NCBI GenBank assembly: GCA_013696965.1
Contig: JACCXN010000093.1
Span: 1 to 64,000 of the forward strand
DNA length: 64,000 bases
Direction of reading: 5' to 3'
Source: Bacteroidota bacterium
GTDB taxonomy: Bacteria > Bacteroidota > Bacteroidia > JACCXN01
Of this stretch, positions 1-64,000 are shown one piece after another. Within the stretch, counting starts at the first letter, position 1. Every line of letters begins with the position of its first letter. The translations under genes were made by a program, and so were the position numbers. A model generated the notes under the pieces. That model searched no databases. It worked only from the letters and a program-made list of their open reading frames with translations, and was not told where the DNA came from.

Positions 1-2
1 AT

Positions 3-905
3 CCTACTGATGTTTATTTATATCTATCCAACGTGGCTAATGGATATGATGCAATTTATAACAAGGACACCAAAATAAAAAAAACAAGTATTAATGCTAT
101 TATTCCAAGGATCGGAACAGGTTTAGAATATGGAGCAGCAGTTATCGAGCATTTTAATAAAAATTTAGGGATTTTTTCTTGTGCTTCTGGAGATGGTTTA
201 TTAACTGCCAGTAACAAAATGAAAACAAGCCAAAGACTAAGCCAAAACAAAGTAAGAGTTCCTAAAACAATATTTGCAAATCAACCGCAGGATTTTAAAT
301 TTTTATTGGATAAAGTTGGAGGTTTGCCATGTATAGCCAAATTACAGGCAGGAAGTCAAGGAGCTGGAGTTATGATTTTAAATGATGAACTTGCTGCAAG
401 TACTTCATTACAGAGTTTTAGCAAAATTGGAGTTAATGTTATACTCCAAGAAAAAATAGATACGGAAAAACCAACTTTTGACATTAGGGCTTATGTAGTT
501 GGTGATGAAGTTGTTGCAGCCTATAAAAGATTTGCTTTAGATGATGATTTTCGTTCAAATTATTCATTAAGTAAGCAAGGGGAAAAAATAAAACTTACTG
601 ATGAAGAAATTAAAATGGCTATTGATGCAAGTAAAGCAGTAGGTTTAAAAGTGTCAGGAGTTGATTTAATGAGAGATATTGAGGGAAAACCCTATTGTAT
701 AGAAGTAAACGGCAACGCAAGTTTAAAAGGCATTGAAACGGTTACAGGAATTGACATTGCAGGGAAAATAATTGATTATATTATTGAAAATTATAAAAAA
801 TCAGATAATATAAATGCAGCAGTTATGACAGAAGAAAAAACAGTTAATAATAAAAACTCTATTCATCCCCCACAGAGAAAAACAGAAATAACCTTTAATT
901 ATTAA
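3..905 (+). CDS. RimK-like ATP-grasp ligase, 5' partial
   Basis: The reading frame is open from the first bases of the window, so the true start lies upstream; the GTG at 33 is only an internal candidate. The visible part holds the ATP-grasp fold of the RimK alpha-L-glutamate ligase family: an IPRIGTG motif before the central domain, a nucleotide-binding LPCIAKLQAGSQGAGV segment, and the metal-binding end GKPYCIEVNGNASLKGIE. RimK-family enzymes add amino acids, usually glutamate, to a carboxylate on a protein, cofactor or peptide using ATP. The tail after about codon 265 is lysine- and asparagine-rich and probably disordered. The substrate cannot be told from this fragment. Confidence 0.85.
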   Translation, partial: PTDVYLYLSNVANGYDAIYNKDTKIKKTSINAIIPRIGTGLEYGAAVIEHFNKNLGIFSCASGDGLLTASNKMKTSQRLSQNKVRVPKTIFANQPQDFKFLLDKVGGLPCIAKLQAGSQGAGVMILNDELAASTSLQSFSKIGVNVILQEKIDTEKPTFDIRAYVVGDEVVAAYKRFALDDDFRSNYSLSKQGEKIKLTDEEIKMAIDASKAVGLKVSGVDLMRDIEGKPYCIEVNGNASLKGIETVTGIDIAGKIIDYIIENYKKSDNINAAVMTEEKTVNNKNSIHPPQRKTEITFNY

Positions 906-976
906 AATCATTTGTTTTAACTACAATTTTAATCTTAAAATAACTTTAGTTAGTTAGGTAGTTAGTAAATGTAAAA

Positions 977-1009
977 ATGCCCTGCAAAACTCATTGATTT
1001 ACAGGGCAT
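977..1009 (-). terminator. Hairpin terminator of the tRNA operon
   Basis: Perfect 8-bp inverted repeat (ATGCCCTG at 977-984, CAGGGCAT at 1002-1009). Read on the minus strand the stem is followed by TTTT, and it begins 14 bases after the 3' end of tRNA-Arg. It may also stop transcripts arriving from the ligase gene on the plus strand. Confidence 0.6.
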
Positions 1010-1023
1010 AAGCATTTATTAAG

Positions 1024-1097
1024 TGATCCCGATTGGATTCGAACCAATGACCTACTGCTTAGAAGGCAGTTGCTCTATCCAGCTGAGCTACGGAACC
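1024..1097 (-). tRNA. tRNA-Arg (anticodon UCU)
   Basis: The reverse complement folds as a standard cloverleaf: acceptor GGTTCCG pairs with CGGGATC through G-T pairs, the T loop is TTCGAAT, and the anticodon loop CTTCTAA gives UCU, reading AGA/AGG. The 3' CCA is not encoded. It is the last of three minus-strand tRNA genes. Confidence 0.95.
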
Positions 1098-1194
1098 TTT
1101 GTAAAATTAAAAAGTTTAAAGTTTTCTGGTTTTTGCTTCAAGTTGTTTCTCAAACTCTAAAGGTTCAACGTTGAACTTTAAACTAATCATTAAG

Positions 1195-1269
1195 TCGGGG
1201 TGGCAAGATTCGAACTTGCGACCTCCTGGTCCCAAACCAGGCGCGATAACCGGGCTACGCTACACCCCG
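1195..1269 (-). tRNA. tRNA-Pro (anticodon UGG)
   Basis: The reverse complement has acceptor CGGGGTG paired with CACCCCG, T loop TTCGAAT and anticodon loop TTTGGGA, giving UGG (Pro). No CCA is encoded. A TAAATTTG promoter box lies 30 bases upstream, so it can be transcribed on its own. Confidence 0.95.
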
Positions 1270-1298
1270 AATTTTTAGAACTATTTCTAAAAGGGCTG

Positions 1299-1306
1299 CA
1301 AATTTA
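1299..1306 (-). promoter_or_regulatory. -7 box (TAAATTTG) of tRNA-Pro
   Basis: On the minus strand this reads TAAATTTG, an exact match to the Bacteroidota -7 consensus TAnnTTTG, about 30 bases upstream of the tRNA-Pro 5' end. I saw no clear -33 element. Confidence 0.5.
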
Positions 1307-1334
1307 GGAATTTTTTTATCAATTCCAAATTTTG

Positions 1335-1421
1335 CGGAGAGAGGGGGATTCGAACCCCCGGAACAGTTACCCGTTCGGCAGTTTAGCAAACTACTGGTTT
1401 CAGCCACTCACCCATCTCTCC
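1335..1421 (-). tRNA. tRNA-Ser (anticodon GCU)
   Basis: The reverse complement is an 87-nt class II tRNA: acceptor GGAGAGA paired with TCTCTCC, a long variable arm, anticodon loop TTGCTAA giving GCU (reads AGC/AGU), and T loop TTCGAAT. No CCA is encoded. It is first in the tRNA row. Confidence 0.95.
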
Positions 1422-1436
1422 TTTTTTTTCGGATTG

Positions 1437-1444
1437 CAAATGTA
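1437..1444 (-). promoter_or_regulatory. -7 box (TACATTTG) of tRNA-Ser
   Basis: On the minus strand this reads TACATTTG, an exact TAnnTTTG match, ending 15 bases before the tRNA-Ser 5' end, the expected place for a short tRNA leader. Confidence 0.55.
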
Positions 1445-1765
1445 TAGAAATAGATTCTATTTACAAGCAAAATTATTAACTTATTATTTAAAACTCAGTA
1501 TATCTTATATATAACGTTTCGTAGGGATTAAAAATATACTGCTTTTTCAGGTTTATTTCTTTTAACTATATTTCTTAGTGGAATTTTTTTTAGTCCATTC
1601 ATTTTGACCATAAAACCCTTATGAGACAAGATATTTCAAAACACTTTTTTCTAATTTTACAACTTAAATTAATTTTGAATATTATATTTGCATCCTGTAC
1701 GTTATACAACACTTACCCAAATAACACAAACCTTATTTAATTAAGTAAAAAAAATTAGTTTTATT
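1445..1765. other. Non-coding stretch before the ABC importer operon
   Basis: About 320 bases of AT-rich sequence without a plausible gene. It holds the tRNA-Ser promoter region at its left end and a candidate plus-strand promoter box at 1683-1690. No repeat or RNA fold was recognised. Confidence 0.5.
1683..1690 (+). promoter_or_regulatory. Candidate -7 box (TATATTTG) for the importer operon
   Basis: Exact TAnnTTTG match 75 bases before the start of the substrate-binding protein gene. The -33 region lacks a clear TTG at the usual 19-21 base spacing, so the call is tentative. Confidence 0.4.
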
Positions 1766-3526
1766 ATGATCCTTAAAAGAAATTTAAATACGGTTTTATT
1801 TGCAGTTTTTGCCAGTGTTTTAATTTTATCCTGCAACTCCTCCGACCAAAAAACGGAATATGTGAATCCCGAAGTTACTGTTTGGGAACTCTCTGATGCA
1901 GATATGCTTAATCCTTTTAATTATTCGGATGCTGGCGCTGGATATATTATGACAAATATTTTTCAGAAATTACTTTCCATTGACTTTAATACCTTAGAAC
2001 TTGTTCCCATACTTGCCACAGAACGACCAGAAATTATAAAAACTCCCGAAGGTGGAATGTTAATTACATACACTATTCGTCCTGATGCTAAATGGGATAA
2101 TGGAACACCTATTACTGCAAAGGATATTGAGTTTTCCTTAAAGGTGATGAAAAATCCAAAAGTAAACAACCAACGCTTAAGGCCTTATTATGAATTTATT
2201 CAGGATGTACAGTTTTATGAGCAAGATCCCCTTAAACTGACTTTTATTTGTAAAGATGTTTATATTCTTGCAGAAGCGGCCAGTGGTGATTTTTCTATTT
2301 TACCTGAAAATATTTTTGACCCTAAAGGTTTAATGAAGGGATTTTCCATTCGTGAACTTTCTGAAAATGCTGAAAAAATTTCGGATGATCCTAAAATAGT
2401 AGAGTTTGCAAATGATTTTAACTCAGAAAAATACCAGAGAGAAAAAGAATTTGTTATTGGAAGCGGTGCTTATACCCTGGAGGAGTGGCTAACAGGACAA
2501 AGAATTGTTTTGAAGAAAAAGGAAAACTGGTGGGGAAATAAATTAGCAGAAAATAACAAGTATTTTGAGGTTAATTCCCCCAAAATTATTTACCAGACAA
2601 TCAATGATCAAACTACTGGAATTGTTGCCCTTAAAGCGGGAAATATAGATTTGGCACGAACAATAAAGGCAAAGGATTTCGTTGAATTACCAAAATCGGA
2701 AAAATTTACTGCTAATTATGTTTCTCATACTCCAGGGTTTTTAGAGTACAATTACATAGGAATTAATACCAAGCTTGAAAACAAAAAATTATCAGATAAA
2801 AAAGTCCGCCAGGCACTGGCTCATCTTTTCGATGTTCCTAAAATTATTGAAATCATTCAATATGGCCTGGCGCAAAGAATCATTGGTCCTATCCATCCCT
2901 CAGATAAAAAGGCATACAACAAGGATTTAGCTCATTACCAATACAGTGTTGAAACCGCAAAAAAACTGTTATCAGAAGCAGGTTGGAAAGATTCAAATGG
3001 AAATGGAACTGTTGATAAAGTAATTGATGGTGAATTAGTGGAGCTTGAAATAACTTTCACCTATAATTCGGGTAATGATGAAAGAAAAGGTGTTGCACTT
3101 ATGTTCCAGGAAGAAGCAAGGAAAGCAGGGATAAAAGTAAATGTAATTGCACAGGAATGGTCTATTTATCTTGATAATCTTAAAAGTCATAAATTCGATA
3201 TGTATTTTGGAGCTTGGGTTTCAACTCCCGTTCCTGCCGATCATAAACAAATTTACCATACCGAATCCTATCATGGTGGATCCAATTATACTGGTTTTGG
3301 AAATGATGAGTCCGATGCTTTAATTGATGCTATACGTATTGAATTGGATGAAGATAAAAGGGCATTGTTAAATAAGGAATTCCAAAAAATACTACATGAT
3401 CAGGTTTCCTATATTTTCTTATATGCCAGAAATGAAAAAATTGCCATTAATAAACGTTTTCATAACGCTCAAACATCAGTTATGAGACCTGGATATTGGG
3501 AATCAGGATTTTCAGTTACAAAATAA
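1766..3526 (+). CDS. Oligopeptide ABC transporter substrate-binding lipoprotein
   Basis: 586-residue SBP_bac_5 family protein. It has a lipoprotein signal (lipobox LILSC, acylated Cys 23), so it should sit on the periplasmic face of a membrane and capture peptides or similar solutes. Typical family features are an early dipeptide/oligopeptide-binding segment (PDAKWDNGTPITAKDIEFSLK), the VRQALAHLFD segment in the middle, and a C-terminal FDMYFGAW segment. Length fits the family. Two permease genes follow after 6 and 2 bases, so the three form one operon. No ATPase gene is present. The exact substrate is unknown. Confidence 0.93.
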   Translation: MILKRNLNTVLFAVFASVLILSCNSSDQKTEYVNPEVTVWELSDADMLNPFNYSDAGAGYIMTNIFQKLLSIDFNTLELVPILATERPEIIKTPEGGMLITYTIRPDAKWDNGTPITAKDIEFSLKVMKNPKVNNQRLRPYYEFIQDVQFYEQDPLKLTFICKDVYILAEAASGDFSILPENIFDPKGLMKGFSIRELSENAEKISDDPKIVEFANDFNSEKYQREKEFVIGSGAYTLEEWLTGQRIVLKKKENWWGNKLAENNKYFEVNSPKIIYQTINDQTTGIVALKAGNIDLARTIKAKDFVELPKSEKFTANYVSHTPGFLEYNYIGINTKLENKKLSDKKVRQALAHLFDVPKIIEIIQYGLAQRIIGPIHPSDKKAYNKDLAHYQYSVETAKKLLSEAGWKDSNGNGTVDKVIDGELVELEITFTYNSGNDERKGVALMFQEEARKAGIKVNVIAQEWSIYLDNLKSHKFDMYFGAWVSTPVPADHKQIYHTESYHGGSNYTGFGNDESDALIDAIRIELDEDKRALLNKEFQKILHDQVSYIFLYARNEKIAINKRFHNAQTSVMRPGYWESGFSVTK

Positions 3527-3532
3527 TATACA

Positions 3533-5026
3533 ATGCTAAAATATATCTTAAAGCGGGTATTTATTTTTATACCTACTTTAATCATAATATCACTTCTTAC
3601 TTTTGTAATAAGTACAAATGCCCCGGGTGACCCTGTTGATACCATGCTTAATAAAAGTGCCGGGGGAGATGGACAAGCAGCAGAAAAGATGTCTACTGAA
3701 AAGGCATACAATGACCTTAGACATCAACTGGGACTTGATTTGCCTGTTTTTTATTTTAGTGTTACAAATTCCACTCGTACGGATACTTTATATAGGTTAT
3801 CAAATTCTCTGCATCAGGAAACAATGGAAAGAATTTCATTTAATTTCGGAGTCTGGAAACATGTTGGAGATTATTACAACAATATAAAAAAGTTTGAATA
3901 TGCTTTATTAGCAATTGATAAAGACAATGAGAATTCGGCTGATTTAAGGAAAGCAAAAGATTATGTAAATTCCCTTTATTCAATATTTGATGAAACAAAA
4001 ATAAAAAATGTTTTTTCTGGTTTGGCTTTTTTGTTTGAATCAAATCACTCCTTTGCTAAGGCAAAAGCCAATTTTAACGCCACAGAAAATGCATGGCATA
4101 ATGTAATTCACAATCAATCCAAAATGAACAAATACATACCTGCAATTCATTGGTACGGATTCAACAATCAATACCACAGGTGGATATTTGGTGACAAGCC
4201 CTGGCTTTCGTCCCTTCCCTGGGCAAATGATAGGGATATACAATTCAACAGTAAAGGCTTTTTAAGGGGCGACTTTGGAATTTCATACCAGGATAAACGG
4301 CCTGTTTCATCCGTTTTATGGGATGCTATGCAATGGACTTTTATGCTCAGCATGCTTTCTGTTTTTATTGCCTATTTGGTTGCTATCCCCTTAGGAGTTA
4401 AATCTGCAGTTTCAAAGGGGTCAAAAACTGAAAAATCAATTACTACTGTTTTGTTTGTTCTTTATTCATTACCAAATTTTTGGATAGCAACAATGCTTAT
4501 TATTTTCTTTGCCGGAGGTGATTATTTTGACTGGTTCCCGGCATTTGGACTTGGATCTTTACCCTCTTCTGCCCCTTTCATGGACAGGTTTTTTGAAACT
4601 GCTTACCATTTCATTCTTCCGCTTATTTGTCTTACCTACGCCTCCTTTGCTTTTATATCCCGTCAAATGCGAGGAGGAATGCTTAATGTGCTAGGCCAGG
4701 ATTATATTAGAACTGCAAGGGCAAAGGGATTAAATGAAAATACAGTAATTTGGAAACACGCTTTTCGCAATTCCTTAATTCCTATTATCACTTTGTTTGC
4801 AAGCATTTTCCCTGCTGCAATTTCAGGATCTTTCGTAATTGAATATATTTTTTCAATACCAGGCATGGGAAAGATAAGTCTTGATGCGCTTATTGCCCGA
4901 AATTATCCAATTGTTTTTACTGTAATGCTTTTTACAGCAATTCTTACCCTTGTTGGAAATTTAGTTGCAGATATTTTGTATGCAGTTGTGGATCCCCGGA
5001 TTTCCTTCACAAAAAAAGCCAATTAA
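3533..5026 (+). CDS. OppB/DppB-type ABC transporter permease with large insert
   Basis: 497-residue inner-membrane permease. A first membrane helix (about residues 8-27) is followed by a long hydrophilic region to about residue 245, then by the usual BPD_transp_1 membrane domain. The cytoplasmic coupling motif GQDYIRTARAKGL is near residue 388 and the protein ends in the family's DPRISF tail. OppB proteins are normally a little over 300 residues; the excess lies in the loop after helix 1, which should be periplasmic and could contact the binding protein. It pairs with the permease gene that begins 2 bases later. Confidence 0.92.
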   Translation: MLKYILKRVFIFIPTLIIISLLTFVISTNAPGDPVDTMLNKSAGGDGQAAEKMSTEKAYNDLRHQLGLDLPVFYFSVTNSTRTDTLYRLSNSLHQETMERISFNFGVWKHVGDYYNNIKKFEYALLAIDKDNENSADLRKAKDYVNSLYSIFDETKIKNVFSGLAFLFESNHSFAKAKANFNATENAWHNVIHNQSKMNKYIPAIHWYGFNNQYHRWIFGDKPWLSSLPWANDRDIQFNSKGFLRGDFGISYQDKRPVSSVLWDAMQWTFMLSMLSVFIAYLVAIPLGVKSAVSKGSKTEKSITTVLFVLYSLPNFWIATMLIIFFAGGDYFDWFPAFGLGSLPSSAPFMDRFFETAYHFILPLICLTYASFAFISRQMRGGMLNVLGQDYIRTARAKGLNENTVIWKHAFRNSLIPIITLFASIFPAAISGSFVIEYIFSIPGMGKISLDALIARNYPIVFTVMLFTAILTLVGNLVADILYAVVDPRISFTKKAN

Positions 5027-5028
5027 TT

Positions 5029-6348
5029 ATGCAACAAGAAACTGATATTTTATCTGCTCCGTTGCCTCTTACCAAAGTTGCAAAAAAAGGATTTTGGCCA
5101 GGTGTTTTCAAGCAATTCAAAAAAAACAAATTAGCTGTTTTTTCATTGTGGCTTATTCTTTTGCTTGCAAGCATTGCAGCATTGGCTGATTTTATTGCCA
5201 ATGAAAAACCGCTTATTGCCAAATACAATGGACAGGTTTATTTCCCTGTTTTTAAATCCTATGTAGTGGAAAGCGGATTTGCCAATTGGCCAGTGGAAAT
5301 GCAAAACATAGAATGGAATAGTCTTCAATATGACTGGGTTGTTTTTCCACCGATTCCTTATTTGCCCAAAAACATTGATTTTGCAAATGCACAATCAATT
5401 GGTCCTTTTGATGATCAAAGAGTTAAATCCATACATTGGAGGCATTGGTTAGGAACAGATGAACTAGGACGGGATGTTATGGCCGGTATGATACATGGAA
5501 CCAGGATTGCTTTGCTGGTTGGTTTAATTTCAATGAGCATTGCTTCAATAATAGGTATTTTGTTAGGCTCACTTGCAGGTTATTTTGGAGATGATAAATT
5601 GAAAATATCCAGAGCAAGAATAGTTTTAAATCCCCTTTTTTTCCTTGTTGCTATTTTTTATGCCTTTGGTTCACGTTCTTATATTTTAGCAGATGCTATA
5701 AATAATTCCTTTGCGAATTTTTTATTTGAATTTGGTATAAGTTTGATTATACTGATAGCTTTTATGGGGGTTGCAAATATTCTAAGTCATTTCTTAAAAG
5801 CCATTCCCTTTTTTGCCGTTAAAATAAATGTTGCTGTTGATATTATTATTTCTCGCCTTATTGAGGTAATGGTTTCCATTCCAACACTTTTTCTTATCAT
5901 TTCAATTATAGCAATTGCCAAACCCTCAATATTTATTGTTATGGCAATAATCGGATTTACTTCATGGACTGGTATTGCCCGGTTTATTCGTGCCGAACTT
6001 TTAAGGGTAAGAAGGCTTGAATATATTGAAGCTGCTCAAGCATTGGGTTTCGGTGAAATGCGAACAATTTTCAAACATGCCATTCCAAATGCGCTTTCTC
6101 CTGTATTAATTGCCATTGCATTTGGAATAGCAACCGCAATTCTTATTGAATCTACATTGTCTTTTCTTGGAATTGGACTTCCTGCAGAAACTATGACTTG
6201 GGGTTCGTTGCTTTCTTCAGCAAGACAATCAACATCTGCTTGGTGGCTTGCAATTTTCCCTGGCCTTGCCATATTTATCACTGTTACAATTTACAATCTC
6301 GTAGGAGAAGGCCTTACAGATGCTCTTGATCCGAGGCAGAAAAGATAA
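5029..6348 (+). CDS. OppC/DppC-type ABC transporter permease
   Basis: 439-residue inner-membrane permease. Family features in order: N-terminal FKKNKLAVFSLW with helix 1, the conserved HWLGTDELGRDVM motif near residue 140, several membrane helices, the EAA-type coupling loop EYIEAAQALGFGEMRTIFKHA near residue 330, and the C-terminal GLTDALDPRQ. It is longer than typical OppC because of extra segments after helix 1 and after about residue 185. It is the last gene of the operon; OppD/OppF ATPases must be encoded elsewhere. Confidence 0.92.
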   Translation: MQQETDILSAPLPLTKVAKKGFWPGVFKQFKKNKLAVFSLWLILLLASIAALADFIANEKPLIAKYNGQVYFPVFKSYVVESGFANWPVEMQNIEWNSLQYDWVVFPPIPYLPKNIDFANAQSIGPFDDQRVKSIHWRHWLGTDELGRDVMAGMIHGTRIALLVGLISMSIASIIGILLGSLAGYFGDDKLKISRARIVLNPLFFLVAIFYAFGSRSYILADAINNSFANFLFEFGISLIILIAFMGVANILSHFLKAIPFFAVKINVAVDIIISRLIEVMVSIPTLFLIISIIAIAKPSIFIVMAIIGFTSWTGIARFIRAELLRVRRLEYIEAAQALGFGEMRTIFKHAIPNALSPVLIAIAFGIATAILIESTLSFLGIGLPAETMTWGSLLSSARQSTSAWWLAIFPGLAIFITVTIYNLVGEGLTDALDPRQKR

Positions 6349-6619
6349 AATTTTTTTACTGTAAATTTTTTACCCCTGTTTTTGTTAATATTAATAAGTA
6401 TGGCGCAAGTAGAGGGGTTGAATTTTGCATGAATATCTTAATTTTCAAGAATGCATTACATTTACTTTTTTTTATACCTTATATTCAGAATGATGCAATA
6501 AATTCACTTTGTGCTATAGCTAATTTTACATTTTCTTTTGCCAAATACTAAAAACCAGAATCTAATTCAAAATCAAAAAAATACTTATTCCGCCAATGAT
6601 CCGTGTTGTTTTTGAAAAC

Positions 6620-7705
6620 TTAAAACCGGTATATTTTGTATTCTTTTGTTTTTTTTGCACCCATTTCCATAACTATTTTGTTCATACGCAAATTTTCCGT
6701 TGCTACCCAACTGATTTCTCCTCCCAAATATCCTTCCTGTTCAACCCTACTGGCCATTTCAGCATAAAGTATACTGCCAAGCCCTAGGTGCTGATACTTT
6801 TGCTTAACAGCTATAACCATAACTTTTACCCATTTAATCTTTTGCTTTGTTTTAAAAAACTTCCAAAGGCCTGTTAGGGTGAACTTACCATACGGCAAAT
6901 GTTGTATGGCTTCGTTCAAATTAGGCACAGCAAGTATAAAAGCTACCGGTTCGCCATTGAACGAAAGGGTGAAAAGCAGCCTTCTGTTGAGTATTGATTT
7001 TAATGACCTTGCCATGTAAACAAATTCTTTTTCAGTAAAAGGATCATAGCCCCAGTGGTTTATAAATGCATCATTATATATCCTGCAAAGTTTTTTAGCT
7101 TCATTGTCATAATTTGAATAATCTATCTCATCTATCTTTATTGGATACCTTTTTTTTAAAAGCCTGCAAACTCGTGTAATTTTCTCATCCCTGATTCCAC
7201 ATGGCTGCTCAAAAGCTGAAAAGGACATCTCCTCCTTTGCTCCCAATTGTTGCAAAAGCTTTCCATAATAAGGGGGGTTATAATTCATCATAAAAAATGC
7301 CTGTTGCTCAAAACCTGAATCAAGAACCCCTAACTCGTAATTAATGCTTGGATTTAAAGGCCCCGTGAATGAATAAATATTCTTTTCTTTAAAATGTCTT
7401 TTTACAGCGTTTATCAAAGAGAGGGCAGCATTAAAATCATTAATACAGTCAAAAAAACCAAAATGGCCTTCCTGCTTGGTTTTAAAACAAATAGCGGCTA
7501 TCCTTCCAACCGGCTGATTTCCGGAATATGCAACAAAAAGTACATAATCAGCCTTTTCCCAGAATGGATTTTTCTTCCTGTTAAAGGTCTGGCGCAAAAG
7601 CATCTTTATCGGGGCGATGTATTGGGGATGATCTCTGTGGATAATATCGCCCAAGTGTATAAAATCCGAGAATTGCCTTTTTGTGATTACCTGTGATATT
7701 TTCAT
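6620..7705 (-). CDS. GNAT-like N-acetyltransferase family protein
   Basis: 361-residue cytoplasmic protein. The C-terminal third looks like a GNAT fold: a strand ending VMVIAVKQKYQHLGLGSILYAEMA resembles the acetyl-CoA pyrophosphate loop (Q-x-x-G-x-G), followed by ISWVATENLRMNKIVMEMGAKK, where such enzymes end. The N-terminal half carries a second degenerate GNAT-like unit. No signal peptide or membrane helix is visible. It is transcribed divergently from the radical SAM/P450 operon with 138 bases between them, so a shared role is possible but not shown. The substrate is unknown. Confidence 0.7.
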   Translation of the reverse strand: MKISQVITKRQFSDFIHLGDIIHRDHPQYIAPIKMLLRQTFNRKKNPFWEKADYVLFVAYSGNQPVGRIAAICFKTKQEGHFGFFDCINDFNAALSLINAVKRHFKEKNIYSFTGPLNPSINYELGVLDSGFEQQAFFMMNYNPPYYGKLLQQLGAKEEMSFSAFEQPCGIRDEKITRVCRLLKKRYPIKIDEIDYSNYDNEAKKLCRIYNDAFINHWGYDPFTEKEFVYMARSLKSILNRRLLFTLSFNGEPVAFILAVPNLNEAIQHLPYGKFTLTGLWKFFKTKQKIKWVKVMVIAVKQKYQHLGLGSILYAEMASRVEQEGYLGGEISWVATENLRMNKIVMEMGAKKTKEYKIYRF

Positions 7706-7843
7706 TACTATATTTTTTGGTATACCGTAAATTTATCTGTCTTTACGAAAGTTAAATTTTAGGGGATAAAGGTTCAAATTAAAAGTATCAATATCAATTT
7801 AATGCTTTAAAATTTCGTTTATTTGTTACTGAAAGATTAATTT

Positions 7844-9178
7844 ATGAAGAAGCTGAGAATTTTACTAATTAGCCCTACCGGACTGGATAAAGAAGGAAAG
7901 CCGATAGTGCAGAAAAAGACATATCTACCAGGGCTAACCATGGCTCAGCTTTCGGCCCACACACCTAAAGACCAGTTTGAGGTACACACAGTTTGTGAAA
8001 CATCCCAGCCCATTCCATGGGACGAGCAATGGGATATTGTGGGGCTTACAGGAATGGGAGGGGCTGGCGTTGTGCGCGGCTATCAAATCGGTGATTATTT
8101 TAAGGCAAAAGGCGCTACTGTGGTAATGGGAGGTATTGCTATTTCTTTATTTGAGGATAGCTGGACACGCCCACATTGCAATGTAATTATTAATGGGGAA
8201 GCGGAAGAGACCTGGCCGCGTTTTTTGCAAGATTACCTAAGGGGAGAGGTTAAGGATACTTATGATATGGAAAAAGTACCTGATGTTAATTGTTTTCCGG
8301 TACCCGATTATCAAGCCTTTGATGCTAAATACTATGGCTTTTGGCGGCCGGTACAAGCTACCCGCGGCTGCCCTTTTCCATGTACATTTTGTTCCATTTC
8401 ACAGTTTTTTAAGAGAAGTTACAGGAAACGCCCTGTAGAACAGGTTATACGTGATGTTAGGGCAGCCAAAGCCTCAGGAAGCAAGTACATTGCATTTATT
8501 GACGACAACATAGGTGTGGACTTTAATTATTGCAAGGAATTATGGACGGCACTTATCCCTGAAAAAATCATCTGGATTAGCCAATGCAGCTTGCAAATTG
8601 CAAAAGATGATGAAATGCTGAAGCTTGCTTATAAATCGGGCTGCCGTATTTTGTCTTTCGGTATCGAAACTATAAATGAAGCCAGCCTAGTTCATATTGA
8701 CAAGGAATGGAATGAGCCCAAACAATATGATAAAGCTTTTGCCAACATAAGGGCACAGGGAATTGAAATTTCCACAGAAATGATACTTGGCCTTGACGGG
8801 GATGATGAAACTGTTTTTGAAAAAACCTTTGATTTTTTAATGCGTAACAATATTGCTTTGCCAAGGATGTACATTTTAACCCCTGTGCCCGGAACGCCAA
8901 TGTATCGCCAACTTGAGGATGAAGGCAGGATTTTCGATTATGACATTCAAAAGTATGTAGGGGGTTCTGCTGTATTTCACCCCAAGGGCATGTCAGCAGA
9001 AACACTGCAGCAGGGCTATTGGAAGCTATATGAGAAGCTTTACTCCAGGAAAAATATTTATAAACGGCTAAAGGCAAACCCAGCTGGGCTTGGGCCATTT
9101 TTGCGCCTATTTGTACTTGGAACTAATGTGGTTTACAGAAACCACATTAATCGAGGCATAACACCCGGAATTGTATAA
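7844..9178 (+). CDS. B12-binding-domain radical SAM enzyme, first of operon
   Basis: 444 residues. The N-terminal part (about 1-135) is a cobalamin-binding-like Rossmann domain (LLISPTG; IVGLTGMGGAGV; VVMGGIAISL; INGEAEETWP). The radical SAM core follows with the CxxxCxxC 4Fe-4S motif at Cys 176, 180 and 183 (GCPFPCTFC), then the SAM-contact strand YIAFIDDNIG and GIETINEASL. Enzymes of this B12-radical SAM class methylate unactivated carbons or do other radical chemistry; the classic His of the DxHxxG cobalamin motif is not obvious, so cobalamin may not bind. First gene of a five-gene operon. Substrate unknown; a lipid or acyl chain is suggested by the neighbours. Confidence 0.9.
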   Translation: MKKLRILLISPTGLDKEGKPIVQKKTYLPGLTMAQLSAHTPKDQFEVHTVCETSQPIPWDEQWDIVGLTGMGGAGVVRGYQIGDYFKAKGATVVMGGIAISLFEDSWTRPHCNVIINGEAEETWPRFLQDYLRGEVKDTYDMEKVPDVNCFPVPDYQAFDAKYYGFWRPVQATRGCPFPCTFCSISQFFKRSYRKRPVEQVIRDVRAAKASGSKYIAFIDDNIGVDFNYCKELWTALIPEKIIWISQCSLQIAKDDEMLKLAYKSGCRILSFGIETINEASLVHIDKEWNEPKQYDKAFANIRAQGIEISTEMILGLDGDDETVFEKTFDFLMRNNIALPRMYILTPVPGTPMYRQLEDEGRIFDYDIQKYVGGSAVFHPKGMSAETLQQGYWKLYEKLYSRKNIYKRLKANPAGLGPFLRLFVLGTNVVYRNHINRGITPGIV

Positions 9179-9243
9179 TGGAAGTAATTCCAAATACCAG
9201 GATTTTAATTTCGCTCTTAGAAGGCGGTTACTTTATAAAATGA
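9178..9243 (+). CDS. Possible 21-codon mini-ORF between radical SAM and P450
   Basis: The stop of the radical SAM gene overlaps an ATG (TAATG at 9176-9180). From this ATG a frame of 21 codons runs to TGA at 9241-9243, whose bases overlap the next ATG. The predicted peptide begins MEVIPNTRIL and ends EGGYFIK. Candidate roles are a coupling leader or a very short peptide substrate; it may also be chance. No protein-level evidence is available. Confidence 0.25.
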   Translation: MEVIPNTRILISLLEGGYFIK

Positions 9244-9263
9244 GCCAAAACACCAGCACATGA
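9240..9263 (+). CDS. Possible 7-codon mini-ORF coupled to the P450 start
   Basis: ATG at 9240 overlaps the stop of the 21-codon frame (ATGA), and its own TGA at 9261-9263 overlaps the P450 ATG (ATGA at 9260-9263). The peptide would be MSQNTST. The likeliest role is passing ribosomes on to the P450 start; chance is also possible. Confidence 0.2.
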   Translation: MSQNTST

Positions 9264-10609
9264 AGTCGTATATTACTAAAAATCCTTCATTTATTGAGTC
9301 CCTGAAGTTTGTCCATAACATTTCTGTTTCGGTTGAGGAAAACATGGCCGAATATGGCGATCTATTCAAACTTAAACTTCCCTTTCATTCTATCTATGCG
9401 GTAGCCGGGCCACAAGCCTTACATGATATCCTAATAAAGAATGATGCAAATTTTATTAAGAGCAAGATTTATTGGGCTCAGCTTCGTGCCGTAGTGGGAG
9501 ATGCCCTGGGAACTTATGAAGGAGAGGAATTTGTTTGGATGAAAAAGCTCCAGATGAAAGCCTATACCAAGGCTCAGGCTGAAATTCACCTCCATGAGGT
9601 GATACGTTCAAATGAATCCCACTTTGCAGAATGGGAAACACATTCAAAGCCCCTGAATATCACTCATGCTTTTTCTGAGTTAAATGTGGCTATTTTGCTG
9701 AAAGTTTTATTTGGGAAAGAGCATGATGGCTTGTGTGATACCATTGCACATTATATCGCTGATGGGGAAGAAACTATTTCATGGCGATCTGCTTTTCCCT
9801 GGAGGCCATATACTGCCTGGCTTAATGGCAGAAACCAGCGGTATAAAAAATCGGTGAAGTTTTTTGGTAAAATAACAGATGATATTATCGCCAAAAATCT
9901 TGATCGCCCTCCATTAAATTCCTTAATTGGGCTACTATTGAGTGAATCCAGCTTTTTAAAAGAAAACAGCAACATAGACAAGGAAATTATCCGAAATGAG
10001 CTAATTATACACCTTGGAGCTGGAACAGAAACTGCTGCAGTTGGGATGGGCTGGGCATTTTACCTGCTTCATAAACACCCTGGGGTCAAGAAAAAAATCT
10101 TCCAGGAAATTGATGAAGTGGTAGGCTGCAACCAGATTAAACCGGAACATGCTTTTCAACTCGAGTACACAGCAATGGTTTTAAAAGAAGCATTGAGGCT
10201 GTATCCGCCAAGTCATGGAATAGTACGTGATGCCATTGGAGAAGTCCGGATTGGAGAGATGTACGCAAAACCGGGAGATACATTTTTTATCAGCACTTAT
10301 GCACTGCATCGAAACCCGAAATACTGGCAATCCCCAAATGAATTTATCCCTGAAAGATTTAAAACAGAACCTGAGGATTATACCTATATCCCTTTTGGTG
10401 CCGGAAAACATTCCTGTATTGGCCGTTACCTGGCTCAGCCTATGATGATACTGGCAGTGGCTCAGTTTCTGCAAAAGTTTGACTTTGAAATGAATGTTAC
10501 AGAACCTGTGCTTCCTTTATCAATGGCTACACTTAAGCCTAACCAGCCTCTGCTTATTAATGTAACAGAGCGAAGGCCGGATTCAAAAACTAAAACCCAA
10601 ATGACATGA
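9260..10609 (+). CDS. Cytochrome P450
   Basis: 449-residue soluble P450 with all hallmark motifs: I-helix GAGTET (oxygen activation), K-helix KEALR (ExxR), a PERF segment, and haem-binding loop FGAGKHSCIG with axial Cys 386. It needs external redox partners, which are not encoded nearby. Overall style resembles the fatty-acid- and lipid-hydroxylating bacterial P450s. The start overlaps the TGA of a mini-ORF, and its own stop overlaps the start of the second radical SAM gene (ATGA), so it belongs to the operon. Predicted to hydroxylate or desaturate an intermediate of the cluster. Confidence 0.95.
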   Translation: MKSYITKNPSFIESLKFVHNISVSVEENMAEYGDLFKLKLPFHSIYAVAGPQALHDILIKNDANFIKSKIYWAQLRAVVGDALGTYEGEEFVWMKKLQMKAYTKAQAEIHLHEVIRSNESHFAEWETHSKPLNITHAFSELNVAILLKVLFGKEHDGLCDTIAHYIADGEETISWRSAFPWRPYTAWLNGRNQRYKKSVKFFGKITDDIIAKNLDRPPLNSLIGLLLSESSFLKENSNIDKEIIRNELIIHLGAGTETAAVGMGWAFYLLHKHPGVKKKIFQEIDEVVGCNQIKPEHAFQLEYTAMVLKEALRLYPPSHGIVRDAIGEVRIGEMYAKPGDTFFISTYALHRNPKYWQSPNEFIPERFKTEPEDYTYIPFGAGKHSCIGRYLAQPMMILAVAQFLQKFDFEMNVTEPVLPLSMATLKPNQPLLINVTERRPDSKTKTQMT

Positions 10610-12105
10610 AAATTTTACTGGTAAGGCCACCTGTCCCTCAACATACCATCGGACTAAAGCACATTATGATATGTGAGCCCTTGGAACTGGAATATATCGG
10701 AGCAAACCTAAAGGGGCATGAAGTCATGATTTTTGACAACTTGGTTGAAAAAGGCTTTAAAAAGAGACTTGAAAAGTTTTCGCCTGATGTGGTAGTGAGT
10801 AGCTGCTATAAAACAGGCACCAATGAAGTCATAAAGTTATTCAGGGAAGTGAAGCGGTTTAATCCTAATATTATAACCATTGTTGGCGGAATCCATGCCA
10901 CATTAATTCCTGAAGATTTTGCCGATGTTGCTGTGGATGTAATTGGGATTGGCGATGGCACCTTTCTTTTGCCCGAAATTATTCAAAAAATCCAAAACAA
11001 TGAGCCTATTATCGGGCTCCCGGGTGTGGCCATACCTATTGCTGAAAACCAATTGGAATTTTCACCTCAACGGGCTTACATGCCAAAAGCAGATACCCTG
11101 CCGCTACCCGACCGTTCCCTGGTAAAACACCTGAAACACAAGTACTATTATTTGATGCATTCCCCTGTGGCAACCATGAAAACCACATGGGGCTGCTGGT
11201 ATAGATGCAATTTTTGCTTTACCTGGAAAATAACTGGCGGAACACCTTACAGCCGGTCTCCCGAATCCATCGTTGAAGAATTAAAAACAATTGAAGCAAA
11301 GGAGGTATACATTGTGGATGATATTTTCTTAATCAACATAAGCCGCTTGCGGAAACTGGCCGATTTATTAAAAGCCGAAGGTATCCACAAAAACTATCTC
11401 TGCTATGCAAGGGCCGATTTTATTGCAGAAAACGAGGAGATTATTAAGGAATGGGCAGAGCTTGGGCTGAAAGCCGTTTTCATAGGGCTGGAAGCCGCTA
11501 CAGACGAAGAATTAAACAGCATGAACAAGCAATGTCCGGTGGATTACAATAAAAAGGCTATCGAAGTGCTTCGCAGGCACAAAATTGATACCTACGGTTC
11601 TCTTATACCCGCTGCACATTATGAAAAAGCGGACTGGGCACGCCTTTGGGATTTTATCGAAGAAACAAAACTTTACTATGTGAATATTTCACCAGCTACA
11701 CCTTTGCCCGGCGCTGAAGATTATGCCAGCCTGAAAGAAAACCTCACGGTCCCCGAAGATGCACATGGCCTGTTTGACCTTTCACACCAACTCTGCCCAA
11801 CAAAAATGCCTTTAAAAGATTATTACCGTGAGCTACTTAAACTTTATGCAAAAACAATTCTTAATCTTAGGAGAGCTAACCACAATACTTTCCGCACTCT
11901 TCCATCCATTTGGAGCATACAATATTGGAGGATCATTGCAGGAGCACTTAAAATAGGCAGACAATTTGCAACAGCTCACCTGGATCATACGCCTAAAGAA
12001 ATTGCCATTGCTCAGTATAAAGGAGAACCTGTAATAGGGCTAAGCTATGGCTCAAAATTCCGCCATCCATCCTTCAGCCAGGTTAAAGAAACGCAAGCTG
12101 TCTAA
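10606..12105 (+). CDS. B12-binding-domain radical SAM enzyme, second of operon
   Basis: 499 residues. The N-terminal cobalamin-binding-like domain starts LLVRPPVPQ and includes VVVSSCYKTGTNE and ITIVGGIHATLIPEDF. The radical SAM CxxxCxxC motif lies at Cys 197, 201 and 204 (GCWYRCNFC), followed by the EVYIVDDIFLIN strand and AVFIGLEAATDEELN. The C-terminal ~100 residues carry a family-specific extension. It differs clearly from the first radical SAM protein of the operon and is probably a different step, not a duplicate. The start overlaps the P450 stop; 2 bases separate it from the acyltransferase gene. Confidence 0.9.
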   Translation: MKILLVRPPVPQHTIGLKHIMICEPLELEYIGANLKGHEVMIFDNLVEKGFKKRLEKFSPDVVVSSCYKTGTNEVIKLFREVKRFNPNIITIVGGIHATLIPEDFADVAVDVIGIGDGTFLLPEIIQKIQNNEPIIGLPGVAIPIAENQLEFSPQRAYMPKADTLPLPDRSLVKHLKHKYYYLMHSPVATMKTTWGCWYRCNFCFTWKITGGTPYSRSPESIVEELKTIEAKEVYIVDDIFLINISRLRKLADLLKAEGIHKNYLCYARADFIAENEEIIKEWAELGLKAVFIGLEAATDEELNSMNKQCPVDYNKKAIEVLRRHKIDTYGSLIPAAHYEKADWARLWDFIEETKLYYVNISPATPLPGAEDYASLKENLTVPEDAHGLFDLSHQLCPTKMPLKDYYRELLKLYAKTILNLRRANHNTFRTLPSIWSIQYWRIIAGALKIGRQFATAHLDHTPKEIAIAQYKGEPVIGLSYGSKFRHPSFSQVKETQAV

Positions 12106-12107
12106 AT

Positions 12108-13280
12108 ATGCATTTAAAAGTCTTCCGCCATATCAGCGAAATACCTGAAAACACATGGAACAGCATCCTATGCGAGGATGATATTTTTCACCATTACAGG
12201 TTTCTCAAGGCTATCCAGGAAGCAGCTGTTGAAAATGCGGATATGCGTTTCCTGACTTTTTATAAAAACGAACAACTCCTAGGATCTGCGGTATGCAGTG
12301 CATTTACTATAGATTTAAGTCTTTTTGCGGGAGATAATGTTTTTGTAAAAATCTTAAAAAAATCCTTGTCTGGAATTTTCAAATGCAGGATATGCTTTTG
12401 CGGAACACCCCTATCTGCCGGACAAAACAATATCAGGTGGAAAGATGAAAATGACAAAGGACCCATATTGAATGAAACCATAAAATTTATGGATAAATGG
12501 TGTGCAGAAGAAAAAATCCCGGTCAGTATTTTTAAAGAGTTTTCTGAACCGTCAGTTTCTTTATCTCTTCTTAATAGTGGATATATTAAGGCACCGAGCT
12601 TACCGGGAACCACCCTTTTTCTTCCCTTTAATACTCACAGAGAATACATGGATTCACTGCGGGCAAATTACAGGAGGCAAATCCTTAGTGGCTGGAAAAA
12701 AATCGAAAATAAACATCCCACTTTTGTTGAAAATTATTTCACATCTGCTAAAAATGAAAATGCTCCTGTTTTTACCATTCTGAATGCTGAAGATATTGAC
12801 GCCCGACATTTTTACGCACTATATACCCTTGTTTTAAACAGGGCAGAAACCCGTCTTGAAACATTAAATCTGGCATTTTTCAGTAATTTTTTCTCTCAGT
12901 ATAAGGAGCAATTAAAAGCATTATCTATGGTTTTTCGTGGAAAAATTATCGGAATGTTTATTTTCATAAAGTTAAGGGAACAGCTCGTTTTTCTTTGGAC
13001 TGGGAAAGAAGATGAAAAAGATGATTATGAAAGTTACAACAATTTACTTAGTGCTTTGGTGATTTTTGCCATTAAGGAAGGGTATAAGAAAATAGATTTG
13101 GGACAAACCTCCTACTATCCAAAAATGCGCCTTGGAGGGCAGACTTTTGATTTGGTTTTTTATTTTAAAGCCAAAAAACCATTGGTTCACAAAATAATAA
13201 CCCTGTTAAAGCCTGTGATTTTCCCTGAATATACACTGCCTGAAATGAAAGTATTTGCCGCTAAAAATAAAGTTTTATGA
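12108..13280 (+). CDS. FemAB/BioF2-like acyltransferase (GNAT fold)
   Basis: 390-residue cytoplasmic protein that looks like the FemAB/BioF2-like GNAT group: an N-terminal W-x-x-I...IFHHYRFL segment, a centre with RANYRRQILSGWKKIE, and a C-terminal half with the acyl-CoA-type fold (LSMVFRGKIIGMFIFI, then NLLSALVIFAIKEGYKKIDLGQTSYYPKMRLG). This family transfers aminoacyl or acyl groups to amines. Within the operon it would suit N-acylation of an amine made by the next gene product (inference). Its stop overlaps the start of the aminotransferase fusion (ATGA). Confidence 0.75.
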   Translation: MHLKVFRHISEIPENTWNSILCEDDIFHHYRFLKAIQEAAVENADMRFLTFYKNEQLLGSAVCSAFTIDLSLFAGDNVFVKILKKSLSGIFKCRICFCGTPLSAGQNNIRWKDENDKGPILNETIKFMDKWCAEEKIPVSIFKEFSEPSVSLSLLNSGYIKAPSLPGTTLFLPFNTHREYMDSLRANYRRQILSGWKKIENKHPTFVENYFTSAKNENAPVFTILNAEDIDARHFYALYTLVLNRAETRLETLNLAFFSNFFSQYKEQLKALSMVFRGKIIGMFIFIKLREQLVFLWTGKEDEKDDYESYNNLLSALVIFAIKEGYKKIDLGQTSYYPKMRLGGQTFDLVFYFKAKKPLVHKIITLLKPVIFPEYTLPEMKVFAAKNKVL

Positions 13281-15913
13281 CTAAGAAAGATAAAATGCTG
13301 GAATTGTTCGGGCTTAATGTGAATTACACAAGCGGCACCGCTAACCACCTATTTTACAAGAATGATGAAAATATAGAAGTTTGTGTATTGGATGTAACCG
13401 GTTCTTATGGGATAAATTTGCTGGGGCACAATAATCCTGTTGTGAAAAAAATCGCAGAAAACATCTCCACTTTCCCTCCTAACTTCATTCAAGGTAGCAA
13501 AAGCCCCGAAAAAGAAAAGCTTTTTGAAAAACTAATAAGCCGGATTGAAGATCATGCCGGCAAAAAGAACTGGCGCTGTGAACTGGCAAATACGGGTACG
13601 GAGATTATTGAACTTGCTTTGAAAATATGCCTTAAAAAATGGGAAAAACGAAAGTTAGAATGGCATCAGGAACAAACCCGCACCATAAATTATTTGTATA
13701 ACGGAGATAAAGGAATCAAAAAAGAAATACAAGCTTCCTATGCCTTTTTAAAGGATGGACCTGTAATAATACATCTGAAAGGTAGCTTTCACGGAAAAAC
13801 TTTAGGAGCCCTTTCTGTTATGGGCAATCCGCAATATAAAGCTGAATTCCCAATGGCTATAAATGGCGTGGAGATATTGGCTACGGAAGAAATTTTAGAA
13901 GATATCATAGCAGTTTATGTAAAAACATATACCTATTTCAATTCAAAAACCCAGCGGATGCAACAAAAGCAATGTTGTCCGGTATGTGCTGTGATCATTG
14001 AACCGATACAGGGGGAAGGTGGTGTGGTAAAAGTACCGGAACATTTTTTAAGCGCACTGTCCCGCATTCAGAAAAAGTGGAGTATACCAGTAATATCCGA
14101 TGAAATACAATGCGGATTATACCGCACCGGCCCATTTTCTGCACTCCCTGGAAAAATACTTACTGCCGATATTTATTGCTTTGGCAAGGCACTCGGGGCA
14201 GGGCTGGCTAAAATTTCTGCACTTTGTTACCAAGCTGCTACTTTCGATGAAAACATATACTCCTATCACAGTTCCAGCTTTAGCGAAGATTTTCTTGGAT
14301 GCTATGCTGCCAATGAATTTCTGGATTGTATTGAAAAAAGCAATAAGGATTATTTTCCTTTAGTTGAACAGCTGCAGAATTTTGCTTCAGCGTACCCTGA
14401 ATTTGTCAAAGAAGTCCGTGGCGAAGGTTTGATGGCAGCCATTGAGCTAAGGGAAGAAGCTTTAAACAATTCTTTTATCACTAAATTTTTTAAGGACCTG
14501 CATAAATTAGGTTACTGGATTTCATCCATCCTTTTAAACAGGGAACAAATAAGGATGTATCCAACGCTCACTGCTCCAATGGCTTTCCGTATTCAGCCCT
14601 CAGTTCAGTTCAACAATGCTGATTTTCTGCATTTGACAAAAGGACTGGCTAATTTTTTTGAGGCCGTAAAAAAAGGCAACTTACAGTATTTATTCGGCCA
14701 CTTGATTCCCCTGTCAAGCCAACCAATACTTAAACCATTGCCTGCTCAGGTACAAACAAATTATTTTCCTTCAGATGCGGCTGTTTTTATTTGCCATCCT
14801 ATTGATCTTGGGCATCTTTCTCATATAGTTGATTTGGTTGAAGGATATGGGGATGAAAATCTTGAAGAGGTTCTTGATGAAGTTCGCGAGGAGCAGTCTT
14901 TCACCATTTATCATACGGATAGCTTGGAAAATGCTATTGGGGAGAAAATGAATGTTGTATTCTTAGGCATTCCACTTACCAGCACATCGTTTTTTAAAGC
15001 CCTTCGTTCAGGCAAGAGGCTTGAATGGATAAAAAAAATACAGGATGCCATAGATTGGGCCAATGAAAAGGGTGCAAGAAGCATAGGCTTAGGCCAATAC
15101 ACCAGCATCATAACAGGCAATGGAATGTATGTAAATTCATCCTCAGCCACACTCACCACGGGGAATGCTTACACAGCAAGCCTTGCCATTCAGGCGATAC
15201 GCTTGGCCATCCAGGAAAAGAAAGTAAAAAATCCGAACATTTGTATAATCGGAGCATCTGGAAACATTGCTTCGGTAATTGCAGAAACCCTGATAAAGGA
15301 TAGTGCGAAAATGACGCTGGTTTACCGGCAAGATCCAGCAAATTCACAAGCAATACAGGAAAACATACGGGCTTTTATTGAAAACAGTTCCAAAGGAAAT
15401 AACTTTCCTTCCCAATTCATAGGGTTTCAGAATATAAGCTCTTCAGATTCAAGTTTTAATGAATTACAAAAAGCAGCTGCTCCTTTTTTAAGCTTTACCC
15501 ATGATATAGAAACTGCTATTCATGCTGATGTGATTGTACTGGGAACAAACCAGCCAGGAGCAGTTTTATATTTAAAACATGTCAAGAAAGGCGCCATTGT
15601 GCTGGATATATCGGTACCACCTAATGCATCTGATGATCTTGTAAGCCGGAGTGACATAACTTATATTAAAGGCGGTATTGCTGCATTACCAGGAACAGGT
15701 AGCCAGGAACAAGCCTTGGAGTCTGTTATCTTGCCTTTTGGGCCAGGCGAATGTTTTGCCTGTATGGCAGAAACATTTGGGCTTGGGTTTGCCCAAATAA
15801 AGGGAAAGCGTTTTACCGGTGATTTAACAACTAAATCTGTTATGGAAATTACCCGGATTATTGAGCAACAAGGATTTTCTTTAGGAAGAAAAAAAACAGA
15901 AAGAAGCCTTTAA
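13277..15913 (+). CDS. Class III aminotransferase fused to acyl-ACP-reductase-like domain
   Basis: 878 residues in two parts. Residues 1 to about 475 are a class III PLP aminotransferase: ANTGTEIIELALK, FHGKTLGALS, EPIQGEGG, SDEIQCG with Asp 275, and FGKALGAGL with the PLP Lys 304. It has extra segments at about 120-160 and 212-237, the latter with a CCPVC cluster. Residues from about 500 to the end resemble cyanobacterial acyl-ACP reductase: a GLGQYTSIITGNG motif, TTGNAYTASLA, the nucleotide-binding IIGASGNIASVIAETL, DISVPPN, and FACMAETFGL with Cys 829 at the place of the catalytic cysteine. Known AAR turns acyl-ACP into fatty aldehyde; the fused transaminase could convert this to a primary amine (inference). 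Last gene of the operon. Confidence 0.82.
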   Translation: MTKKDKMLELFGLNVNYTSGTANHLFYKNDENIEVCVLDVTGSYGINLLGHNNPVVKKIAENISTFPPNFIQGSKSPEKEKLFEKLISRIEDHAGKKNWRCELANTGTEIIELALKICLKKWEKRKLEWHQEQTRTINYLYNGDKGIKKEIQASYAFLKDGPVIIHLKGSFHGKTLGALSVMGNPQYKAEFPMAINGVEILATEEILEDIIAVYVKTYTYFNSKTQRMQQKQCCPVCAVIIEPIQGEGGVVKVPEHFLSALSRIQKKWSIPVISDEIQCGLYRTGPFSALPGKILTADIYCFGKALGAGLAKISALCYQAATFDENIYSYHSSSFSEDFLGCYAANEFLDCIEKSNKDYFPLVEQLQNFASAYPEFVKEVRGEGLMAAIELREEALNNSFITKFFKDLHKLGYWISSILLNREQIRMYPTLTAPMAFRIQPSVQFNNADFLHLTKGLANFFEAVKKGNLQYLFGHLIPLSSQPILKPLPAQVQTNYFPSDAAVFICHPIDLGHLSHIVDLVEGYGDENLEEVLDEVREEQSFTIYHTDSLENAIGEKMNVVFLGIPLTSTSFFKALRSGKRLEWIKKIQDAIDWANEKGARSIGLGQYTSIITGNGMYVNSSSATLTTGNAYTASLAIQAIRLAIQEKKVKNPNICIIGASGNIASVIAETLIKDSAKMTLVYRQDPANSQAIQENIRAFIENSSKGNNFPSQFIGFQNISSSDSSFNELQKAAAPFLSFTHDIETAIHADVIVLGTNQPGAVLYLKHVKKGAIVLDISVPPNASDDLVSRSDITYIKGGIAALPGTGSQEQALESVILPFGPGECFACMAETFGLGFAQIKGKRFTGDLTTKSVMEITRIIEQQGFSLGRKKTERSL

Positions 15914-15961
15914 AAATAGATGAATTAATTCTCGCATCGAAAATTGAATTTTTAAAAAAAT

Positions 15962-16480
15962 TTAATCCTTATTGTTTTGTTCGGGGTTTAAATATTTCTT
16001 CTTTAAACCCTCCATAACCTCATAAGCAGCAGGGCAAATAAAAGTGTTTTTAACCGTAAGTTGTAATAATTGGTGAAAGCGTTTGCGGTTTGTATGCGGA
16101 TATTCCCTGCAGGCCATCGGGCGATGTTCATAAACCATACAATCATTGTCTGAACCTAAAAATGGACAAGGAGCAGGATCTTTAAGTACAAAATCATCTT
16201 CTGAATCAAAAAAAAGATACTTTTCAATAAAAGCTGCCGGCCTGATTCTAAAATGTTTTGATAATCGTTCAATATCTTTTTGATAAAATATAGGACTTGT
16301 TGTTTTGCAGCAATTGCCACAACTCATGCAATCTATTTTTTCAAATGCTTTCTCATGAAGGGCTTGGGCTGTTGTATCAAGATCTCTTGGAGTTGTTTTA
16401 ATCAGTTTGGCAGTAAGTTTATTATTGGCTTTCTCAGCATCTTTAGCTAAATCAGCAAGGTCTTGAAGTTTCATAACCAC
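15962..16480 (-). CDS. YkgJ-family cysteine cluster protein
   Basis: Up to 172 residues; the track start is GTG and the ATG two codons later (16474) is the likelier start. It has the YkgJ/UPF0153 cysteine pattern: CMSCGNCC near residue 57, then CPFLGSDNDCMVYEHRPMAC and a late Cys, thought to bind zinc or an Fe-S cluster. Function in this family is not settled. It is convergent with the aminotransferase gene, with 48 bases between the stops, and lies downstream of the esterase gene on the same strand. Confidence 0.85.
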   Translation of the reverse strand: MVMKLQDLADLAKDAEKANNKLTAKLIKTTPRDLDTTAQALHEKAFEKIDCMSCGNCCKTTSPIFYQKDIERLSKHFRIRPAAFIEKYLFFDSEDDFVLKDPAPCPFLGSDNDCMVYEHRPMACREYPHTNRKRFHQLLQLTVKNTFICPAAYEVMEGLKKKYLNPEQNNKD

Positions 16481-16537
16481 AAAACTATAATGCTTTCCAT
16501 TTATTACCTAATGTATTTGCAAGAATTTAAAATTAAA

Positions 16538-17236
16538 TCATTTCTTTTTTAAAACCTCATAAGCAACAGGGAAAATTATTTTTTCCCATACTGCATATTC
16601 CTTTGCCGAAGGGTGTAATCCATCCTTTGCAACCATTTCCTTGTCGTATTTCATTTCCTGTGAAATGGTAAACAGATCTACTGTTCTGATCTTTCTTTTT
16701 GCTGCCTCCTGAAAAATAATTTCATTGTAATGCATTATCCCTGCCGAAATATTTCTCCCCTTGCTGTATTTAGCTCCTTCTGGTTTTACACTAAAATCAG
16801 GAATTGAAATTACAATTAGATTGTTTTTATCAGGTAAAATAGCCTGAATTCTATCAATAATAAAAGAAAGGTTTTTCCTAAAGGAATCAGCCGGCACATC
16901 CTGTACATAATCATTAACTCCAATAAGCAGGGTGGTAAAATCTGGCCTGGAAAGTTCAAATGCTGGCAATTCCCGTTCTATTAAATCTTTTGTTGTCCAT
17001 CCTGATCTTGCAGGATTTGTAATAAGTTCAATAGGTATTGATTTTTTATATAAATTAACCGTAAGTAATTCAGTCCAGCATTCACTTAATTTAGCTCCCT
17101 GGCAAATTGTATACGAATCGCCCAAAGGCACATAACGAATAAGTTTGGTTTTTTCGGAAACCTGCTTTTGCGCATTTGATGAAAATGAAATCACACTCAC
17201 AATCGTTATACTTAAAGCCGTGATTATTTTTACCAT
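16538..17236 (-). CDS. Secreted SGNH/GDSL-family esterase
   Basis: 232 residues with an N-terminal signal peptide (hydrophobic ITALSITIVSVISF, likely cut near residue 22, SNAQ). The SGNH blocks are visible: block I GDSYT with nucleophile Ser 41, block III GVND with Asn 108, and block V DGLHPS with Asp 205 and His 208. Gly of block II is in NPARSGWTTKDL. Such enzymes hydrolyse ester bonds in lipids, or acetyl groups on sugars. Probably periplasmic or outer-membrane. The substrate is unknown. Confidence 0.88.
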   Translation of the reverse strand: MVKIITALSITIVSVISFSSNAQKQVSEKTKLIRYVPLGDSYTICQGAKLSECWTELLTVNLYKKSIPIELITNPARSGWTTKDLIERELPAFELSRPDFTTLLIGVNDYVQDVPADSFRKNLSFIIDRIQAILPDKNNLIVISIPDFSVKPEGAKYSKGRNISAGIMHYNEIIFQEAAKRKIRTVDLFTISQEMKYDKEMVAKDGLHPSAKEYAVWEKIIFPVAYEVLKKK

Positions 17237-17312
17237 GGTTGATCTTTTTTATTTTATTAGTATTTTCACTACCAAATTAATAAATTATCCCGAAGAATTA
17301 ATAAAAACATGA

Positions 17313-18788
17313 ATGTCAATGAAAAATTATGATTTATGTGTTGTTGGAGGAGGGCCTACCGGGTATGCAGCAGCTATGCGAGCAATAGACTTTGGAAAAA
17401 AAGTTTTGTTAATCGAAAAATCCAGACTTGGAGGAGCTGGAGTTTATGATGGGGCGCTGGCTTCAAAAGCAATGTGGGAATATTCTGAAAAAATTAAAAC
17501 AGTACGTGAGATTGCCGGCAACGGTATAACAGAAAAATTAACTTATAGGGAGATTAATAAAACGGTAAATGAAGCGATTTTTGAAAGGAAATTTCAATTG
17601 AGCTGCCATTTGCGTATTCTTCAGGAAAAAAATGGTTTTGTTAATTATATAAAGGGAACTGGAAAGCTTATTTCGGCCAATGAAGTTGAAATTACCAAGG
17701 AAAATGGGACTATTGAAACCATTTGGGCAGAAAATATTTTAATTGCAACAGGAAGCAGGCCCAGGAAATTGCCAAATATTCCTGTGGATGAAAAAATAAT
17801 TTTAACAAGTGATGGAATTCATCATTTGGAAGATTTCCCAAAAAGTATTGTAATATTAGGTGCCGGTATTATTGGATGTGAATATGCCACCATTTTTTCA
17901 AATTTTGGAAGAACAAAAGTATACATGATTGACAGGGCGGATAGAATTCTCCCTTTTGAGGATGAAGATGTAGCAAAAGTGGTAGAAGAAAATTTTCGAA
18001 AAAATGGAGTAACAGTGCATAATGAGGCCAAACTTGAACGCATGGCTATAGTTGATGGTAAAGTAGAATACGAAATATCCCACAAAGATGGAAGAAGAGA
18101 GATAATAAAGGTAGAAAAGGCTTTGTTATCCATTGGAAGAGTTCCAAATGTAGAGGGAATTGGATTGGAAAATGCAGGTGTGAAACTTACAAAAGCAGGA
18201 TATATTCATGAAACAGATACTCTTACAGGTATTCCTAACATTTATGCCGCAGGAGATGTATCAGGCCGATTGGCTTTGGTTAATGTTGGAGAGCGTGAAG
18301 CAAGACATGCAGTGGTGAGAATGTTTGATGGACCTATTCCCCCGATTATTTATGATAATATTTCTACAATAATGTTCCTTAACCCTGAAATTGCTGTAGT
18401 TGGAATGAATGAACAGGAAGCCCAAAGCAAGGGAATTACATATAAGCTGGTTAAATATGATTATTCCTGCATAGCAAGGGCCATTGCTATGAGAAAAACA
18501 ACAGGATTTTTTAAAATATTAGTAACCAATGATAAACATATGAAAATCCTTGGAATGCGTGCTGTTGGAGAACATGCCTCAAGTGCCATTCAAGCAGTGG
18601 CACTATTGATTTCAATGAATAAAGGAATTGATGAGATAACAAATTTAATGCATCCTCATCCTTCCATTATTGAAGGTATCCAGGAATGTTTTAGAATGCT
18701 TAAAGGAAAATCGATTTTTAAAGCCTCTGTATTTAAAGACAAACTACAATGTTACCGTTGTGAAAATGGTGTTTGTTCTCCACTTTAA
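17313..18788 (+). CDS. Dihydrolipoamide-dehydrogenase homologue lacking the redox disulfide
   Basis: 491-residue FAD/NAD(P) oxidoreductase with the class I pyridine-nucleotide disulfide oxidoreductase layout: FAD-binding GGGPTGYAAAM (residues 12-22), second Rossmann motif GAGIIGCEYA near 186, FAD motif GIPNIYAAGDVSG, and dimerisation domain with MHPHPSIIEG, where the active-site His would be. The redox motif CLNVGC of the family is replaced by GVYDGA (Cys 43 to Gly, Cys 48 to Ala), while the following SK is kept. The tail has three Cys (480, 483, 488). It therefore cannot use the normal disulfide relay. Two start codons (17313, 17319) are possible. No neighbouring dehydrogenase-complex genes. 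Confidence 0.85.
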   Translation: MSMKNYDLCVVGGGPTGYAAAMRAIDFGKKVLLIEKSRLGGAGVYDGALASKAMWEYSEKIKTVREIAGNGITEKLTYREINKTVNEAIFERKFQLSCHLRILQEKNGFVNYIKGTGKLISANEVEITKENGTIETIWAENILIATGSRPRKLPNIPVDEKIILTSDGIHHLEDFPKSIVILGAGIIGCEYATIFSNFGRTKVYMIDRADRILPFEDEDVAKVVEENFRKNGVTVHNEAKLERMAIVDGKVEYEISHKDGRREIIKVEKALLSIGRVPNVEGIGLENAGVKLTKAGYIHETDTLTGIPNIYAAGDVSGRLALVNVGEREARHAVVRMFDGPIPPIIYDNISTIMFLNPEIAVVGMNEQEAQSKGITYKLVKYDYSCIARAIAMRKTTGFFKILVTNDKHMKILGMRAVGEHASSAIQAVALLISMNKGIDEITNLMHPHPSIIEGIQECFRMLKGKSIFKASVFKDKLQCYRCENGVCSPL

Positions 18789-18912
18789 ATTATTTCACTG
18801 ATTATTAATATGTTTTAAAAGAAAATGTAAAGTTTTAATAACTTTTTGGAAGGGTTATGTTTATTAAACTCAGAATGCCTAAGGAAAATTCTAAAGCGTT
18901 TTTTTTTAAGAT

Positions 18913-20409
18913 TTAATCTCGGATGTCAATAAAATAAGGATCAACCGATAATTCGTACCTTTTAGAAGAAAGTAGCTCCAACCTATTCATATCAATAATT
19001 GTCATGTATCCGTTTCTTCCTCCACAATAAGTGCTATGATGTGGTGCAGGACCTGAAGTATTCTGATTGCGGTGTGCAACATAAACTTGTTTGCTTTTAT
19101 CATCAACAGCAATTCCATGAGGCTGATGCCCAGTATAAATATGCTTTACAAAGGTGTTTGATTTGTAATTGATAACCGTAACAGAACCTCTTTCTCCAGG
19201 GAATGTCTGGGTATCTTCAGTACAGCTTATAAAGGCATAATCAGAAGTTTTTGAAAACATTAACTCCTGTGGGAAAACTCCCGTGGGAATAACCGTTAGA
19301 AGCTCATCTGTTGCCACATCCATTACTCTTATTTCATTTGTTTTCTGACAAATAACATAATATTTAGTCCCATCAGGAGATATTTCAATTTCATGGGGAT
19401 CCAAACTACTCATAGAGTTTATAGGATTGTTGTCTAAAGATATATGAGTTACTTCAGGAAAATTAATGTTTTGGATGTCAACTTTAATAATAAAATTCCC
19501 ATCTTGGGCAGTGATATAAAGGGTTTTGTTATCTTTAGAAAGTGTTGATCCATGAGGAGTTTTAAACTCTGTAGGTCCTTGGTAATACCTAAGGAGCAAC
19601 ATGTTTTCAAGATCAACCACAGCAACGCTGCCTGCAAAAGCCCAATTAATAATATATGCTTGTTTGGAATCAGAGCTTATTGAAAATGTGTTCCAATTAC
19701 CTGCATCTATAAACACTTCACCCGCAAAGGAATCATCGCTTGTTCTATACCTTTGAATAACATCACCTGCAGTAAAAATAACGTACCAGTATTTTCCGTC
19801 AGGTGAAACTTTAATCATATGTGGTGCCTCAATTAGAGGTTTATTCCCTACCTCTACATACCTCATAATTAAATTTGTTTTTTGATCGATCACTGATACC
19901 AAATCGCATCCTTGATTAACAACATATACTTTTTTGAGTTTTGGATCTTCGCTGAATTTCACCAAGCCATCCGCACCAGGGGCTCCATTTTCAACCCAGT
20001 CTCTTATTAAAACAACTTCTTCCCTGGTTAATGGCGTATTGTTTACCGGCATTGTAGGTTTCATTGAAAGACCCAAATCATCAAAAGTATTTACAAATAA
20101 AAAAAGAGGACTTTGCCTATGATTAAAAGGTATTGTAATTGCACCTGTTCTGCTGCCTTCAAACATTTTATCCCAGGTTTCCAGAGATAATCCACCCGCA
20201 GCATCTTTACTTATGTTATTATGACAACCTGGAACAGCGCATTTGCTAAGGATAATTTTTGCTATTTCTTTAGGATAATGGCTTTCTGAAATATTAACAA
20301 TAGGAGGATCTACACGACATCCGATAATTAAAATCAGTCCTAAAACAATTAAATAGAATGATTGGCTCTGCCTCAAAACTTTAATGTTGTTCAGAAACTG
20401 GGATTTCAA
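18913..20409 (-). CDS. Lipoprotein with CX4CH motif and seven-bladed-type beta-propeller
   Basis: 498 residues. A lipoprotein signal ends LIIGC; next comes a small domain with CAVPGCH (a CX4CH haem-like motif, residues about 56-62), which resembles the cytochrome-like domains of Bacteroidota and Planctomycetota surface proteins. The rest is a YncE-type beta-propeller: repeated blades such as VYVVNQGCDLVSVIDQKTN, YVICQKTNEIRVMDVAT and VYVAHRNQN. Likely outside the inner membrane and possibly a redox or binding protein. Its 5' end overlaps the preceding small lipoprotein gene by 29 bases, so they are co-expressed. Function unknown. Confidence 0.8.
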   Translation of the reverse strand: MKSQFLNNIKVLRQSQSFYLIVLGLILIIGCRVDPPIVNISESHYPKEIAKIILSKCAVPGCHNNISKDAAGGLSLETWDKMFEGSRTGAITIPFNHRQSPLFLFVNTFDDLGLSMKPTMPVNNTPLTREEVVLIRDWVENGAPGADGLVKFSEDPKLKKVYVVNQGCDLVSVIDQKTNLIMRYVEVGNKPLIEAPHMIKVSPDGKYWYVIFTAGDVIQRYRTSDDSFAGEVFIDAGNWNTFSISSDSKQAYIINWAFAGSVAVVDLENMLLLRYYQGPTEFKTPHGSTLSKDNKTLYITAQDGNFIIKVDIQNINFPEVTHISLDNNPINSMSSLDPHEIEISPDGTKYYVICQKTNEIRVMDVATDELLTVIPTGVFPQELMFSKTSDYAFISCTEDTQTFPGERGSVTVINYKSNTFVKHIYTGHQPHGIAVDDKSKQVYVAHRNQNTSGPAPHHSTYCGGRNGYMTIIDMNRLELLSSKRYELSVDPYFIDIRD

Positions 20410-20776
20410 TGATCATTTCTCCTGCCTTATCCTTGATTTGAACAGGAACCCCTCCAGCAACTGTCATGTTTATGGTACTGTCCCAACCCACTGAATAGAG
20501 GTAATAATATCCTTTTTTTAAATTACTAAAATGCGTGTGACCAGTTAAATGATCCTGATCACCACATATTGCAGAATTATCATAATTTTTTGATTCAGTC
20601 CCTGGAAATTCCCTTGCTCCATACTTAATATAAACTACAGCATTAGGAATTAATGTATTATGATGTTTCACATTCACTGCCAATTCAACATTGCCTCCTA
20701 TGCCTGCTTTTTTGCATGAAGAAAATATAAAAATCATTAAAAAGAGTATGGAGATAATAAATCGGCTACTTTTCAT
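20381..20776 (-). CDS. Small lipoprotein of unknown function
   Basis: About 131 residues from the ATG at 20776, chosen because it starts a clean signal peptide (MKSSRFIIS, hydrophobic stretch, lipobox FSSCKK); in-frame starts also exist at 20785 and 20815. The mature part looks like a small beta-sandwich (VELAVNVKHHNTLIPNAVVYIKY...), with a His/Asp-rich stretch CGDQDHLTGHTHF that could bind metal. It overlaps the start of the propeller lipoprotein gene by 29 bases, implying coupled translation and a shared role. Confidence 0.65.
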   Translation of the reverse strand: MKSSRFIISILFLMIFIFSSCKKAGIGGNVELAVNVKHHNTLIPNAVVYIKYGAREFPGTESKNYDNSAICGDQDHLTGHTHFSNLKKGYYYLYSVGWDSTINMTVAGGVPVQIKDKAGEMIIEIPVSEQH

Positions 20777-21030
20777 AAATGACATTTTTTTAATGTGAAA
20801 TAAATGAGAAATCAATCTTTTAAAGGGGAATGATAATTTTAACTGATTTTTGAAAGGAAAATTGTAATGAAAAAAAATTGCTTTTCATTTGCGTGTGATC
20901 CAAAACTCAAATTTTAATTATACCAAATTCTTTATTGTATTGCTTTCGAAATACAAAATTTATTGCCTGTTTTTATTTCCAAATAGTAAAAATGGATATG
21001 AATTTACAGTGAAAATCAATGCTTTTTTAA

Positions 21031-23178
21031 CTAATCAACTACGATTAATTTGTTGCGAATTTCAATATTCAATTTTCCAATTTCAAGGGTGTAATAATAA
21101 ATACCTGCAGTTAATTCACCTCGTTCTAAAATGTATTTATCACCGGAAATATCCTTGGCGTGTACAACTTTTTTACCCATTAAATCATAAACTTGAAGAT
21201 TTACCTCGTCACCAGATGAAAAGCTATTAGAAAAATCAAAAACTACAACATCCTTAAATGGATTTGGAAAGATTTTCACTTCAGGAATTGCACTATGCCC
21301 TGAAAGGGAAGTTATATCTTTCACTGTAACTTTTACACTGTCAATACCAATACATCCATCATTGTCAGTTACTGTTACTGTATAAGTGGTTGTAGCATTA
21401 GGAGATGCCATGGGGTTTGAAGCACTTGCGTCATTGAGGCTTGAAGCAGGAGACCAATTATAAGTTGATCCGTTTGCGTTTACCCATAATTGGGCAGTAC
21501 CACCCGGAATTTCTATCATAGTATCAGAAATAAGGGCCAGAATTGGATTTACAACTTTAACCAAAATAGATTTTTTATTGCTGTATGTTGCATTAGTGAT
21601 ATCATAATTTGCAGCATAAAAAGTTGTGTTTTGGTACAATATAGGTGTTGTTAAAGTATCTCCAATGTGAATCTGACTTCCAGTAGGATTACTAAACCAA
21701 TGAACTTCATTGCCAACTACACCTGAAGAAGCAATAAGCTCTGTGGAGGTGCCAATACAGGTTGTATCTCCATTAACAATAGGCATGGGCGCAGAATTGC
21801 AATAATCTACCACTGCCAGTAATGATTTATGCGCATTTAACCTTCCTCCTGAAACTGTTATGCCCTGAAGCGCAGTTATTGGATCAACATTGTTCAGCAT
21901 AAATTCTTTCATCATAAGTGCAATTGTACCTGGATTGCTTTTGTATTCCTGGATAAGATCGGTACAAGCTGCAGCCCACATAAGGGCAATTGTACCGGCA
22001 ACATGGGGTGTAGCCATGGAAGTTCCGGTAAGAGTTGAATATGAATTTCCTGAAATTGTTGACATTATCGCTGTTCCAGGGGCTCCTAAATCAATTGTTG
22101 TTAACCCATAACCAGCTCCACTGTTTTTATTGTCATTCCTGTCTGTATTTGTAACCGAAACCATAAAAGGGCTAGCACAAGCTGTTGGAATGTCACCGGT
22201 ATTGTCAATATTTATATGAATATTTGCAGTTGCCCCAGCATTTAAAATTCCAAGTGTTCCCAAAGAATCATATATTCCACACCAAAGAGGGAAATTAGCA
22301 GGATTACCATAATCAACGCCAAAGGAAGCGTTAGTTGATACTATGAATGCTCCCTTTTGCCCATTTGTCTGATCATATAATTTGCGCTGATCAAAAACAT
22401 AACCATAGGCTTTTATTACAGTTGCCTCATTCCCAGAGGCTCCTTGAATTGCCATTACCTGTACGTCCCAATTAACACCTGTTACCCCTAGGGTATTATT
22501 TCCTTTTGCTCCAATTGTTCCAGCAACATGAGTTCCATGATTATCGGAAGTAATTATTCCATTGTTATTATAAGCATTCCAGCCGTTTACATCATCAATA
22601 TAACCGTTATTGTCATCATCAATCCCGTTTCCTGGTATTTCTCCATAGTTTTTCCAGAAATTTAAATCCTGGTGAGTTAACTGAAAACCACCATCAATAA
22701 CAGCCACCACAATTGTATCTCCTGTAGCTGTCAAGCCACCGGTTGTTATATCCCAGGCTTCAGGAGCATCAATATCCCCATCAACTTTACCACCTGATTG
22801 ACCAGTATTGTTAAGTCCCCACATACTGCCAAAACTTGGATCGTCAGGATATGTGTTTCTTAATTCCACCTTATGGTTGCGTTGAATTTTTGCTACCACT
22901 CTGCTTTTTGAAAAATTCTCTACCATGCGCTTTTCATTTGCTGCTGAATCTTCAAATTTTATTAAATAAATTTTCCAACTTTCAGAAATAACATCCAATA
23001 TTTCGTAGGCAGGGAAAGCGCTTTCGAAATCCTTGAGTGTTTGATCTTTTTGCAATTGGATCATTAACTCTCCTGAACGGTAATTTTTCTCCATTTGCCC
23101 GTAACTAAAGGAAACATTGAAGAATAAAAAAAGAGAGAATGAAAAAAGAGCTATTTTTAGGGATGTAATTTTTATCAT
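21031..23178 (-). CDS. Secreted S8 subtilase with T9SS C-terminal sorting domain
   Basis: 715 residues: signal peptide (about 1-27), N-terminal propeptide-like region, then the subtilisin catalytic domain with Asp 162 (AVIDGG), His 217 (NHGTHVAG) and Ser 387 (GTSMATPH). A region of beta-sandwich repeats follows (VTVTDNDGCIGIDSVKV), and the last ~80 residues form a type A T9SS sorting domain (IFPNPFKDVVVFDF ... GKKV ... GIYYYTLE ... NKLIVVD). It should be carried across the outer membrane by T9SS and released or anchored at the surface, where it degrades protein. Monocistronic and divergent from the addA-like gene. Confidence 0.93.
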   Translation of the reverse strand: MIKITSLKIALFSFSLFLFFNVSFSYGQMEKNYRSGELMIQLQKDQTLKDFESAFPAYEILDVISESWKIYLIKFEDSAANEKRMVENFSKSRVVAKIQRNHKVELRNTYPDDPSFGSMWGLNNTGQSGGKVDGDIDAPEAWDITTGGLTATGDTIVVAVIDGGFQLTHQDLNFWKNYGEIPGNGIDDDNNGYIDDVNGWNAYNNNGIITSDNHGTHVAGTIGAKGNNTLGVTGVNWDVQVMAIQGASGNEATVIKAYGYVFDQRKLYDQTNGQKGAFIVSTNASFGVDYGNPANFPLWCGIYDSLGTLGILNAGATANIHINIDNTGDIPTACASPFMVSVTNTDRNDNKNSGAGYGLTTIDLGAPGTAIMSTISGNSYSTLTGTSMATPHVAGTIALMWAAACTDLIQEYKSNPGTIALMMKEFMLNNVDPITALQGITVSGGRLNAHKSLLAVVDYCNSAPMPIVNGDTTCIGTSTELIASSGVVGNEVHWFSNPTGSQIHIGDTLTTPILYQNTTFYAANYDITNATYSNKKSILVKVVNPILALISDTMIEIPGGTAQLWVNANGSTYNWSPASSLNDASASNPMASPNATTTYTVTVTDNDGCIGIDSVKVTVKDITSLSGHSAIPEVKIFPNPFKDVVVFDFSNSFSSGDEVNLQVYDLMGKKVVHAKDISGDKYILERGELTAGIYYYTLEIGKLNIEIRNKLIVVD

Positions 23179-23327
23179 ATCAAGGATTGGTTTTGAATTA
23201 CAATAATAAGAAAATAAATAGTTAATTAGCTAACATGTATTGGTAAAAGTAAGATAGAATTACAATCCTACGCGTTATTCTTAATTATAATCAATATTTT
23301 TACAACATATCCGATAAACAAATTGCA

Positions 23328-26300
23328 ATGAATTTTACTGTTTATAAAGCTTCTGCTGGTTCGGGGAAAACCTATACCCTGGTAAAGGAATTCCTTAAAT
23401 TATCTCTTGCCTCACCACATGCCGAAAGTTACAAAGGAATTCTTGCAATTACCTTTACCAACAAGGCGGCTAGTGAAATGAAAGAGCGCGTTATTAATTC
23501 TCTTAAAATAATTTCAGGCGATAAAAAACCAGAAGGTACTCCTGCATTTTTGCTTAATGATCTTGTAAAAGAACTCAACACTACCGAGGAAATCATAAAA
23601 ACTAGAAGTGCCGCGGTGTTAACGCATATTTTACACAATTATTCGGATTTAAGCATTTGCACCATTGATAAATTTACACATAAGATCATTCGTACCTTTG
23701 CTCATGATTTACATTTGCCCGTTAATTTTGAAATAGAACTGGATGAAAAAAACCTTCTTTCAAAAGCTGTTGACCTTCTCATTTCAAAAGTTGGAGTAAA
23801 TCCGGAATTTACAGAAGTTCTGGTTGAATTTACAGAATCAAAAGCAAACCAGGAAAAAGACTGGCATATTGAAAGGGATCTGAGGAAATTTGCAGGGGAA
23901 ATGTTAGGGGATGATGGTTCCAAATACCTGGAAAAACTCAAACATTTAAAGCTTTCTGATTTTATTGATATTAAAAATCAGATTAAAAATTATACAACTG
24001 CTTTTGAAAATGAGCTTGCTTTAATTGGAGATGAAGCCACAATGCTTATTGATTCTGTAGGAGTTGAGCCAGCAGCTTTTGCAGGAGGAGCCAATGGGAT
24101 ACCTAAATATTTTTCATACTTAAAAGAGAGAAGAACAGACAACTATAAGCCTACACCCACTGTTGCAAAAAACATTGAAGCGGATAAATGGCATGCAGGT
24201 AAAGCTACAATTAATGATAAATCTGACATTGATAGCATTAAAGATTTGTTGAAAGACTTCTTTTACCGGGCTGATTTTATTGTGAGCGAAAGGTTTGCTG
24301 AATATTTCTTGTTAAAGATGATTTACAAGTATATTTATAGTTTGATGGTTCTAAATGAAATCGAAAAAATAATTGCCCAGCTAAAAAAAGAAAACAACAT
24401 CCTTCACATTTCAGAATTCAATAAAATAATTTCTGAGATAGTTGCAAATGAGCCTGCACCCTTCATTTATGAGAGAATAGGAGAGCGGTACAAGCATTTT
24501 TTAATTGACGAGTTTCAGGATACCTCTGTTCTTCAATGGCAAAACCTGCTTCCTTTACTTGATAATTCACTTGCCGGTGGAAATTTCAACATGATTGTTG
24601 GTGATGGTAAGCAATCCATTTACCGTTGGAGGGGTGGGGAAGTAGAACAGTTTGCAATGCTTCCTAAAGTATATAAACAGGATTCAAATTTACTTATAGC
24701 AGAAAGACAGGCTTCTCTTGAACGAAATTACATTGAAAAACCATTGAGCAGTAATTTTCGCTCTAAAATGGAAGTGGTTGATTTCAATAATAGATTTTTT
24801 AATCAAATATCAACTGGTTTATTCATAGGCTATCAAACAATTTACGACAATCATAACCAGAATTTCAGAAAAGAAAATCAGGGAGGGTATGTTCAGGTGG
24901 AATTTTTGGATGAGAAAAATTTGGCTGAATTAAGCTTGGAACAAACCAACTGCATAAAAATTCATGAAATAATAAATGATACACTTTTAGATGGATATAA
25001 ATTAAAGGATATTGCAATTTTATTTCGCAAAAACCAGGAAGCATCTTTGGTTGCACGATTTCTTATTGAACAGGGAATTGATGTAATATCTTCAGAGAGT
25101 TTACTAATTAATAATTCCAAAGATGTAAGGTTTGCTGTTAACTTTTTAAGTTATCTGATTAATCCCGCTGATATTGGATTACAGGCTAAAATAATGCAGT
25201 TTGTTTTGCTTTACAAAATTAAAAATCAGTCTGAAATTCATAATTCGCTTTCAGCTTTAAGGCCATCTCAATTGAGCCTGGAGAAACAATTGTCGGCAAA
25301 AGGATATGTTTTTTCTTCCGTTAGGCTACTTAAATTGCCTTTGTATGAAATTTGCGAGGAAATATTCAGGATTTTTGAATTAAGTGAAAAACCAAACAGT
25401 TATATTCAGTTTTTTTTGGAAAGCGTTCATAATTTTACTGCACGTAATACTGCAGGAATAGTTAGTTTCCTGGAATGGTGGGAGGATAAAAAAGATAAAT
25501 TATCCGTGGTAATTCCCCAGGGAACAAACGCTGTAAATATCATGACTATTCATAAATCAAAAGGTCTTGAGTTTCCGATAGTGATATTCCCTTTTGCCAA
25601 TTGGAGGACCAAAAATTCAAAAGATAATTTCTGGATTAATTTAGATAAAAGTTCCGTTGTTAATCTCAGTTCAGCCGTTGTTCCTGCAAATAAGCAATTG
25701 GAGGATACTGTTTATGCCCCTCTTTATAGCGAAGAAGTAAATAAATCGAAACTGGATAACATGAATATTCTTTATGTTGCAATGACACGGCCAGAAGATA
25801 GGCTTTACATAATAAGTTCCCTTTCCAAATACAAAGATCTCGCAAATTATTTTATTGATTATTTTAAAGCTGCCGGGCAATGGGATTGTGAATGTAATAC
25901 ATATACCTTTGGAACCAAAACACCATCCCTGCAAAGAGTTTCTAAAGATTATCCTTCCACTTATTTATTGGATTCCATTATCTCAGAGCCCTGGAATAAT
26001 AAAATAAACATTACAAGGCTTGCCCCAGAACGCTGGGATATTGAAAACCTGGATGAACAAATGGCATACGGTAAATTGCTGCATCTTGCCCTTTCCCGTA
26101 TTAATTCAATTGTTCAAATTGAACCTGTGCTTGAACGAATGGTTTTTGAGGGAATAATTCTAAGTGAAGAAAAAGTAAAATTGGAAAATAAATTACTTCA
26201 AATAGTTACTCATCCAAAAATTGCTCTTTGGTTTTCGCCCCTGCTTAATGTTAAAAACGAAGTGGAAATTTTGCTCCCAGACGGAAGTTCTTACCGCCCT

Positions 26301-26483
26301 GACAAAGTCATTATTCAGGATAAAAATGCTGTAATAATTGATTTTAAAACTGGAAAAAGAAATTTAAAGAAGCATTCCAATCAGCTTGATAAATACCAGG
26401 AAGTTTTGATTGATATGGGATTTGAAAGTATCCAAAAATATTTGATTTATACCGAAGAAATTGTTGTGGAACAGCTTATGTAA
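23328..26483 (+). CDS. AddA/RecB-like UvrD-family helicase-nuclease
   Basis: 1051 residues. Superfamily 1 helicase motifs: Walker A ASAGSGKTYTL near the N-terminus, motif Ia AITFTNKAASEMKER, Walker B DEFQDTS, motif III GDGKQSIYRWRGG, motif V MTIHKSKGLEFPIVIFP and VI YVAMTRPEDRLY. The C-terminus carries a PD-(D/E)xK nuclease (YRPDKVII, then AVIIDFKTGK). This is the layout of AddA (double-strand break resection with AddB). No AddB gene is adjacent, which is common in the phylum. Start ATG chosen at 23328 as the first in frame before the ATP-binding loop. Confidence 0.9.
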   Translation: MNFTVYKASAGSGKTYTLVKEFLKLSLASPHAESYKGILAITFTNKAASEMKERVINSLKIISGDKKPEGTPAFLLNDLVKELNTTEEIIKTRSAAVLTHILHNYSDLSICTIDKFTHKIIRTFAHDLHLPVNFEIELDEKNLLSKAVDLLISKVGVNPEFTEVLVEFTESKANQEKDWHIERDLRKFAGEMLGDDGSKYLEKLKHLKLSDFIDIKNQIKNYTTAFENELALIGDEATMLIDSVGVEPAAFAGGANGIPKYFSYLKERRTDNYKPTPTVAKNIEADKWHAGKATINDKSDIDSIKDLLKDFFYRADFIVSERFAEYFLLKMIYKYIYSLMVLNEIEKIIAQLKKENNILHISEFNKIISEIVANEPAPFIYERIGERYKHFLIDEFQDTSVLQWQNLLPLLDNSLAGGNFNMIVGDGKQSIYRWRGGEVEQFAMLPKVYKQDSNLLIAERQASLERNYIEKPLSSNFRSKMEVVDFNNRFFNQISTGLFIGYQTIYDNHNQNFRKENQGGYVQVEFLDEKNLAELSLEQTNCIKIHEIINDTLLDGYKLKDIAILFRKNQEASLVARFLIEQGIDVISSESLLINNSKDVRFAVNFLSYLINPADIGLQAKIMQFVLLYKIKNQSEIHNSLSALRPSQLSLEKQLSAKGYVFSSVRLLKLPLYEICEEIFRIFELSEKPNSYIQFFLESVHNFTARNTAGIVSFLEWWEDKKDKLSVVIPQGTNAVNIMTIHKSKGLEFPIVIFPFANWRTKNSKDNFWINLDKSSVVNLSSAVVPANKQLEDTVYAPLYSEEVNKSKLDNMNILYVAMTRPEDRLYIISSLSKYKDLANYFIDYFKAAGQWDCECNTYTFGTKTPSLQRVSKDYPSTYLLDSIISEPWNNKINITRLAPERWDIENLDEQMAYGKLLHLALSRINSIVQIEPVLERMVFEGIILSEEKVKLENKLLQIVTHPKIALWFSPLLNVKNEVEILLPDGSSYRPDKVIIQDKNAVIIDFKTGKRNLKKHSNQLDKYQEVLIDMGFESIQKYLIYTEEIVVEQLM

Positions 26484-26705
26484 ATCCCCTACTAAATTTC
26501 TGGTTTGGATGATTTGCATTATTAAAATGCCTTTTATTCGTTTTTTTTAATTTTTTTCATGTCCGAGTGTTTATTCTTAGCATAAACAGAAACCCATACA
26601 GGATAAATTTAATTCAATTGTTAAAAAGTCTGAAAATGCTAAAAAATTTTGGGATGCATTCTTTTTTAATTAAATTGCAAGATAAATTATTTAAATATTA
26701 AAAAA

Positions 26706-28754
26706 ATGCAAAAGCTCTATTTTCTAAAACTTACAGTATTTTTTTTAGCATTGTTTTTCACTGCTTTTAAATTAGCGAATAAATCTGGTAAGGAACCTGT
26801 TAAAAAAAGCGGAATTTCAATTGAATCAATGGATAAAAGCATTGATCCGCGTATTGATTTTTACCATTTTGCAAATGGCAATTGGGCTAAAAACAACCCT
26901 ATTCCCGAAACGGAATCAAGTTGGGGAAGTTTTAGTGAATTGAAAAAGCGGAGCGAAAATTTGCTTCATGAAATCCTGGACCAGGCAGCAGCGGATAAAA
27001 GTGCATTAAAGGGAAGTATCAATCAACAAATAGGCGATTTTTACTATACTGCAATGGATACATTGAAAATTGAATTGGATGGTATTAAGCCACTTGCCGA
27101 GGAAACAAAAAAAATAAATGCCATTAAATCAAACAATGAAATACCTTCCCTTTTGGCTCATTTGCATAGTATTGGAGTATCTTCTTTATTTAGTTTCTAT
27201 GTTAGCCAGGATGCAAAAAACAGTTCAGTGCATATAACTTATGCAGGACAAGGAGGCCTGGGTTTGCCTGATAGGGATTATTATTTAAAAGAGGATGAAA
27301 AATCTATAAATATAAGAAAGGAATACTTAAAGTATTTGACCAAAGTGTTTGAAATGTTAAAGGACAAGGCCCCGGCAGAAAAAGCAAAAACTGTAATAAA
27401 GATTGAAACGGAATTGGCAAATGCTTCATTAACTAGAACTGAGCAGCGTGACATTGAAAAGCGTTACAATAAGTTAAAGCTTTCTGATTTGCAAAAAATT
27501 ACGCCATCTTTCAATTGGAAAGTTTATACTGAAGCCACAGGAATAACTAAAGTGGATGAAATAATTGTAAGCCATCCTCCTTACTTTAATACAGTTGAAA
27601 ATTTAATGAAAACCTTAAAACCAGAAGACTGGAAAACATACAATACATGGCATTTATACCGCCTTGTGTCTCCAAAAATTAATTCTGATTTTGAAAAAGA
27701 ACATTTTTATTTTTACAACACAATTCTTGCTGGCGTAAAGGAAATGAAACCGCGTTGGGAGAGAGCTCTTGCTGCAAGTAATGATGTGATGGGTGAGTTA
27801 TTGGGACAAGCTTATGTTAAGAAAGCTTTCAGCCCTCAATCGAAGGAAAAGGTAAATGAAATGGTGGATAACCTTCTTGCAGCCTTCAAAGAAAGAATTC
27901 TACAGTTGGATTGGATGGATGATCAAACAAAAAACAAGGCATTAGTAAAACTTGCCTCTTTTAATAGAAAACTTGGTTATCCGGATAAGTGGAAAGATTT
28001 TTCGGAGCTCAAAGTTGACAGGGATTCCTATGTAGGGAACTTTTTAAGGGCACGAAAATTCCATCATAAAATAATGATTGATAAAATTGGAAAGCCAATT
28101 GATAAAACAGAATGGGGTATGTCTCCGCAAACCATTAACGCTTATTATAGTCCCTTGCGAAATGAAATTGTTTTTCCTGCTGCAATTATGCAAGCTCCCT
28201 TTTTTAATCCTGATGCCGAGGATGCAATAAATTATGGGAGTATGGGAGCTGTAATTGGTCATGAAATTACCCATGGCTTTGATGATCAGGGATGCAAATT
28301 TAATTCAGAAGGAAATCTGGAAAATTGGTGGCTGGAAGTAGACATGGAACAGTTTAAGGCCAAAACAAATGTGCTTGTAACACAGTTCAATAATTACAAA
28401 GTTTCAGAGGAACTGGCAATTAACGGTCAGTTAACATTGGGTGAAAACATTGCTGATATTGGCGGTTTGAGCGTTTCCTATTATGCTTATCAAAAATCCC
28501 TGCTAGGAAAAGAAAGAGTTGTAATTGATGGTTTTTCTCCCGAACAAAGATTTTTTATTGGCTGGGCGCAGGTTTGGAAAATAAATATGCGTCCTGAACA
28601 TTTAAGAAACATGATTTTAACAAATCCACATTCTCCAGGAATGTACCGTGTTTTAGGACCCTTATCCAATATGCCCGAATTTCATGCAGCTTTTGGGGTA
28701 AAACCTGGCGATGCAATGTATCGTGAGGAGAATAACAGAGCAAAAATTTGGTAA
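26706..28754 (+). CDS. M13-family (neprilysin/PepO-like) zinc metallopeptidase
   Basis: 682 residues with an N-terminal hydrophobic signal or anchor (LYFLKLTVFFLALFFTAF). Typical M13 features: the start SIDPRIDFYHFANGNWAKN, NAYYSPLRNEIVFPAAIMQAP, the zinc motif HEITH with His 519, Glu 520 and His 523, the third ligand Glu 580 in ENIADIGG, and a C-terminal CW-like end here reading NNRAKIW. The family's usual final CxxW cysteine is missing. Cuts short peptides in the periplasm or at the surface. Followed 8 bases later by the alpha/beta hydrolase gene. Confidence 0.94.
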   Translation: MQKLYFLKLTVFFLALFFTAFKLANKSGKEPVKKSGISIESMDKSIDPRIDFYHFANGNWAKNNPIPETESSWGSFSELKKRSENLLHEILDQAAADKSALKGSINQQIGDFYYTAMDTLKIELDGIKPLAEETKKINAIKSNNEIPSLLAHLHSIGVSSLFSFYVSQDAKNSSVHITYAGQGGLGLPDRDYYLKEDEKSINIRKEYLKYLTKVFEMLKDKAPAEKAKTVIKIETELANASLTRTEQRDIEKRYNKLKLSDLQKITPSFNWKVYTEATGITKVDEIIVSHPPYFNTVENLMKTLKPEDWKTYNTWHLYRLVSPKINSDFEKEHFYFYNTILAGVKEMKPRWERALAASNDVMGELLGQAYVKKAFSPQSKEKVNEMVDNLLAAFKERILQLDWMDDQTKNKALVKLASFNRKLGYPDKWKDFSELKVDRDSYVGNFLRARKFHHKIMIDKIGKPIDKTEWGMSPQTINAYYSPLRNEIVFPAAIMQAPFFNPDAEDAINYGSMGAVIGHEITHGFDDQGCKFNSEGNLENWWLEVDMEQFKAKTNVLVTQFNNYKVSEELAINGQLTLGENIADIGGLSVSYYAYQKSLLGKERVVIDGFSPEQRFFIGWAQVWKINMRPEHLRNMILTNPHSPGMYRVLGPLSNMPEFHAAFGVKPGDAMYREENNRAKIW

Positions 28755-28762
28755 CTGATTAA

Positions 28763-29635
28763 TTGAAAATGACAGAAATTTATAAATCAGGTAATATATT
28801 GATTGAGGGTAGGCATAAACGTCCTGTAATGGTTGATGTTACCTGTGTTGCTGATGGCTCGAAAAAACCTGTTATTATTTTTTCTCATGGATTTAAAGGA
28901 TTTAAGGACTGGGGACATTTTAACCTTATGGCCAGGGAATTTGCAAACCAGAATTTTGTATGTGTTAAATTTAATTTTTCCCACAATGGTATAACGCCTA
29001 CCGATACCAATGAGTTTTCAGATCTTGATGCTTTTGCCAACAATAATTTTTCAATAGAACTTGATGACCTGGGTACTGTTATTGATTGGGTGCAGGCAAA
29101 TATTTTTTTAAGAGATGAAGTACAGCCGGAATGCATTTTTCTTGTAGGGCATAGCCGCGGAGGAGGTATAAGCCTGTTAAAAGCCAATGAAGATCCACGG
29201 ATAAAAAAAGTGGTAACCTGGGCAGCTCCTTGTACTTTTGAAAACCGTTTTCTTCCTGAAGAAATGGAATATTGGAAAAAAAATGGAGTAATTTATGTGC
29301 AAAATTTCAGAACAAATGAAATGATGCCTATGTATTACCAGATTGTTGAGGACTATGTTAAAAACAAAAAGAGAATTGACATTCCAAGAGCTGCCTCAAT
29401 GCTTAAAATACCTTGTTTACTTGTTCAGGGCACTGCCGATGATGTTGTTTTAGCAACCGATGTTGAAGAATTACAAAAGCTTATGCCTTCTGCTGAACTG
29501 TTTCTTCTTGAGCATGCTGACCATACATTTGGAACAACACATCCTTATATTTCTGAAGTGCTGGAAAATGATTTTTTAAAAGTATTTAATAAAACCTGCG
29601 GGTTTTTAAAATGCCTTGCCGATATTAAAACCTAA
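28763..29635 (+). CDS. Alpha/beta hydrolase
   Basis: 290-residue soluble protein of the alpha/beta hydrolase fold. Visible are the oxyanion-hole region IIFSHGFKGFKDWG, the nucleophile elbow GHSRGGG (Ser in GHSRG), the acid region VQGTADDVV, and the catalytic His in EHADHTFG. No signal peptide. Resembles the dienelactone-hydrolase-like/S9-like esterases of the phylum. Close behind the M13 peptidase gene (8 bases), so likely in one transcript. The 3' end overlaps the convergent gene by 30 bases. The substrate is unknown. Confidence 0.88.
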   Translation: MKMTEIYKSGNILIEGRHKRPVMVDVTCVADGSKKPVIIFSHGFKGFKDWGHFNLMAREFANQNFVCVKFNFSHNGITPTDTNEFSDLDAFANNNFSIELDDLGTVIDWVQANIFLRDEVQPECIFLVGHSRGGGISLLKANEDPRIKKVVTWAAPCTFENRFLPEEMEYWKKNGVIYVQNFRTNEMMPMYYQIVEDYVKNKKRIDIPRAASMLKIPCLLVQGTADDVVLATDVEELQKLMPSAELFLLEHADHTFGTTHPYISEVLENDFLKVFNKTCGFLKCLADIKT

Positions 29636-30280
29636 GATAATTTTAAAATTTGAATTGTAGCTTGGCCCGAAATCATCCGTATTTATGGGTGTAATTGTAG
29701 GAGGAGTATGCTCCTCCCATGTATTCTCCTTATAACCAAACCCACTGAACATATCTATAACAAAATCTCCAGGCAAAATTAGCTGATAGCCTCCTATCAT
29801 ATTCAAATTAATGTGTGTTGAACGGATATATACATTATAAATATTGAGATGTTTATTTGTAAATCTTGCGGTGGAATATGAAAAAAGCGGGCCTAGGTAA
29901 AAACCTTCGGGGGCATAAGTGTCTTTACGATTCAAATAGAAGCGGTGCGAAAGCTGAACTCTAATTCCCCTTACCATAATTTTCAACGTGCCATTTTGAC
30001 TCATTGCATTGTCAATTAAAGTAAAAATGGGGCTTTTTCCAAGAAAGGAAATTCCTATCTGGGAAGATTGGTTAGGGCCTACTACAAATTCATTCACTAT
30101 TCTGTATTCTGAAGTAAAGTATACAGGTCCCCATAATATAGGAAGAGGATTTGTTTTAAAAACCACAGAAAAAGGCTGAGGATTAACTGGCCTTTTAATG
30201 GTTTCCTGTGCTTTTATCCCAATAACAGGAAATAGCAGGATGCAAAAAATATAAATAAAGCAATTTGCCTTTAAATTCAT
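29606..30280 (-). CDS. Probable outer-membrane beta-barrel protein, unknown
   Basis: 224 residues with a signal peptide (FIYIFCILLFPVIGIKA). The mature part alternates hydrophobic and polar residues as in barrel strands (GFYLGPLFSYSTARF; KIILGFNIGKAF) and ends with a terminal Phe, the usual signal for insertion by BAM. Starts 1 base after the tsaD stop on the same strand, so it is probably in the tsaD operon. I do not recognise a named family. Confidence 0.6.
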   Translation of the reverse strand: MNLKANCFIYIFCILLFPVIGIKAQETIKRPVNPQPFSVVFKTNPLPILWGPVYFTSEYRIVNEFVVGPNQSSQIGISFLGKSPIFTLIDNAMSQNGTLKIMVRGIRVQLSHRFYLNRKDTYAPEGFYLGPLFSYSTARFTNKHLNIYNVYIRSTHINLNMIGGYQLILPGDFVIDMFSGFGYKENTWEEHTPPTITPINTDDFGPSYNSNFKIILGFNIGKAF

Positions 30281-30281
30281 T

Positions 30282-31313
30282 TTAAATAAACTTTAATCTT
30301 GCAACAGGGGCTAATTCCTGACTGCTGAATTCATTGTGTTTAAATTTCAAGAAACCTGTTTCTGCAATCATTGCAGCATTATCTGTACAATATTCAAATT
30401 TAGGAATATAAACCTTCCAATTTCTCTCTTCTCCGATATTTTTTAATGTTTTTCTTAAAAGTGAATTTGCAGAAACTCCTCCTGCCAATGCAATTTCAGT
30501 AATATTATGATCAATTGCAGCCTGCTTTAAATTTTGCATTAATATATCAACAATAGTTTTTTGAATAGAAGCACAAATATCTGCTTTATTCTTTACAATA
30601 AACTCTGAATCTCTTTTAATGTTATCCCTAATGAAATACATAAAGGCTGTTTTTAAACCGCTAAAGCTAAAATCATATCCGGGAACATTGGGATGTGTAA
30701 AATTAAATTTTTGCGCATCTCCTGTTTTTGCATACTCATCAATTAAAGGCCCTCCGGGATAAGCAAACCCCAAAATTTTAGCAATTTTATCAAAAGCCTC
30801 TCCTGCAGCATCATCAATGGTTTCACCCAATAATTTCATTTCGAAAAAATTATTAACCCTTACTATTTGAGTATGTCCACCTGAAACGGTTAAACATAAA
30901 AATGGAAAACCCGGCTGATTTGAAAATCCATCTTTTTCAATTATGAAATGCGCATGAATATGGGCCTGGAGGTGATTTACTTCAATAAGTGGAATATTTA
31001 GTGCAAGTGCCATTGCTTTTGCAAAAGAGGCACCAACTAATAAGGAACCCATTAATCCTGGTCCTCTGGTATATGAAATTGCACTAATATTACGTTTATC
31101 AATTTTTGATGCTTTTATTGCCTGGTCAACAACCGGTACAATGTTTTGCTGATGCGCCCTTGATGCAAGTTCTGGAACTACACCTCCGTATGTTTCATGA
31201 ACTTTTTGTGAGGCAATTATATTGGCAAGAATTTTGCCATCGGCAAGCACGGCAGCGGAAGTTTCATCGCATGAGGACTCAATACCTAAAATTATTATAG
31301 ATTTGTCAGACAT
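30282..31313 (-). CDS. tsaD: tRNA N6-adenosine threonylcarbamoyltransferase TsaD
   Basis: About 343 residues from the ATG at 31313 (MSDKSIIILGIESSCDETSAA), a better start than the in-frame TTG at 31331. Kae1/TsaD hallmarks are present: IESSCDETSAA, the iron-binding HLQAHIHAHF, LCLTVSGGHTQIV, GETIDDAAGEAFDK, and the C-terminal SANSLLR plus FEYCTDNAAMIA. TsaD moves threonylcarbamoyl from TC-AMP to adenosine 37 of tRNAs reading ANN codons, with TsaB and TsaE. Divergent from the TamB-like gene, an arrangement seen in related bacteria. Confidence 0.97.
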   Translation of the reverse strand: MSDKSIIILGIESSCDETSAAVLADGKILANIIASQKVHETYGGVVPELASRAHQQNIVPVVDQAIKASKIDKRNISAISYTRGPGLMGSLLVGASFAKAMALALNIPLIEVNHLQAHIHAHFIIEKDGFSNQPGFPFLCLTVSGGHTQIVRVNNFFEMKLLGETIDDAAGEAFDKIAKILGFAYPGGPLIDEYAKTGDAQKFNFTHPNVPGYDFSFSGLKTAFMYFIRDNIKRDSEFIVKNKADICASIQKTIVDILMQNLKQAAIDHNITEIALAGGVSANSLLRKTLKNIGEERNWKVYIPKFEYCTDNAAMIAETGFLKFKHNEFSSQELAPVARLKFI

Positions 31314-31352
31314 TAAGCATAATTTTATCAAAAAAATTCAACCTACAAATTT

Positions 31353-34300
31353 ATTAAAAAAACTGTTAAAATATTAGTTTTTTCACTGCTTACAGTCATA
31401 CTGTTGTTAACCATATTAAGCTTTGCTATTAGAGACAGCAGAGCGCAATCATGGCTAGCCTCAAAAGCTGCACTTTGGATTTCAGCAAAAACAGGTACGG
31501 TGGCAACTGTAAGAGGCGTGGATATTGAATTTTTTAAAACGATTGTCCTTGAAGGCCTTTATTTGGAGGATTTAGACAAGGACACTTTGCTTTACACTGA
31601 TAAAATAAAGATCGATATTGGCTTGCTTAGTTTTCAGAAAAACAAGATTTCTTTTAGCAGTATTATTCTTGACCAGGCTGAAATAAATATTAAATTCAAG
31701 CAAGGGGAAGATCATATTAACTTTCAGTTTTTACTTGATGCTTTTCAAAGTAATGACACCTCATCAATGCAAGCATGGGATATTGATGTTTCCTCCCTTG
31801 AATTAGTAAATTCCAAGTTTAGTTACCAGGATAAAAATATGCCTGTACAGGATTTTGGAGTGAATTATTGGGATATAAAAGCTGAAAATATAAATTTGAA
31901 ATTAGCCGACATTCGATTTAAAGGCGATACAATTCTTGCTGAAATACAAAACATAAGTCTTAAGGAAAAAAGTGGATTTATACTTAATGGCCTTTCTGCC
32001 ATGGCCTCAATTTGTTCTTCTGAGCTTATTATGGAAAATCTTTTTATTCATACTCCTGAGAGTGAAGTTAAAACCTTTTTGTCATTTAAATATGATCATT
32101 GGGTGGACTGGAAAGATTTTATTACCAATGTTAACATGAAGTACAATGTCCAAAAGGCTGTAGTTAACTTTTCTGATGTTTCATATTTTGCACCTTATTT
32201 AAGGGGAATAGATAAAAAAGTGGAATTAACAGGAGAAGTAAGAGGTACGGTTGATCATTTAAAAGGAAGAAACCTGCGTATTTTAACCGGGGAATTAACT
32301 TCATTTAAAGGAGATGTTAATATAAACGGCTTACCCGAAATTGATGAAACATATTGGCATTTAAACATACAACAATTTATAACAAACAAAAAAGACCTGG
32401 ATAATATTCCTCTTCCTCCTTTTGATACAGGAACAAGACTTAAAACAAATGACAATATAAACCTTCTTGGCAATATGCGTTTCCAAGGAGATTTTTCTGG
32501 ATTTTTTAATGATTTCGTGGCTTATGGCGACTTTACCACTGCCCTGGGAAAGCTCTCCTCTGACATTTCTCTTAGTTTTGATTCAATAACAAATAAGCCA
32601 TATTACAAAGGATCGCTTTCAACACAAAGTTTTAACCTGGGAAAATTTTTGGATATTAAAGAATTAGGAAGTATTAGCCTTTCTACCAAAGTTAAGGGAA
32701 GTGGGATAACAAAGGATGAAATTAAAGGTGATTTAACCGGAACCATCAATAGGATTGAATTGAACCGATATCATTATAAAAACATCGATTTTAAAGGAAG
32801 TATAGCTCAGGAATTATTTAATGGATCATTAGTGGTAGATGATGAAAACCTGGATATGTCCTTTGATGGCTCGATTGACTTTAATGGAATTTTGCCTGAA
32901 TTTCTTTTTACAACAAGCATCCGCAGTGCCAGATTAGCCAATTTAAATTTAATAAACAGAGATACCAGTTCCAATATTACATCAAATATTGTTTTCAATT
33001 TAAAAGGCAACTCCCTGGATAATATGATCGGTACAATTGATGTAAATAATACATATTATTCAGAAATGGATTTATCCTATTTTATCAATAAAATAAGCCT
33101 GAATTCCCATAGTGATAATGGAGATAAAGTTTTAAATTTAAAATCGGACCTGGCTGAAATAAATCTGCAGGGAATATTTAGTATTGAATACATGTATGCC
33201 TCAATTTTAGATGTATTTGATAATATAATTTCAAGTGATATAAAAGCTCCTCAATTGAGAGTTCCTGGAAACAAAATACAACAATTTACATACGACATTA
33301 ATTTAAAAGACATTCAGCCCATAACAGAGCTGTTTTTGCCAGAATTTGAAATAGGTAAAAATACCAAGCTATACGGAAGTTTTGAATCCGAAAAAAATTC
33401 ACTTAAACTCAAGGGACATTCCTCTCAAATTAATCTTTATGGTATTGAATTGAAACATTTTTTCATCAATTCAAATATCGAAAATGATATCTTCGTACTA
33501 AACCTGGGATGTGCCGAAACCTTTTTGAGCGATAGCATAACCTTGAAAAATTTCATGATTGATACCCGAACAAAGAAAGAGTTAATGGTTTATGAGGTAA
33601 AGTGGGACAATTTGAGTGAAATAAAAAACAAGGCCAGTATAACAGGTTCTGTTTTATTTAACAGCTTATCAAAATTTGAACTCCAACTTAATCCTTCCGA
33701 AATATTTATTTCTGATTCTCTTTGGATTGCCTCTTCTCAAAGCCCTTTATACTTTGATTCAACGAGTATTAAGATTCAGGACCTTCTATTTTCAACTGGA
33801 TCACAAGACATTGAAATTAATGGAACATTAACAAACAATGCGGATGATAAGTTGCAACTGCGTTTTATGGAATTTAATCTGGCTAATTTAAATGTCCTTA
33901 CAAGTCCATCCGGTATTGAGCTTGCTGGGTTTATTGATGGAATTGCATTCGTTTCGGATATTTACAATAACGTTCTTTTTGGATCAAAATTAAGTCTCAA
34001 AAAGTTAAGTGTAAACAAGGAAAACATTGGTGATGGAGTAATTTCATCAACCTGGAATACACAAAATCAATCCATTGTGCTGGATGGACACTTTTTAAGA
34101 GGAAGTATTCCAACTTTTGAAATTTCAGGTAATTATTTTCCGTATAAAAAGAAGAACAACATTGATTTGGTTGTAAAGCTTGAAAAGTTGCAACTTCAAA
34201 TGGTTGATCAATACCTGGAGGAATGGGTATCAGATTTACGTGGGCTGGCTACCGGAAAGGTTACCATAAATGGTGAAATCACAAAACCCTTAATCCAAGG

Positions 34301-35822
34301 AAAAATTAATCTGCAAAAAGCAGGTTGTTTGATCAAATATTTAAATACACATTATACATTCAGCCACGAAATTAGTATAGAGAACAATAAAATATTTTTT
34401 GAAAACCTAAGCCTCTTTGATTCCCGTGGAAACAAGGCAATATCAAATGGAAGCTTAAGTCACAGCAATTTCGAAAAACTGGAATTTAATTTAACATTGC
34501 TTCCTGAAAATTTTATGGTTTTGAATACTCAGGAAATTCACAATCCCCTATATTACGGAACAGCCTTTGTTACTGGAAAAGTAGATATTAATGGCCCTGT
34601 TGAAAATTTAAACATTGATATTACCGCAAAAAGTGAAAAAGGAACTGTTTTTTACATCCCATTAACCGGTTCAGAGGAATTAACTGTTTCTAATTTCATC
34701 ACATTTATTAATAAGGATACAACAATTGTTAAGGTAAAAGACGAATACAAGGTTGATCTGTCAGGTATAAAAATGAATTTTGAATTTGAACTTACTCCAG
34801 ATGCAGAAGTTCAAATTATTTTTGACCCTAAAATTGGCGATGTAATTAAAGGCAAAGGCAAAGGAAATTTAACAATGGAAATAAATACCCTTGGAAAATT
34901 CAGCATATTCGGAGAATATACAATTGAAGAAGGAGATTATCTTTTTACCCTAATGAACGTAATTAACAAACGATTTAAGGTTGAAAAAGGAGGCACAATT
35001 AAATGGACTGGTGATCCATATAATGCAAAACTTGATATTAATGCTATTTATAAATTAAGAACATCTTTGCATGATTTAGGACAGCAAATAGCTGTTGATA
35101 CCACAAGGAAAAGAGTTCCGGTAAATGTAATGTTAAATATGCGTGAAGATCTTTTAAGTCCTGAAATCCATTTTGATATTAAACTGCCCGGAGCAGATGA
35201 ATTTACTAAAAGCCAGCTCCAGGTTTTGCTTTACAATGAACAGGAACTCAACCAACAGGTTTTTGCATTGTTAACGCTCAATCGTTTTGTGCCCCCCTTG
35301 AATGTTGCAGGTGGTGCAGAATATTCACAGGCAGGAGTAACCAGTTCCACCGAATTGCTCTCTAACCAACTTAGCAATTGGCTTTCCCAAATAAGCAATG
35401 AATTTGATGTGGGTGTTAATTATAGACCGGGTGATGAGATTTCCAGCCAGGAGTTTGAATTTGCACTCTCTACTCAGGTGCTCAATGATCGTGTTATTTT
35501 GGATGGAAATGTTGGTGTTTCCAATAACCCAGCGGCAGAAGTGCAACAAACAAATAATATGGTTGGAGAATTTAATGTTGAATATAAAATTAGTGAAGAT
35601 GGACGATTTAGAGTAAAAGGATTTAACAGACCAATTGGCGCCAATCAAATAGATGTAAACAGCAATTATACGCAAGGTGTGGGTTTATTTTATAGGGTTG
35701 AATTCAATACTTTTGGAGAATTATACAACCAGTTTCGAAACCGAATTAGACGAAAAGATAAAAAGCAAGAAAATGATTCTGAAGTAGAAGAAACTGAAAA
35801 TGATGGGGCTGTAAAATTATGA
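31353..35822 (+). CDS. TamB-like translocation/assembly protein, probable ATT start
   Basis: About 1490 residues. The first ATG/GTG/TTG in frame is TTG 31404, which cuts into the membrane anchor. From ATT 31353 the protein begins KKTVKILVFSLLTVILLL after the start residue, a complete inner-membrane signal anchor, so ATT is the preferred start. A long repetitive beta-rich region follows and the C-terminal ~400 residues match TamB (DUF490): FELTPDAEVQIIFDP, GDYLFTLMNVINKRF, PVNVMLNMREDLLSPEIHFDI. Such proteins span the periplasm and help lipid transport or outer-membrane protein assembly. The stop overlaps the start of the glycosyltransferase gene (ATGA). Confidence 0.88.
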   Translation: MKKTVKILVFSLLTVILLLTILSFAIRDSRAQSWLASKAALWISAKTGTVATVRGVDIEFFKTIVLEGLYLEDLDKDTLLYTDKIKIDIGLLSFQKNKISFSSIILDQAEINIKFKQGEDHINFQFLLDAFQSNDTSSMQAWDIDVSSLELVNSKFSYQDKNMPVQDFGVNYWDIKAENINLKLADIRFKGDTILAEIQNISLKEKSGFILNGLSAMASICSSELIMENLFIHTPESEVKTFLSFKYDHWVDWKDFITNVNMKYNVQKAVVNFSDVSYFAPYLRGIDKKVELTGEVRGTVDHLKGRNLRILTGELTSFKGDVNINGLPEIDETYWHLNIQQFITNKKDLDNIPLPPFDTGTRLKTNDNINLLGNMRFQGDFSGFFNDFVAYGDFTTALGKLSSDISLSFDSITNKPYYKGSLSTQSFNLGKFLDIKELGSISLSTKVKGSGITKDEIKGDLTGTINRIELNRYHYKNIDFKGSIAQELFNGSLVVDDENLDMSFDGSIDFNGILPEFLFTTSIRSARLANLNLINRDTSSNITSNIVFNLKGNSLDNMIGTIDVNNTYYSEMDLSYFINKISLNSHSDNGDKVLNLKSDLAEINLQGIFSIEYMYASILDVFDNIISSDIKAPQLRVPGNKIQQFTYDINLKDIQPITELFLPEFEIGKNTKLYGSFESEKNSLKLKGHSSQINLYGIELKHFFINSNIENDIFVLNLGCAETFLSDSITLKNFMIDTRTKKELMVYEVKWDNLSEIKNKASITGSVLFNSLSKFELQLNPSEIFISDSLWIASSQSPLYFDSTSIKIQDLLFSTGSQDIEINGTLTNNADDKLQLRFMEFNLANLNVLTSPSGIELAGFIDGIAFVSDIYNNVLFGSKLSLKKLSVNKENIGDGVISSTWNTQNQSIVLDGHFLRGSIPTFEISGNYFPYKKKNNIDLVVKLEKLQLQMVDQYLEEWVSDLRGLATGKVTINGEITKPLIQGKINLQKAGCLIKYLNTHYTFSHEISIENNKIFFENLSLFDSRGNKAISNGSLSHSNFEKLEFNLTLLPENFMVLNTQEIHNPLYYGTAFVTGKVDINGPVENLNIDITAKSEKGTVFYIPLTGSEELTVSNFITFINKDTTIVKVKDEYKVDLSGIKMNFEFELTPDAEVQIIFDPKIGDVIKGKGKGNLTMEINTLGKFSIFGEYTIEEGDYLFTLMNVINKRFKVEKGGTIKWTGDPYNAKLDINAIYKLRTSLHDLGQQIAVDTTRKRVPVNVMLNMREDLLSPEIHFDIKLPGADEFTKSQLQVLLYNEQELNQQVFALLTLNRFVPPLNVAGGAEYSQAGVTSSTELLSNQLSNWLSQISNEFDVGVNYRPGDEISSQEFEFALSTQVLNDRVILDGNVGVSNNPAAEVQQTNNMVGEFNVEYKISEDGRFRVKGFNRPIGANQIDVNSNYTQGVGLFYRVEFNTFGELYNQFRNRIRRKDKKQENDSEVEETENDGAVKL

Positions 35823-36988
35823 TAATCGCTTTTGATGCCAAAAGGGCTTTTTTTAACACCAGCGGCCTGGGAAATTATTCCAGAACACTAATAAAAAACA
35901 TATGTCATTTTTATCCCCAGAATTCCTATAAGTTATTTTCCCCCGTTCCCAATAGCAATAAAAAAAATTGTTTTCCTGATCTACCCCAGAATGCAGAGCT
36001 GATTTTCCCCCAAACATTTACTGGTAAATTAATTTCACCCTTATGGAGATCATGGAAAATAACAGAAGAGATAAGTAGAAACAAGGCTATTATTTACCAT
36101 GGCCTTAGCAATGAGCTTCCTTTTAATATCAAGTATTCTGGCGCTAAATCCATTGTTACCATACATGACCTTATTTTTTTAAGATACCCCAAACTCTATC
36201 CTGCCTTTGACAGAACAATGTATGCATTGAAATTTAAGAAAGCATGCATGGATGCTGATAGTATAATTGCTGTTTCAACTCAGACAAAAAATGACCTTAC
36301 TGAATTCTTTAATATCAATCCGAGTAAGATTTATGTTGTTTACCAAAGTTGTGACCCAAGCTATTTTTCTTTTGAAGAAAATAAACTCACTTACCAAAAG
36401 ATTAAAATTAAATACAATTTACCAGAAAATTACCTGCTGTATGTTGGAACGATTGAGGAGCGAAAAAATTTACTTTCACTGCTTAAGGCCTTAAATCAAC
36501 TGCCTGGTAATTTTAATCTTCCAATTGTAGTTATTGGGAACAAAAGGAAAGATTATTTTAAAATTATTACCGATTTTATTGCATCAAATAAGCTTCAAAA
36601 TAAAGTGATATTTCCACAAGGAGTTTTAAATTCAGAATTACCGTTTATTTACAACAATGCCCAAATTTTTATTTACCCCTCGTTGTTTGAAGGTTTCGGA
36701 ATTCCTGTTCTTGAAGCCCTGTTGTGTAAAGTGCCGGTAATTACTTCAAATTGTTCCTCATTACCCGAAGCAGCAGGACCTTCTTCATGCCTTATTAACC
36801 CTTTGGCCCCAGAGGAGATTGCCCAACAGATTCAGGCTATTTTAAATGATTCAGACCAGAGAAAAATCAGGGTGGAGCAGGGATTAATATATGCCCAAAA
36901 TTTCAGTGCTAAAAATACTTCAACACAACTCATGAACATGTATGGTTTAATAACAGGATATAATTCAGAAATCACAAAATCAGTTTAA
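35819..36988 (+). CDS. Family 4-type glycosyltransferase
   Basis: 389 residues, GT-B fold. The N-terminal domain has GLGNYSRTLIKN and IVTIHDLIFLRYP; the C-terminal donor-binding domain has YLLYVGTIEERKNL, VFPQGVLNSELPFIYNNAQIFIYPSLFEGFGIPVLEAL with the EGFGIPxLE signature of GT4, and the ITSNCSSLPEAAG motif. Transfers sugars from nucleotide donors in cell-surface glycan synthesis, on the cytoplasmic side. Its start overlaps the TamB-like stop, so the two are co-translated, although the polysaccharide operon lies far away at 56-64 kb. Confidence 0.92.
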   Translation: MIIAFDAKRAFFNTSGLGNYSRTLIKNICHFYPQNSYKLFSPVPNSNKKNCFPDLPQNAELIFPQTFTGKLISPLWRSWKITEEISRNKAIIYHGLSNELPFNIKYSGAKSIVTIHDLIFLRYPKLYPAFDRTMYALKFKKACMDADSIIAVSTQTKNDLTEFFNINPSKIYVVYQSCDPSYFSFEENKLTYQKIKIKYNLPENYLLYVGTIEERKNLLSLLKALNQLPGNFNLPIVVIGNKRKDYFKIITDFIASNKLQNKVIFPQGVLNSELPFIYNNAQIFIYPSLFEGFGIPVLEALLCKVPVITSNCSSLPEAAGPSSCLINPLAPEEIAQQIQAILNDSDQRKIRVEQGLIYAQNFSAKNTSTQLMNMYGLITGYNSEITKSV

Positions 36989-36997
36989 TCATTTCAT

Positions 36998-37005
36998 TAA
37001 CTTTG
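36998..37005 (+). promoter_or_regulatory. Candidate -7 box (TAACTTTG)
   Basis: Exact TAnnTTTG match, 64 bases before the start of the TsaC-like gene. No clear -33 element at 19-21 bases. It could drive the run TsaC-like, cca, pRiA4b-like, miaA and MFS genes. Confidence 0.45.
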
Positions 37006-37069
37006 CAATCTGAGATAACAGGTATTCAATTAAGATAGAATTTCCAATTATTTTATAATTTAAAAAAAA

Positions 37070-37633
37070 ATGGACAATAACGAACTTGGTCAATGCATAG
37101 ACATTCTAAAAAAATGTGGAATTATTCTGTTTACATCTTCCATTGGACAGATCCTTGCTGCCAATGCTTTTAATAATAAAGCTGTTAAAAAAATAACAGA
37201 AATAAAAAATCTTCTGGATATTGAATCATTGGTAATTGCTGAGAATGAATCGAAATTAATAATGCTATTAGAAGATATTCCTAATCTTGCCTATGATTTA
37301 ATTGAAAATGCAACAAAACCATTGATTCTTAAATATGACCGGCCATCAGGCTTTGAAAAGGAATTTCTTAATCAAGACCATACAATTTCCATATATATTG
37401 CTAAGGATGAAATTATTAGGCAGATTTCCAATAGGGGTATAAGGGCCTTGGCAGGGATTCCTTTAGCCATGGCAGCTAAAAGCCAGAAGTGGCTTATTCC
37501 AGGATTGGCAGAAACAATTTTGCAGAAAGCTGATTATGTCGTAAATTTGCAGCAGGAAAATAAAACTTCTTTCTCATCACCTTCAGTTATGAGTTTAAAA
37601 GCGAATGGAGAAATAAAAATCCTACAGAAATAA
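37070..37633 (+). CDS. TsaC/Sua5-like protein that has lost the catalytic motifs
   Basis: 187 residues. The backbone follows bacterial TsaC (L-threonylcarbamoyladenylate synthase): a start like [13 protein letters not shown], then [43 protein letters not shown] and a C-terminal [15 protein letters not shown]. The substrate-binding motifs differ: the usual PTDTVWGIGCDA reads [12 protein letters not shown], the K-R basic motif is lost (NLLDIESL), and PLVSTSANISG reads [12 protein letters not shown]. The frame is open and intact. It sits before the CCA-adding enzyme gene, where related bacteria often keep tsaC. Probably inactive as a synthase; any remaining role is unknown. Confidence 0.75.
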
Positions 37634-37640
37634 TTATTTT

Positions 37641-39074
37641 TTGAAACAGCATTTATCCCACCCTGTATTTAAGTTAATTTCTGAAGCGGCTGCGGATATT
37701 AACGCACCTGCATATGTTATAGGTGGATATGTAAGAGATATTATTCTGAAAAGACTATCCAAGGATATTGATATTGTTACCGTTGGAGACGGAATAGAAC
37801 TAGCCCAGAGAGTAGCTGGGAAAATCGATTCAAATACAAAAGTTTCTGTTTTTAAAAGCTTCGGAACGGCAATGTTAAGATATGAAAACCTGGAAATTGA
37901 ATTCGTTGGCGCACGAAAAGAATCTTACCGATCACATTCCAGGAAACCTGATGTGGAAGCAGGAACCCTTGAGGAAGACCAAAACAGAAGGGATTTTACG
38001 ATAAATGCCCTTGCAATTAGCCTGAATAAAAATAATTTCGGTGAACTTCTTGATCCTTTCGGTGGCCTTAAGGACATTGAAAATAAAACAATACGCACCC
38101 CCCTTGATCCTGATTTAACATATTCTGATGATCCTTTACGCATGATGCGTGCTATTCGTTTTGCCTCTCAACTTAAATTTAAAATTGAAGAAAATTCTTT
38201 TGAGGCCATTAAAAAAAACAAAAACAGAATAGAAATAGTTTCTAAGGAAAGGATTACGGATGAGTTAAATAAAATAATACTTTCCCAAAAACCATCCACC
38301 GGCTTTAAATTATTGTTTGATACCGGGCTGTTACACATAATTTTTCCTGAAATGACGGATTTGTTTGGCGTTGAAATTATTGACAACAAAGGACATAAAG
38401 ATAACTTTTACCATACTTTGCAAGTGTTGGATAACATTTCGCAGCATACAGAGGATTTATGGTTGAGGTGGGCTGCAATTTTACATGACATAGCAAAACC
38501 GAAAACTAAAAGATTTGAACCAGGTATTGGCTGGACTTTCCATGGGCATGAAGATAAAGGAGCACGCATGGTTCCGAAAATTTTTCAGGATTTGAAATTA
38601 CCCATGGATGCAAAAATGAAATTTGTACAAAAACTCGTGCTGCTTCATTTAAGACCAATCGTTCTGTCAAAAGAAACTGTGACGGATTCTGCAATTCGAA
38701 GGCTTTTGTTTGAAGCAGGAAATGATATTGATGATTTAATGATCCTTTGCGAGGCTGATATTACTACAAAAAACCAAAACAAAGTTGAAAAATATTTAGC
38801 CAATTTTGAATTGGTTAGAGAGAAACTTAAGGAAGTAGAAGAAAAAGATCAGCTTAAAAATTGGCAACCTCCTGTTTCCGGACAAGAAATAATGGAAACT
38901 TTTGGTTTATCTCCATCTAAAGAAGTTGGTATTATTAAAAACTGCATTAGAGAAGCGGTATTAGAAGGAGAGGTGAAAAATGAATACAATGAAGTGTATA
39001 ATTTTATGTTAAAAAAAGGCGTTGAAATGGGACTGAAAATAAAACCTCAAAGCAAATTCAAAGCTGAGCACTGA
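37641..39074 (+). CDS. cca: CCA tRNA nucleotidyltransferase with HD domain
   Basis: 477 residues; the TTG at 37641 is the likely start, 7 bases after the previous stop. Class II nucleotidyltransferase head: [14 protein letters not shown] and the catalytic pair Asp 42/Asp 44 in SKDIDIVTV, then [11 protein letters not shown] and [12 protein letters not shown] for nucleotide choice. An HD phosphohydrolase domain follows ([12 protein letters not shown]). Adds or repairs the CCA end of tRNAs, fitting the tRNA genes here that do not encode CCA. The HD domain could give 2'3'-cyclic phosphatase activity as in E. coli Cca. Confidence 0.92.
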
Positions 39075-39115
39075 TCAATATAGTATTTGAAAATAATTCA
39101 GAAAAAAAAGAAAAT

Positions 39116-39736
39116 ATGGTTGTTTATAAATTCAGAGTAACTTTTGATGATCCTGAAGAAGTATCAAGAGATATAGAAATTAAACCGGGACAAACATTTG
39201 AAAATTTTCATGCAGCAATACAGGCCTCTATAAATTTTGATGGTATATCACCTGCTATTTTCTTTACCAGTGATGATTATTGGAGAAAAGACAGGAAAAT
39301 AGGATATGAACAATTAAAAACATCCAAACTGCTTGATTTTATTGAAGATCCCCATCAGAAATTCATTTATGAATATGAATCTGATATAAAATGGTCTTTT
39401 ACCATCGAATTGGTAAAAATTGTGGATGGAGATCAAAAGACTCAATACCCTGTTTGTATTAAATCAACAGGCATTGCACCTGCTCAATTCAATAAAATCA
39501 ACCTTGTACCAGGTGAGCTTGATGGAGAAAATCTTTTGGAAAACGGATTGGAAATAGATGATAGTCTTTTCTACCAAGAGGCGAATAATATGACTGATAG
39601 TGAAGGTTTTTCCCAAACAGGGGTGGATGAAGAGGATTCTAAACATTTGGAGGGTGAGGAAGTTTTTGATGAGGGAGAAGAGGAAGCAGAATTTGATGAA
39701 TTTATCGAAGGTTCCGAAAATGACGAAGATTTTTAA
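39116..39736 (+). CDS. pRiA4b ORF-3-like protein with acidic tail
   Basis: 206 residues. The first ~145 look like the pRiA4b ORF-3 / IS1096 TnpR family: VYKFRVTFDDPEEVSRDIEI, a WRKDRKI segment and FIYEYESD...WSFTIELVKI. Function is not known, and despite the name the family is widespread on chromosomes. The last ~60 residues are strongly acidic (EEDSKHLEGEEVFDEGEEEA) and probably disordered. The stop overlaps the miaA start (TAATG), so it is translationally coupled to miaA. Confidence 0.6.
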   Translation: MVVYKFRVTFDDPEEVSRDIEIKPGQTFENFHAAIQASINFDGISPAIFFTSDDYWRKDRKIGYEQLKTSKLLDFIEDPHQKFIYEYESDIKWSFTIELVKIVDGDQKTQYPVCIKSTGIAPAQFNKINLVPGELDGENLLENGLEIDDSLFYQEANNMTDSEGFSQTGVDEEDSKHLEGEEVFDEGEEEAEFDEFIEGSENDEDF

Positions 39737-40650
39737 TGTTGAATGAAAAAAAACTGCTCATTGTACTTTTGGGCCCAACCGCGGTAGGAAAGACAGATTT
39801 GAGCATTGAACTTGCCAGGGACATTGGTACAGTAATTCTTTCTGCAGATTCCAGGCAATTATACAAGGAATTGAATATTGGAACTGCAAAACCAACCGCC
39901 ATTCAATTAAATTCAGTTAAGCATTATTTCATCGATACAGTTTCAATAGCAAATGATTATGATGCCGCTACCTTCGAGAAGGATGCAATTAGTCTTTTGA
40001 AAGAACTATTCAAAACCCAAAATGCCGTTATTTTAACCGGCGGATCAGGATTGTATATTAATGCGGTATGCAATGGTTTTGACATACTTCCTGCTTCTGC
40101 TCCTGAAATTAGGGAACAATTAAATGAAATGGTACTTACTAAAGGACTTAATCATTTAACTGAGCTCCTGAATCAAAAAGATCCTGAATATTACAAAATA
40201 GTTGATTTAAAAAACCCACAACGTTTAATTAGGGCACTTGAAGTTTGCCTTTCCAGTGGCAGGCCTTATTCATCTTTCAGGACTCAAAAGAGTCAAAAAA
40301 GAGACTTTCAGATTCTTTATGTTGGAATTAACAGAAGAAGGGATGAACTTTATGAAAGAATTAATTTGCGTGTTGATGAAATGGTTAAGGAGGGATTGGT
40401 AGAAGAGGTTAGGGGAGTTTTAGCTTATAAAAAAAACAATGCACTTCAAACTGTAGGGTATAAAGAATTAATCAATTATTTTGTAGAGAATATTGATTTG
40501 CAGCAGGCCATAATGCTTATAAAACAAAATACCCGAAGATATGCCAAGCGCCAGTTAACCTGGTTTAGGAAAAACAAAGAGATTACCTGGTTTGATGCCG
40601 GGGATAAACCCAAAATTTTTGATTTTATTAAAAGGCATATAAATCAGTGA
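39736..40650 (+). CDS. miaA: tRNA dimethylallyltransferase MiaA
   Basis: 304 residues. P-loop GPTAVGKTDLSIELA, substrate region SADSRQLYKELNIGTAKPT, GGSGLYINAVCNGF, NPQRLIRALEV, and the C-terminal basic motif RRYAKRQLTWFR. Adds a dimethylallyl group to adenosine 37 of tRNAs reading codons that start with U, the substrate for MiaB. Overlaps the preceding gene (TAATG) and the MFS gene (GTGA). Confidence 0.97.
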   Translation: MLNEKKLLIVLLGPTAVGKTDLSIELARDIGTVILSADSRQLYKELNIGTAKPTAIQLNSVKHYFIDTVSIANDYDAATFEKDAISLLKELFKTQNAVILTGGSGLYINAVCNGFDILPASAPEIREQLNEMVLTKGLNHLTELLNQKDPEYYKIVDLKNPQRLIRALEVCLSSGRPYSSFRTQKSQKRDFQILYVGINRRRDELYERINLRVDEMVKEGLVEEVRGVLAYKKNNALQTVGYKELINYFVENIDLQQAIMLIKQNTRRYAKRQLTWFRKNKEITWFDAGDKPKIFDFIKRHINQ

Positions 40651-41894
40651 GAATAATAAGCCAATATAAAAAATTAGAAAAACACATTTTTAGTTTGATT
40701 TTTGCCGAATTGTTTATCCAAATGATAAATTCTGCATTTCTATTAATTATGTTGGTATTCATGCAAAAAGAGGGATATTCAGACCATCAGAGCGCTGATT
40801 TTATTTCCTATCGTTTTCTTGGAACTTTATTGCTGGCTTTTCCAATGGGTTTGTTTATAAAGGGAAGAAAAATAAAGCCTGTTTTTATCTTTGCCAGTCT
40901 TTCAATCCCCATATTTTCACTTCTGATAGTTTATGGAATTCACTATCATGTTTCATGGCTATTGTATGTTTCACAAGTGTTATGGGGCATAGGCTTTTTA
41001 TGTTTTCAAATTACAGCTCTTCCTTTTATTCTTCGCAATGCAAAGCAAGATACCCATACAGAGGCAATAAGTTTGAGTTTTGCAACCTATAGTTTCGGAG
41101 GAATTTCCAGTGGTGTTTTAATTTTTTTATTAAGTACCCTAAACCCTGTTTTTTTTGATGAAATGCTAATTCTTCAAATTATTGCTGGCTTAGGCTTTAT
41201 CAGTATCTTTTTTATTATGAGGATTGATATTGAAGAAAATATAACTGAAGAACCATTAAACCTTAAAAAATTAAACCTTGGGGACTTTGATTGGAAAATA
41301 ATTGCAAAAGCTATGTTCCCTGTGTTTGTAATAGCAACAGGGGCAGGACTTACCATTCCATTTATAGGTATTTTCTTTTTTAATGTACATGGAGTAGATT
41401 CCCATGAATTTGCAATTTATGGATCCATTTCCGCAGTATTGGTTGCTATTGGTGCTTTACTTGTTCCACAAATAAAAGCAAGATTCGGCTACATGCTTGC
41501 AGTTCCGGCAACTCAAACTGTTGCAGTACTTGCACTTGTAGTTCTGGCCACAACTGAACTATTTGCTGCCTGGGCCCTGGCAGTGCCAATTGCAATTTTA
41601 TGTTATGTTATTCGACAGCCACTCATGAACATGGCCGGTCCTATGACTTCTGAAGTAATGATGAATTATGTAGGACCTAAAAACAGGGAAATAACCAGTG
41701 CATTAACTTCAACAATTTGGTCTGGAAGCTGGTACATTAGTTCCAGAATTTTTAAAATTCTTAGGGAAAATGGAATTGCTTATGTAAAAGTTTTCATGAT
41801 AACTGCAGTGCTCTATGGACTTGGAATATTTTTGTATTACCTGGTAATGCTTGATTATGAAAAAAGGCTTAAATCTGGCTTAATTAAAATTTAA
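40647..41894 (+). CDS. MFS transporter
   Basis: 415 residues with about 12 hydrophobic segments in the MFS pattern (for example LFIQMINSAFLLIMLVFM, TLLLAFPMGLFIKGRKIK with the loop 2-3 GRK motif, and ITAVLYGLGIFLYYLVML at the end). A central basic/polar loop near residues 185-215 separates two six-helix halves. The start GTG overlaps the miaA stop. The substrate is unknown; the family exports or imports small solutes using the proton gradient. Confidence 0.85.
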   Translation: MRIISQYKKLEKHIFSLIFAELFIQMINSAFLLIMLVFMQKEGYSDHQSADFISYRFLGTLLLAFPMGLFIKGRKIKPVFIFASLSIPIFSLLIVYGIHYHVSWLLYVSQVLWGIGFLCFQITALPFILRNAKQDTHTEAISLSFATYSFGGISSGVLIFLLSTLNPVFFDEMLILQIIAGLGFISIFFIMRIDIEENITEEPLNLKKLNLGDFDWKIIAKAMFPVFVIATGAGLTIPFIGIFFFNVHGVDSHEFAIYGSISAVLVAIGALLVPQIKARFGYMLAVPATQTVAVLALVVLATTELFAAWALAVPIAILCYVIRQPLMNMAGPMTSEVMMNYVGPKNREITSALTSTIWSGSWYISSRIFKILRENGIAYVKVFMITAVLYGLGIFLYYLVMLDYEKRLKSGLIKI

Positions 41895-41925
41895 TTTATC
41901 TTTTTTCTTAAACCACTAAAAAATC

Positions 41926-42130
41926 AGGGAATCTCCGTGTTCCTCTGTGACTGCTCTGTGGAACTCTGTGAAACAATGAAACAGTGCATTTTCAGCAGAT
42001 TTCCTTTTTAAATTACACAGAGAGCGCAGAGAAGTCACAGAGTTGCACAGAGTGGTATGAAACTTCACAAAAAAAATCAGGGAATCTCTGTGGTCCTCTG
42101 GGCCTTCTCTGTGCAACAATGTTTCAGAGC
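41926..42130. repeat. Hairpin repeat array R1 (CTCTGTG family)
   Basis: Three copies of the window's interspersed repeat fill most of the 361-base space between the MFS and purA genes: a left-arm type at 41928-41976 (CTCCGTGTTCCTCTGTGA), an inverted arm at 42012-42055 (CACAGAGAGCGCAGAG), and another left-arm type at 42077-42127 (CTCTGTGGTCCTCTGGG). Arms in opposite orientation can pair into a large cruciform or RNA hairpin. Short open frames across this stretch are repeat translations, not genes. Copies are more diverged than those at 51-52 kb. Confidence 0.75.
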
Positions 42131-42255
42131 AGTTACAGCAGAAAGCTTTAATCCAATGAATGTCCCCCGTTTTTTTGGGGTAACTTCATTGAATTTAAGT
42201 ATTAAAAAAACTTTAGCAAATAAGCGAAGGCAGTTTAAGGCACAACCCAATCAAT

Positions 42256-43536
42256 TTATGCAAGAACAACTTCCTTCATCAAGGTTTGTGTTCGGTCTGG
42301 GCCTACTGATACAATTACCACGGGAACTTTTAATTCATTTTCAATATAGGTAATGTATGCATTCAATGTGGCAGGAATTTCATTTATGGATTTTATTCCG
42401 GTTAAATCCTCATTCCATCCTTTAAAATCCTTGTATACAGGTGTTAATTCAGCGGATAAAACATCGTATGGAATGGTCTCAATTGTTTGACCATTATATA
42501 AATAGTGGGTACAAATTTTTACGGTTTCAAAACCACTCAAAACATCTGCTTTCATCATCATTAGTTTTGTAACTCCATTAAGCATGATTGCATATTTAAG
42601 AGCAGGCAAATCAAGCCATCCACATCTTCTTGATCTACCTGTGGTGGATCCGAATTCATTGCCTTTTTTACGAATATCCTCCCCTGTTTGATCCATTAAT
42701 TCTGTTGGAAAAGGACCACTTCCTACCCTGGTGCAATAAGCCTTGAAAATTCCAATTGTATCTCCTATTTTATTTGGTGCAATTCCAAGGCCGGTACATG
42801 CACCCGCGCTAATGGTGTTTGATGAGGTAACAAAAGGATAAGAACCAAAATCAATATCCAGCAATGAACCTTGTGCTCCTTCTGCAAGAACCGATTTATT
42901 GTTATTAAGTGCTTCATTAATAAAATACTCACTATCAATATGGGTAAGTGATTTTAATAGTTCAATACCCGCGAACCAATCTGGTTCAAATTCCTGAAGA
43001 TTGTATGAAAAGTTATAAAAATCAAGTATTTGGGAATGTTTAGAAACAAGGAAATCATACTTGTCTTTGAAATCAGAGGTAGTGATATCACCAACACGCA
43101 GGCCATTGCGTCCTGTTTTATCCATGTACGTAGGTCCTATACCCTTTAAAGTTGAACCTATTTTCCCTTTTCCTTTAGAAGCTTCAGAAGCAGCGTCCAG
43201 GAGCCTGTGGGTAGGTAAAATAAGGTGAGCCTTTCTTGAAATAAGTAGGCTTTTTTTAATGTCAACTCCCATTTTTACCAAAGCATCAATTTCTTTTTTG
43301 AAAATAACCGGATCAATCACAACCCCGTTTCCAACCACATTAAGGCAGTTTTTATGAAATATCCCTGAAGGAATGGTATGAAGCACATGTTTTATACCAT
43401 TGAATTCAAGTGTATGCCCTGCATTTGGGCCTCCCTGAAAACGAGCGATTATGTCATATTTTGGTGTAAGTACATCTACAATTTTTCCTTTGCCTTCATC
43501 GCCCCACTGGAGCCCTAATAATACGTCTGCTTTCAT
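42256..43536 (-). CDS. purA: Adenylosuccinate synthetase PurA
   Basis: About 426 residues from the ATG at 43536 (MKADVLLGLQWGDEGKGK); an upstream in-frame extension to 43617 overlaps the previous gene and is not needed. Hallmarks: GDEGKGK P-loop, QGGPNAGHT, GTLKGIGPTYMDK, EGAQGSLLDIDFGSYPFVTSS, and the GTP-binding TTGRSRRCGWLD. Makes adenylosuccinate from IMP and aspartate in AMP synthesis. Third in a run with the Fur and STAS genes. Confidence 0.97.
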   Translation of the reverse strand: MKADVLLGLQWGDEGKGKIVDVLTPKYDIIARFQGGPNAGHTLEFNGIKHVLHTIPSGIFHKNCLNVVGNGVVIDPVIFKKEIDALVKMGVDIKKSLLISRKAHLILPTHRLLDAASEASKGKGKIGSTLKGIGPTYMDKTGRNGLRVGDITTSDFKDKYDFLVSKHSQILDFYNFSYNLQEFEPDWFAGIELLKSLTHIDSEYFINEALNNNKSVLAEGAQGSLLDIDFGSYPFVTSSNTISAGACTGLGIAPNKIGDTIGIFKAYCTRVGSGPFPTELMDQTGEDIRKKGNEFGSTTGRSRRCGWLDLPALKYAIMLNGVTKLMMMKADVLSGFETVKICTHYLYNGQTIETIPYDVLSAELTPVYKDFKGWNEDLTGIKSINEIPATLNAYITYIENELKVPVVIVSVGPDRTQTLMKEVVLA

Positions 43537-43564
43537 TTTTATTCTTTTAATTTTATTGGAATGC

Positions 43565-43933
43565 TTAATTGTTCGTTGGTTTTTCTTTTGTGCTTTTAAA
43601 ATACGCATCGGATTCATCTAAATCCTTGAGCACTGTAAAAACGGAATTTAATTTGGTGATCAAAAACAATTCGTTTACCTTTTTTGACAGGCAACAAACT
43701 ACCGCTTCCCCACCAGCTGTTCTAAAGCGGGTAAGAATATTAATCAACACATTAAGCCCGGAACTATTTAGATACTTCAAATCCTGAAGTGTTAATATTA
43801 TCCTATTTGATTCTTGCAATCTTATTTCTAATTCTTCAAGAAGTGCCTGAGCCTGGAATTTCTCAATGAGTTCTCCTTGTAATGAAACAATAATAATATT
43901 GTCTTTTACTTCCATTTGATAACTGAATTCCAT
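43565..43933 (-). CDS. STAS-domain protein (anti-sigma factor antagonist type)
   Basis: 122 residues forming a STAS domain: VSLQGELIEKFQAQALLEEL, then the core LTLQDLKYLNSSGLNVLINIL, where the serine pair (SSG) is the site phosphorylated in SpoIIAA-type antagonists. Cytoplasmic and likely part of a partner-switch control; no anti-sigma kinase gene is nearby. Located 2 bases after the Fur gene, so co-transcribed with it, and 28 bases before purA. Confidence 0.85.
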   Translation of the reverse strand: MEFSYQMEVKDNIIIVSLQGELIEKFQAQALLEELEIRLQESNRIILTLQDLKYLNSSGLNVLINILTRFRTAGGEAVVCCLSKKVNELFLITKLNSVFTVLKDLDESDAYFKSTKEKPTNN

Positions 43934-43935
43934 GG

Positions 43936-44445
43936 TTATTTAATATTAGGGTTATTCTGCTTTTCCACAGCTTTTGTTTTTGAATTACCCTTAGTATCTC
44001 CATTTGAACATGTATTGCAAATGCCAAACATGTTAAGAGAATGGTAATGAATTGTAAATTCAAAAAAGTTGCCTGTTGAGGTTTTAATGTTTTGGATCCT
44101 TGGATCACAAAACTCTACAACTTTTCCACATTGAGTACAAATAAGATGATCATGCTGTTTAAATTCATAAGCACGTTCGAATTGCGCCTGGTTTTTTCCA
44201 AATTGGTGCTTACGCACTAAATTGCTGTCAAGTAATAATTCTATAGTATTGTATAATGTAGCGCGGCTTACCCTGTATTTCTTGTTTTTCATCATAATAT
44301 AGAGCGACTCTACATCAAAATGTCCTTCATTGGAGTAAATTTCATTGAGTATGGCAAAACGTTCAGGTGTTTTCCTGTGGCCTTTATCTTCAAGATAAGC
44401 GCAAAAAATAGTCTTTACTTTATCATTAACAAGTATGCCTGACAT
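43936..44445 (-). CDS. Fur-family metal-dependent transcriptional regulator
   Basis: 169 residues: winged helix ([28 protein letters not shown], then [19 protein letters not shown], the DNA-reading helix) and a dimerisation domain with [22 protein letters not shown] and [11 protein letters not shown], giving the two CxxC zinc sites. It may sense iron, zinc or peroxide; the kind cannot be told. The tail after about residue 152 is Lys/Asn-rich. First gene of the fur-STAS-purA run. Confidence 0.93.
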
Positions 44446-44521
44446 TTTAATGAAAATGGGTGAATATCAATAGGGGTGTAAAATTAATCAAATTGGCTGA
44501 AATCATACTAAAATACCTTAT

Positions 44522-46726
44522 TTATTTATAATCAATACGATCAACATTTGTTACACCATACACTTTTTTGAGTTTCGCGGTTAGATTTTTTAAATGATTG
44601 GTATCATGAACGTAAACCATAATGATTCCTTCAAATACTCCGTCATGGCTTTCAAAACCAATTGATCGCATGTTCACATTGAGCTCCTCTGAAATAATTT
44701 GTGTAATTCTGTTTACAATTCCCACATTATCAATACCCGATATTTTTATCCCTGCTAAAAAGGCAATTAATTCCTGGCTTGTCCATCTGGCTTTAACAAT
44801 CCTATAGCCATAATTAGACATTAATTCAATAGCATTCGGACAATTAATCCTGTGAATTTTTATTCCTTCATTAATGGTTACAAAACCAAAAACATCATCA
44901 CCTGGAATAGGGGAACAGCAGGGGGAAAGCTTGTATTCAATTTTGTCCAGGTTCTCACCAATTACAAGCATGTTTGCATCTAGTCCCCTTACCGAACTTA
45001 TCATCTTTTCAAAATTCTTTTTATCGCTTTTTGCCGGCTGAATCTTTACCTCGAGTTTTCCATTTATCAAATTAAGCTCTTTTAGCTTTTTAAGTTCAAT
45101 ATTTCCAACAGCAATACGGTAAAAAAGATCATGTAAAGTAGTTATTTTATAAAAGGATAATATTTGTTTAAGGTTTTCCGGAGAGGCAGGAATTTTAAAA
45201 CCATGCAGCTTTTTCTCCAAAAATATTTTTCCCTCTTTGGCTATTTTCTTTTTTTCTGATTTTAACGCATCTTTAATTTTTGCTTTTGCCTTGGCGGTAA
45301 TTACATATTTCAGCCAATCTTCTTTAGGCTCCTGTTTTTTTGAAGTAATTACTTCCACCTGATCTCCACTTTTTAGCATATAGCTTAAAGGAACAAGTTT
45401 TTGATTTACTTTTGCCCCAATGCATTTTAAGCCTACATCCGTATGTATATCAAAAGCAAAATCCAAAGCTGTTGCATTCTGAGGCAGGGTTTTTAATTCA
45501 CCCTTTGGTGTAAACACATAAATTTCTTCAGCAAATAAATTGAGTTTGAAATCATCCATGAAATCAAGGGCGTTGCCATCAGGTTTTTCTAATAAATCCC
45601 TGATTTTATTTATCCACTCATCCAGGTTGCTTTCATTTCCTGATTCCTTGTATTTCCAATGCGCTGCATAACCTTTTTCGGCTATTTCATCCATTCTTTT
45701 CGTCCTTATCTGAACCTCCACCCATTTTCCGGTTGGACTCATTACAGTAGTATGAAGTGATTCATAACCATTGGCCTTAGGAGTAGAAATCCAGTCTCTG
45801 AGCCTCTCAGGGCTAGGGGTATAATAATCCGTAACGATGCTATATACCTTCCAGCAATCCGATTTTTCATTTTCAGGGTTTGTATCAATAATAATTCGGA
45901 TTGCAAAAAGATCATATACCTCCTCAAAAGGAATCCCTTTATTTTTCATTTTATTCCAAATGGAAAATAAAGACTTAGGGCGCCCCTTTATTTCATAGGT
46001 TAAATGCTGTTCATTCAAAGATCTTTTAATTGGATTTACAAAACTATTGATAAACCGTGTTCTTACAGCTTGCGTCTTTTTTAGCTTATGGGTTATAGAT
46101 TCATAAATTTCCGGCTCTGTGTATTTCAAACCAAGATCTTCCAATTCTGTTTTTATATTATACAAGCCCAGTCTATGCGCAAGAGGAGCGTAAAGGTAAA
46201 GGGTTTCAGAAGCTATTTTAAGTTGTTTTTGCACTGGCATGTAATCCAGAGTTCGCATATTATCCAGTCTGTCCGCAAGCTTGATAAGAATTACCCTTAC
46301 ATCATCGGAAAGGGTAAGTAACATTTTTCTGAAATTCTCAGCCTGAAGGGAAGAAGAATGATCAAAAACGCCTGAAATCTTTGTTAATCCATCTATAATT
46401 GTTGTGACTTTTTTTCCAAAATTATATTCAATATAATCTAGAGAAATGTCTGTATCTTCCACTACATCATGCAAAAGAGCACATATTACGGCAGTGGCAC
46501 CAAGGCCTATTTCGCTTACTGCTATTTGAGCAACAGATATAGGGTGATAAATATAAGGTTCGCCTGATTTTCTGCGCGTGTCCTTGTGGGCTTCCAAAGC
46601 AATATCAAAGGCCTTACGAATATTGGCTTTATCCTGCTTGTCTGTAATTTTCGCGCAACTCCTCAAAAGGCTTCGGTATCGCCTTAGAATTTCTCTTTTT
46701 TCAATTTCAATATCAATTACAGCCAT
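44522..46726 (-). CDS. RelA/SpoT-family (p)ppGpp synthetase/hydrolase
   Basis: 734 residues, the single Rel/SpoT type usual in the phylum. HD hydrolase domain (HPISVAQIAVSEIG, LLHDVVEDTDISLDYI, KLADRLDNMRTL), synthetase domain (DLFAIRIIIDT, NGYESLHTTVMSPTGKWVEVQIRT), TGS domain (EEIYVFTPKGELKTLPQNATALDFAF), a zinc-finger-like CCSPIPGDDVFGF segment and a C-terminal ACT domain. Both catalytic halves keep their motifs, so it probably both makes and degrades the stringent alarmone. Downstream of fahA by 51 bases on the same strand. Confidence 0.95.
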   Translation of the reverse strand: MAVIDIEIEKREILRRYRSLLRSCAKITDKQDKANIRKAFDIALEAHKDTRRKSGEPYIYHPISVAQIAVSEIGLGATAVICALLHDVVEDTDISLDYIEYNFGKKVTTIIDGLTKISGVFDHSSSLQAENFRKMLLTLSDDVRVILIKLADRLDNMRTLDYMPVQKQLKIASETLYLYAPLAHRLGLYNIKTELEDLGLKYTEPEIYESITHKLKKTQAVRTRFINSFVNPIKRSLNEQHLTYEIKGRPKSLFSIWNKMKNKGIPFEEVYDLFAIRIIIDTNPENEKSDCWKVYSIVTDYYTPSPERLRDWISTPKANGYESLHTTVMSPTGKWVEVQIRTKRMDEIAEKGYAAHWKYKESGNESNLDEWINKIRDLLEKPDGNALDFMDDFKLNLFAEEIYVFTPKGELKTLPQNATALDFAFDIHTDVGLKCIGAKVNQKLVPLSYMLKSGDQVEVITSKKQEPKEDWLKYVITAKAKAKIKDALKSEKKKIAKEGKIFLEKKLHGFKIPASPENLKQILSFYKITTLHDLFYRIAVGNIELKKLKELNLINGKLEVKIQPAKSDKKNFEKMISSVRGLDANMLVIGENLDKIEYKLSPCCSPIPGDDVFGFVTINEGIKIHRINCPNAIELMSNYGYRIVKARWTSQELIAFLAGIKISGIDNVGIVNRITQIISEELNVNMRSIGFESHDGVFEGIIMVYVHDTNHLKNLTAKLKKVYGVTNVDRIDYK

Positions 46727-46777
46727 TGCATTAAGGGAATAATATTTTTTTTAATTAATGAAAATGCCTAATATATA

Positions 46778-48049
46778 CTAACGTGTAGGAAGAATTTTTG
46801 TTTTTACTTCCCCAAATCCTATCCTTAACCTATCTTTTTGTGCATAACCACGCATTATTACTGTATCCATATCAAGAATAAATCTTCTTTCAGTTCCATC
46901 AGCCATAGGAATTGCTTTAGTGCCTTTCCAGCTTAATTCAAGCATAGAACCATAAGAGTCGGAACTTGGTCCACTAATAGTGCCCGAGGCCATTAGATCT
47001 CCAATACGGATATTGCAGCCATTTACTGTATGATGGGCCAGTTGTTGATTCATATTCCAATACATATATTTGAAATTTGAACGGCAAACTGTGTGCGAAG
47101 TACTCTTTTCAGGTTGAATTAGCACTTCTAAATGTATATCGATATTTTTTTCTCCCTGATATTGAAGATAAGGCAGCACCTCTGGTTTTTGTTCAGGGCC
47201 TTTTATTCTAAAGGGTTCAAGTGCTTCCATTGTTACAACCCAGGGAGAGCATGAAGAGGCGAAATTCTTGGCCAAAAAAGGCCCAAGTGGAACATACTCC
47301 CATTTTTGTATATCTCTTGCCGACCAATCATTAAACAGAACCATTCCGAAAATGTGTTTTTCCGCATCGTCAGTACTTACTGTGTCACCCATCTCAGTTT
47401 GTTTTCCAATAATAAATGCCATTTCCAGTTCAAAATCCAAAAGTTTTGTAGGACCAAAAACAGGATTTTCAGCATCATCTGCTTTAGTCTGGCCTTTTGG
47501 CCTGTGTATATCAATTCCTGAAACTACAATGGATGAAGATCTGCCATGGTATCCTACAGGAATGTGTTTCCAATTTGGCAAAAGTGCATTTTCAGGATCA
47601 CGAAACATGGTGCCTACATTTGTTGCGTGTTCAATACTTGAATAAAAATCTGTATAATCACCAATTTCAACCGGAAGTAACATTTGAACTTCAGAGACTT
47701 TATGAAATATTTTTTCCCTGTGTTCACTATTCTCACGCAATTCTGGATTTTCTTCTCTCAATAGTTCTGAAATTCTTGTTCTTATTGCATTTGTAAGAGG
47801 TTTTCCTAATCCTATGAAATCGTTTAGGCTATTATTGGCAAATATTGACTGGTCTATTTTAAATGCTTCAAAATAACCCAGCCTGCTTAGCAAGGCAAGG
47901 TCAATTACAAACTCCCCAATAATGCTTGCCAGGTGTGGTGCGGTTTGCGAGGTCTTAAATATTCCAAAGGGTAAGTTTTGGATGGGGAAATCAGAATCCT
48001 TTTCTACATTAATCCAGGAAACTAAATTCGGGTTGCTTAAATCATTCAT
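46778..48049 (-). CDS. fahA: Fumarylacetoacetase
   Basis: 423 residues of the FAH family. N-terminal SH3-like domain (NLPFGIF...ASIIGEFVIDLA), then the catalytic barrel with DYTDFYSSIEHATNVG, the metal-binding DFELEMAFIIGK, FNDWSARDIQKWEY, LGPFLAKNFASSCSPWVVTM and HTVNGCNIRIGDLMASGTISGP. Splits fumarylacetoacetate to fumarate and acetoacetate, the last step of tyrosine breakdown. The other tyrosine-pathway genes are not in the window. A 60-base hairpin region lies upstream. Confidence 0.96.
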   Translation of the reverse strand: MNDLSNPNLVSWINVEKDSDFPIQNLPFGIFKTSQTAPHLASIIGEFVIDLALLSRLGYFEAFKIDQSIFANNSLNDFIGLGKPLTNAIRTRISELLREENPELRENSEHREKIFHKVSEVQMLLPVEIGDYTDFYSSIEHATNVGTMFRDPENALLPNWKHIPVGYHGRSSSIVVSGIDIHRPKGQTKADDAENPVFGPTKLLDFELEMAFIIGKQTEMGDTVSTDDAEKHIFGMVLFNDWSARDIQKWEYVPLGPFLAKNFASSCSPWVVTMEALEPFRIKGPEQKPEVLPYLQYQGEKNIDIHLEVLIQPEKSTSHTVCRSNFKYMYWNMNQQLAHHTVNGCNIRIGDLMASGTISGPSSDSYGSMLELSWKGTKAIPMADGTERRFILDMDTVIMRGYAQKDRLRIGFGEVKTKILPTR

Positions 48050-48157
48050 TCTTATAATTTTGGCTAAAATACACTTTTTGAAGGGAAAATAGCAATAAAA
48101 CCAGCCTTAAAAAAGGTTTTTTTATAAGTGATTTTCAGGGCGGAACCAACAAGTCCT

Positions 48158-48217
48158 GTAAGGTTTTAATTTTTTTAAAAAATTAAAACCTTACCGATTT
48201 TTAAATCGGTAAGGTTT
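48158..48217. promoter_or_regulatory. Two overlapping palindromes between glyA and fahA
   Basis: Three complementary blocks: A at 48158-48171 (GTAAGGTTTTAATT), B at 48181-48200 (contains AATTAAAACCTTACC then GATTT), and C at 48202-48217 (AAATCGGTAAGGTTTT). B can pair with either A or C, so only one stem can form at a time. It sits after the glyA stop and about 110 bases before the fahA start on the minus strand. It could be the glyA terminator region, a switching leader, or an interspersed palindrome family. Confidence 0.5.
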
Positions 48218-48243
48218 TGTGGTAATTTAAAAATTCCTTTTCT

Positions 48244-49542
48244 TTAAACAGCAGGCTCTGTTTTACTATCCATTGCGAACAAGGGAAAATCCTTCATCAT
48301 ACTATTTACTCTTGTCTTAACTCCAGAAATAATTTTTTCATTTTCCGGATTTACCAATACCTGGTCAATTAATTCAACAATTTCAGGAATGTCATTTTCA
48401 ATTAATCCCCGCGTTGTTATAGCTGCTGTCCCTACTCGTATCCCAGAAGTAACAAAAGGTGATTTATCATCAAAAGGAACCATGTTTTTATTTACGGTAA
48501 TATCTGCTTTTACCAGGGTGTTTTCTGCAAGTTTACCACTAATGTTTTTTGATCGAAGATCAATTAGCATACAATGATTTTCGGTTCCATCAGAAATCAC
48601 ATGGTATCCTTTTTTAACAAAACATTCTGCCATTAATTTTGCGTTTTTCATTACTTGAACCGCATAATTTTTAAAAGGATCAGTTAAAGCTTCTCCAAAA
48701 GCAACCGCTTTGGCTGCAATAATATGTTCAAGTGGTCCACCCTGAGTTCCTGGGAAAACAGCAGCATCAAGTATTGCAGACATCATTTTAATTTCGCCTT
48801 TTGGAGTTTTCAATCCCCAGGGATTTTCAAAATCCTTACCCATCATTATCATTCCTCCTCTTGGTCCCCTTAAGGTTTTGTGCGTGGTAGTAGTCAAAAT
48901 ATGGCAATGAGGAACAGGATCATTCATTAAGCCTTTTGCAATTAATCCTGCAGGATGGGCAATATCAGCCATTAACAATGCTCCAACCTTATCGGCTATG
49001 TTTCTTAATCGTTTATAATCCCAATCTCTTGAATAGGAAGATGCACCACAAATCAACAATTTTGGTTTTTCTTTTATTGCTATTTGTTCTACATTATCAT
49101 AATTGATTCTTCCTGTTTCTTTCTCCACTCCATAAAATGTAGCGCGGTATAATTTTCCTGAAAAACTTACGGGTGAACCATGAGTTAAATGTCCGCCATG
49201 GGAAAGATCAAAGCCAAGTATGGTATCACCCGGATTTAAAACCCCTAGCATTACTGCTGCATTGGCTTGTGAGCCAGAGTGAGGCTGAACATTGGCCCAT
49301 TGTAGATTAAAAAGTTCTTTTGCTCTCTCTATGGCTGCTGTTTCTACTTGGTCAACCACTTCACATCCACCATAGTATCTTTTAAAAGGATAACCCTCCG
49401 CATATTTATTTGTAAGCACCGATCCTGCCGCTTCAAGTACTTGTTTACTCACATAATTCTCTGAGGCAATCAACTCTATCCCAAAAGTCTGTCTATGACG
49501 TTCTTTTTCAATCAAATCAAAAATTAAGGTATCTCTTTTCAT
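48244..49542 (-). CDS. glyA: Serine hydroxymethyltransferase GlyA
   Basis: 432 residues of the SHMT family: [61 protein letters not shown], and the PLP-lysine motif [14 protein letters not shown], then [17 protein letters not shown]. Interconverts serine and glycine and loads the one-carbon pool. A strong promoter (TTTG-N20-TAATTTTG) lies upstream. Confidence 0.97.
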
Positions 49543-49592
49543 GTTTTTCTATTGTATGTATTCTTAAATTCTCCACTTTATTTCCTGATTTT

Positions 49593-49624
49593 CAAAATTA
49601 GTAATTCTATAAAGACATTTCAAA
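49593..49624 (-). promoter_or_regulatory. glyA promoter, -33 and -7 boxes
   Basis: On the minus strand, TTTG (49621-49624) and TAATTTTG (49593-49600) are spaced by 20 bases, matching the Bacteroidota consensus TTTG-N19-21-TAnnTTTG. It lies about 50 bases before the glyA start; the best promoter match seen in the window. Confidence 0.65.
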
Positions 49625-49650
49625 AAATATTCTCTTTAAATAAAAATCTT

Positions 49651-49705
49651 TAGGGAAACTCCGTGGTCCTTTGTTCTTTCTCTGTGTAACTCCGTGAAAT
49701 AATTA
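49651..49705. repeat. Diverged CTCTGTG repeat, single arm
   Basis: One left-arm copy (CTCCGTGGTCCTTTGT, then CTCTGTGTAACTCCGTGAAA) between glyA and the YceI gene. No matching right arm is seen, so it is a lone, decayed half of the hairpin repeat. Confidence 0.65.
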
Positions 49706-49792
49706 CCATCACGCACTATAGCAGAATCCTAAAAGCAGAGAAAAAAGTAAAAAAAAATCGTATTTTTAATAAGGAGTTTAATTTATACATCA

Positions 49793-50401
49793 ATGTTTAA
49801 TAAAAGAGCACCTTATTATTTATTTATGCCTGTAATTTTTGTAATACTGGCATTTTTTTACTTTAATATTCAAGAGCAAGAAAGAGTTAGCGTAATTGAA
49901 GTAGCTTTTATAACAGTTAAAGGCTCTTCCAATGTAAATAAATGGGAAATGATTTCCAATCAAGCTTCCGGTTCAGCCAATATGGTTTTCCAAAATGAAA
50001 AAATCCGAAAAATAAATCTTCTTGAAGTGATTTTGCCCTCAGAAAGCTTTAAAAGTGGAAATAGAGAAATGGATGCCAATGCTTATGAAGCTCTGAATTA
50101 TACTGAATATCCTTACATCACTTTTAGATTAAGTGAAGTATTAAGTTTAACACATCAAGCAGATTCCACCTTACTAAGTGTTTCAGGAATTTTGAATGTT
50201 GCCGGCCAAAGCAGGACTATACAATTTGATGCAATTGGCAGGACAAAAAAATCAAGACTGTTTTTTCAAGGGAGCACTTCCTTTAATATGACCGATTTTA
50301 ATATTACACCACCAATAGCCATGAATGGCACTTACGTAACTGATGATCAAGTAACTGTGACTTTTGATGTTACATATAAGGTATTAACAGAGCCTATATG
50401 A
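49793..50401 (+). CDS. YceI-family protein
   Basis: 202 residues. An N-terminal membrane segment or signal (YYLFMPVIFVILAFFYF) precedes a YceI-type lipocalin-like barrel: VKGSSNVNKWEM, LPSESFKSGNREMDANAYEAL, YPYITFRLSEV, LSVSGILNVAGQSRTIQFDA and FNMTDFNITPP. The family binds isoprenoid-type lipids in the periplasm. An AAGGAG sequence lies 16 bases before the ATG, further than usual for a ribosome site. Confidence 0.9.
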   Translation: MFNKRAPYYLFMPVIFVILAFFYFNIQEQERVSVIEVAFITVKGSSNVNKWEMISNQASGSANMVFQNEKIRKINLLEVILPSESFKSGNREMDANAYEALNYTEYPYITFRLSEVLSLTHQADSTLLSVSGILNVAGQSRTIQFDAIGRTKKSRLFFQGSTSFNMTDFNITPPIAMNGTYVTDDQVTVTFDVTYKVLTEPI

Positions 50402-50437
50402 TAATGAAATGAAAGGTGAAATTCCTTCTCTTTTGAG

Positions 50438-50478
50438 GAGACCCGGTCATTCCGAACGCAATGAGAAATCCTCTAATT
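50438..50478. repeat. Short interspersed repeat of the CATTCCGAACGCAATGAG type
   Basis: The sequence GACCCGGTCATTCCGAACGC followed by AATGAGAAATCCTC matches the short repeat often seen in Bacteroidota whose reading frames spell RHSERSEE-like peptides. A single copy here, between the YceI gene and the exosortase-associated gene, 3' to both. Confidence 0.55.
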
Positions 50479-50509
50479 AGAGTTCCTGCCAAACCAAATC
50501 CAGCAGTTT

Positions 50510-50980
50510 TTAAATCTGAACTTTTTTATCCAGCATAAATGCAGGAATTAAAAGCATTAGCAAAAAAGGAGATTGAACAAAACCCATAAAAGTGCGTGCA
50601 AACTGATATCCTTGTTTTAAATCATTAAACGCCCATCCATAAATATAAAAACAACCTGCTATAACATAAATAAAAACAAAAGCAGCAACTGTCCAGATTA
50701 AAAATTTTTTCTGTCTGAAAATAATCCATATTCCCAATAAATAAACCAATAAATACAACAAACTAAACAGGACAGTTAATACCCATTTAAAGTAATAAAG
50801 TTGTGCATAACTAAAGTTATTGAATGAGCTAAGAGAGGCAGGAAGCTCAAAATCCCCTCTTTGGTAATACAATTCATACAACCAAAAATTAATATTAGTA
50901 AACAGAAAATCCCTGAATAGCCCAAGCCCCAGCAATAAGCCCAAAATTAATAAAGAATATATTATTACCTTTTTTTTCAT
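50510..50980 (-). CDS. Exosortase F-type-associated membrane protein
   Basis: About 156 residues from the ATG at 50980 (MKKKVIIYSLLILGLLLGL). The upstream in-frame 19 codons come from the neighbouring repeat and are not native. There are four hydrophobic segments, a YELYYQRGDFELPASLSSFNNF loop and a C-terminal QSPFLLMLLIPAFMLDKK. This matches the small membrane protein that normally follows the exosortase gene in XrtF-type loci. It is probably a partner in substrate processing. Here it is cut off from the exosortase gene by 1.1 kb of repeats and a GxxExxY gene. Confidence 0.7.
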   Translation of the reverse strand: MKKKVIIYSLLILGLLLGLGLFRDFLFTNINFWLYELYYQRGDFELPASLSSFNNFSYAQLYYFKWVLTVLFSLLYLLVYLLGIWIIFRQKKFLIWTVAAFVFIYVIAGCFYIYGWAFNDLKQGYQFARTFMGFVQSPFLLMLLIPAFMLDKKVQI

Positions 50981-50989
50981 AAAATTCCC

Positions 50990-51110
50990 AACCTCTCTGT
51001 GGTCCCTGTGCTTTCTCTGTGCAACTCTGTGAAACAATAACTGTCCTGTGTCCCTGCATTTTTAATTACACAGAGTACCACAGAGAAGGCACAGAGTTAC
51101 ACTGAGTTTC
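50990..51110. repeat. CTCTGTG hairpin repeat, unit U1 (complete)
   Basis: Left arm CTCTCTGTGGTCCCTGTG, middle GTCCTGTGTCCCTGCATTT, right arm CACAGAGTACCACAGAG. The right arm is the reverse complement of the left in pattern, so the ~120-base unit can fold into one large hairpin. Confidence 0.8.
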
Positions 51111-51133
51111 CCAAAACATTAATTCAATTCCCA

Positions 51134-51166
51134 AACCTCTCTGTGGCCCTCTGTGCCTTCTCCTAA
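51134..51166. repeat. CTCTGTG repeat, unit U2 (truncated)
   Basis: Left arm only (CCTCTCTGTGGCCCTCTGTG), broken off after GCCTTCTCC and followed by the common spacer CTAACTTTAATTCAATTT. Confidence 0.75.
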
Positions 51167-51182
51167 CTTTAATTCAATTTCT

Positions 51183-51308
51183 GAACCTCTCTGTGGTCCT
51201 CTGTGCCTTCTCCGTGCAACTCTGTGAAAAAACACTGTCCTTGCTTTTTGCTCTGACTCTGCATTTTAAATTACACAGAGTACCACAGAGGAGGCACAGA
51301 GTTTCCCA
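51183..51308. repeat. CTCTGTG hairpin repeat, unit U3 (complete)
   Basis: Left arm CCTCTCTGTGGTCCTCTGTG, middle with TTGCTTTTTGCTCTGACTC, right arm CACAGAGTACCACAGAGG. Near-identical to units U1 and U6, showing recent copying. Confidence 0.8.
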
Positions 51309-51330
51309 AAACTTTAATTCAATTCCCAAA

Positions 51331-51404
51331 CCTCTCTGTGGTCCTCTGTGACTTCTCTGTGCAACTCTGTGTAACAATACTGTCATTACTTTTTGCTGTG
51401 TCAC
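51331..51404. repeat. CTCTGTG repeat, unit U4 (left half, ends at GxxExxY gene)
   Basis: Left arm and middle only: CCTCTCTGTGGTCCTCTGTG to CTTTTTGCTGTGTCAC. The unit stops exactly at the stop codon of the GxxExxY gene, and the right arm is missing, as if the gene had been joined into the unit. Confidence 0.75.
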
Positions 51405-51776
51405 TTAAAGTTTATATCTTTTGATACCGTTTTTTAAAAGAGTTACATTAAAATTTATTAGTAAACCTATTCTTTTATTGGAAAATTTCAAATAAGTTAA
51501 AATTTGAGCTTCATGAACGGGATTTAAAACATCAACAGTTTTTAATTCAATCAGAACTTTGTTCTCAACTAAAATATCCACTCTATAACCACAATCTAAT
51601 TTTATTTCTTTATAAATAACAGGAACAGCTTTTTGTCTTTCAAAACTTAATCCTGCTTTTTGCAATTCGAATACTAAACATTCCTCATAAGCAGATTCCA
51701 ATAAACCAGGCCCCAGAAATTTATGTACTTCAATCGCACAACCAATAATTTTTTCAGTAATTGAATTAATTTCCAT
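51405..51776 (-). CDS. GxxExxY protein (PD-(D/E)xK nuclease-like)
   Basis: 123 residues. The family signature GLLESAY (Gly 24, Glu 27, Tyr 30) is present, and the nuclease-like core [16 protein letters not shown] holds Asp 67, Glu 77 and Lys 79, the D...ExK set of the PD-(D/E)xK superfamily. No substrate is established for the family. Both sides are CTCTGTG repeats, and the stop codon touches a half-unit. It lies within the exosortase locus and is unlikely to be part of its function; it may act on the repeat hairpins (inference). Confidence 0.85.
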
Positions 51777-51796
51777 AAAAATATAAATTATACCAA

Positions 51797-51926
51797 GCCT
51801 CTCTGTGGTCCTCTGTGCCTACTCCGTGCAACTCTGTGAAACAAAAACTGTCCTTGCTTTTAACTGTGTCCCTGCAATTAAAAATTACACAGAGACCACA
51901 GAGGAGTCACAAGGTTACACTGAGTT
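51797..51926. repeat. CTCTGTG hairpin repeat, unit U5 (complete)
   Basis: Left arm CCTCTCTGTGGTCCTCTGTG, middle TGTCCTTGCTTTTAACTGTG, right arm CACAGAGACCACAGAGGAGT, just upstream of the GxxExxY start codon. Confidence 0.8.
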
Positions 51927-51952
51927 TCTCCGAACTTTAATTTCAATTCCCA

Positions 51953-52072
51953 AACCTCTCTGTGGTCCTCTGTGCCTTCTCCGTGCAACTCTGTGAAACA
52001 ATAACGTGTCTTTGCTTTTTGCTGTGTCCCTGCAATTTAAATTACACAGAGACCACAGAGGAGTCACAGAGT
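51953..52072. repeat. CTCTGTG hairpin repeat, unit U6 (complete)
   Basis: Left arm CCTCTCTGTGGTCCTCTGTG, middle TTTGCTTTTTGCTGTGTCCC, right arm CACAGAGACCACAGAGG and GTCACAGAGTTTC. It ends within a few bases of the exosortase stop codon. Confidence 0.8.
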
Positions 52073-52076
52073 TTCA

Positions 52077-52598
52077 CTAAACTTTTCCGGCTAAGCGTAC
52101 CCAACCCAGCCACAACAAAAACACCCAACCATAAACTAAAAAAGTAAAGGTATAAGTATGATTAAAATCAAGTGAATCCGGAAAGTAAAGCTGAGTTACA
52201 GCCAAACCTGTAATCCTTAAAATATTAATAAGATGTATCGAAAGCAACCCCAAAGGAATAAACCATAATTTACTTTTAACCGGACCAGGGAAAGCAATTA
52301 TAAATCCTGTAAAAAGAGCAAAAAGCGTTAAACCATTACAAGCATCTCCAACCCAAAGACCGTGAGCCCCATCAATACCCATGCTTCGGATTGCAGCAGA
52401 GTAGGGGTAATCAATTAACTGGTATCCCAACAATTTTAAAATCCCTGAACTTGCATAAATAAGGTTATCTATAACCAATAGATCCAATTTTCCTGCAGGA
52501 TGAATCCATAAATCATATAATAGGTACCATACAATATAAAGACCAATAGCTTTAAAGAAAAAAAGAGAAACAGGATTTTTGATTACGGATTTATGCAT
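52077..52598 (-). CDS. Exosortase-family transpeptidase (short XrtF-like)
   Basis: 173 residues with about six membrane helices and the three invariant exosortase residues: Cys 87 (GDACNGL), Arg 128 (NILRI) and His 147 (FNHTYT). Exosortases cut C-terminal sorting tails of exported proteins and attach the product to the cell surface. Size and the associated gene suggest the F-type of Bacteroidota. Its likely substrate is encoded just upstream, and a terminator stands between the two. The 3' end abuts the repeat array. Confidence 0.88.
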   Translation of the reverse strand: MHKSVIKNPVSLFFFKAIGLYIVWYLLYDLWIHPAGKLDLLVIDNLIYASSGILKLLGYQLIDYPYSAAIRSMGIDGAHGLWVGDACNGLTLFALFTGFIIAFPGPVKSKLWFIPLGLLSIHLINILRITGLAVTQLYFPDSLDFNHTYTFTFLVYGWVFLLWLGWVRLAGKV

Positions 52599-52607
52599 GA
52601 TAAAAAA

Positions 52608-52627
52608 AACCGGGAAAATTCCCGGTT
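52608..52627 (-). terminator. Rho-independent terminator between sorting substrate and exosortase
   Basis: Perfect 9-bp stem AACCGGGAA / TTCCCGGTT with a 2-base loop; on the minus strand it is followed by a run of T. It overlaps the substrate stop codon and lies 9 bases before the exosortase start. Confidence 0.75.
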
Positions 52628-52853
52628 AAATTGTTTTTTTCTTATCGTGTATTTTTTTTATTCCGAGTGCAACAGCTGCTGCCATAAGAAAGCCTAAACC
52701 TCCATCAATAGGAATGCAGGCTGAAGGGGGCCAGCAAGGTTGCGTGCCACCACCTGGAGGGCCAGGTTGGCCAAAACCAATTTGTATAAATAATGGGAAT
52801 ACTATAAAAAGAAGTGTAAGGAACAGTACTGTGTTAAGCTTTTTAGTTGTCAT
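52626..52853 (-). CDS. Small exported protein with PIDGG-type C-terminal sorting signal
   Basis: 75 residues: N-terminal signal (LNTVLFLTLLFIVFPLFIQIGFG), a short Pro/Gly-rich mature core (GQPGPPGGGTQPCWPP), then PIDGGLGFLMAAAVALG, a helix and a basic end KKIHDKKKTI. Motif, helix and basic tail are the three parts of an exosortase sorting signal; the PIDGG form is typical of Bacteroidota. Probably a substrate of the exosortase encoded next, leaving a tiny surface peptide. A promoter box lies 30 bases upstream. Confidence 0.75.
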   Translation of the reverse strand: MTTKKLNTVLFLTLLFIVFPLFIQIGFGQPGPPGGGTQPCWPPSACIPIDGGLGFLMAAAVALGIKKIHDKKKTI

Positions 52854-52882
52854 TGTTCTTTTTTGTAATTGATTTTAAAGTG

Positions 52883-52890
52883 CAAATTTA
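52883..52890 (-). promoter_or_regulatory. -7 box (TAAATTTG) of the PIDGG-substrate gene
   Basis: Exact TAnnTTTG match on the minus strand, 30 bases before the ATG and overlapping the stop codon of the gene upstream. A TTG lies 17 bases further, slightly closer than usual. Confidence 0.5.
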
Positions 52891-55800
52891 AAAATTTATT
52901 TTTCTTGCAATTTTTAAATCCTTTGTTTCAACTGAAATAATATAAACACCTTCAATTAAATTTGAATTTAACTGAACACTGTTTTTGTGTGCATTCTTAA
53001 TTACCTGTGTGAACAACTGTTGCCCAAGCAGGCTATAAACGGTAATTGTTGCATCAGATTGTGTATTTAAATCAAAATTTACGTTAAGCACATTTTGGCT
53101 TGAAAAAACATTTACCTGTTCATTGTTCTTGCGCACTTCATCAGTAGTAAGAGTTACCTCGCTACCATGTCCTTTTGATACTAAGTGTAAAACCAGATTT
53201 TTTTCTGAACTTGGGTCAGTTATATTAAAAGAATAAGTCAGGTCTTTGGAAATATCCAATTTAACCTCATTATTAAGGTCCTTTAAATAGACATTATAAT
53301 TGTTGGCGATGGCATTAATGTTTTCAAAACCAATTGTATACCTTGCCGCTGATCCGGCTTTAACTACTACAGGTATGAAGTATTCTTCCTGTGCCTCTGG
53401 TAGTGTATTAAAAGCAAGCAATACATTATCTGATCTTGTGGCTATAAAAGAAGCTGAATTATCAGGAACAGCCAATTTCAAAATATCATTTTCGTCATAT
53501 TTTAATGAAGCTTTTGGATTAAACCGTACAACAATTTCATCAGAATAAATGTCCATGTTATTTGAAAGATTCAGTTTAAATGCATTTGCATCAGTTAAAG
53601 CAGTTCTTACAAAAGTTTTGTTGATAACAGATTTTGAATTTTCAGGAATCGAAAGTGTTGGAGTGGCAAATGCCTGAACATTGAATCCTTGCGAAGAAGC
53701 AATCAGATTTGTAACACCATTGGTACTTGTTCCGGCAACTCCATCGTATACACCGAAACTTCCCGTTGCAGGGTTCCATATCTGTATTCTGTTGTAAAGG
53801 TTAGTTCTGTTTAAAGAATTCCAATCAATTGTTGAAACAAAAGGATTTCCCACTAAATTCCATCCATCATGCGCATCAGGACCAACCGGGGCATGATCAG
53901 TGTAAGTTATATGAGAGATGTTTCTTGTTCCGGTATAAAGTGGACCGGTTACATCTATGTTTATTGGTGCTGTATTAGTTTGTCCCGTACCCATATAGGC
54001 CCACCATGCTTCGCCATGATTCAATGGATGAGATATATTTGCAGGAACCCGGAATCCGGCAGCATCATTAGGTGTACTTAATGCTTCCACATAATAATAC
54101 ATGGAAGGATTGCCACTAACTGTGCCAGAGAATATTCCTGGAAATCCTCTCATTTCAAAGTCGTCATTCCAGTCGGCTAGGGTTCTCCCTGATACTGTTG
54201 AGGTTAAAAACCTGTATCCCGTTAGTCCTGCAGCTACATAGCGCTGAACAATAAAATTACCAAGAATAGATGATGCTGCTGGTATAGCCCCGATCCTTGC
54301 ATCTCCAGCAATATTAGAAACCAAGGTAAAGGAATTGTTGGCTGAGTTATCCAAGTTTCCTGCTAAAATTTCAAGTGATCCATAAAGTTCATAGGTTCCT
54401 GATGAAATGGCTAAGCCATTAGCGTTGTTGACCGTAATATTCCTTAGCCTGGTAAGCTGAGTTGCGGTAAAGCTTTGGCTTACTGTGCCGGTAAATACTA
54501 TGGTTCCATTGGAAAAACCGATTAGCCCGTTATTTGCAATGTTCCTGTAAATAGATAAAACCCCGTTTGCACCAAAATTCAAAGTTCCATTGATAGTTAA
54601 ATCCTCTGCTACTCCGTTAGGGTCAACGGTTACGGTGTGTCCCGGCATAATAATAACAGCATCTATTGTGGTTGGTATGCAAGTACAATTCCAGGTGTTT
54701 GGGTTTAACCAATTTCCATCCTGAACGCTAATAATTGGACCAGCTGTACCGATAGTGAAATAATTCCCATTGGAAAGAGGAACCCCTGTAAAAGTAGCTG
54801 TATTTGTATTAGCATCATATACAAAGCCTGTAGTATGAGCAATAGCATCGGTAAAATTACCATCATTGTCAATATAAACAGCCAAACTGCTGGAATTAAA
54901 TGAAATTCCAGTAAGGTCAAAACTAACAGTTACTGTTCCTAAATTGCCAGTATGACCGGCTCTCCAGGTTCTGTTTAATCGTTCCCCCCCTATAAATCCA
55001 GTAGGGACATTGCTGGTATTTATGGTTAGTGCTGCATTGTCATGCCCCCACAATAAAAATTCGTTGTTGTTTAAATCGGAAGGAGTAGAGATTTGGACAA
55101 TTCCTGTGCCTCGGGCGTTAGTATGATTGTCCGTAATACTTGTTTGTCCTATTCCTGCAACTTCAAATCCGTGACCTCCAGGGGTATCGAAAGCATATAA
55201 ATCAGTTGGAATTAAACGATTGTATTTTGATGAAATATAATTCTCTACAATTAACCTTTGGGTAATATTAAGGTTTGTATTATAAACAATTATTTCTGAA
55301 ATATCTCCGCGATAATAAAAGTTTAAATTTGTTGAAGATGAAGCTCCAATTCTCAGCCAATTATTGCCAATAGGGTTGCTGTTTACATTGGTTAGGTTGC
55401 CAAAGCTACTCCCATTTCTATAACCATTAAATTCAGTTGTGCCATTCCATACTGATGAAATAAATTGAAATCCAGCCTGATAGCCTAAATTAATAATGTT
55501 CGCCCCTGTTGAACTTCTATTAAAAGTCCGATAGGTTCCAGTAGATGAACTTATTTGTGCTCCCCATAACCTGTCAGAATAAGCCGTATTAGTGGAAGAA
55601 AAATTAGCTGAAATTAGATCTTGATTTTCACTAGTGGTACTTGTCCTTGCAACAATAAAATAACTGATCGTATTAGTATTTAAAGCAGCAATGGATCCAG
55701 TAGTGTAAAAATCGTTTCCATCAAAATTAAAAGCTGGTAAACCATTTATTTGATTTGTTAAAAATCTGGCTCTTCTTATACCGGTGGCTTGGCTGCCATT

Positions 55801-55992
55801 TCTGATGTTGCCTGAAAAGTCTAACAGAGAGGGTACCAAATCATTATTGTTCAAACTCATTTTTGAAGCATCAAACCATACAGCATTGCTTGAGCTATTT
55901 CCTACCCCACCAGGACCAGTTTGGGAATAAGAATATAAGCAGAGAAGCAAAAGAGCCGAAATTAAAAGTATAAATTTTTTCATGGGAATCAT
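52888..55992 (-). CDS. Large T9SS-exported surface protein with LamG-like and beta-helical regions
   Basis: 1034 residues. Signal peptide (about 1-24, ILLISALLLLCLYSYS). Residues ~35-260 look like a concanavalin A/LamG-like domain (VWFDASKMSLNN... AFNFDGNDFYTT... GDISEIIVYNTNL). A domain follows with LNRTWRAGHTGNLGTVTVSFDL, then a beta-helical stretch (GHTVTVDPNGVAEDLTINGTLNFG), and a T9SS type A C-terminal domain (NVFSSQNVLNVNFD ... ITVYSLLGQQLFTQVI ... GVYIISVETKDLKIARKINF). Likely secreted to the surface; possible carbohydrate or cell-surface binding. No enzymatic motif seen. Confidence 0.85.
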   Translation of the reverse strand: MIPMKKFILLISALLLLCLYSYSQTGPGGVGNSSSNAVWFDASKMSLNNNDLVPSLLDFSGNIRNGSQATGIRRARFLTNQINGLPAFNFDGNDFYTTGSIAALNTNTISYFIVARTSTTSENQDLISANFSSTNTAYSDRLWGAQISSSTGTYRTFNRSSTGANIINLGYQAGFQFISSVWNGTTEFNGYRNGSSFGNLTNVNSNPIGNNWLRIGASSSTNLNFYYRGDISEIIVYNTNLNITQRLIVENYISSKYNRLIPTDLYAFDTPGGHGFEVAGIGQTSITDNHTNARGTGIVQISTPSDLNNNEFLLWGHDNAALTINTSNVPTGFIGGERLNRTWRAGHTGNLGTVTVSFDLTGISFNSSSLAVYIDNDGNFTDAIAHTTGFVYDANTNTATFTGVPLSNGNYFTIGTAGPIISVQDGNWLNPNTWNCTCIPTTIDAVIIMPGHTVTVDPNGVAEDLTINGTLNFGANGVLSIYRNIANNGLIGFSNGTIVFTGTVSQSFTATQLTRLRNITVNNANGLAISSGTYELYGSLEILAGNLDNSANNSFTLVSNIAGDARIGAIPAASSILGNFIVQRYVAAGLTGYRFLTSTVSGRTLADWNDDFEMRGFPGIFSGTVSGNPSMYYYVEALSTPNDAAGFRVPANISHPLNHGEAWWAYMGTGQTNTAPINIDVTGPLYTGTRNISHITYTDHAPVGPDAHDGWNLVGNPFVSTIDWNSLNRTNLYNRIQIWNPATGSFGVYDGVAGTSTNGVTNLIASSQGFNVQAFATPTLSIPENSKSVINKTFVRTALTDANAFKLNLSNNMDIYSDEIVVRFNPKASLKYDENDILKLAVPDNSASFIATRSDNVLLAFNTLPEAQEEYFIPVVVKAGSAARYTIGFENINAIANNYNVYLKDLNNEVKLDISKDLTYSFNITDPSSEKNLVLHLVSKGHGSEVTLTTDEVRKNNEQVNVFSSQNVLNVNFDLNTQSDATITVYSLLGQQLFTQVIKNAHKNSVQLNSNLIEGVYIISVETKDLKIARKINF

Positions 55993-56185
55993 TTTAATTA
56001 TTTTGTTGCTTATTTAGATTATACGTCTAGTCAAATAAATTGTTTCAGGAGTTATTAACAAGAACTACATGAATTTTACTTAATTTTCACCTATTAATAT
56101 TAAAATTCAAGATTACAATAAATATAATTAGTCTTTGATAAGCCGTAAAAATACAATTAATATAATCAAAATTCGTTTAAAATTC

Positions 56186-56193
56186 TAAATTTG
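56186..56193 (+). promoter_or_regulatory. -7 box (TAAATTTG) of the polysaccharide operon
   Basis: Exact TAnnTTTG match ending 18 bases before the start codon of the Wzc-like gene. The -33 region is not clear. It would leave a very short 5' leader. Confidence 0.5.
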
Positions 56194-56211
56194 TGAATTA
56201 TTATCACTTGA

Positions 56212-58578
56212 ATGGCTATAGACAAAGGAAGTATTATTGATAGTAAAGACCTCAAACAGGTATGGAAGGTTTTTATCGAAAACTGGTATATTATGCTTTT
56301 GTTTGTTTTAATTTCAGCTAGCATAGCATATATTTATACCTATAAGCTCACAGATGTTTTCGCTGGACGTACACAAATTTTAATAAAATCATCTGAAACT
56401 TATGATTACCAAAATCAACTATACAAAGGTTTAGGTTATTATGGAGCATATGAAGATATTTCAAATCAGAAAAGAGTAATTACCTCCTACAATTTAATAG
56501 AACAAACAGTTGCAAAACTTAATCTAGATGTATCCTATTTCATTATTGGCCGACTTAAAACAACAGAAGTTTATGAATCAATGCCTTTTCGTATACACAT
56601 AACTCTATTAAATAATCAACTCTTTGAAAAGCCCGTTCAATTTAAAATAATTGATGAAAATAAGTATCAGTTGATTTATGAAAAAGAAGACAAGGTGAAT
56701 ATAAAAAAAGTGTTATCTTTTGATGCTGATATTCACGAAACTGATTTTGTTATTCGGGTAGATAAAAGTCCTGGAATTACAAGTCAGACAATTGCCAATT
56801 TAAAAGAGATAGACTATTTTTTTAAAGTACATACAAAAAGCAGTCTTGTAAGGAAATATAAAAATGCATTGTCTGTGGAAAATGTGGAATATACAAGTGT
56901 TTTACAAATAACTTTGGAGGACGAAATACCAGCTAGGGCAGTTACTTTTTTGGATACTTTGTCAAAAGTTTATATAGATTATACCCTTCGATCAAAAATT
57001 GATGTAAATGAAAACACCTTAACTTATATTGACAGGCAATTGACAGAGGCTATAGATATGATGTCGGAAATTGAAGATGACCTGGAGAAATACAGGAGCA
57101 ATAAATCTATTCTTAATTTGTCAAGAGAAGCAGAAGAGTATTTTGATAAATTGTTAACTTATGACTCTCAAAAGAGAAGCCTGGAGTTATTGCTTCAATC
57201 TATTGCATCACTAGAAGAATATATAATAAGTTCTAAAGATGCTAAGGAAACAAGATTATTACCTCCTGCTGTCTATATAAATGATGATGATGATTTTTTG
57301 AAAAAAAGTGTAAATGAATTATATACCATGCAAATTGGAATTAATTCCATGTATTTCAGCGCAAAGGAAGAAAATGCCGGTTTACAGCAAATGAAAGAAA
57401 GAGTTGAATTTTTAAGAAAAGACATTTTGGTTTATTTAACTAATTCTAAAAAAGCAATTAGATCTAAAATTGAGGATATTAAAGCTCAAATAAGGCAGTA
57501 TGAAACAATTATAAAAAGTATTCCTAAAACTCAGCGGGACATGTTGAATATCAACAGGAAGCTGCAGGTAAATGAAAAAATGTACCTTTATTTGTTAGAG
57601 AAAAAGGCAAATACCGTGATAGCCAGAGCAGGTATTATACCGGAAACAAAAGTGATCGAATCTGCAATGTCCATTGGCCTTGTAAAGCCAAACAAATCAA
57701 AAATAATTTATACTGCTTCTCTTATTGGTTTAGTTTTTTCTTTTATATTAATTTTTGTTCGAATTGTGTTTTTTGAAAAAATTGAAAATTCAACCGGACT
57801 CAAGGAAATGACTTCCATTCCTGTTTTTGGGGAAATCATATATGCCAACGAAGCGGAGACAGAATATATAATAGTGGATAGTAATCCCAAGTCAGCAATT
57901 ACAGAATCATTTAGAAGCGTAAGAACAAATTTAGAATACTTGCCAGTAGAAGGCCTTTGTAAAACTATATTGATTACGTCTCATAATCCAAATGAAGGAA
58001 AAACATTTTGTTCGATTAACCTTGCTGCTATTATTGCTAAGGCCGATAAAAAAGTATTGCTACTTGAACTTGATTTACATAAGCCAAAAGTATATGTGGG
58101 TCTTAAATTAAAATCCGAATTAGGTATAAGTTCTATACTTGCTGGAAAAGTGGATACCAAGGAATGCATAATGAAAACTTCAATAGAAAATTTAGATGTT
58201 ATTTTATCAGGACCTATTCCTCCTAATGCTTCAGAATTAATTTTGAATAAGAGACTACTAGATTTGCTTGAATATGGTAAAAATCTTTATGATTATATCA
58301 TTATTGATACACCTCCAATTGGTTTAATTACAGACGCCCTTGTTTTAATGAAATATGCAGATGCAACTCTGTTTGTTTTAAATACACAGTTTGCCAAAAA
58401 AGAATATGTAAAAAATGCGGAAGAAGTAGTAACAAATAATGGAGTTAGGAATTTTGGCTTTTTGTTAAATGGAGTAAAAATTAAAAAGTCCAAGTATTAT
58501 TATAATTACAGCTACGGTTATAAATATGGATATGGAAAAGGTTATGGATATGGCTATGGAACAAACAAAAATAGCTGA
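56212..58578 (+). CDS. Wzc-like polysaccharide tyrosine autokinase
   Basis: 788 residues. Wzz-type chain-length domain with two membrane helices (about residues 25-45 and 500-520) around a coiled-coil periplasmic region, then a cytoplasmic BY-kinase: Walker A region SHNPNEGKTF near residue 590 (usual GEGKS reads NEGKT), Walker A' LLLELDLHKPKV near 620 and Walker B DYIIIDTPPIGLITDA near 700. The tail is a Tyr-rich cluster (about 12 Tyr in YGYGKGYGYGYG and neighbours) for autophosphorylation. Controls polysaccharide assembly and export. It overlaps the ABC permease gene by 53 bases. Confidence 0.93.
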   Translation: MAIDKGSIIDSKDLKQVWKVFIENWYIMLLFVLISASIAYIYTYKLTDVFAGRTQILIKSSETYDYQNQLYKGLGYYGAYEDISNQKRVITSYNLIEQTVAKLNLDVSYFIIGRLKTTEVYESMPFRIHITLLNNQLFEKPVQFKIIDENKYQLIYEKEDKVNIKKVLSFDADIHETDFVIRVDKSPGITSQTIANLKEIDYFFKVHTKSSLVRKYKNALSVENVEYTSVLQITLEDEIPARAVTFLDTLSKVYIDYTLRSKIDVNENTLTYIDRQLTEAIDMMSEIEDDLEKYRSNKSILNLSREAEEYFDKLLTYDSQKRSLELLLQSIASLEEYIISSKDAKETRLLPPAVYINDDDDFLKKSVNELYTMQIGINSMYFSAKEENAGLQQMKERVEFLRKDILVYLTNSKKAIRSKIEDIKAQIRQYETIIKSIPKTQRDMLNINRKLQVNEKMYLYLLEKKANTVIARAGIIPETKVIESAMSIGLVKPNKSKIIYTASLIGLVFSFILIFVRIVFFEKIENSTGLKEMTSIPVFGEIIYANEAETEYIIVDSNPKSAITESFRSVRTNLEYLPVEGLCKTILITSHNPNEGKTFCSINLAAIIAKADKKVLLLELDLHKPKVYVGLKLKSELGISSILAGKVDTKECIMKTSIENLDVILSGPIPPNASELILNKRLLDLLEYGKNLYDYIIIDTPPIGLITDALVLMKYADATLFVLNTQFAKKEYVKNAEEVVTNNGVRNFGFLLNGVKIKKSKYYYNYSYGYKYGYGKGYGYGYGTNKNS

Positions 58579-59431
58579 TACGGCCATAGAAGCAAACCAT
58601 TGGACTTTGGTTATTAAACCTGTATCCGGATGGTTCAATTTAAATTTAAATGAATTATGGAATTATAGAGACCTTATATTTTTATTTGTAAAAAGGGATT
58701 TTATTTCACTGTACAAACAAACCATATTAGGTCCTTTGTGGTTCTTTATTCAACCCTTGTTAACCACAATTACTTTTACTGTTATTTTTGGAAATATAGC
58801 ACAACTTTCAACAGATGGATTGCCTCCTGTGCTGTTTTACCTTGCGGGAATTACCTGTTGGACCTATTTTTCTGAATGTTTTAATAAAACCTCAAATGTT
58901 TTCAGTGCGAATGCAAGTATTTTTGGTAAGGTATACTTTCCTCGTTTGGTTTTGCCATTTTCTATAATTATTTCTAACCTTTTTAAGTTTGGTTTGCAGT
59001 TTTTGATTTTCCTTGTTTTTTATTTTTATTTTAAAATAAATGGCCATGCAATTAATATAGGCATTTCAGTTTTGTTTTTTCCCCTTCTAATTGTTATTAT
59101 GGCTGGATTGGGTCTTGGTTTAGGAATTATTATTTCATCTATGACAACAAAATATAGAGATCTTCAGCACCTTATAGGCTTTGGAGTTCAATTGATGATG
59201 TATGCATCTCCCATTGTTTATCCCTTATCATCCGTTCCGGATAATTATAAATGGATTTTGTTGTTAAACCCTATGACTAGCATTATTGAAGCCTTTAAGT
59301 TTAGTTTTCTAGGGGTCGGTGTTTTTTCAGTTGCTGGGTTAATTTACAGCTTTTTGTTTATGTGTATTGCCTTAATAATTGGAATTGTAATTTTTAGTAA
59401 AGTAGAAAAATCTTTTATGGACACTGTTTAA
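58526..59431 (+). CDS. ABC-2-type polysaccharide export permease (Wzm-like)
   Basis: 301 residues at the longest start; ATGs at 58526, 58532, 58544 and 58550 are in frame, all inside the Tyr-rich end of the previous gene read in another frame. Core: WNYRDLIFLFVKRDFISLYKQTILGPLWF, the typical start of Wzm/TagG-type permeases, then six membrane helices, with YASPIVYPLSSVPDNYKWILLLNPMTSIIEAFKFSFLG near the end. Exports a finished glycan chain together with the ATPase encoded next (1-base gap). Confidence 0.93.
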   Translation: MDMEKVMDMAMEQTKIADTAIEANHWTLVIKPVSGWFNLNLNELWNYRDLIFLFVKRDFISLYKQTILGPLWFFIQPLLTTITFTVIFGNIAQLSTDGLPPVLFYLAGITCWTYFSECFNKTSNVFSANASIFGKVYFPRLVLPFSIIISNLFKFGLQFLIFLVFYFYFKINGHAINIGISVLFFPLLIVIMAGLGLGLGIIISSMTTKYRDLQHLIGFGVQLMMYASPIVYPLSSVPDNYKWILLLNPMTSIIEAFKFSFLGVGVFSVAGLIYSFLFMCIALIIGIVIFSKVEKSFMDTV

Positions 59432-59432
59432 A

Positions 59433-60737
59433 ATGAAAACGGTAATTAAGGTAGAAAATGTAAGTAAACAGTACCGTTTAGGTAATATTGGCACCGGCAC
59501 TTTAGCCCATGACTTTAGCCGTTGGTGGGCAAAAATTAAAGGAAAAGAGGATCCTTTTTTAAAAGTTGGACAAGCAAATGTCACTTCTGAAAAAGCAGAT
59601 TCTGAATATGTTTGGGCCCTGGAGAATATTAATTTTACAGTTAAAAAAGGTGAAATTCTGGGTATTATCGGTAAGAATGGAGCAGGAAAATCTACCTTAC
59701 TCAAAATTCTTTCCAGAGTTACTCATCCTACCATGGGGCAAATAAAAATAAAAGGCAGAATTGCCAGTTTGTTGGAAGTAGGAACAGGTTTTCATCCTGA
59801 ATTGACCGGAAAAGAAAATATTTTTTTGAATGGAGCAATTCTTGGGATGTCTAAAATTGAAATCAAAAGAAAATTTGATGAAATTGTAGAATTTTCAGGT
59901 GTTGAAAGATATATAGATACTCCTGTAAAAAGGTATTCCAGTGGAATGCGGGTTAGACTTGCTTTTTCAGTTGCAGCTCACCTGGAGCCTGAAATATTGA
60001 TTATTGATGAAGTTTTGGCAGTAGGAGATGCAGATTTTCAAAAAAAATGTCTTGGTAAAATGGATGAAGTTGCAAAACAGGGAAGAACTGTTCTGTTTGT
60101 AAGCCATCAGTTAGGAATGGTAAAAACATTATGTACGCGTGCCTTATTGCTACGTGAGGGGCGTCTTGTTTTTGAGGGTGATACAGAGGCAGTTATTGAG
60201 CAATATCTTTCAGATGCTTTTAACCAGGTTACAGATAAACCGGTTGTAGAATTTCCTTTGGAAAAAGAGCTTATTGCACAGGTGAAAAAAGCAAGAATTT
60301 TAAATTTAAATGCTGAACCTACATTAGTTTTTGATGTTTTTGATTCAGTAAGGCTAGAATTGGAATATATAATAAGACAAAATTTACAGAGTGTTTCCTG
60401 TATTATTGATGTGGAAAGAAACGGAGAATTGCTTTTCAGTTCCTTTGATACCGATAGAAACCCGGAATTGCTTTCAACAAGATTACCGGGAATCTATACG
60501 GCCACCGTTAATTTGCCTACTCCTTTAAAAGCTGGTGTATATACTATCAGTGTAAGGATTAGCAGAACGAATGTAGGCACCATCTTCGCATCAAAAAATA
60601 TTTTTAAATTCACTATTGAAGAACGTTCTTTTGATGCAAGCTTAAAATCATATGCAAGTAAAAGAAATGGAAAAATAGTGGCAGATTTACCATGGGATGT
60701 AATTGAGTTTATTCCAAGTGAAGAATTTGTAAATTGA
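59433..60737 (+). CDS. ABC polysaccharide exporter ATPase with Wzt-type C-terminal domain
   Basis: 434 residues. ABC domain: Walker A GKNGAGKST (near residue 80), the family-typical TGFHPELTGKENIFLNG, signature YSSGMRVRL, Walker B ILIIDEVLAVGD and switch VSHQ. Residues ~265-420 form a Wzt_C-like beta-sandwich that in other systems reads the non-reducing end modification of the glycan. Pairs with the permease encoded upstream. The insert ARWWAKIKGKED near residue 30 is characteristic of the group. Confidence 0.95.
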   Translation: MKTVIKVENVSKQYRLGNIGTGTLAHDFSRWWAKIKGKEDPFLKVGQANVTSEKADSEYVWALENINFTVKKGEILGIIGKNGAGKSTLLKILSRVTHPTMGQIKIKGRIASLLEVGTGFHPELTGKENIFLNGAILGMSKIEIKRKFDEIVEFSGVERYIDTPVKRYSSGMRVRLAFSVAAHLEPEILIIDEVLAVGDADFQKKCLGKMDEVAKQGRTVLFVSHQLGMVKTLCTRALLLREGRLVFEGDTEAVIEQYLSDAFNQVTDKPVVEFPLEKELIAQVKKARILNLNAEPTLVFDVFDSVRLELEYIIRQNLQSVSCIIDVERNGELLFSSFDTDRNPELLSTRLPGIYTATVNLPTPLKAGVYTISVRISRTNVGTIFASKNIFKFTIEERSFDASLKSYASKRNGKIVADLPWDVIEFIPSEEFVN

Positions 60738-60741
60738 AAAA

Positions 60742-61941
60742 ATGTTTATGGAAGACCAATATGTTATATTAACAGGCAGTAAAAATAATGCAGGTGATTT
60801 TTTGATAAAACACCGTGCAAAAAAATTATTCTCAGAACTAAGGTCCGATCGTAAAATTATTGATATTGATGCCTGGAAGCAATTTTCAGATGAAGAGTTA
60901 GAAATTGTAAACAATTCAAGGGCTCTAATTTTAATGGGAGGTCCTGCACTTCAGTTTGATATGAGGCCAAAGGTATATGAATTAACCCAATATCTAAATG
61001 ATATAAAAGTTCCAATTATTTCTATGGGTATTGGTTGGAAATCAAGGGAAGGTGAATGGCGATCATCTCATACTTATAAACTGAATGAACCCACGCTTGA
61101 ATTATTAAAAAGAATTGATAGTTCCGGATACTGCTCAGGCGTAAGAGATTACCACACCTTAAACATTTTGCTTAAAAATAAATTCAGCAACTTTTTAATG
61201 ACAGGTTGCCCAGCCTTATATAATACCGATTTTATTCGTAAAGCATTTGATACCAATATCCCAATCATTAATATTTCCTATTCTTTAGGAGTGAGTTTTG
61301 TAGAAAGCGATTCCATGGAGACCTCCATGAAAGAGAACATTTTGGGTTTGTCTTCTTTTTTTAAAGAAAAAAACTTCCAGGTAGTATTTCATCATTCTTT
61401 GAAAAAAGAAGTGTATCAGAGTTCCCCGGAACATGATAAATTTTATAAAAAACATGTAGAATTTCAAGCTTGGTTAAATGATAATCAAATAAATTACAAA
61501 GATATTTCCGGTTCTGCTGAAGGGCTCATTGAGCATTATCAAAAATGTGACCTGCATATTGGTTATAGGGTACACGCCCATATTTTTATGTGCAGTGAAT
61601 CACGGCTTTCTGTTTTATTGAATGAAGATGGTAGGGGTAAGGCTTTAAAATATGTTATTTCAGGCTTAATGTTTGATGCTTATGAACTTGTTAAAAATGA
61701 GTTAAAACTTCCAAACCTCAACAACAAATTATATTTAAAAGCAATTAATAAAATTTATTTAGCACTACTGCCTTCTGTGAAATATCAAATCGAAATGAAG
61801 GGTCATCCTTTTTTAACAGAAGATATCATTCAGAACCTTAGCTATGAGATCGAGAATGCTTTCCCGAGGATTTCTGCAACCAGGAAAAATATCGATTTAA
61901 ATTATTTGCAAATGAAAAAGTTTATTTTGCAATTGCCCTAA
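60742..61941 (+). CDS. Polysaccharide pyruvyl transferase-family protein
   Basis: 399 residues. Family-typical elements: YVILTGSKNNAGDFLIKHRA, NNSRALILMGGPALQF, ISMGIGWKSREGEW, GYCSGVRDYHTLNILLK, MTGCPALYN, and the C-terminal LIEHYQKCDLHIGYRVHAHIFM motif with the catalytic-region His. Adds pyruvate ketals from PEP to sugars of an exopolysaccharide, giving a negative charge. Starts 4 bases after the ATPase stop. Substrate sugar unknown. Confidence 0.85.
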   Translation: MFMEDQYVILTGSKNNAGDFLIKHRAKKLFSELRSDRKIIDIDAWKQFSDEELEIVNNSRALILMGGPALQFDMRPKVYELTQYLNDIKVPIISMGIGWKSREGEWRSSHTYKLNEPTLELLKRIDSSGYCSGVRDYHTLNILLKNKFSNFLMTGCPALYNTDFIRKAFDTNIPIINISYSLGVSFVESDSMETSMKENILGLSSFFKEKNFQVVFHHSLKKEVYQSSPEHDKFYKKHVEFQAWLNDNQINYKDISGSAEGLIEHYQKCDLHIGYRVHAHIFMCSESRLSVLLNEDGRGKALKYVISGLMFDAYELVKNELKLPNLNNKLYLKAINKIYLALLPSVKYQIEMKGHPFLTEDIIQNLSYEIENAFPRISATRKNIDLNYLQMKKFILQLP

Positions 61942-61944
61942 GAG

Positions 61945-63009
61945 ATGAATAGAAATAAAAATCTTGATTATTTAAGAGGTATTTCTGCCTTTGGAATAAT
62001 GCTGTATCATTACTCTTCTTGGATGTTCGGAAAATACTCATCAGAAGATTTTTTTGGAAGGGTTGGTATTTATGGAGTTTCATTATTTTATATTTTAAGT
62101 GGATTAACTCTTTTTTGTGTTTATAATGATAAATTAACTCTAGAGAAATGGAACATTTTAGATTTTTTTAAAAAAAGGATTTTAAGAATATTTCCTCTAT
62201 TGTGGTTAGCTACACTAATAAGTGTTTTTGTATATCATTTTAATCGTTTTGATAATTTAAATTTAGCATTGAACTTGAGCGGTTTGTTTGGGTTATTTAA
62301 TTGGGATAAATATTATGCTGTTGGGGCATGGTCAATAGGGAATGAAATGGTCTTTTATATTTGTTTTCCCTTTTTGGTCTATTTTACCAAACACTCTAAA
62401 ATAACTTTCCTTTTAATTTCTCTTTTTATTGCTATTTTATTTTTGTTTTTCACGTTTAATATATTAAATGCTGAAAGACCACTAAGTGAACAATGGAGAA
62501 ACTATGTAAATCCTTTAAATCAATTATACCTTTTTTATGCAGGAATTTTGATCGGGAAATTTGTTAAAAATGTTTCATTTTCTACATTAACAATTAGATT
62601 AATTTTTGTTGTTGGATTATTGATTTTTATTTTTTTTCCCGTCACTGGAAATACTATAAATTTGATAACTGGAATCAACAGGATCGTTTTTTCAATTAGT
62701 TGTGTTTTGCTTTGCTTTTCTTTTTTTAAATTAAACATTACTTTACCGAGTTATTTGGAATTTTCTTTAACACAATTAGGCCATATAAGTTATTCTGTTT
62801 ATTTGCTTCATCCTATCCTTTTCCACTTTTTGCATCCATACCTAAAATCTATTTTGCCATATTCAACTTTTTCACATTACATAATTTTTTCATTAATGAT
62901 CTTAACAACTATAATCTCAAGCTACTTTGTTTATGAATATTTTGAAAAAACATTTATTAGATTTGGACATGGAAAAACACCAGTCTTACTTAAAAACTAT
63001 AAAGGCTAA
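61945..63009 (+). CDS. Acyltransferase 3 (OafA-like) membrane O-acyltransferase
   Basis: 354 residues with about ten membrane helices. Starts with the hallmark NLDYLRGISAFGIMLYHYSSW (catalytic-site His in MLYHY), followed by RIFPLLWLATLISV and the ending SYSVYLLHPILFHFL. Moves acetyl or other acyl groups to sugars or peptidoglycan on the membrane. In this operon it probably O-acetylates the glycan or its repeat unit. Start 3 bases after the preceding stop. Confidence 0.9.
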   Translation: MNRNKNLDYLRGISAFGIMLYHYSSWMFGKYSSEDFFGRVGIYGVSLFYILSGLTLFCVYNDKLTLEKWNILDFFKKRILRIFPLLWLATLISVFVYHFNRFDNLNLALNLSGLFGLFNWDKYYAVGAWSIGNEMVFYICFPFLVYFTKHSKITFLLISLFIAILFLFFTFNILNAERPLSEQWRNYVNPLNQLYLFYAGILIGKFVKNVSFSTLTIRLIFVVGLLIFIFFPVTGNTINLITGINRIVFSISCVLLCFSFFKLNITLPSYLEFSLTQLGHISYSVYLLHPILFHFLHPYLKSILPYSTFSHYIIFSLMILTTIISSYFVYEYFEKTFIRFGHGKTPVLLKNYKG

Positions 63010-63106
63010 AAAAAGCTAGTTTTGCATCTTGCACTTTATGGGACTATGTATATACAAATACAATTATTAAAAAATGAAGTTTTATTAAATAGAATTCGAA
63101 ACATAG

Positions 63107-64000
63107 ATGATCTCAAATATATTAATTGTTATCCCAGCTAGAGGTGGTTCTAAAGGTATCCCCAGGAAGAATTTAAGATCTCTTGCTGGTTTGCCCTTAA
63201 TATATTATTCAATAAATACTGCTTTAATCTCTAAATTTAATCCTGATGTTTTTGTAACAACCGATGATGAGGAAATTGCAACTATTTCCAAAAAAGCAGG
63301 AGCGAAAATAATTGAAAGAGAAAGGGAATTAGCTAATGATGCAACAACCCTTGATCCTGTGATTTTTGATGCTTTTGAAAAAGCCTCAAAAATCACAGGA
63401 AAAAAATATGATTTAATAATAACTATTCAACCAACCTCTCCCCTTTTAAGAACAGCCACTTTAGATGATGCGATAGAGAAGTTATTGGAAGATGACAAAT
63501 TAGACACTATTATCTCAGCATGTGATGATACCCATCTTACCTGGTCGGAGGCCGATGGAAAGTTTATTCCAAATTATAAAAAAAGATTAAACAGACAATA
63601 TTTAATTCCTGTTTTCAAAGAAACCGGGTCTTTTTTAATAACAAAAACCCGTTGTGTTTCTGCTGATAAAAGAATAGGAGAAAATGTTAGTTTACATTTG
63701 TTAAAAGGCCCGGAAGCAATTGATATAGATACTTATGAAGACTGGAATTTATGTGAATTTTATCTAAAGAGAAAAAAAATACTTTTTGTAGTAACGGGAA
63801 ATAGCTTAGTTGGACTTGGCCATGCATACAATGCATTAAGTATTGCCAATGAAATATTAAACCATGAACTGTTTTTTTTAGTGGATAGCAATAGTAAATT
63901 GGCATTTGAAAAAATTCAGGAGCATAATTATTCTGTAATGATTCAGGCTGAACAAGAAATACAGAGGGATATTATTAAAATTAATCCCGATATTGTTATC
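63107..64000 (+). CDS. Cytidylyltransferase fused to PseG-like domain, 3' partial
   Basis: Open from ATG 63107 to the window end (298 codons seen). Residues 1 to about 222 are an acylneuraminate cytidylyltransferase: IPARGGSKGIPRKNLR, VFVTTDDEEIATISK, TIQPTSPLLR, and the ETGSFLIT and IDIDTYEDW parts. From about residue 225 a second domain starts with ILFVVTGNSLVGLGHAYNAL, resembling the GxGHxxR motif that opens PseG/SpsG-type UDP-sugar hydrolases. Such fusions make and activate nonulosonic-acid-like sugars as CMP sugars, so the glycan may contain one. 97 bases separate it from the acyltransferase gene. Confidence 0.85.
   Translation, partial: MISNILIVIPARGGSKGIPRKNLRSLAGLPLIYYSINTALISKFNPDVFVTTDDEEIATISKKAGAKIIERERELANDATTLDPVIFDAFEKASKITGKKYDLIITIQPTSPLLRTATLDDAIEKLLEDDKLDTIISACDDTHLTWSEADGKFIPNYKKRLNRQYLIPVFKETGSFLITKTRCVSADKRIGENVSLHLLKGPEAIDIDTYEDWNLCEFYLKRKKILFVVTGNSLVGLGHAYNALSIANEILNHELFFLVDSNSKLAFEKIQEHNYSVMIQAEQEIQRDIIKINPDIVI

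Follow-up and report, generated by a model that had tools for sequence, protein, structure and literature searches.

The window analysed here, a 64,000-nucleotide stretch of contig JACCXN010000093.1 from a Bacteroidota bacterium (assembly GCA_013696965.1), contains a conserved cluster of six genes at positions 6620-15913, which probably directs the synthesis of a ceramide-like lipid independently of serine palmitoyltransferase (SPT). In more general terms, we lean towards a tailored N-acyl long-chain-amine lipid as its product. The genes of the cluster are:

6620..7705, minus strand: GNAT, 361 aa, a paralogue in the ceramide synthase (CerS) family of bacteria and proposed N-acyltransferase for the long-chain amine (CerS clade and neighbourhood)
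7844..9178, plus strand: rSAM1, a radical SAM protein with a DUF4070 C-terminus and putative cobalamin dependence (PF04055, PF13282)
9260..10609, plus strand: cytochrome P450, proposed chain hydroxylase (PF00067 and motifs)
10606..12105, plus strand: rSAM2, a B12-binding radical SAM protein and proposed lipid-chain C-methylase (PF02310 and PF04055, TIGR04367)
12108..13280, plus strand: FemAB-like protein, 390 aa, proposed aminoacyl-tRNA-dependent aminoacyl transferase (weak FemAB_like match, AlphaFold model)
13277..15913, plus strand: transaminase-thioester reductase (TA-TR) fusion, 878 aa, of the TamH/KecF kind, proposed long-chain-amine maker (PF00202, C-terminal-domain profile)

The five consecutive plus-strand open reading frames at 7844-15913 had been described in the original prediction, and all five are real, but the unit is larger and includes the GNAT gene on the opposite strand. 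Three of the four tight joins (0-4 bases) reported there were confirmed, namely P450/rSAM2 (4-bp overlap), rSAM2/FemAB-like (2-bp gap) and FemAB-like/fusion (4-bp overlap), whereas rSAM1 and the P450 gene are separated by 81 bp (9179-9259). The family calls (radical SAM, P450, FemAB-like, aminotransferase/reductase fusion) agree with Pfam or profile matches and motifs, the FemAB_like match being below its cut-off; the P450, in particular, scores 224.6 bits with PF00067 and has the heme motif FGAGKHSCIG and the I-helix motif AGTET. The original observation is thus confirmed in part. Scans for promoters and terminators gave background level only, and literature searches for this gene combination returned no match. 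None of the cluster genes could be recognised as encoding an exporter or head-group enzyme, a point against the ceramide-like reading.

Relatives were recovered by a profile of the fusion C-terminal domain (genome contigs) and by rSAM2. A Cryomorphaceae MAG and a Saprospiraceae MAG have the gene set of the window in identical order, at loci L008 and L013; the distant Bacteroidota genome G233 has a variant, L092, in which a gene is exchanged. Identities to L008, L013 and L092 are 84, 73 and 54% for rSAM1, 81, 70 and 57% for rSAM2, and 48, 40 and 24% for the FemAB-like protein, respectively; the P450 is 69% identical in L008, and L013 has two copies (42 and 50%). The GNAT gene is divergent from rSAM1 in the window, L013 and L008 (cut there by the contig end), and it also adjoins the cluster in L092. 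The cluster is otherwise rare: searches for rSAM1 located it in just one of the 395 genomes from the class and in 1 of 245 genomes of a second background set. Set against this background, the conserved gene order marks the cluster as a real unit rather than a chance arrangement. A search for the fusion at 1e-60 in 395 genomes of the phylum revealed no carrier besides the window's own genome. Co-occurrence of the genes elsewhere, the absence of which was named in the original prediction as grounds for refutation, is observed in L008, L013 and the variant L092. The L008 copy additionally contains a fatty-acid desaturase gene, in keeping with a lipid product, and a DUF3419 gene; the latter is absent from the window's genome, and a betaine-type lipid was rejected as the product.

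By its sequence, the TA-TR fusion has the transaminase-thioester reductase architecture known from TamH and KecF, and neither catalytic residue is missing. The N-terminal part matches the class III transaminase family PF00202 (189.9 bits), and its PLP-binding Lys304 is invariant in the alignment. The profile of the C-terminal domain matches the structures of PigE and AAR, whereas a PDB search with the single sequence of this domain found no match; Cys829 shares an alignment column with Cys294 of SeAAR. PtTamH (tambjamine), KecF (koreenceine) and PigE (prodigiosin) likewise combine a class III transaminase and an AAR-type thioester reductase in one chain, TamH and KecF in the same domain order as the window protein, which retains the catalytic Lys and Cys. 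Fatty amines are formed by PtTamH in vitro (PMC9594044), and the predicted activity of the window fusion is conversion of acyl-ACP to a long-chain amine. However, the fusion is only ~24-28% identical to the compared relatives outside its own clade, and its partners are the radical SAM proteins, the P450, the FemX-like protein and the CerS-like GNAT, in place of PKS or pyrrole genes. Its closest relatives are encoded in Bdellovibrionota loci together with UbiA, CarS-like, MacB-type and LolA-like genes; the GNATs at these loci are outside the CerS clade, so the support that they lend is weak. In Bdellovibrionota, Verrucomicrobiota, Planctomycetota and Methylomirabilota, fusions of the same kind recur next to genes for UbiA, CarS-like, DUF3419 or CerS-like proteins. 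In L092 the place of the fusion is occupied by an alpha-oxoamine synthase, which scores under every subfamily cut-off; this replacement suggests that the long-chain-amine step is swappable.

The phylogenetic tree places the GNAT in a clade of 12 rows with CerS proteins (support 98/98), in which the CerS rows were identified through synteny with Caulobacter CC_1154 or through an adjoining SPT gene. A GNAT of this clade is present in every copy of the cluster, and in the Saprospiraceae genome it is a second, dedicated CerS-family copy. Since the CerS family is known to acylate long-chain bases, we propose the GNAT as the N-acyltransferase for the long-chain amine; its own structure model is of low confidence (pTM 0.58), and for this reason the fold matches were set aside. 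The combination of a long-chain amine and a CerS-clade GNAT resembles the Spt-bCerS-CerR ceramide pathway, and the G233 copy is closer still, as its amine enzyme, like Spt, is an alpha-oxoamine synthase. The window cluster differs in that the base would come from the transaminase-reductase fusion, in the lack of a CerR-like gene, and in the addition of two radical SAM proteins, a P450 and a FemX-like enzyme. Neither the window cluster nor its counterparts L008 and L013 were found to contain an SPT gene.

From these assignments we infer the following order of steps. The TA-TR fusion would reduce acyl-ACP to a fatty aldehyde and transaminate it to a long-chain amine, while in G233 the alpha-oxoamine synthase would yield a long-chain amino-ketone instead. 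The CerS-family GNAT would then attach a second acyl chain to the amine, giving a two-chain amide. Unactivated chain carbons would be functionalised by rSAM2, probably together with rSAM1, with C-methylation as the simplest outcome, and hydroxylation would fall to the P450; the exact radical SAM chemistry proposed here has an even chance of being right. Finally, the FemX-like enzyme may add an amino acid from aminoacyl-tRNA as the polar head, a step that we propose tentatively. The interpretation given in the original prediction is therefore supported in part: a long-chain amine or N-acyl amine lipid that is further tailored, its chain drawn from fatty-acid synthesis, is in agreement with the TamH/KecF-type fusion, the alpha-oxoamine synthase swap and the CerS-family GNAT, whereas amine acylation, ascribed there to the FemAB-like protein, is better assigned to the GNAT, which it had omitted. 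A partial counterpart is the Acetoanaerobium noterae locus L097, where genes for a GNAT, a FemAB-like protein, rSAM2 (37%) and rSAM1 (40%) lie side by side. It differs by two more radical SAM genes and a methyltransferase gene, and no P450, fusion or alpha-oxoamine synthase was recognised nearby; the lack of any recognised amine-forming enzyme near this core counts against the ceramide-like reading.

The FemAB_like Pfam match of the FemAB-like protein (23.1 bits) is below the 27-bit cut-off, and the best PDB fold matches of its AlphaFold model (pLDDT 86) are the aminoacyl-tRNA-dependent enzymes FemX and Sbb17/Sba18, although the top match, FemX, has a TM-score of only ~0.56 at ~10% identity. 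The predicted fold of the protein thus resembles that of FemX, Sbb17 and alanyl-PG synthase, and the protein looks more like an aminoacyl-tRNA-dependent transferase, with aminoacyl-tRNA as the putative donor. That it is instead an acyl-CoA- or acyl-ACP-dependent N-acyltransferase, the GNAT having some other or regulatory activity, would fit the GNAT-fold N-myristoyltransferases among the fold matches and the transaminases recurrently encoded next to FemAB-like relatives, but we consider it improbable given the best fold matches and a GNAT from a family that acylates long-chain bases. A broader alternative, in our view rather unlikely, is a diffusible, antibiotic-like or alkaloid amine, with the GNAT and the FemX-like protein decorating a small molecule rather than a membrane lipid. 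Tailoring by P450 and radical SAM enzymes is common in natural products, and the distribution of the cluster is sparse and patchy. Moreover, all characterised fusions of the TamH/KecF kind serve koreenceine-, tambjamine- or prodigiosin-like products (PMC9594044, PMC6498172). Yet the cluster has no ketosynthase, pyrrole-condensing gene or, as originally noted, PKS or NRPS module; the window fusion stands apart from the Pseudomonas/Xenorhabdus/Streptomyces group that includes the KecF-type clusters; and all copies encode the CerS-clade GNAT. A koreenceine- or tambjamine-type cluster as such was rejected, no ketosynthase or pyrrole-pathway genes being found in the cluster or its near neighbours.

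The two radical SAM proteins contain the CxxxCxxC motifs CPFPCTFC (rSAM1, residue 176) and CWYRCNFC (rSAM2, residue 197). The description of both as B12-type holds for rSAM2, which has both PF02310 and PF04055; rSAM1 has no B12-binding Pfam match and is alignable with rSAM2 from residue 91 onward, so that its cobalamin dependence is only presumptive. Like the hopanoid C-3 methylase HpnR, rSAM2 combines B12-binding and radical SAM domains and aligns with it over most of its length (residues 1-434), but it reaches only 230.8 bits with TIGR04367 against a cut-off of 650. Tailoring of a hopanoid or other triterpenoid by rSAM2 and the P450 is very improbable, because no squalene-hopene cyclase was found in the four cluster genomes, two of which have one short weak match each (19.7 bits in the window's genome). 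A more serious alternative, though still less probable than methylation, is that the pair joins, cyclises or desaturates chains in the manner of BchE, HpnJ or AprD4, in which case the lipid would be ring-bearing or membrane-spanning. The best score of rSAM1 is with BchE (99.5 bits), which is described as a non-methylating enzyme (PMC13142503), and AprD4 is among the PDB relatives of both proteins. In favour of methylation, rSAM2 is by far closest to HpnR and has the methylase TokK among its structural relatives, and rSAM1 also matches the methylase CysS.

In its fullest form, the ceramide-like reading would define a new class of ceramide analogues made without SPT: a fatty amine from a TA-AAR enzyme, N-acylation by a CerS paralogue, branching or cyclisation by a cobalamin radical SAM pair, P450 hydroxylation and an amino-acid cap derived from aminoacyl-tRNA, with a base enzyme exchangeable for an alpha-oxoamine synthase. 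We put this forward with some doubt. If it is true, the logic of ceramide synthesis, a long-chain amine N-acylated by a CerS-family GNAT, would be modular, with a fatty amine as a possible start, and cobalamin radical SAM chemistry would act on the chains of aminolipids. The cluster would also provide a marker set for nitrogen lipids so far unidentified in environmental lipidomes, and the recurrence of this kind of fusion across the four other phyla may be a sign that amine-based membrane lipids form a broader family than has been recognised.

Gene calls bore out the predicted run of five plus-strand genes at 7844-15913, in a genome of 3.86 Mb (106 contigs) whose relatives place it in the Bacteroidota, and located a sixth gene beside it:

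6620-7705, minus strand, GNAT-family protein (361 aa), divergent and sharing the upstream region of the five-gene run
7844-9178, plus strand, radical SAM protein (rSAM1)
9260-10609, plus strand, P450
10606-12105, plus strand, radical SAM protein (rSAM2)
12108-13280, plus strand, FemAB-like protein
13277-15913, plus strand, fusion of a class III transaminase and an acyl-ACP-reductase-type thioester reductase

Three of the four joins originally described as tight are so (4-bp overlap, 2-bp gap, 4-bp overlap); an 81-bp gap separates the rSAM1 and P450 genes. Family and motif checks supported the P450, the class III transaminase and both radical SAM proteins; of the two proposed B12-type enzymes, a Pfam B12-binding domain was detected in rSAM2 only. 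A profile of the C-terminal part of the fusion matches PigE and cyanobacterial acyl-ACP reductases. Just upstream of the GNAT gene (1766-6348) lie genes that, judged by sequence, encode a peptide-type ABC transporter (substrate-binding protein and two permeases), and the related contigs stop there.

Scanning species genomes with a reductase-domain profile retrieved the complete gene set, in identical order and with the GNAT gene divergent upstream, from contigs of a Cryomorphaceae MAG (L008, the closest) and an uncultured Saprospiraceae (L013). A search with rSAM2 revealed a variant in G233, a distant member of the Bacteroidota with a GC-rich genome, where rSAM1, rSAM2, FemAB-like, P450 and GNAT genes are clustered and an alpha-oxoamine synthase is present but the fusion is absent. 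The five genes co-occur in L008 and L013, and the original proposal withstands the co-occurrence check set for it. The two radical SAM proteins are the most conserved members (identity to the window in L008, L013 and G233, respectively: 84%, 73% and 54% for rSAM1; 81%, 70% and 57% for rSAM2), compared with 48%, 40% and 24% for the FemAB-like protein, 69% and 50% for the P450 in L008 and L013 (L013 has two P450s; G233 also has a P450), 56% and 42% for the fusion in the same two, and 28% for the GNAT in G233. L008 additionally encodes a fatty-acid desaturase and a DUF3419 protein. rSAM1 is sparsely distributed (one of 395 genomes of the window's class and one of 245 of G233's class), and in a phylum sample apparently including G233 the fusion was seen solely in the window's genome. 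Taken together, this distribution, the GC content of the cluster (39.6% versus 34.0% in the remainder of the window) and the G233 copy fit horizontal spread.

The fusion was classed as the TamH/KecF type. It shares its domain order with PtTamH, a member of a cascade yielding a fatty amine in vitro (PMC9594044), and its architecture with KecF of koreenceine biosynthesis (PMC6498172). The PLP lysine, K304, is invariant in the alignment, and Cys829 aligns with the catalytic cysteine of cyanobacterial acyl-ACP reductases. A phylogeny of 68 fusions groups the window, L008 and L013 proteins in one clade, which joins Bdellovibrionota sequences and is separate from the Pseudomonas/Xenorhabdus/Streptomyces group. 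The fusion would supply the long-chain amine of the cluster, with the alpha-oxoamine synthase standing in its place in G233.

Many Bdellovibrionota fusion loci contain genes for a distant ceramide synthase (CerS)-like GNAT, a PPDK/PEP-utilizer protein, UbiA, a CarS-like protein, MacB-type permeases and a LolA-like protein, with a P450 in some, a content suggestive of membrane-lipid synthesis and export. In Bacteriovoracaceae and relatives (L009-L017, about 8-20 kb), this gene set looks like a novel lipid synthesis and export cluster. DUF3419 (BtaA-like) genes lie near such fusions in Bacteroidota, Verrucomicrobiota, Methylomirabilota and Planctomycetota (L008:304-1383, L032:13817-14992, L047, L051, L064).

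The GNAT is related over its full length to proteins annotated as 'dATP pyrophosphohydrolase' or YghO, and is best classed, by its sequence, as a CerS-family paralogue: in the tree the cluster GNATs fall within the CerS clade (support 98/98). Roseomonas relatives are flanked by lptF/lptG-type genes and a nucleotidyltransferase gene, matching the Caulobacter order LptF2/LptG2 - CerS (CC_1154) - CC_1153 (PMC11324152). In Sphingomonas and Pseudomonas the locus of the relative also contains ACP, LptF/LptG and an alpha-oxoamine-synthase-like gene, and an Aureispira relative adjoins an alpha-oxoamine synthase. In the Saprospiraceae genome a separate contig carries serine palmitoyltransferase-like, CerS-like and epimerase/reductase genes consecutively, so that the cluster GNAT there is an additional, dedicated copy. 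Since bacterial CerS acylates a long-chain base in the cytoplasm (PMC11087976), the simplest role for a GNAT of this clade would be N-acylation of the long-chain amine made by the cluster. On an E. coli plasmid (L108:888-4122), yghO, which encodes a CerS-clade protein, lies beside fatty acyl-AMP ligase and epimerase genes in an arrangement resembling that of L109, a sphingolipid-type locus of Pseudomonas, which makes YghO a possible homologue of ceramide synthase.

For the radical SAM pair C-methylation is the default prediction, and ring or bond formation may occur instead. rSAM2 is closest to the hopanoid C-3 methylase HpnR, but it scores far under the HpnR cut-off and was not so classed; as squalene-hopene cyclase was also not found in the four genomes searched, a hopanoid substrate is unlikely. 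The best fold matches of the FemAB-like structure model (pLDDT 86) are FemX and Sbb17/Sba18, with alanyl- and lysyl-phosphatidylglycerol synthases lower, which favours, with moderate confidence, an aminoacyl-tRNA donor. In Nostoc, Streptomyces, Rhizobium and Phyllobacterium, relatives of this protein are repeatedly encoded close to class III transaminases. Plasmids of Rhizobium (L103:4860-12857) and Phyllobacterium (L104:2845-10832) share class III transaminase, arginase-family, EamA, desaturase, hydrolase, FemAB-like and cyclopropane-fatty-acid-synthase genes, and a Nostoc sp. C052 plasmid (L098:8671-21032) combines SDRs, a nitric oxide synthase oxygenase, a desaturase, a class III transaminase, a FemAB-like GNAT and a glycosyltransferase.

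In the anaerobic Firmicute Acetoanaerobium noterae, GNAT, FemAB-like, rSAM2 and rSAM1 genes form a single run without the P450 or the fusion, and these four may represent an older core. This operon (L097:10990-19042), which encodes the GNAT, the FemAB-like protein, four radical SAM proteins and a methyltransferase, is probably an anaerobic relative of the window pathway. A Citrobacter portucalensis plasmid (L102:6435-17287) carries a lipid-like cluster in which five rSAM1-like genes are accompanied by a GH3-type gene and by genes for an N-acetyltransferase, a PAP2 phosphatase and a fatty-acid desaturase.

The originally proposed product, a tailored N-acyl long-chain amine, is supported by the chemistry of the fusion, by the alpha-oxoamine synthase that takes its place in G233 and by a GNAT of the CerS clade; the product, the sequence of steps and the radical SAM chemistry are predictions. 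A literature search outside subscription-only journals found no paper describing this gene combination, and the pathway, taken whole, is a variation on known types that belongs to no single one of them.
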